Shown: positions 1-23,135 of the stretch, one piece after another
Numbering within the stretch: the stretch's first letter is position 1
Layout of the letters: each line of letters opens with the position of its first letter
From: Saccoglossus kowalevskii
Taxonomy: Eukaryota; Hemichordata; Enteropneusta; Harrimaniidae
DNA length: 23,135 bases
Assembly (NCBI RefSeq): GCF_000003605.2
Contig: NW_003133369.1
Location: 66,685 to 89,819, forward strand
Direction of reading: 5' to 3'
Translations under genes and position numbers: made by a program
Notes under the pieces: generated by a model
Databases searched by the model: none
Seen by the model: the letters and a program-made list of their open reading frames with translations, nothing else
What the model was told of the DNA's origin: nothing

Positions 1-910
1 CTGTTCGCGTAATCGTGATTTTTGTGATTTTAGACACGTTACGTTTCAAATGGCTGAAAAGACTCGAAAACCAAAAGTAGCACAGTCGAGAGGATATTTT
101 CTGTTCAGCACATCGTATTCAGTTATTTTTTGATGTTTAAGATAGCTATTGTGTTGGTTTTATAAAAATCAAAACAACTCGTTTGGTACATGGCCGATAA
201 AGTTATGAAAAAATCGATAATTTGAAAAAAGCAACGTGGGAACGAAGTATGGCCGCCCTTGAATAAACAGTGTAATCCCGTTATCAATTTAAGTTTATTT
301 GCTTGACAAGCTTAGTTTTGAGTGTTATACCATATCACAACAAACAATTGTTTATGTGACCGTTAAACTTGAACACTGTCATGTCTACGCTCCCTTTCTC
401 GCAACTTTCTTGTAAGCCACGGCACCAAGCGAAAATGTCATCAGAGCAGAACTACATAAATTTTATTTGTACTAAATACCGGCGATGAAACTTTTGTTGT
501 TGTTGAATATCAATTTAAATTCGTAATTGAAGTAAAAAAAAGGCCTACTATTTGCTGACTGAATCCGCTTGGAAGCAAGTCAGTCAAGCTTGCCGACAGC
601 ACTATCGTGAATTACAGGTTGTCGTTTTTGCTCTATAACTCGTTACAATCAGAGTTTCGTTTAGTTTAGTTCAGTCGACTTGCAGTACGATTGTTATACA
701 ATTATTACCAGCACAAAACAGTTTACATTTCCAAGAGCTAAGAATGTACATGTAACTGATTTGTCTACGTACCACCGATGCATCACTCAAATTCATTTGA
801 AAGTCAGTCTGCCATCCCAAATGACACAATGGACCTGATTAGTCTATTTTTGACAACCTCATATTCTTAGCCAATCCGCGTACATGTGTTATGTTTGAAA
901 AGCCGCATGT
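1..910. other. Upstream non-coding stretch
   Basis: I see no convincing exon here on either strand. No frame resembles the DDR discoidin domain that should precede the first visible DDR exon, so that part of the gene is probably further left. On the minus strand an AATAAA (plus-strand tttatt, 294-299) could serve the doubtful exon at 911-1301. A short inverted pair (TGACTGA / TCAGTCA, about 556-586) is the only other structure noticed. Confidence 0.4.
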
Positions 911-1301
911 TCATCGGAGACTAAAGTCAGATTCCCAGCCATAACGAGATTCTTCATGGATATTTATTTTTCCAGTTTTACACCAAGAACATTTACAGTG
1001 GTCAGCTAGATTCAATATCAATATATCCAGGTCATTGAGCCTTTCATTATTCGCTTTACCGTAAGCGTTGCCAGATACTGCAGACTTCGCTGGCGATATT
1101 TTTCGTTTCGACATCATGCTCATTTTGTATGTTGATGTTGTGTCATCAGCCTCCAGTGACAGTATAGTGGTGTCCTCATCATGAGCATTTGAGGTAGTTA
1201 CGGTGGTGTCTTCAGTCTCCAGTGTGGTGGAGCAGATGTCACTTGGGTTTTCACTCGACTTGTCTGTTGTCGACTCGTCCAACTTTGTTTCCGTAGAGGG
1301 A
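911..1301 (-). CDS. Possible 3'-terminal coding exon of an unidentified minus-strand gene
   Basis: A frame of about 130 codons is open from an acceptor-like tract (AG at 1303-1302, preceded by a run of Ts) to a TGA at 911-913. It has no good ATG, so it is better read as a last exon than as a whole gene. Its first half is acidic and Thr-rich, with three degenerate copies of an (E/D)DTT unit. A basic stretch (SKRK) follows, and near the end there is a C-x-C-x-x-C cluster in HCKCSWCKTGK. That cluster loosely recalls the start of the cysteine-rich P2X7-type intracellular domain, but the usual following CC pair is absent. If real, the gene would run opposite to DDR inside a DDR intron. The family is not recognised, and a chance open frame remains possible. 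Confidence 0.3.
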
Positions 1302-1881
1302 CTGTGTACGTAGTAAAAAATATGGTTTCTGCTATTCAGAAACTTGCAGGTTTCGCTTGTTATTGGGACACTCTTTTACCGATTTTTTTTCCCAGTGCCA
1401 TTTTTTAAAATAAACTTGATCAATACAAAATAAATGAACAGTAATATATAGTAGAGAAAAGCGATGCGATGAACTATCAAAAACGAGTGAGTGTATCCGG
1501 TCATTTGACCGGGCGCGTACACACGATGTTTATTTGCAGGATTAAGCTAAATACAAATGTTATTGTTTAGGCACAGTGGGGCTTAGACGAAGTGCACATT
1601 CCAGGGATTTCCGTTACTTGTAAATTACTTTTTATTTTTTAAAAAGCCGTTTTTCTTGAAATAAAAAAGTGATTTAATAAAAAAACAAGATCGTATATGT
1701 ATAAGTCACCGTTTAATAAAAGAAGAAAAAAATTAAAATCACCACAAAAGTCTACTACATTTTTAATAGTGGGTCAATGTTAATATTGAACTTAGCATGC
1801 CTAATACATGGTCGGTTAATACTACGGTAGCATGCAAAATACTGATTGAACAAAATTCTCCAATTTTTGTTTTTCATGTAG
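1302..1881. other. Non-coding stretch before first visible DDR exon
   Basis: This is AT-rich sequence ending in the polypyrimidine tract and AG (1880-1881) of the first visible DDR exon. A perfect 7-bp inverted repeat, CCGGTCA-tt-TGACCGG, lies at 1497-1512. Nothing else is recognised. It is most likely part of a DDR intron. Confidence 0.5.
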
Positions 1882-2397
1882 ATGATTTACAGTCGTATAG
1901 CATGCCACAAGGTAATGCCATGGATGAGGAACTGGTATTCACCGATAGAATGTACGATGGCGTCAATAACAACGGTATATTGAAATATGGACTCGGACAG
2001 TTAACAGACGGCAAAGTTGCTGATAATTACTACGATCACATGGACCCATATTTTGGGAAAGGTTACCACTGGGTAGGATGGGATCGTCAGGCAACACCGC
2101 AACTGGAAATTACATTCCGCTTTGACTCGGTACGAAACTTCACATCCATGATGTTGCATTGTAACAATCAGTTTGATCAAGGAGTGTCGTTATTTGCATC
2201 GGTGGTTATCTGGTTCAGTGTAAAGGGAGGATATTATTCTACTAATTCGTTGAGATTCACTCCGCAGCGAGATGATACGCATCCAGACGCGAAACACCTT
2301 AATATTGAACTAAATCACAACATTGGCGAAACTGTCAAGTGTCAGTTTGAGTATTATTCTCGCTGGATTATGTTCAGTGAAGTCAGTTTTGAGTCAT
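1882..2397 (+). CDS. DDR: DDR exon: DS-like domain
   Basis: The exon is bounded by ttttcatgtag and t|gtaagt, phase 1 at both ends, and encodes the whole second extracellular domain. DDR signatures are GLGQLTDG, the YHWVGW stretch, LHCNNQF and the closing [11 protein letters not shown]. The sequon NFT (2136-2144) lies where vertebrate DDR2 also has one. The ATG-initiated frame starting at 1797 is an artefact, because the sequence before 1882 is intron. Confidence 0.93.
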
Positions 2398-5300
2398 GTA
2401 AGTACATAAGTTGTCATATTTTTTGGATATTATATTTACCATTTGATGTAAAACCGATTTTAGTATTATTTCTATTAGGACAGTTTTCATATTCTGGTAT
2501 TCTTCATGGCCAACTTTTTAAAAATCAATAAATAAATAAAAATATTTGGTTTCCATACTCAATTTAATAATATACAACACGTAATACAAGAATTCAGTAT
2601 TTAAATTATATACAGAATACAGGACAGTTGTACTGACGCAACATGCATGTTGAATTCTGTAGTAAATGATTAATTATATCCAGTGGCTTTGGCCTTGTTA
2701 TGAATCTTACTGTGTCTCACTAGAACTTGGTGAGTCAGTAGGCCCTGTTTTTGTCATTGAACCTCTGGTAAATATCATGAAGCCAGGCAACCAACACTAT
2801 GCTTGTTAATTACAGACTTTATTGTTGAGTCCCAAGTGATGACAACAACACACGGTAAAAACGCAAAGGCTCATGGGTAGACATTTGTTTGTAAGCAATG
2901 ACACGTTATCGCCATCTGGCGCATGTGCAGGCGACAACTTCCCCGCTTTAATCTTTTTATCACAACCAAGAGAAATACACTCTCATGGTGTGGAAACTGC
3001 AGCGAGAAGTGAAAACAGTTTGAGTTTTCTCTGTGGATGACTACTGCCGGTGGTGTGATACAATCCTATGTAACGCCTGACACAACAGTGTCCATAAATA
3101 AACTGATGATGAATGTTTATAATGTTATATGAATTAAATTATTTCATTTCATTACTTAATTGTTCTCATCCTGTTTCTCTTGAACAGCCTTCATGACAGA
3201 AAATTACACTGTACCCAGTAGTACATCCGTTCCTTATGATGTTGACCCGATGTTTGTACCAGTCAAACCGACCACTCATCCTAGTACTGGTAGACAGAAT
3301 GAAATCATTGCACTCTCATCTACAACTGGTGAGTCATTTTATAAGGGATAAGGGATAAGTAATAAGACACATGTTGATGGTGAATTTTTGGCAATTAAAC
3401 AATTTCAAATTTTTATGTTAATATTTCTACAAGAATGGTATCTAGAATTGTGGAAACAAATTAAAATAAAAGAAATAATTTAGAATTTTCACGTTTAACC
3501 TATTCACCACCAGATTTTATAGCCCCAATTTTGGTGTACTTTTTAGCTTTGCTGTCGACTTTGTCAATCAGAGCTTATCATATGAGTGATTGTGCGCCGT
3601 TGTCGTTGCCGCATTTTTACTTTTTCAATTTTCTTCTTGAAAACTAAAAGCCTGATTCCTTTGATACTTGGTGTATATGTACCTCAGGTAGACCTCTCTT
3701 AGATTTTGCTCATTTCGTGATGATATCTTTAATTCTCTAATTTTGGTGGTAAAAAAGTCAAGTATATTTGAAATATGCTAATAAGCCGATTTCATTTTCT
3801 ACACAAGATTAACTGCAAAAGTATTCAATAGATTTCTCAACCCATGTCTAAGTATATGCAGATTAAAATTTTGGAAAAAATCTGTGAAAAAATTATTTTA
3901 TGAATGGTGACAGAGATGAACTTTGTTGCTCAAGGATCATGGCTGATATTTAGCGTCTTTTCACAGGATCTGCCGAGAAACCAGAAAAAATTGTCAAACC
4001 TGCTGCCAAAGCGAAAACTGGACTGATTGGTGGTCTGGTCTGTCTGGTCATCATCATTGCTATCCTCATTGGTGTAATTCTGATATTGCTATGGCGACAG
4101 AAACAAAACAAATCGTTAATGAAAGGACCGAGGATAGTGGAGCAAGTTCACTGTGATTTGAATTCAGTGCGTATTACGAACAATCAGCTTGGGACACAAC
4201 ACTCGCGTCGCAGTAATCCTACATATGACCAGTTACTGCTACAAGACGACCCTGAGGGTGACGTACCTTGGGTGTCAAAACGATCGTTACCAGAAATACC
4301 ACCAACCTGCGTAGAAAATTCAGGTAATAATTCTCAGAAATCTTGTCTCTTGACAAAGACACATTAACAATATAACCATTTTTGCCGTTGATCCCACAGT
4401 ATTTTTGCAATTTTCTGTATCATGTTATTTGGTTGCGATTGAGTTTTACCTGATTACAGTTGATTTTCTCACGTAAAACAGTGTAGGTGTAAGAAAAAGA
4501 TGGATTTTACATCTTGCATTTCAACGCTTACTACAAAACTACTTTTTGAAATAATCAACCAGTTTCAGGGATTGCTGTAGAAAGCCTACCCGTAATAGTT
4601 GTGGTCAAACTGTTCAAAAAGACATCCATATTCTATGTTTTGTTTTGTTTGTGTGCAGTTGTAGTGTGAGCGCCCTCTATTGGCCACACTGACACCAAAT
4701 TTACTTTGTTTATGAAGACATCTGTGAAATCTTTTCCACCCAGTTCTCTTTACTGCTATGTTTACTTGTGACTGTTTTGAGGTTTTGAGGTGTTCTCTCT
4801 CGTAGCACGATCCGTGTTTCCCTAGGTTTAATAAAGCACTTTCCGTTTCTGCCAAATCTTGATTTCCCTGATGTGTTTAATAATAAATAGCTATTATAAG
4901 AAAAATAAACTAGTGAAAAAAAGAGCTACTGATCGAACTACTACTAAATTTCTACCAGTTCTGATTTACCATGTACAGTTACATGTATACCTGCCAAGTT
5001 TGTGTGTAATTTTTAAGCAACACATAATAACATATATTTGTTAATTTTCCAGGTTGTTCATCAAGAATTTATGCAGAACCTGACATCACTAAATCAACAG
5101 GGCACAGCAGTAAATCCAACTTTCTTCAACAACCGTACGCAGAAACTGACGTCATCCACAAATTCAATATTCAGGGCGTATCTGGTAATAATATTTACTC
5201 TGTGCCGTCAGCAAGTCTGGAAAAGCTCACTAATTTGAATCCTGTCGCACCAGAAATAAACATGGAAGACTTGGAATTCCTGGAAGTTCTTGGAGATGGG

Positions 5301-8300
5301 CAGTTTGGACAGGTGAGATATTTGTGTTAACGTATTCCTTGAAAATTGATATGTATCACAGTGGTTAACCTTTTCACCACCAGTTCATTAAAATTCACAA
5401 AATAGTCCCATTTATAGTCTGCACTTTCCTTCAGAAGATTGGGACAAAAATAGTCAATTTTTTTTAATAAAAACTGAAAATTGATTCAAATTTTGTCTGT
5501 TGGCTTCAAAATTAAGGTTCAGAAATATTGAAGAAAAAGGGCGAAAAAGTTTGATCATGAAAAGGGAGTTTGCAGGTTTGACTTCCATGATTGGCTGCTT
5601 ACTCAGCAGTGGAAAAGTGGGGAAAAAAAATTAGTACACCTGCTCACTTATCTGGCTTGTATATGTAGCTTTTATATATATGTGAGAGACATGAATGACC
5701 AGTTAGAGAAAACATAAATTTGTTTACCTCTACAAGGCTTCTGTACTGCGTACATGTGAGCCTTTACAGCAGGAGAACCTAGTACATGCATAGGGGTTAC
5801 CGTATGTCTAAGTTTACTATGCAATGAAACCACTAGTATACTTGTTACTATTAACGCAACGACCCTGTTCACTTTATTTTTATAAATATTTATAAATTTC
5901 AATAAAAGTTTAATGCAACCAGCCAATCAGTGTATTGCGCAATGACATCATTTGAAAATGTTTCAATGTTATTCCGTTGGCAAATAGGAACATTTCTCAT
6001 TTCAGTTTGAATTGTGTAATGTGTAAAGATTTATAAAAATAACGAGAATGGCTTTCTTGTGTGGATATGATTACCGCATGATTGTAATAATCTTTAATTT
6101 TTTTTTTGTCTCATTTTGTAAGGTTCATTTGTGTGAAATTGAAAATCATGAGTTACTAAATGGAAATGGTGCAAACAAACAAACAAATATACTGGTTGCT
6201 GTCAAGATGCTGAGAAAGGATGCAAACAAAAATGCCAGGTATGTCACCTCATGAGGGTGCTGTTGCTACTGTATTCTGTCCTCCCTGTTGTATCCTCAAC
6301 TCGAAAAAAACATTATTTTTAATAATTTATATTTTACGCTCACTGTATGCAACGTTTGGAACACTTTAAATAATATGTATTCTTGTCTACTTTATATCAT
6401 GTAGATCTGATTTCATGACAGAAATAAAGATAATGTCTCAGTTGCATCATGATAACATAGTAAGACTGCTGGGTAAATGCACCAAGGAAGAGCCTTGGTG
6501 TATGATTGTAGAGTACATGCCAAATGGGGATCTGAATCAGTTCTTGTTTGACAGAGATCTTGATACACAAATCAATGGTGCAGCAAAATCTCAACCAATC
6601 AGGTAATGATGTTATTTATTTATATATTTATTTATTAGAAATGCATATAAACGAAAAAATGCATTTATTATATGTACTTAATCTTTAAAATACTGTAGAA
6701 TACTTTATTTTCGCTTGGAATTAATTTTTGCTATTTTCACTGAAGGAATAAAATTCAGTGAAAATAAAATCCAGCGAATATACCTTTTTTCCTATATTTC
6801 ACATTCAACTCGTCTAAAATCAGTGAAAATAAATTCCATACAAAACACACAAAAAGTCTTTTCAGAGAAAATTAATTCCAGCTAAAATAAAGTATTTTAC
6901 AGTATAACAGATTTTGACCATAGAAACACCTCCAAATTCCAATGCGGCTTTGAATGGATTACTTCATAATTCTGTTGTTTTCAGTGTTAGATAGATAAAA
7001 GCTCTATAATGATTTGAAAATATTTTTTTTTATTGAATTTTTTTTGATAAACTTGAGTTTAATTTTGTAAACATGAATCAAAACATCATGTATGCATGAC
7101 TATGATTCACTATTGGGTGGAATTAGCTTTCTATTATCTGTGAAAACGTCAGGATGTCGCTCAGCTTCAAATATTGTTTGTAAGTTTATATTATATTTGT
7201 TAATTTCTCTTTTGATCAGTTTTGAAGATCTCATATACATCGTGAAGCAAATAACTGATGGTATGCAATACTTGTCATCGTTAAATTTCGTACATCGCGA
7301 CTTAGCGACCAGAAACTGTCTAGTAGGACAACGTTACAGGATACGTATTGCAGACTTTGGAATGAGTAGAAGTCTCTACTCAGCTGACTATTATAAAATT
7401 GAAGGCAAAGCAATTCTACCAATTAGATGGATGGCATGGGAATCAATATTATATGTAAGTAACAATATTTGAAAAAGTTTTTCTCTACTTCGTAGAAAAA
7501 CAGACGGAGTAATTTTTTATAGCTGGAATTGAAAAGACTTTTTGGGTGTTTTGTTTAGAATTTATTTTCACTGATTATTGAAGAGTTGAATGTCAAATAT
7601 AGGAAAAAGGTATATTTTATTTTCACTGAATCATTCCTTCAGCAAAAATGGTGAAAATTACTTCCAAGCGAAAATAAAGTATTCTACAAAACTATATGAA
7701 AATCAGATTTAGCAATTGATGTAGTAAACACGAACCATATGTACTATGTACACATGATGTAAATTGCTCAGAACCCATATTTCATGTTTGCGATTACATG
7801 CATGTGGCAGTCTAAGTCCCTAGGTAAACCAGACCTGGATCTGAACTGATTTTAATTTGCGTCATGGTTACTCATGATAGTGGCTCCTGTTTTTAAATTC
7901 TACCTGAGGGCTGAACACTGAAAAGCAATTGACCCATAACCAGAGTGTGCCAAAGCTATTGACAGAGATTTTTTCACTAACAGATACTAATTTAGGGGTA
8001 AAATTCCTTAAAAACCATTTCGAGTATTATGATAGAAAGACGGTAACACTGTCAAATAAAGACGTAGATATTAAATTAAATTTCCGAGGCCACTTTTATG
8101 TACTTATCAGCCCTTTCATATTGCATATAAAAAAAGGGTTACGGGTGATGACAATAATATTCAACATCTGGCGCAAAAAATGAAATTTTTAGGGATCTAA
8201 TAAATGTTGAAAGATGCCAGTTACTCAAAGAGACTTACAATATTTGTTCCATAAACCAAGTTAAATTTATTTATTTTCAGGGCAAGTTCAGTACCAATAG

Positions 8301-8586
8301 CGATGTCTGGGCATATGGTGTAACACTATGGGAGATTTTCACGTTGGCAAAAGAACAGCCTTATTCAGATTTAACGGACCAGCAAGTCATAGAAAACACG
8401 GGTGAATACTACAGAAATACCGGCGAAGAGGTAATTCTGGATAGACCATCTGCTTGTCCTAAGGATATCTATTGTTATATGAAGCAGTGCTGGAGGCGAG
8501 ACACGGAAACGAGGCCGACATTTGATTATTTGGATGGAATATTCCAACAAAAAAATGATGGATATGAACCAGAATTTGAAGATTAG
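1882..8586 (+). CDS. DDR: Discoidin domain receptor tyrosine kinase, 3' eight coding exons (5' end outside window)
   Basis: Collagen-activated receptor tyrosine kinase of the plasma membrane. Joined exons 1882-2397, 3188-3328, 3967-4323, 5053-5312, 6123-6238, 6405-6602, 7220-7454 and 8281-8586 give 708 residues with every junction in frame (residue numbers below count from codon 1884). The order is: DS-like extracellular domain (1-171); short Ser/Thr/Pro stem; transmembrane helix (about 237-261, ending LLWRQ); juxtamembrane segment with NPTY (302-305), two YAE motifs (Y344, Y366) and IYSVP; kinase from about 408. Catalytic parts are intact: loop GDGQFG, VAVK lysine 452, alpha-C Glu 469, HRDLATRN (554-561), DFG (574-576), and the DDR-type activation loop Y-S-A-D-Y-Y. 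The sequence matches both vertebrate DDR1 and DDR2, as expected of a pre-duplication invertebrate gene. The signal peptide and collagen-binding discoidin domain are not in the window. A short acidic tail follows the kinase. The family call is firm; orthology to one vertebrate copy is not implied. Confidence 0.96.
2398..3187. other. DDR: DDR intron after DS-like exon
   Basis: Phase-1 intron. A possible antisense Gypsy LTR fragment lies at 2804-2948. No extra exon was recognised. Confidence 0.85.
2804..2948 (-). mobile_element. Possible 3' LTR end of a Ty3/Gypsy-type retroelement, antisense in DDR intron
   Basis: Read on the minus strand, a purine-rich tract (AAAGCGGGGAAG) is followed directly by TGTCGCC. 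About 100 bases later come AATAAAGTCTG and a TGTAATTAACA end. This gives a 133-bp TG...CA unit (2804-2936) with short inverted ends (TGT...ACA), a poly(A) signal near its end and a polypurine tract at its upstream edge. These are the parts expected where the internal region of a Gypsy element meets its 3' LTR. No target duplication is visible, which fits a truncated copy. The call rests on architecture only. Confidence 0.33.
3188..3328 (+). CDS. DDR: DDR exon: extracellular stem
   Basis: The acceptor is tctcttgaacag and the donor g|gtgagt, phase 1 to phase 1. It encodes 46 whole codons rich in Thr, Ser and Pro with one NYT sequon. The piece [14 protein letters not shown] resembles the stretch between the DS-like domain and membrane helix of vertebrate DDR2. 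This exon is too short to stand out as an open frame and was found from its splice sites and phase. Confidence 0.88.
3329..3966. other. DDR: DDR intron with dispersed repeat
   Basis: Phase-1 intron. Most of it is occupied by the repeat described at 3499-3762. The remainder is AT-rich with nothing recognised. Confidence 0.8.
3499..3762. repeat. Candidate MITE-like or dispersed repeat in DDR intron
   Basis: The left end TTCACCACCAGATTTTA is matched by an inverted partner near 3738-3758 (RC: TTTACCACCAAAATTA). Inside, 3635-3700 carries ttcttcttgaaaact followed by tgatacttggt, the same unit that is repeated at 12.29-12.62 kb. The element edges are approximate and no target duplication was confirmed. 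Confidence 0.4.
3967..4323 (+). CDS. DDR: DDR exon: transmembrane helix and first juxtamembrane part
   Basis: The acceptor is gtcttttcacag and the donor g|gtaata. A Lys-rich run is followed by about 25 hydrophobic residues (4020-4094) and the stop-transfer WRQKQNK. Further on, SNPTYDQ (4212-4229) is an NPxY motif of the kind that binds Shc-type PTB domains in DDR1. RSLPEIPP near the end parallels a Pro-rich piece in vertebrate DDR2. Confidence 0.93.
4324..5052. other. DDR: DDR intron with CTCF-like motif
   Basis: Phase-1 intron. Apart from the motif at 4669-4686 nothing is recognised. Open frames here on both strands look like chance. Confidence 0.8.
4669..4686 (-). promoter_or_regulatory. 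CTCF-like motif
   Basis: The minus strand reads TGGCCAATAGAGGGCGCT. Compared with the vertebrate CTCF core (TGGCCA, two variable bases, then AGRGGGCGC plus a pyrimidine), the fixed positions are kept and the main departures are in the variable pair. Flanking AGTGTG and CACACT are inverted, so this could instead be part of a small repeat. Binding is an inference. Confidence 0.35.
5053..5312 (+). CDS. DDR: DDR exon: juxtamembrane docking sites and glycine-rich loop
   Basis: The acceptor is ttaattttccag and the donor cag|gtgaga; it enters in phase 1 and leaves in phase 0. Two tyrosine motifs, YAEPDI and YAETDV, lie 22 residues apart; vertebrate DDRs, as I recall them, have one YAEADIV here. NNIYSVP follows, then kinase beta-1 and GDGQFGQ. 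The longer open frame overlapping it (from 5038) is in a different frame and is not used. Confidence 0.92.
5313..6122. other. DDR: DDR intron after glycine-loop exon
   Basis: Phase-0 intron. It holds a possible repeat at its left (5366-5621). The rest is AT-rich and unremarkable. Confidence 0.8.
5366..5621. repeat. Possible second MITE-like repeat sharing the TTCACCACCAG end
   Basis: It begins GGTTAACCTTTTCACCACCAG, close to the start of the repeat at 3499. A loosely inverted partner (CAGCAGTGGAAAAGTGG) lies near 5605-5621. The interiors of the two repeats do not obviously match, so shared ends are the only evidence. Confidence 0.28.
6123..6238 (+). CDS. DDR: DDR exon: ATP-binding lysine
   Basis: A long T run and gtaag precede the exon and g|gtatgt follows. 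It encodes VHLCEIE and then [16 protein letters not shown], nearly the vertebrate DDR sequence, with the catalytic lysine at 6204-6206. A (CAAA)4 run at 6172-6187 codes for part of the variable loop before it. It ends in phase 2. Confidence 0.94.
6172..6187 (+). repeat. (CAAA)4 microsatellite inside a kinase exon
   Basis: Four perfect CAAA units lie in coding sequence upstream of the catalytic lysine. One unit gained or lost would shift the reading frame. Confidence 0.9.
6405..6602 (+). CDS. DDR: DDR exon: alpha-C helix and hinge
   Basis: The acceptor is atcatgtag and the donor ag|gtaatg, phase 2 at both ends. It encodes [13 protein letters not shown] with the salt-bridge glutamate, then LLGKCT, the hinge [16 protein letters not shown] and a DDR-style kinase insert of variable sequence. 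Confidence 0.95.
6603..7219. other. DDR: DDR intron containing left arm of inverted MITE pair
   Basis: Phase-2 intron. It starts with a TTTA-rich low-complexity stretch (about 6613-6638), then the element at 6691-6904, then AT-rich sequence up to the acceptor at 7218-7219. Confidence 0.85.
6691..6904 (+). mobile_element. MITE-like element with TA target duplication, copy 1
   Basis: This 214-bp stretch has long terminal inverted repeats: the left end TACTGTAGAATACTTTATTT matches the reverse complement of the right end over about 36 bp with few changes. TA dinucleotides bound CTGTA...TACAG, as in Tc1/mariner-type elements. The interior repeats CAGTGAAAATAAA and has no coding capacity. A second copy in opposite orientation is at 7501-7688. 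Confidence 0.78.
7220..7454 (+). CDS. DDR: DDR exon: catalytic loop, DFG and activation loop
   Basis: The acceptor is cttttgatcag and the donor tat|gtaagt; it enters in phase 2 and leaves in phase 0. It holds [21 protein letters not shown], the three activation-loop tyrosines and [11 protein letters not shown]. Its length of 235 bp is not a multiple of three, so skipping it would shift the frame as well as remove catalysis. Inverted MITE copies flank it on both sides. Confidence 0.96.
7455..8280. other. DDR: DDR intron containing right arm of inverted MITE pair
   Basis: Phase-0 intron. Copy 2 of the MITE occupies 7501-7688. The rest, including an 84-codon open frame at 7929-8183, has no recognisable coding signal. 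Confidence 0.85.
7501..7688 (-). mobile_element. MITE-like element, copy 2, inverted and diverged
   Basis: Its reverse complement aligns along the length of copy 1, roughly four bases in five by eye, with a few small deletions. Shared blocks include GTAGAATACTTTATTTTCGC, ATACCTTTTTCCTATATTT, ATCAGTGAAAATAAATTC and AAAAAGTCTTTTCA. The end at 7501 is degenerate. It lies in the next intron, so the two copies bracket the 7220-7454 exon. Confidence 0.75.
8281..8586 (+). CDS. DDR: DDR exon: kinase C-lobe and stop
   Basis: The acceptor is tattttcag, phase 0, with TAG at 8584-8586. [30 protein letters not shown] and [10 protein letters not shown] are characteristic of DDR kinases. The protein ends in an acidic tail (YEPEFED) a few residues longer than the end of vertebrate DDR2 as I recall it. 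Confidence 0.95.
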   Translation, partial: GKFSTNSDVWAYGVTLWEIFTLAKEQPYSDLTDQQVIENTGEYYRNTGEEVILDRPSACPKDIYCYMKQCWRRDTETRPTFDYLDGIFQQKNDGYEPEFED

Positions 8587-11500
8587 GGATGGTTGTAAAT
8601 GTTGAACTTTGACCCTAATTTGGTTGTTCGTTGTTTGTTTCTTCCAGGGTACATCGACAAATGTTTTGATTATTTCCTGTCTTCCACAACTATTCATTTT
8701 CTTAATTAGGATTCATTAAAATTTAATAATGATAATAATTAACCAAGTGGAGAGACAATTTCAAAATCAAACATGTGCCAAATTTTAGTGATTTCTTCAT
8801 AATCATAGTTTCACAATAAATACGATACTTTTCGCAAAGTATATGTATGCTGCCAAATTAGAGTTTTATAGAGTACAATTGTTGGTACCAGGTGAAAATG
8901 TGAAATTTTTAATTTCAGTATACTGCATAGAAACTCATATTTCACAAAATGAGTCAAAGTAGATAACTCTAAGTATTTTTTTTAGCTTGTTTAAAATAAG
9001 TTGTTTGATTTATTGTAATTTAAAATGTTGTCTTAGCAGTAAACCTACATAAGTATTTGTTTAATGCAGTTCATAACATTATTTCTCTGAGAAATGCTGC
9101 TAAGTTTGATTCCACAATATTTTTATGTAAATCATAAATCATAAATTGTTGCTAGCGAAATTAAAATGTCAAACGTAAATACACACATTATACCATTGCT
9201 TGATGCAAGTATACACCGAGCAGCTCCTTGTATGGTATTAAAGTATTGTGTGTATGAATAATGCTATAATTATGAAATCCATTTTTATTCTCAATATTTT
9301 TTTGTTTCTGATTTGAACACTGGATGTTCTGTTGTCATGGTGAAAGGATGCATGTTATTCATTGAATATTTTAAAATTAATATTTCATAGAGAAGATAGA
9401 AAGTGATTCTGATCTTTTATTTGGTAAAAAGGTGTTTGTTTATTAAATTGTTTTAATATAAATGAGCTGAATTCTGACAAACAGGATATTAAATCTATGC
9501 GAGTCCAACATTTTTTTGTGCATATATACGGTATGTAATTTGCCCAGTGATGCATTGCATATTTTTTGAAACTAGAAATTTCCATCAAATGACTGGTGCT
9601 TAAAATCGTACTTAATCAAAAAATGTACTTTTTTCTTATAAATGATACTTACTATTGGAACTGAAAGCATTATAAAATATATAATCCATTGTCTCACCAC
9701 GCTTTATATCTTGTCAACTTAATCAGAAACTTTTGCTTTCACATATTGGATGAATTACCATAGTTCCATAGTTTTAATGTATTTCCATAGTTCAGTATTT
9801 AAGCAGGATTTGAATGGGTATTGCCATGCAGGGAAATGCATGTCTGAACCTTGTATATATTTTTTATTAATTCATTGACCATAAACTTTAGAATGACTTA
9901 AAATCTGTGGATTGATCAAAGATTTTATAAGTTCAGTGTATGCAACTATACATCAGTATGGGATATATGAATTCTATTTTAAGTATGGCAGCATATTCGC
10001 AAGACAAATATTATTGGAGGTATTGAACATCAAATATGTGTGTCTGTGATGGATCTGGCTGTAAGTGGTTGTTTCAAGCAGGGTTTTCTAGTAACCCTTT
10101 TTGTTAAGGGTATATGTTGTGCATTTTTACCAATAAGCTTGTAAATGAAGTTTTTTCTTTCACAATCTAACATTGAGTGAGTTGATTGAAATGTACTAAA
10201 TAAACTATGATCAGCATTATCACATTTTAAAACTTACATGTACAACTTTTTTCAAAGCTACGAAAAAATTTATGATTCTACCGTCGATTAAATTGTGATT
10301 TCAGTCGCTGAACTGTTGACACGAAGCATCGTGTTCGATATCAGTCCCAATATATAATATAAATTGTTCAAATAAATTCTGAACACTCGCTGTGTGACAA
10401 TGAGACCACCTGTTGAAGATTTGTTACCAAAAGTGTACATACCATTCATATTTTTTTAGATTTTGTCTGTAAAGTTACGCACTTGACAGCCATTGGTGCT
10501 GTTCGCTGTTGAGAGTACATGTACTTGGCGAAAAGTGTGTGTGGCTGTCAATATGTTAAAAGTAATACCATATTTTCTCTATTTGAAGCACATCTCTATA
10601 TAAAAGTGCACATAAACCGATAATGAAAAATATAAATATTTTAAAACTTGAGGGCAATCGCAGGGATATTGTGTCATTGTGACGATTCATCTTCAAGACC
10701 TTGATGAAATTTTCACTACCACAATATTTTTTCCCGACTCACAAGGAATTGTTTTGCAAAATCAAATTGGTTTACAGTTTATATCACAATAAAACCCCGA
10801 AAAATAATTTGGTCAGTGGATTCACTCCAACTGTGTTGTCAGATGAATTTGTTGTTGTTGATTTTGGGATTTTTTTTCAAGACTATAATTTCTCAAATCT
10901 TTCATTGTGGTGTGAGGTTTGGACATCTTGCAATTTATGATCTTATTTTTGCACAATAACAAAAATAGTTTTCCATTTGCTTTAATAGACTTTTCATGCA
11001 ATATTTGCTGTATTCATTTTTAAAATAAATTAAAAAAAATTGCTCACTGATCCTAGATTTTTTCTTGAAAAATTCGCTAAACAAGTTATACATGTTTTAC
11101 CACATAAATTTGCACACCTAAAGTTTTAAATGGTAATATAATAAACATTTTAGAACATATTTCATAACATTTTTTTGAAGATAAAAAAAAAGTATTTTCT
11201 ACTAAAATAGTTTATATTACATTATTTTTAAAGTTTATTAAACAACTTTTTTCTGTGTGTTCATGTTATGGATTCTACAAAGGGTAAATAAAAAGATGAG
11301 GATGTGTATTAAACCCTGATGACATGTGATCACAAATTTGTGAGATTTCTGTGATACCATCTTTGCATATCATCTTTATGTACCTTTTTACTGACTCTTA
11401 CGTCTAAAACTTGGTTCATTTGGAATCCTGGCGTGGGACAATAGGTGATTATCTATTCCCTGCAAGATCTTGCATAATGTGTAAAATGTACAGATCTAAT

Positions 11501-12060
11501 GTCTGCCATAAAAATCGAATAAATTTGATTTTGAACTTAATTTTTTTTTATAGTTCCATATAAAAAATGCTGATCTTTAAGTGAGGAATATGGCTTTGAG
11601 ATACCCTTACTTCATCAAAATCTACCATCATTAAATATGTATAGCACAACGATGCAAATAACCCCCAAAATATAACTGATACAACGTTATGATTATTATT
11701 TGTTATTTTTCATGTTCAATTTCACTCATAATGTGAGATCTCGCAGTAAACGGAAAATTGTCTATTTATAAAAAAGCGCAATGGACATTATACTTGTTTT
11801 GTAGTAAGTAAACAAAACATACTCGAGTTTTAGTTTTATGCCTGAAAGTAACATGTATCCCTCACACTGTTCTTTGTAAATTTCTTTTGTTTTTCAATGT
11901 GTGCTGGTTTCACTGTATGTTGTTCTGTGAATTACAACAAATATCTATTTTTCCAAATATTTGCCAACATTTATAACGGCATTCACAAACATATACTGCT
12001 GAAAAACAATTGACTTTTTATTATGTACAACTCTTGTGCATTCCTATGAGTAGTATTGTA
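8587..12060 (+). other. DDR: Probable long DDR 3' UTR, no coding sequence
   Basis: No frame in this 3.5-kb AT-rich stretch looks coding on either strand. Several AATAAA hexamers occur (8815, 10199, 10371, 10788, 11024, 11287, 11518), but the best-formed end is at 12061, so transcripts may end at several places. An imperfect hairpin lies at 9179-9256. Whether all of this is UTR or part is intergenic cannot be told without transcript data. Confidence 0.5.
9179..9256 (+). other. Imperfect hairpin in the DDR 3' flank
   Basis: ATACACACA pairs with TGTGTGTAT (9 bp). After a 6-base bulge on the right arm, a 9-position inner helix with one mismatch (TTATACCAT with ATGGTATTA) closes a loop of about 35 bases. 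It is too irregular and large-looped to call a microRNA precursor. Confidence 0.3.
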
Positions 12061-12115
12061 AATAAACAGCTATTGCAAGTAATACAATGTTTGTCTGTGT
12101 ATTTTTGTTGTTTAT
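12061..12115 (+). terminator. Strong candidate poly(A) site for DDR
   Basis: AATAAA at 12061-12066 is followed about 20 bases on by a GT/T-rich element (tgtttgtctgtgtatttttgttgttt, about 12088-12113). This hexamer plus downstream element is the usual layout of an animal cleavage site. It is the last good one before the convergent gene. Confidence 0.5.
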
Positions 12116-12185
12116 TTATTTCCTCGATGTACTAAATTGCACATAACACAAGTCTAACATTATGATGAGGAGCATAATAAATGGT

Positions 12186-12191
12186 TTTATT
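12186..12191 (-). terminator. Possible poly(A) signal for the NB-ARC/TPR gene A
   Basis: A minus-strand AATAAA lies about 765 bases past the gene A stop. No closer canonical hexamer was seen. It would put the two convergent transcript ends within about 130 bp of each other. Confidence 0.3.
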
Positions 12192-12251
12192 CAAGGAAAT
12201 TAAATATTTTGGACCACCATTATAAGATGAAAATGTTCTCAAAGCACCAGG

Positions 12252-12625
12252 TTATTGTCTGTCGTCGTCGTCTGTAAACAATTCTATTTTTGACTTCTTC
12301 TTGAAAACTACCAGGCCAATTACTTTAAAACTTGATATGTAGGTACATTATATGGTCTTTGCTTCATGACAATATCTTCAATTTTCTATGTTTCGCAAAA
12401 AATGGTATTTTTGACTTGACTTGAAAACTAGCAGCTCAATTGTTTTGATACTTGGTATGTAAGTACTTTGGGTGAACATCTGAGATTTGTCCATTTCTGT
12501 GACGATATTTTCAATTCTTATTTTAGTGTGAATATTTTTGTCTTTTTTGGGGGGGGCGGAATGCATTTTTCGACTTCTTGAAAAACCACCATCTCAATTG
12601 CTTTGATACTTACTTTGTAACAAGT
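12252..12625. repeat. Degenerate tandem repeat, three units of a dispersed family
   Basis: Three successive copies of a unit containing tttttgacttcttcttgaaaacta, a CAATT-rich link, ctttgatacttggtatgtaagtac and a tgacgatattttcaatt tail. The block ttgaaaacta recurs exactly 120 bp apart (12301 and 12421), and a third, more diverged copy starts near 12571. It is preceded by a GTC microsatellite (12261-12272). A related unit lies in the DDR intron at 3635-3735. Confidence 0.7.
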
Positions 12626-12955
12626 TGATAAAAATTGTAATTGCCATGGTAACTACCATTCACTACCATGGTTGTGATAAGACAAGACCATCTTGGTACC
12701 AATAACCGTTGTATAGAACTCAACTGTGTTTTGAGGAAGGTTTCTGGTGTATATTCTGACAACCATGATTCGGATAGATATTTTGTTAGGTCAGTAAATT
12801 TATAAAAAAAATAGATATAATATACACATTATTGTTATAAATATTTGGACAATCCAAGTTTTAAACCTTTTAGGAATGGCACAGTTTCATAAGCATTGAC
12901 CGATCCTCTTGTGTCTGGAGATTATGTAACCCCCCCCCCCCCCAAAGAGCTAAAA
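12626..12955. other. Convergent intergenic / 3' flank
   Basis: No gene is seen. CCATGGTA and TACCATGG (12644-12651, 12664-12671) form an inverted repeat, and a run of 14 Cs lies just before the gene A stop (about 12930-12943). This is probably gene A 3' UTR. Confidence 0.5.
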
Positions 12956-13749
12956 CTATAATTTGGTTTCTAATGCTAACTTGAAATTATCTTTCACAAT
13001 TTCCATTTTTTGTTCAATTTCTATCATTTTAGCAGTTTTGTTGCATTCCATATATACAGAATGTATTCGTTTATACTCTGCCACAGTCTGTTTGGCATAC
13101 TCCCTAGCTTTTTTATAATTTTTCAGTTGGATGCATGCTTCTGTTAAGTAACCTAAGGACTCTGCAACGCCGTCGTTTTGTGGTTGTTGGGCAAGTACTT
13201 TCCTTCTCAACTCCACTGCTTCTCTGAAATTGACCTTCGCCTTCTGAAGCTTACCGGCACGAAGCATCACTTCTCCCAGCAGATGCATCGTGCTAGCGGT
13301 GGATGTGTGTTCTCCCATTCGTTTTTTTCTAATCTCCAATGATTTTTTAAAATTTACTTCCGCGTTTTCTAAATCTGCGATGCGTGAATAAACTTTAGCT
13401 CTGTTGTTATAAATTAGCGACATATCATGGTGATCCACTCCCATCTTGCGTCTCATTTCATAAGCTTCATCTAACAACTCTAGCGCTTTCTTCGTGTTTC
13501 CTCGCTTACTGTATTCCATGGCTACGTTATTCAACGAAATCACAATATCGTTTGCAGGCTTCTTGTTAAATCGTTTTTTGGTTCGCAGAGATAACTTGAA
13601 ATAATGAAACGCTTTCTCAGTATTGCCCAGTTGGTTGTAGTATAGACCAAGACCGTTCTGCATGCCACCCATAATAGGATGGTCTCCGAATAACTTGCCA
13701 CGCATCGAGAGTGACATCATGTGATATTTTTCACCTTCTGTCAGCTCCC
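12956..13749 (-). CDS. Gene A exon 4: main TPR array and stop
   Basis: The acceptor is ttttctgcag|gggagctg; the stop TAG is at 12956-12958. It encodes about five KLC-like TPRs with repeated ALELLDEAYEMR / SLEIRKK-type helices, ending FKLALETKL. The in-frame ATG at 13765 lies in the intron and is not a start. Confidence 0.92.
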
Positions 13750-16162
13750 CTGCAGAAAAGTACAAACAATTACTGAGTTTAGAAACACAGCTTCATTACA
13801 TGTATTATTTTTGTACTTTATTATATAGGTAATGTATTAGAATTGCCATCGACAACAAATGTGTATCTCACCGACAAATGTATGTACAACACCAAGACTT
13901 GATAGTGTGGATGCAGTGTGTCTGTGGGGTATCATGCCGAGTCTTTTCTGTATATCGTAAGCTTTGTAAAGATACCTGCAATGGGAAAATACCTAGTAAT
14001 ATATCTGTGTGCAGTATTTTAAAGGGCGGTGGTCGTCGCGTCGATCCTGTTCGATATGGGACTCACAGCGACGTATACAACGCATGTAAAAGGCATTGTT
14101 TGTTTACATGATCATACGAACACGCGCTGCGCGACGTCCACGCCCTTTAAACAAAAACTGTAGGACTCATCCAAATTGCTCAGTTTCGCGAACTTTCTGT
14201 AAACATACTCTCACGTGAACCTGTGACTGATTCTACAAGGTTGCTGGCTTTATTAGAAGAATTAAAAAAAATTAAAAATCTCTTGAACGCATTGAATACT
14301 ATACCTCAATGCCTGGCGTTCTTTACCCTGCATATGCCGATTCCATCCAATACTGCTATACACTCGTGCCAATGTATCTTGCATGTCAGTCATTGGTGAT
14401 AATAATTCAGCGGCTTCATTGTAATTATCGCTTGCTTCCTGCCAATTACCTGCAAACAATCAACTTTCTTGGCCAATCATATTCCATGAAATCATATTAT
14501 TGACTAATTCTATTTCCAAAAAAAAATCATAATATGGATCATTCATATTTCTATAAATTATATCCTAAAATTAAATCTTAATAATATAAATTATATGACC
14601 TAACTCCTACATCCCATTTCGGCTACGGTAATTCCAGTTATCAAACAATTCATATTCTTAGATCCTGAAAATATATTTTGTCTGATCACAATAAAAATCA
14701 TAACATTTTTTAAATTACCTCTAATTTGAGTAAGTGCCTGTCCATAACAATGCAACATAACAGCACAATCAGCCGGATCATTCTGCATTCTGGCTGAGTT
14801 CACGCATGCTTCATAGAATTCTACTGCTCCAGCAGATGGTAGAAAATTCATCAAGAGGTACTCGGCATGTTGTGCTACGTTAATCATTACGTGGTAACGT
14901 TCGTCTCCACAATGCATCGCCTCTCGTAAAAACTTTGCAATGTTCTGCATCTCAATGCTTAGTAGTGGAATTGTGCTCTTCGGTTTCCGATCAATGTAAC
15001 TTGACATCTGATGCAGTAAATCGGCGAAGAAGTCACAAAAGCGATCACGGACTAAGTCTTCATCGTGTAAATGTGAGAAATGGTCTCTGATGTACTCACG
15101 AATAAACGGGTGGATGTCGTACCTAAGTGTATCAAACGCATCGCTGATTTCGATTTCAACATTCTCTTTGTCTAATAAAGAACGTTTACATAAAGGATTC
15201 AACACATCCTGTTTAACTGTGGCTGTACTCGGTTTGCCAGTCACGGCAGCCGCTAGACGTGGTCCAAAGGACCCTGGAATATACTGCAATTCAGAGGATT
15301 TCTCTTGCAATATTGGTGACAAAGCATCCATAAATGTGTCAATCACAAGCAGTTTTTTGTCAGAGCATTCATCAAGACTGGACATTCTCTTTTCCAACCT
15401 GGTAGAAAGCTCTGTCGGAGTATATTGTCCATTTCGCAGTGCTGAACCAGCAACAATCAACAATTTGGGCAAAAAACTGCATAAATTAGCAAGTTTAACT
15501 TTATATTTCTGAATGTTTACACCTTCTGCAACTAATTCTAAGAGAGTTTCCGCATCTTCTGGTTGAAGTGGTTTGAGATCCAGCGAGTAGAGAACAATGT
15601 GGTTGACAACTCGAAATTTAAACCTTGTTGTGACTAAAACCTGAACCAAATCTGATGATTCTTCGATTAAATTTAGAATGGAATCAATAAACTCTGTTTT
15701 TGCTGTATTTTCAGCCAATAATATATCTTCTGCATTATCCAATAGTATGAGGTGATGATGTTTGGTGTTATGAACAATGTCCAATATACGTTGAAACGGT
15801 GATGTTAATTGGCTACTCGGAGAACAGCAATCATAGGCGACCGCTGATTTGTCTTTTTGAATATGTGATTGATCTAGTGCATGATACGATTGTTTTGATA
15901 GGGTAAACAGATTAACAAGCTGTGAAATGATTGGTTCAATACTCTTGACATTTCTAACACTAATATCATGTATATGCAAAACAGACTGATCTTCTTTGTA
16001 ACTTTCTTCCATTTTCTTCAATATCTGTTTTGCTAATTCTGTTTTCCCAACCATGGGTTGGCCTGTTATTTGAACGATCTTTTTACCAGATTCCAATGCC
16101 GTCTGCAACTCTGACAGCTCCTTCTCTCGACCAATGAACGTGATATTCTCTTGTGACGTCAT
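12956..16162 (-). CDS. NB-ARC / TPR STAND ATPase, complete four-exon gene (gene A)
   Basis: Exons 16162-14719, 14449-14305, 13975-13872 and 13749-12956 join in frame (phases 1, 2, 1) to 828 residues. The NB-ARC part has Walker A GQPMVGKT (34-41), Walker B LILLDNAED (138-146), a sensor-like VLVTTR (175-180), a degenerate GLPL-type segment (CSFLPKLLIVAG, 228-239), a winged-helix IPGSF (295-299) and IHPFIREY (350-357) where MHD would be. From about residue 480 a row of about 42-residue TPRs of kinesin-light-chain type runs to near the C-terminus. STAND proteins of this layout are nucleotide-driven switches that oligomerise; the TPRs would sense or bind a partner. No N-terminal death, CARD, TIR or other effector domain precedes the ATPase. 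The ATG has A at -3 and an in-frame upstream TAA, supporting the start. Its ligand and output are unknown; an immune role is inferred from family and tandem duplication. Confidence 0.9.
13872..13975 (-). CDS. Gene A exon 3: short TPR exon
   Basis: 104 bp between tcccattgcag and g|gtgaga. It encodes YLYKAYDIQKRLGMIPHR and the start of the next helix. It matches the 104-bp exon of gene B and was identified from splice sites and homology. Confidence 0.9.
13976..14304. other. Gene A intron 2 with TTAA element
   Basis: This 329-bp intron consists largely of the inverted-repeat element at 14023-14146. The matching intron of gene B (21726-22190) lacks it. Confidence 0.85.
14019..14150. mobile_element. 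MITE-like element with TTAA target duplication in gene A intron 2
   Basis: A 124-bp core (14023-14146) with terminal inverted repeats AGGGCGGTGGTCGTCGCG / GCGCGACGTCCACGCCCT is flanked on both sides by TTAA. TTAA duplication is typical of piggyBac-type insertion, though the end sequence is not one I can match to a named family. A longer relative lies at 18551-18805. Confidence 0.68.
14305..14449 (-). CDS. Gene A exon 2: first TPR region
   Basis: 145 bp between tgtttgcag and ag|gtatag. It encodes GNWQEASDNYNEAAELL through KERQALR, a helix-turn-helix TPR pair. The paralogous exon at 22191-22335 has the same length and phases. Confidence 0.9.
14719..16162 (-). CDS. Gene A exon 1: NB-ARC, winged helix and linker
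   Basis: One 1444-bp exon encodes residues 1-481 and ends att-aga-g|gtaatt. Continuing the open frame past 14719 adds non-homologous residues; the paralogue at 22684 stops at the same codon, which confirms the donor. Confidence 0.9.
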
Positions 16163-16500
16163 CTTTGTTCTACGGGATTCAATATACTGTTATTATATTG
16201 TATGGCAATTAGAATACGTTATAATAATTAGTGATCATTCACATGTGATAATTAATGCAGTTCATGGTGATAATTATATCGAAACAGACTATTAGGTATT
16301 CAGTCTACAATTAGAAGAAATAAATGCAGAAAACCATGAAGGGGTGTAAATAAGTGAATGTCAGTAAATATTACCAGGAACGAGGAAACACAATCTCCTG
16401 TGCTGGACAGCACATTCACTATCAAATCACAGTGTTTTTACCTGTTCGAAGCTAAATAATTTGATGCTAATCAACACGGCGCATGTGCAATAACTGGGAC
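16163..16500 (-). promoter_or_regulatory. Gene A 5' flank, possible 5' UTR intron
   Basis: On the minus strand a good donor (ttcgaacag|gtaaaa, exon end at 16442) faces weak acceptors at 16187 (aataacag) and 16170 (cccgtag), so a non-coding first exon and short intron are possible. Two direct copies of GTGATAATTA (16245-16254, 16267-16276) contain GATA-type cores. TGTGCTG-ga-CAGCACA (16399-16414) is a near-perfect palindrome. No TATA box is evident next to the ATG. Confidence 0.25.
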
Positions 16501-18290
16501 TAACCTTTTTAAGAGATGAGTAATTTAGTAATAACCAATTTTGAACTATTTTATACTGGGCATTGTCTATAGGATTCACATGAATTAGCTTGTACAGAAC
16601 CTTCAATTATTAGAAACTATCATGTACGTTTAATTTTGATTTTTTTAATACAACTGTACATTGCGATTTTTCTAATGACTATATACGAGATCGCAGATTA
16701 TCTCCTATATTGGAAAGGGGGGGTTAAGCGAATATATACGCCACAAAACATATTGTTTTTGCAAATTCTATTGCATAATGTTTTTATAACTGTATTGTGT
16801 CTAAATGTTTATATTGATTTGTTGATCTAGTGATTGTATGAAGCCGATGATGTCATTGATTATGATAATTGTACAGACAATATTAATTAATGGTGTATCA
16901 GCACATGTAAGTAAAATGTTGTCCAATGAAATAATCATTAAAAAGTATTGATATTATTGTCCATTATCAAAAAACAAAACAACCTTAGTTTCTATTTTTT
17001 CTGTGACCTTTGACCAAATACATAGCAGGCTCTTGGTAGCAAATGTAGATCATAGGCATACACATGCATCTGTAACACGTTTTATACAACATTTATTTTC
17101 AATTTGTACCTAATAATTTACCCATTCACTCTTAATTGTGAATTTATAAAGTCATTGACCTAAATAATTTTGACACTATAATCAATATTATAGCCACTGT
17201 TTGGGCTGATATATGGTTATTGAAGGTCTCATGCCACTAATTAACCAATTTAAATGCCCAGCAAGAACCAATGAAATTTTTTAAATATTATTTTTCTCAG
17301 GTGCTCCCTGTTTGAGGGCGTAATCACCTGGGTCAGAGGTGCGACCAACATGTGGTCTTTTGTTTACTACTTAGCGGCTGTGTACCTGTGGGTTTATTCT
17401 GTGTGTTAATGTATGTTCTAATCTTGGTGTTTTTCCAGTGATTTCTCTTGGTGCAATCCAAATACAGTAGGTGTGTCTTGTTTACCTGAGATTTGCAAGA
17501 GTTTGAGCTGGCCAACATGTTAGTTTTTTTCATATGGTTGATTACTGGCATGTTGATTTCCCATTTTTGAGCCATATTTTCAACTTTCTTCGTCATTTTC
17601 ATATAGCAATCTCGTCATATGTTAACATTGTCGTCTATGGAAATTCAATTAGTGGTATGAGCCCTTATAGCTCACACGGCTACCCTGGACGCCATCTTGA
17701 ATTTGAAGGGGTCAAAGATTACAGAAAAGGTAGCAAGACTTTTTTTTCGGTGGGTATTTAACTTACATGAGGTCATACACTATTGACACACATTTAGATA
17801 CGAAACAGTGATTATGAACACACTATGCCATAGAATCTTAATACAACAATCTGTGGCGTAGATATAATCTTATTTCTCCTTTCTTCCAGTATAATGGGGG
17901 CAATCTATGACCGCTTCTGGCCCATGACCTCTATTGTGAGGTTAAACGTCAATGAAGCACAATGCACATTTTTCATAACATATACAAACTAGTCTTAACA
18001 AAGTCATACATAATAGGTTTTAATAATTTCCAATAAGTTTTACTATAACCCGGCATCACAATACAAACTAATACCCATTAACAATGCCCAGTGTCAGTAA
18101 AAAACCTAACAATAAATATTAGCGTAAAACCACCCAGACTCTTAGTGTAATACAGTACGTATACGTTACCCACATTGTGTCGTATCCACCCAGTCGTAAC
18201 TGTCACGTAGTCTTGACGTAATGTAACGGTCTTGTAATGCTCGGCGTTACAAAGTGTTAATCGCTAATACTGATCTAGAATCTGTTAATC
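16501..18290. other. Intergenic DNA between the two NB-ARC/TPR genes, left part
   Basis: No coding sequence is supported; short open frames at 16636-16830, 17333-17602 and 17534-17761 have no domain or splice support. A minus-strand CAAGATGGCG (17690-17699), a perfect YY1-type core, is the only distinct motif. 17880-18290 is less AT-rich and richer in CpG than its surroundings. Confidence 0.5.
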
Positions 18291-18317
18291 AAATGTTAAC
18301 AGTAATGCCCACTCTAG

Positions 18318-18462
18318 ACTGCCGTATGTTTACACTATTTTTATGCGGGGAAACTCCAAGGGGAATCCCCTAGTTTGCGCAGTCGCAGTATTAACCCTAA
18401 CATTGAAGATCAACGCTGTTATTCACCACATGAGTACTGGTAACGCCAAAGTGGGGGCGGTT
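18318..18462 (-). promoter_or_regulatory. Candidate promoter: GC box, paired kappaB sites, TATA-like box
   Basis: Read on the minus strand toward gene A, in order: CCGCCCCC (18460-18453); the kappaB motif GGGGATTCCCC (18370-18360); a second kappaB motif GGAGTTTCCC (18357-18348) 13 bp on; CATAAAAATA (18344-18335); and an initiator-like CAGTCT about 25 bases further. Both kappaB motifs fit GGGRNWYYCC exactly. If it drives gene A, a 5' UTR intron of about 2 kb is needed; it might equally be an enhancer. Confidence 0.42.
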
Positions 18463-18550
18463 TACTTCAACGATACAACCGAATGAACGTGTGATTTCTA
18501 GACGATGTGTGCTACGTCAAATAGACATATATTTTTCGCGTGAAGTTTGA

Positions 18551-18805
18551 AGGGCGGTGGTCGTCGCGCAGCGATTTTGATTTTGATGGCGATTTTGATT
18601 GTTGTACAAACTGAGACCAAGTGTAATTAGGTAGTTTCTTTGGTGATTGGAAGGCATCGAAGAAGTCATTGGCGGTAATTAGTTTACGTCTCGTCCAGGT
18701 CAAAACTCGTATTCGTGATTTTCATTAAAAAAACGCATTGCATTGTGGGAAAAGCAATGTTTATCAACACATGTTGCACATTCGCGGCGCGACGACCGCC
18801 GCCCT
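18551..18805. mobile_element. Longer MITE-like element, same end family as 14023-14146
   Basis: The left end AGGGCGGTGGTCGTCGCGC pairs with the right end GCGCGACGACCGCCGCCCT. The right-hand interior (aaaagcaatgtttatcaacacatg) resembles that of the gene A intron copy (aaaaggcattgtttgtttacatg). Target duplication is unclear here. A 63-codon minus-strand frame (18512-18703) overlaps it and is not convincing. Confidence 0.6.
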
Positions 18806-20224
18806 GTATAGTGCTTTTATTGTTGGCTCTTGTATTGTCCCTCACATGTAGACGCCTGGAATAACTGTATTTTGCACAAATGTCCTAAAAAAATAAAAAA
18901 ATAAACAAACTATTGCTGGAAAAATGCCACACGAAACAACATTTTTGGAGCAAACAAAGGTCCACCACTGAGCGAATAATTTAATGACAGATGATGACTT
19001 TTGTTTTGCGTTGGCGATGTGTTCAATTGTGCAACGACGTTCAGCTGTTTGTGTAAACGCATATCATTCGTGTAAGACGTTGATGAATAAAACTTGCAGT
19101 ATATTTGAAAGAATTGACCAGCGGACAACATACTGAACATAACAACAGTCGAAAAATGGCGGCCATATATATAAAGAACAGCTTTATTTACATAATCTAA
19201 AAATAGCATAGTTACAACTTACATAGAGGTTGTTATTGTCAAAATCAAATGTCATAGTAAAATACATTACAAAATTCGACAATGCTATATTTAATAGCCC
19301 AATAAATTCGATTGAAACTTCTAGATACAGGATTGCATACCAACAAATGTTTTTTTTTTTAAATTCACGAATATTAAGTCTCACGCCGTAAAATTTGCAC
19401 GTTACAGCAGGTTACAGACATGAAAGAACAAAGGCCACGTTCATATACCACGGTTCAAACACTTGAAAGCAACTAATGCAAACTTTACAAAAATGGAAAT
19501 ATAAATACATAAAATGTAATAGAAAACTCATTAATACTCTATTCGAAACATAACAACCACAGTTTAAAAACCATAAGCAAACATGAAACATGTGCACTTT
19601 CTATTCTCATTTAAAGATGATATAAGCACCGAACATTACTTTCCCTTTTTGAAAACATACACTACTTGATCTGGGTTTACGGAAGAAGCATGGGATTATC
19701 ATTGCGTGTATACAAATCCGACATAGAGAACGTGCTAAAGCGACTGGCAGTGACGCTATCCCGTGGGTACCCCTAGAAATACTCATACAATAGGAATTTG
19801 TGGGGTGGGGTCAGACAGATATCATTTCGATGTTTACTTAAAAAACAAATAATCAAATATAACAACTATGTAATGAATACTGACAACAAGAGTTCCATTC
19901 TGTTTTAAAAAAACAAACATAACAAACACTTCAGTAAAATTAATAGCTTACAAGAAGTTCTTTACTCTACGTAAATATATGGAAAAAATGAAATGTGAGA
20001 GTAACCAACAATATTACTAACATGCAAGACATTTAAAAACATTTTAATTAAAATAGATATAGGTGATATAAGAATCTTCATGAACAATAATTTAAATCTA
20101 GCTAAGTAACTACTTTCTACAAATATACAACGCAGTGTAAAATCTGCAAACCTTTCAAGTTCAAGACAACAAGCACAAACCAACCATTAAAACCCCAGGT
20201 TTTAACATATCAATTTCATATTAT
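18806..20224. other. Intergenic DNA downstream of gene B
   Basis: AT-rich sequence with no supported gene; the open frames of 60-100 codons on the minus strand show no domain, codon pattern or splice support. AAAATGGCGGCC (19153-19164) is a YY1-type core followed by an ATATATA run. Confidence 0.5.
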
Positions 20225-20230
20225 TTTAAT
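20225..20230 (-). terminator. Possible poly(A) signal (ATTAAA) of gene B
   Basis: Minus-strand ATTAAA about 250 bases past the gene B stop. Other variants occur further on, so this is only one candidate. Confidence 0.25.
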
Positions 20231-20418
20231 GTGTCAATGTATTCTGAACCAAAGCATTTGATTATCTATGTAGCAACTGATATTTAAATAGTTGGTATAC
20301 TCTTTCGACCCTTTCTTAGGTCATTATCCCAGATTGGAAGGAAGGGTATTACACCTAAAAAAATCTTTCTAACATCACGTATTACATACAAGGTACACAG
20401 CTACACTTTACAAAAGTA

Positions 20419-20475
20419 TTAACCATATATTAACCATATAACCATTACAATATAGTATTAACCATTATATTATGG
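20419..20475. repeat. Short TTAACCATATA-type tandem repeat
   Basis: Two adjacent TTAACCATATA units and two looser copies (ataaccatta, attaaccatta) lie just past the gene B stop, in its presumed 3' UTR. Confidence 0.6.
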
Positions 20476-20482
20476 TATGTTC

Positions 20483-21273
20483 CTACTCTGTTTCAAACAC
20501 CAACTTGAATTTCTCTTTCACAGTTTCTATCTTTTGATCAATCTCTAGCATTTTATCAATTTTATTCCCTTCCCCATACACATCATGCAACCTTTGATAC
20601 TCCGTCACAGTTTGCCGGGCATACTCCCTAGCTTCCCTGTATTTTTTCATTTGAATGCATGATTCTGTCAAGCAATTCAGGGACTCAGCAACACCACCAT
20701 TTTCTGGCTCGTTAGCAAGCACTTTTCTTCTAAACTCTAGTGCGTTACTGAACATCTTTTTTGCTTCCTGAAATTTACCAGCACGAAGCATAACTTTTCC
20801 CAACATGTTCATTGTATCACCCACAGAAGTGTGCTTTCCCATTAGTTTCTGTCGAATCTCCAATGTTTTTTTATAGTATAGCTCTGCATTCTCTAAATCT
20901 GAGCCTCTGGCATAGACTTTGGCTTTGGTGTTGTATATTAGCGCCATATCAGGGTGATCCATACCCATCTTACACCTCATCTCATAAGCTTCGTCTAACA
21001 ACTCCAACGCTTTCTCCATGTCTTGTCGCTTGCTGTACTCCAAGGCTACATTGGTTAATGAATATATGATATCATTAGCAGGCTTCTTGTTGAACCGCTT
21101 CTTCGTTCGCAAAGATAACTTGAAATAATGAAACGCTTTCTCACTGTTTCCAACTTTGTTATAGTAAATACCCAGATTGTTCTGCAAGCCGCCCATAATG
21201 GGATGATCTCCTAACAAGTCACCACGCATTGATCGTGATAAATCGTGATATTTTTTCGCTTCAGCCAGCTCCC
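20483..21273 (-). CDS. Gene B exon 4: main TPR array and stop
   Basis: The acceptor is atttctatag|gggagctg. About 80 of 262 aligned residues differ from gene A, but one TPR block (EKAFHYFKLSLRTKKR and on to PANDI) is unchanged in protein while carrying roughly eight silent changes. The upstream in-frame ATG at 21334 is intronic. Confidence 0.92.
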
Positions 21274-23135
21274 CTATAGAAATATACAGATCAAAAGACA
21301 ATTCAATGTTTTTCCTATTATAAGTGCACTCCAATTTACCTTAATAACCTGCTCTATAAAACATGCATCTCTATCAAAAGAACAATTTTTCGTATTGATT
21401 TGCATCGCAACTACAGACATTTTAATAAAAAATATGAAATCTTAATATACTCATCTGACATCACTGGGACAAATGTGAATCTGTACAGATTCTGAGTCCT
21501 AGTGTGAACATTTTGCCTTGATTTTGTAGACATGCAGGTCATTTTATAACCATATACTTCAAACCATAATCATCATTATATTAGAAAGATTACAAATAAA
21601 TCTTTGTATAATATAGCTTACCGATAGCTGTGTTTATAACACCTAGGCATGCTGCTGTAGATGAAGTATCTCTATGTGGTATCAAACCTAAATTCTTCTG
21701 TATATCATAGGCTTTGTAGAAATAACTGTAATGATACAAGACAACATTTTATTTCATAAAAAAACATTTCACATTACTACAACGGAATTGAACATAGTGG
21801 CAGAAGAACATTTTGGGCGTTTCCCGTTGTATTTTATGTGATTTAAAAGACACAAGGTCTGTAGAGGCTCAAGTACTAGTGATAATAATGTCCTGATTGT
21901 GAGTAGGAATAATACAGTTATTTTGTATATGAATAATTCTTGAACATTTTTTTGTGGTGGACTTTCATTGTTTTTTCAGCACGAACGGTTAACGTTCCAT
22001 TTATTCGTTCTTGTTTTGGTAATTTGTCTATAACAGGGTTCATTAAAGATAATTTTTGAATTTTAAATAATCTACAGAGCTTGTAGAGGAATGTAATGCA
22101 AGAGCGTTTACAACTAGTAATGATATCATTACTATGAACTGACAATGAAATATATCCACAAATTAGCATAGCAAACCGTGAACATCGTACCTGAGTGCTT
22201 CCCGTTCTTTACCAAGCAAATGCAGATTCCATCCAATACTTGTGTAAAGTCTTGCCAGTTTATCTTGCTTGTTTGTCATTGGGGACAATAATTCAGCGGC
22301 TTCTTTATAAACATTTCTTGCTTTCTGCCAGTTACCTGTCAAATGTCAAGATTAATCTCAGTTATGATCGCAAAATACACACTCTGCACTAATCTAATCT
22401 GAAGTTCATATTTTGAAATCAATTTTATTCCAAACTAGTATATTTAGGCCAGTCTGAAAATCACAATGTATGTTCACCAAAATCCTTATTTTGAACAACC
22501 ATATTCTTCAAAACACCTACTTTTGACCATTCAAAGAATTATTCCCTTGGCCAATGAAATTCCAATTTGAACACCAATCTATAAATATCTTACAAGATAA
22601 TTTGAGTTCATGATATACAAATGTAGATCGACCCAAAACCTGGTGTTACATACAGCAATCTATAGTAGATCACTATGCCTTACCCCTAATTTGATTAAGT
22701 GCCTGTCCATAACAATGCAGCATAACAGCACAATCAGCCGGGTCATTCTGCATTCTGGCTGAGTTCACGCATGCTTCATAGAATTCCACTGCTCCAGCAG
22801 ATGGTAGAAAATTCATCAAGAGGTACTCGGCATGTTGTGCTACGTTAATCATTACGTGGTAACGTTCGTCCCCACAATGCATTGCCTCTCGTAAAAACTT
22901 TGCAATGTTCTGCATCTCAATGCTTAGTAGTGGAATTGTGCTTTTTGGTTTCCGATCAATATAACTTGACATCTGATGCAGTAATTCAGCGAAAAAGTCA
23001 CAAAAGCGATCACGGACTAAGTCTTCATCGTGTAAATGTGAGAAATGGTCTCTGATGTACTCACGAATAAATGGGTGGATGTCGTACCTAAGTTTATCAA
23101 ACGCATCGCTGATTTCGAATTCAACGCTCTCTTTA
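20483..23135 (-). CDS. NB-ARC / TPR STAND ATPase paralogue (gene B), 5' part outside window
   Basis: Exons 23135-22684 (partial), 22335-22191, 21725-21622 and 21273-20483 join in frame to 496 visible residues, equivalent to 332-828 of gene A. Internal exons have the same lengths (145 and 104 bp) and phases (1, 2, 1) as gene A. The visible part starts in the winged-helix region (RYDIHPFIREYIRDHF), passes through the linker and then the KLC-like TPR array, ending FKLVFETE with TAG at 20483-20485. Walker motifs would lie beyond the right edge. The first 150 codons are almost the same as in gene A, while the TPR exons differ at about 30% or more of residues. Introns are unrelated in sequence. No frame break is seen. 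The role is presumably like gene A with altered TPR specificity; this is an inference. Confidence 0.9.
21274..21621. other. Gene B intron 3
   Basis: 348 bp against 122 bp in gene A, with no visible similarity. Nothing else is recognised. Confidence 0.8.
21622..21725 (-). CDS. Gene B exon 3: short TPR exon
   Basis: 104 bp between tatcattacag and g|gtaagc. It encodes YFYKAYDIQKNLGLIPHR and a short Ala-rich helix start. About 13 of 35 residues differ from gene A. Confidence 0.9.
21726..22190. other. Gene B intron 2
   Basis: 465 bp with no TTAA element. It contains the perfect 20-bp palindrome at 22115-22134. An 83-codon minus-strand frame (21918-22169) appears to be chance. Confidence 0.8.
22115..22134. 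repeat. Perfect 20-bp palindrome
   Basis: TAGTAATGATATCATTACTA equals its own reverse complement. It contains two inverted TAAT cores, the arrangement favoured by dimeric homeodomain factors. Function is unknown. Confidence 0.6.
22191..22335 (-). CDS. Gene B exon 2: first TPR region
   Basis: 145 bp between catttgacag and ag|gtacga. It encodes GNWQKARNVYKEAAELL through KEREALR, 14 of about 49 residues different from gene A. The acceptor and donor match gene A codon for codon. Confidence 0.9.
22336..22683. other. Gene B intron 1
   Basis: 348 bp of AT-rich sequence, unlike the 269-bp gene A intron 1. Nothing recognised. Confidence 0.8.
22684..23135 (-). CDS. Gene B exon 1 (partial): winged helix and linker
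   Basis: It ends att-agg-g|gtaagg at the same codon as gene A. By direct comparison about 18 of 451 bases differ from gene A, giving 5 changes in about 150 residues. Differences are denser near the window edge. Confidence 0.92.

Follow-up and report, generated by a model that had tools for sequence, protein, structure and literature searches.

The window, that is, the whole stretch of 23,135 nucleotides of Saccoglossus kowalevskii DNA analysed here, carries two genes, A and B, which lie in tandem, are transcribed in one direction and are ordered with B upstream. The following features were delineated:

12956..13749, minus strand: exon 4 of gene A, which carries the main TPR array and ends in the stop codon TAG (TPR_12, E 1.6e-36)
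13872..13975, minus strand: gene A exon 3, 104 bases, the same length as in B
14305..14449, minus strand: gene A exon 2, with splice sites and phases 1/2; 145 bases, the same length as in B
14715..15169, minus strand: stretch of gene A near-identical to B, 96.04% over 455 bases, gapless; dS 0.164
14719..16162, minus strand: gene A exon 1, 1444 bases, open frame, donor GTAATTTA at 14718, exon phases fit; encodes a P-loop NTPase of NB-ARC/ATPase_2 kind (residues 8-252), a further helical part and the start of the first detected TPR
20483..21273, minus strand: exon 4 of gene B, which carries the main TPR array and ends in the stop codon TAG; protein identity to A 69.2%, dS 1.186
21622..21725, minus strand: gene B exon 3; protein identity to A 64.7%, dS 0.989
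22191..22335, minus strand: gene B exon 2; protein identity to A 69.4%, dS 0.664
22680..23134, minus strand: stretch of gene B near-identical to A (BLAST match to 14715-15169)
22684..23135, minus strand: the 3′ part of gene B exon 1, an in-frame run of 452 bases with donor GTAAGGCA, truncated by the end of the window

Spliced gene A encodes a protein of 828 amino acids without internal stops. The best Pfam match of its exon 1 is ATPase_2 (36.8 bits, cut-off 33.2), followed by NB-ARC (29.5 bits, cut-off 23.5), with AAA_16 and AAA_22 above cut-off as well; the motif GQPMVGKT, picked out by eye, is presumably the Walker A motif. C-terminal TPR repeats of the TPR_12 type are present in both genes (E 4.2e-28 in the open frame containing gene B exon 4), and the solved structure closest to A by sequence is the TPR region of kinesin light chain (E 7.5e-16). 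Gene A therefore has the NB-ARC-type NTPase and the C-terminal repeats of an animal NB-ARC/TPR STAND (NLR-like) gene. Judged from their predicted products, the two genes form an old tandem pair of the animal NB-ARC/TPR (STAND) type, the NTPase part of B lying outside the window; exon 1 of B is readable over 452 of about 1444 bases, and to the right of the window, 5′ of this partial exon, the sequence consists of N. A search of the reading frame of A for an N-terminal effector domain of the CARD or Death type found just nine extra residues ahead of the start in the stop-to-stop frame; a further exon upstream may exist. Scans against defence-gene and NCBI families gave weak matches for exon 1 and generic TPR matches for exon 4, and the predicted fold of A exon 1 alone had a mean pLDDT of 37.5.

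A comparison with all paralogues, proposed in an earlier sequence-only reading of this DNA, was carried out as a protein search of the window's own readable genome. Among the matches listed, no close member other than A and B appeared, the other 16 of at least 24 matches having at most 30% identity. One of two distant NB-ARC-like stretches (L031, the other being L032) is 27% identical and thus too distant for polarising silent changes. The loci around TPR domain-search matches are not close family either, since L011-L015 do not match protein A at E 1e-3 and L016-L019 show 21-29% identity to it. Neither viral contigs, queried with A exon 1, nor prokaryote genomes, queried with the A/B alignment, yielded a confirmed relative (0 of 10 and 0 of 94 pattern matches, respectively).

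At the end of exon 1 the two genes are nearly the same. The sequence-only reading had counted about 18 differences, about 96% identity and five amino-acid changes, and the alignment bears this out: BLAST pairs 22680-23134 with 14715-15169 over 455 bases with 18 mismatches and no gaps (96.04%), and the 150 whole codons of the stretch contain 13 silent and five replacement differences (N/S, I/F, T/K, D/E and T/N). The last base of the window, 23135, lies outside the BLAST match and differs between the genes by eye. The bootstrap intervals of this stretch (dS 0.164, 0.081-0.274; dN 0.014, 0.003-0.028) are separate from those of exons 2-4 (dS 1.066, 0.787-1.53; dN 0.185, 0.152-0.221), and protein identity is 96.7% in the former as compared with 68.8% in the latter. 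Exon by exon, the protein identities of exons 2, 3 and 4 (69.4, 64.7 and 69.2%) agree with the approximately 71, 63 and 69% estimated earlier; exon 4 has 75% identity at the DNA level. Among codons specifying the same residue in both genes, 12 of 138 differ in the exon-1 stretch versus 85 of 226 in exons 2-4 (Fisher p 2e-10), and four-fold sites have changed at 6 of 46 versus 34 of 81 positions. Silent differences in protein-identical TPR blocks had been put at about 10%; this figure was much too low, since 23 of 38 silent sites (60%) have changed in the five blocks of at least eight identical residues in exons 2-4, making the contrast with exon 1 stronger than had been stated. Chance is excluded as its source, since in 20,000 codon shuffles no 150-codon window was as low as 13 silent differences (minimum 18.2). 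The TPR exons and introns are near saturation at silent sites. In both parts of the gene dN is far below dS, and the dN/dS of exons 2-4 (0.185/1.066 = 0.17, a pairwise average) indicates purifying selection there.

The transition between the two regimes is abrupt. The fitted breakpoint falls at base 449 (433-470), the exon ending at base 451, and when only silent changes are used it falls at codon 149 (138-166), the exon ending at codon 150. Differing codons in successive 50-codon blocks number 3, 5 and 4 (each of 46) across the exon-1 stretch and 10 of 32 in the next block, so that silent divergence is level along the stretch and climbs directly after the edge. As had been noted before, similarity ends at the exon-1 donor; it extends beyond it by four bases only, GTAA. 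The three A/B intron pairs were not clearly better aligned than their mononucleotide-shuffled versions (200 per pair; p 0.055, 0.36 and 0.14); intron 1 is borderline, with an alignment score of 28 against a shuffle maximum of 31. As a control, intron 1 was mutated at 14.7% in five copies, which score 308-379. The 3′ edge of the tract is thus at the exon end, and its 5′ side in B lies beyond the readable sequence, in N. The edge tracks the exon, not a protein module. The near-identical part had been described as the ATPase exon; it corresponds instead to residues 332-481 of A, beyond the ATPase/NB-ARC profile region (8-252), and has no Pfam match. Moreover, the exon edge (codon 482) falls inside the TPR_12 match at residues 466-540, so that part of the first detected TPR has been homogenised too.

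The silent-site values show that exon 1 and exons 2-4 differ in the age of their common descent between A and B. DNA was therefore exchanged, by conversion or other recombination, after A and B had diverged. The reading that dispenses with exchange, a single duplication with exon 1 under silent-site constraint or in a region of low mutation rate, would accommodate the greater conservation of the exon-1 protein, yet it must also account for the leap of silent divergence at the exon edge and for the many silent changes in protein-identical blocks of exons 2-4. Moreover, no compositional or overlapping-frame cause was found, and we regard this reading as extremely improbable. GC3 is alike in the two parts (0.42 in A and 0.41 in B for the exon-1 stretch, 0.41 and 0.42 for exons 2-4) and all three antisense frames of the stretch contain stops in both genes, so that codon bias or an antisense overlapping gene is unlikely to underlie the low silent change. 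An assembly artefact, in which the last 452 bases would be an allele or a stray read assembly of A exon 1 mis-joined to intron 1 of B, is very unlikely. The near-identical stretch does extend right up to unreadable sequence, and contig ends are a typical place for mis-joins, which is relevant if the N stretch is a scaffold gap. However, the join disturbs neither the reading frame nor the phase-1 donor, the TPR repeat runs on intact through it, the four intron bases shared there are in our judgement too few for an overlap join, and the 13 silent and five replacement differences (about 15% silent divergence) appear far beyond a plausible allelic difference. Nor does either gene have a second copy elsewhere in the assembly among the matches listed in the protein search.

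Ectopic gene conversion along the exon-1 homology block is the explanation that we favour, with some reserve, on the strength of these comparisons. A and B would have been duplicated long ago, and their introns and TPR exons would have drifted to near silent saturation while the long exon 1 was copied between the genes, perhaps more than once; silent divergence since the exchange would amount to about 15% of the exons 2-4 value. Exchange would have stopped at the end of DNA homology, which, the introns having lost their homology, is the exon-1 splice donor, and such a homology-limited end would produce an exon-sharp edge without selection on protein modules. Three points are inferred, namely conversion as the mode of exchange, its recurrence and its extension over the unseen 5′ part of exon 1; the direction of the exchange is not readable from two sequences, and the protein search of the readable genome found no third close copy that could have served as donor. 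The same 3′ edge could result from a crossover or partial duplication. Moreover, one conversion tract on its own might, as might a crossover, stop at any point of the exon; an edge this exact comes naturally only if events were repeated or a tract ran to the end of homology. Sequence as diverged as exon 4 is a poor substrate for homologous exchange, so that conversion must have begun early if exon 1 was once equally diverged, which counts against it. Alternatively, B may be chimeric, with unequal crossover or partial duplication having placed the 5′ half of A, consisting of its first exon and the flank, on an older diverged tail, or with the tail of B replaced from a paralogue now lost or unreadable. 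This is possible but rather unlikely. It would produce the same 3′ pattern, the tandem, same-orientation layout would suit unequal crossover, and the expected duplicated flank could sit in the unreadable N stretch. On the other hand, it requires a breakpoint no more than about 19 bases away from where the exon ends (433-470 around 451), a break within intron 1 would have retained some of the A intron, of which none is clearly visible, and the 5′ flank of A (16163-20480) has no copy in the 73,135 of 179,150 scaffold bases compared (22,885 of them N).

The sequence-only reading had proposed that conversion or exon replacement homogenises a switch module while the sensors diversify. Exchange after divergence, with an edge at the exon-1 donor, agrees with our analysis. 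The division into switch and sensor does not, as the stretch lacks a Pfam match and its edge lies inside TPR_12, and adaptive diversification is at odds with a dN/dS of 0.17. It is tempting to speculate that recurrent conversion maintains the likeness of exon 1 because it is the part through which both proteins co-assemble, the TPR tails having been free to take up different ligands; this would be the situation of zebrafish NLRs reduced to a minimum of two loci. We consider this quite unlikely. The pair offers a clean animal NB-ARC/TPR case of one gene with two histories that switch at a splice site. The edge lies within a TPR repeat, at the point where the DNA ceases to be alignable, which suggests that exon-sharp edges need not imply selection on protein modules. 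Phylogenies relying solely on exon 1 would give wrong dates for families of this kind.

Such exchange between neighbouring copies is already known from fish immune-receptor genes, and A and B are best read as a case of old DNA exchange. According to the zebrafish study (PMC4852459, Open Biol. 2016), NLR-B30.2 groups 3a and 3b differ by dS 0.216 and dN 0.11 in the NACHT exon and by dS 1.069 and dN 0.4 in the B30.2 exon, and Fisna-NACHT and B30.2 exons undergo differential gene conversion. The dS/dN values of A and B (0.164/0.014 and 1.066/0.185) parallel this contrast, and the large difference in dS between exons of one gene pair is as in the module-wise concerted evolution of zebrafish NLRs. 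Both are STAND/NLR families in which a C-terminal exon of high dS accompanies low dS in a large NTPase exon; in A and B the low value comes from the end of that exon, read in B over its last 452 bases, a part without a Pfam match. The same study describes nearly 400 genes, as compared with two here, and NACHT with B30.2 rather than NB-ARC with TPR; it also reports positive selection on B30.2, of which the pairwise dN/dS of 0.17 gives no sign in exons 2-4 of A and B, and, as a further difference, conversion of the B30.2 exon too, across groups 1, 2a and 3a.

The combination of NB-ARC with C-terminal TPR is shared with genes of corals, Trichoplax and other animals (PMC10236652, PMC6321704, PMC2246300), for which exon-restricted homogenisation is not described in the available extracts; we found no report of it for an NB-ARC/TPR pair in the literature extracts covered, which is no proof of absence. 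Coral NB-ARC/TPR genes include many tandem duplicates. Gene conversion is reported to be very rare among coral tandem duplicates (PMC10236652), so that it is no general rule in invertebrates, a point that counts against it here. The primate red and green opsin genes, as reviewed in PMC3924837, are likewise a tandem pair with conversion acting on one part of the gene and divergence retained in another. In the opsins, however, conversion homogenises introns and selection lets an exon escape, whereas in A and B an exon stretch has been homogenised and the introns have escaped.

The exon models of the two tandem NB-ARC/TPR genes, which run in the same direction with gene B upstream of gene A, were built from the sequence alone and are as follows.

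16162-14719, 14449-14305, 13975-13872 and 13749-12956, minus strand: gene A exons 1-4, splice sites canonical, intron phases 1, 2, 1
23135-22684, minus strand: gene B exon 1, of which the last 452 bases lie inside the window
22335-22191, minus strand: gene B exon 2, 145 bases, length and phase as in gene A exon 2
21725-21622, minus strand: gene B exon 3, 104 bases, length and phase as in gene A exon 3
21273-20483, minus strand: gene B exon 4

The spliced model of gene A encodes 828 residues. Since the window is flanked by N on both sides, gene B is truncated, and the 5′ part of its exon 1 as well as its 5′ flank are unreadable. The two genes align without gaps over the 496 codons compared, gene A being one residue longer at the end.

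The gene pair carries two histories, a young one in the near-identical 3′ part of exon 1 (14715-15169 in gene A, 22680-23134 in gene B) and an old one in exons 2-4. The exon-1 stretch is 96.04% identical over 455 bases, in agreement with the value of about 96% given by the sequence-only reading. When sites were counted by the Nei-Gojobori procedure (own script), 13 of 88.2 silent sites (dS 0.164; interval 0.081-0.274 on bootstrapping by resampled codons) and 5 of 361.8 replacement sites (dN 0.014) differed in the exon-1 part. The corresponding silent count for exons 2-4 was 120.8 of 212.3 sites, with a dS of 1.066 (0.787-1.53), a value near saturation that reads as 'old' and gives no date; dN in these exons was 0.185. 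Likewise, codons specifying the same residue, Met and Trp excluded, differed in 12 of 138 cases in exon 1, whereas in exons 2-4 they did so in 85 of 226 cases (p 2e-10). The sequence-only reading had put the silent difference in unchanged TPR blocks at about 10%, which is incorrect: across five blocks of exons 2-4 where the two proteins are identical, 23 of 38 silent sites have changed, so that the contrast with exon 1 is larger than had been supposed. Both genes look functional; for the exon-1 stretch dN/dS comes to 0.085, for exons 2-4 to 0.17. The latter, a pairwise average between the two genes, does not point to adaptive diversification in the TPR part and thus does not bear out, in an adaptive sense, the proposal of diversifying sensor arrays.

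A two-rate change-point model along the alignment placed the edge of the near-identical stretch at base 449 (support interval 433-470), the exon ending at base 451; from silent changes only, it fell at codon 149 (138-166), the exon ending at codon 150. The similarity had indeed been said to stop at the exon-1 splice donor, and past exon 1 it reaches just four intron bases, GTAA. Intron pairs gave no clear alignment above shuffled controls (intron 1 was borderline, p 0.055), whereas five positive-control introns, given as many mutations as the silent sites of exon 1 show, aligned strongly. Intron 1 therefore lies outside the young history.

This 3′ edge fits with gene conversion along exon 1, or with a chimera of the two genes. 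Conversion bounded by homology, especially if repeated, would place the edge at the exon-1 donor. A chimera that arose through unequal crossover or through a partial duplication fits as well; however, a single crossover would have to lie, by chance, no more than about 19 bases from the exon end, and a break within intron 1 should have left a piece of gene A's intron. Within 73 kb of scaffold, as far as it can be read, no copy of the gene A 5′ flank was found. An assembly mis-join at gene B exon 1 is unlikely: the reading frame, the splice phase and the TPR run on intact through the join, and the silent divergence of about 15% exceeds, in our judgement, the allelic range.

The homogenised unit is best described as an exon as DNA, rather than as the ATPase or switch module proposed earlier. 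The near-identical stretch corresponds to gene A residues 332-481, beyond the NTPase (Pfam, residues 8-252), and by itself has no Pfam match. Together with exon 2 it matches the TPR profile TPR_12 at residues 466-540 (residues 28-102 of a queried piece starting at residue 439), so that the exon edge, at residue 482, falls within the first detected TPR. As to the unseen 5′ edge, a weak and unexplained hint is that, of the five replacement differences, three fall in codons 1-14 of the 150. Another such hint is that GC3 in gene A exon 1 is 0.33 before the stretch (15170-16162) and 0.42 in it; in 60-codon steps it ranges from 0.25 to 0.45, with no clear step at the stretch start.

The homogenisation is a further case of an already known phenomenon. 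In zebrafish NLR-B30.2 genes, groups 3a and 3b show a dS of 0.216 in the NACHT exon and 1.069 in the B30.2 exon, a contrast attributed to gene conversion (PMC4852459); the layout is the same as here and the dS values are nearly equal. Concerted evolution of duplicates, with part-gene cases such as opsins, is described in a review (PMC3924837), and a coral survey reports gene conversion to be very rare among the tandem duplicates of corals (PMC10236652).

As far as readable sequence shows, the two genes form a two-gene family. A protein search of the genome (572 Mb, 4830 contigs) gave at least 24 matches, of which eight are exons of the two genes and the remaining 16 have at most 30% identity. 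On another contig (C2071), two distant NB-ARC-like stretches (L031 and L032, 27% and 25% identical to gene A) lie about 19 kb apart, the former with an open frame of 438 residues.

The window also contains a further gene, of a kind consistent with an animal source.

1797-8586, plus strand: discoidin-domain receptor tyrosine kinase exons (DDR1-2 DS-like domain, E 6e-54; two kinase exons)

Its kinase exon at 7092-7472 is flanked by an inverted repeat pair (6694-6864 and 7530-7688; 160-170 bases, 85% alike). Between genes A and B, at 17224-17665, lies a young, high-copy repeat of about 440 bases with at least 39 other matches in the same genome at 95-100% identity (40 of 424 candidates scored); on visual inspection its ends appear to be inverted repeats some 18 bases long, an arrangement like that of a non-autonomous DNA transposon. 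A small G+C-rich element in gene A intron 2 (14019-14151) has inverted ends by eye, which a repeat search at 16 bases or more did not find, and 45 of its bases recur at 82% in the right-hand part of the scaffold. Finally, a diverged repeat at 12276-12608 recurs several times, both within the window and elsewhere on its scaffold.
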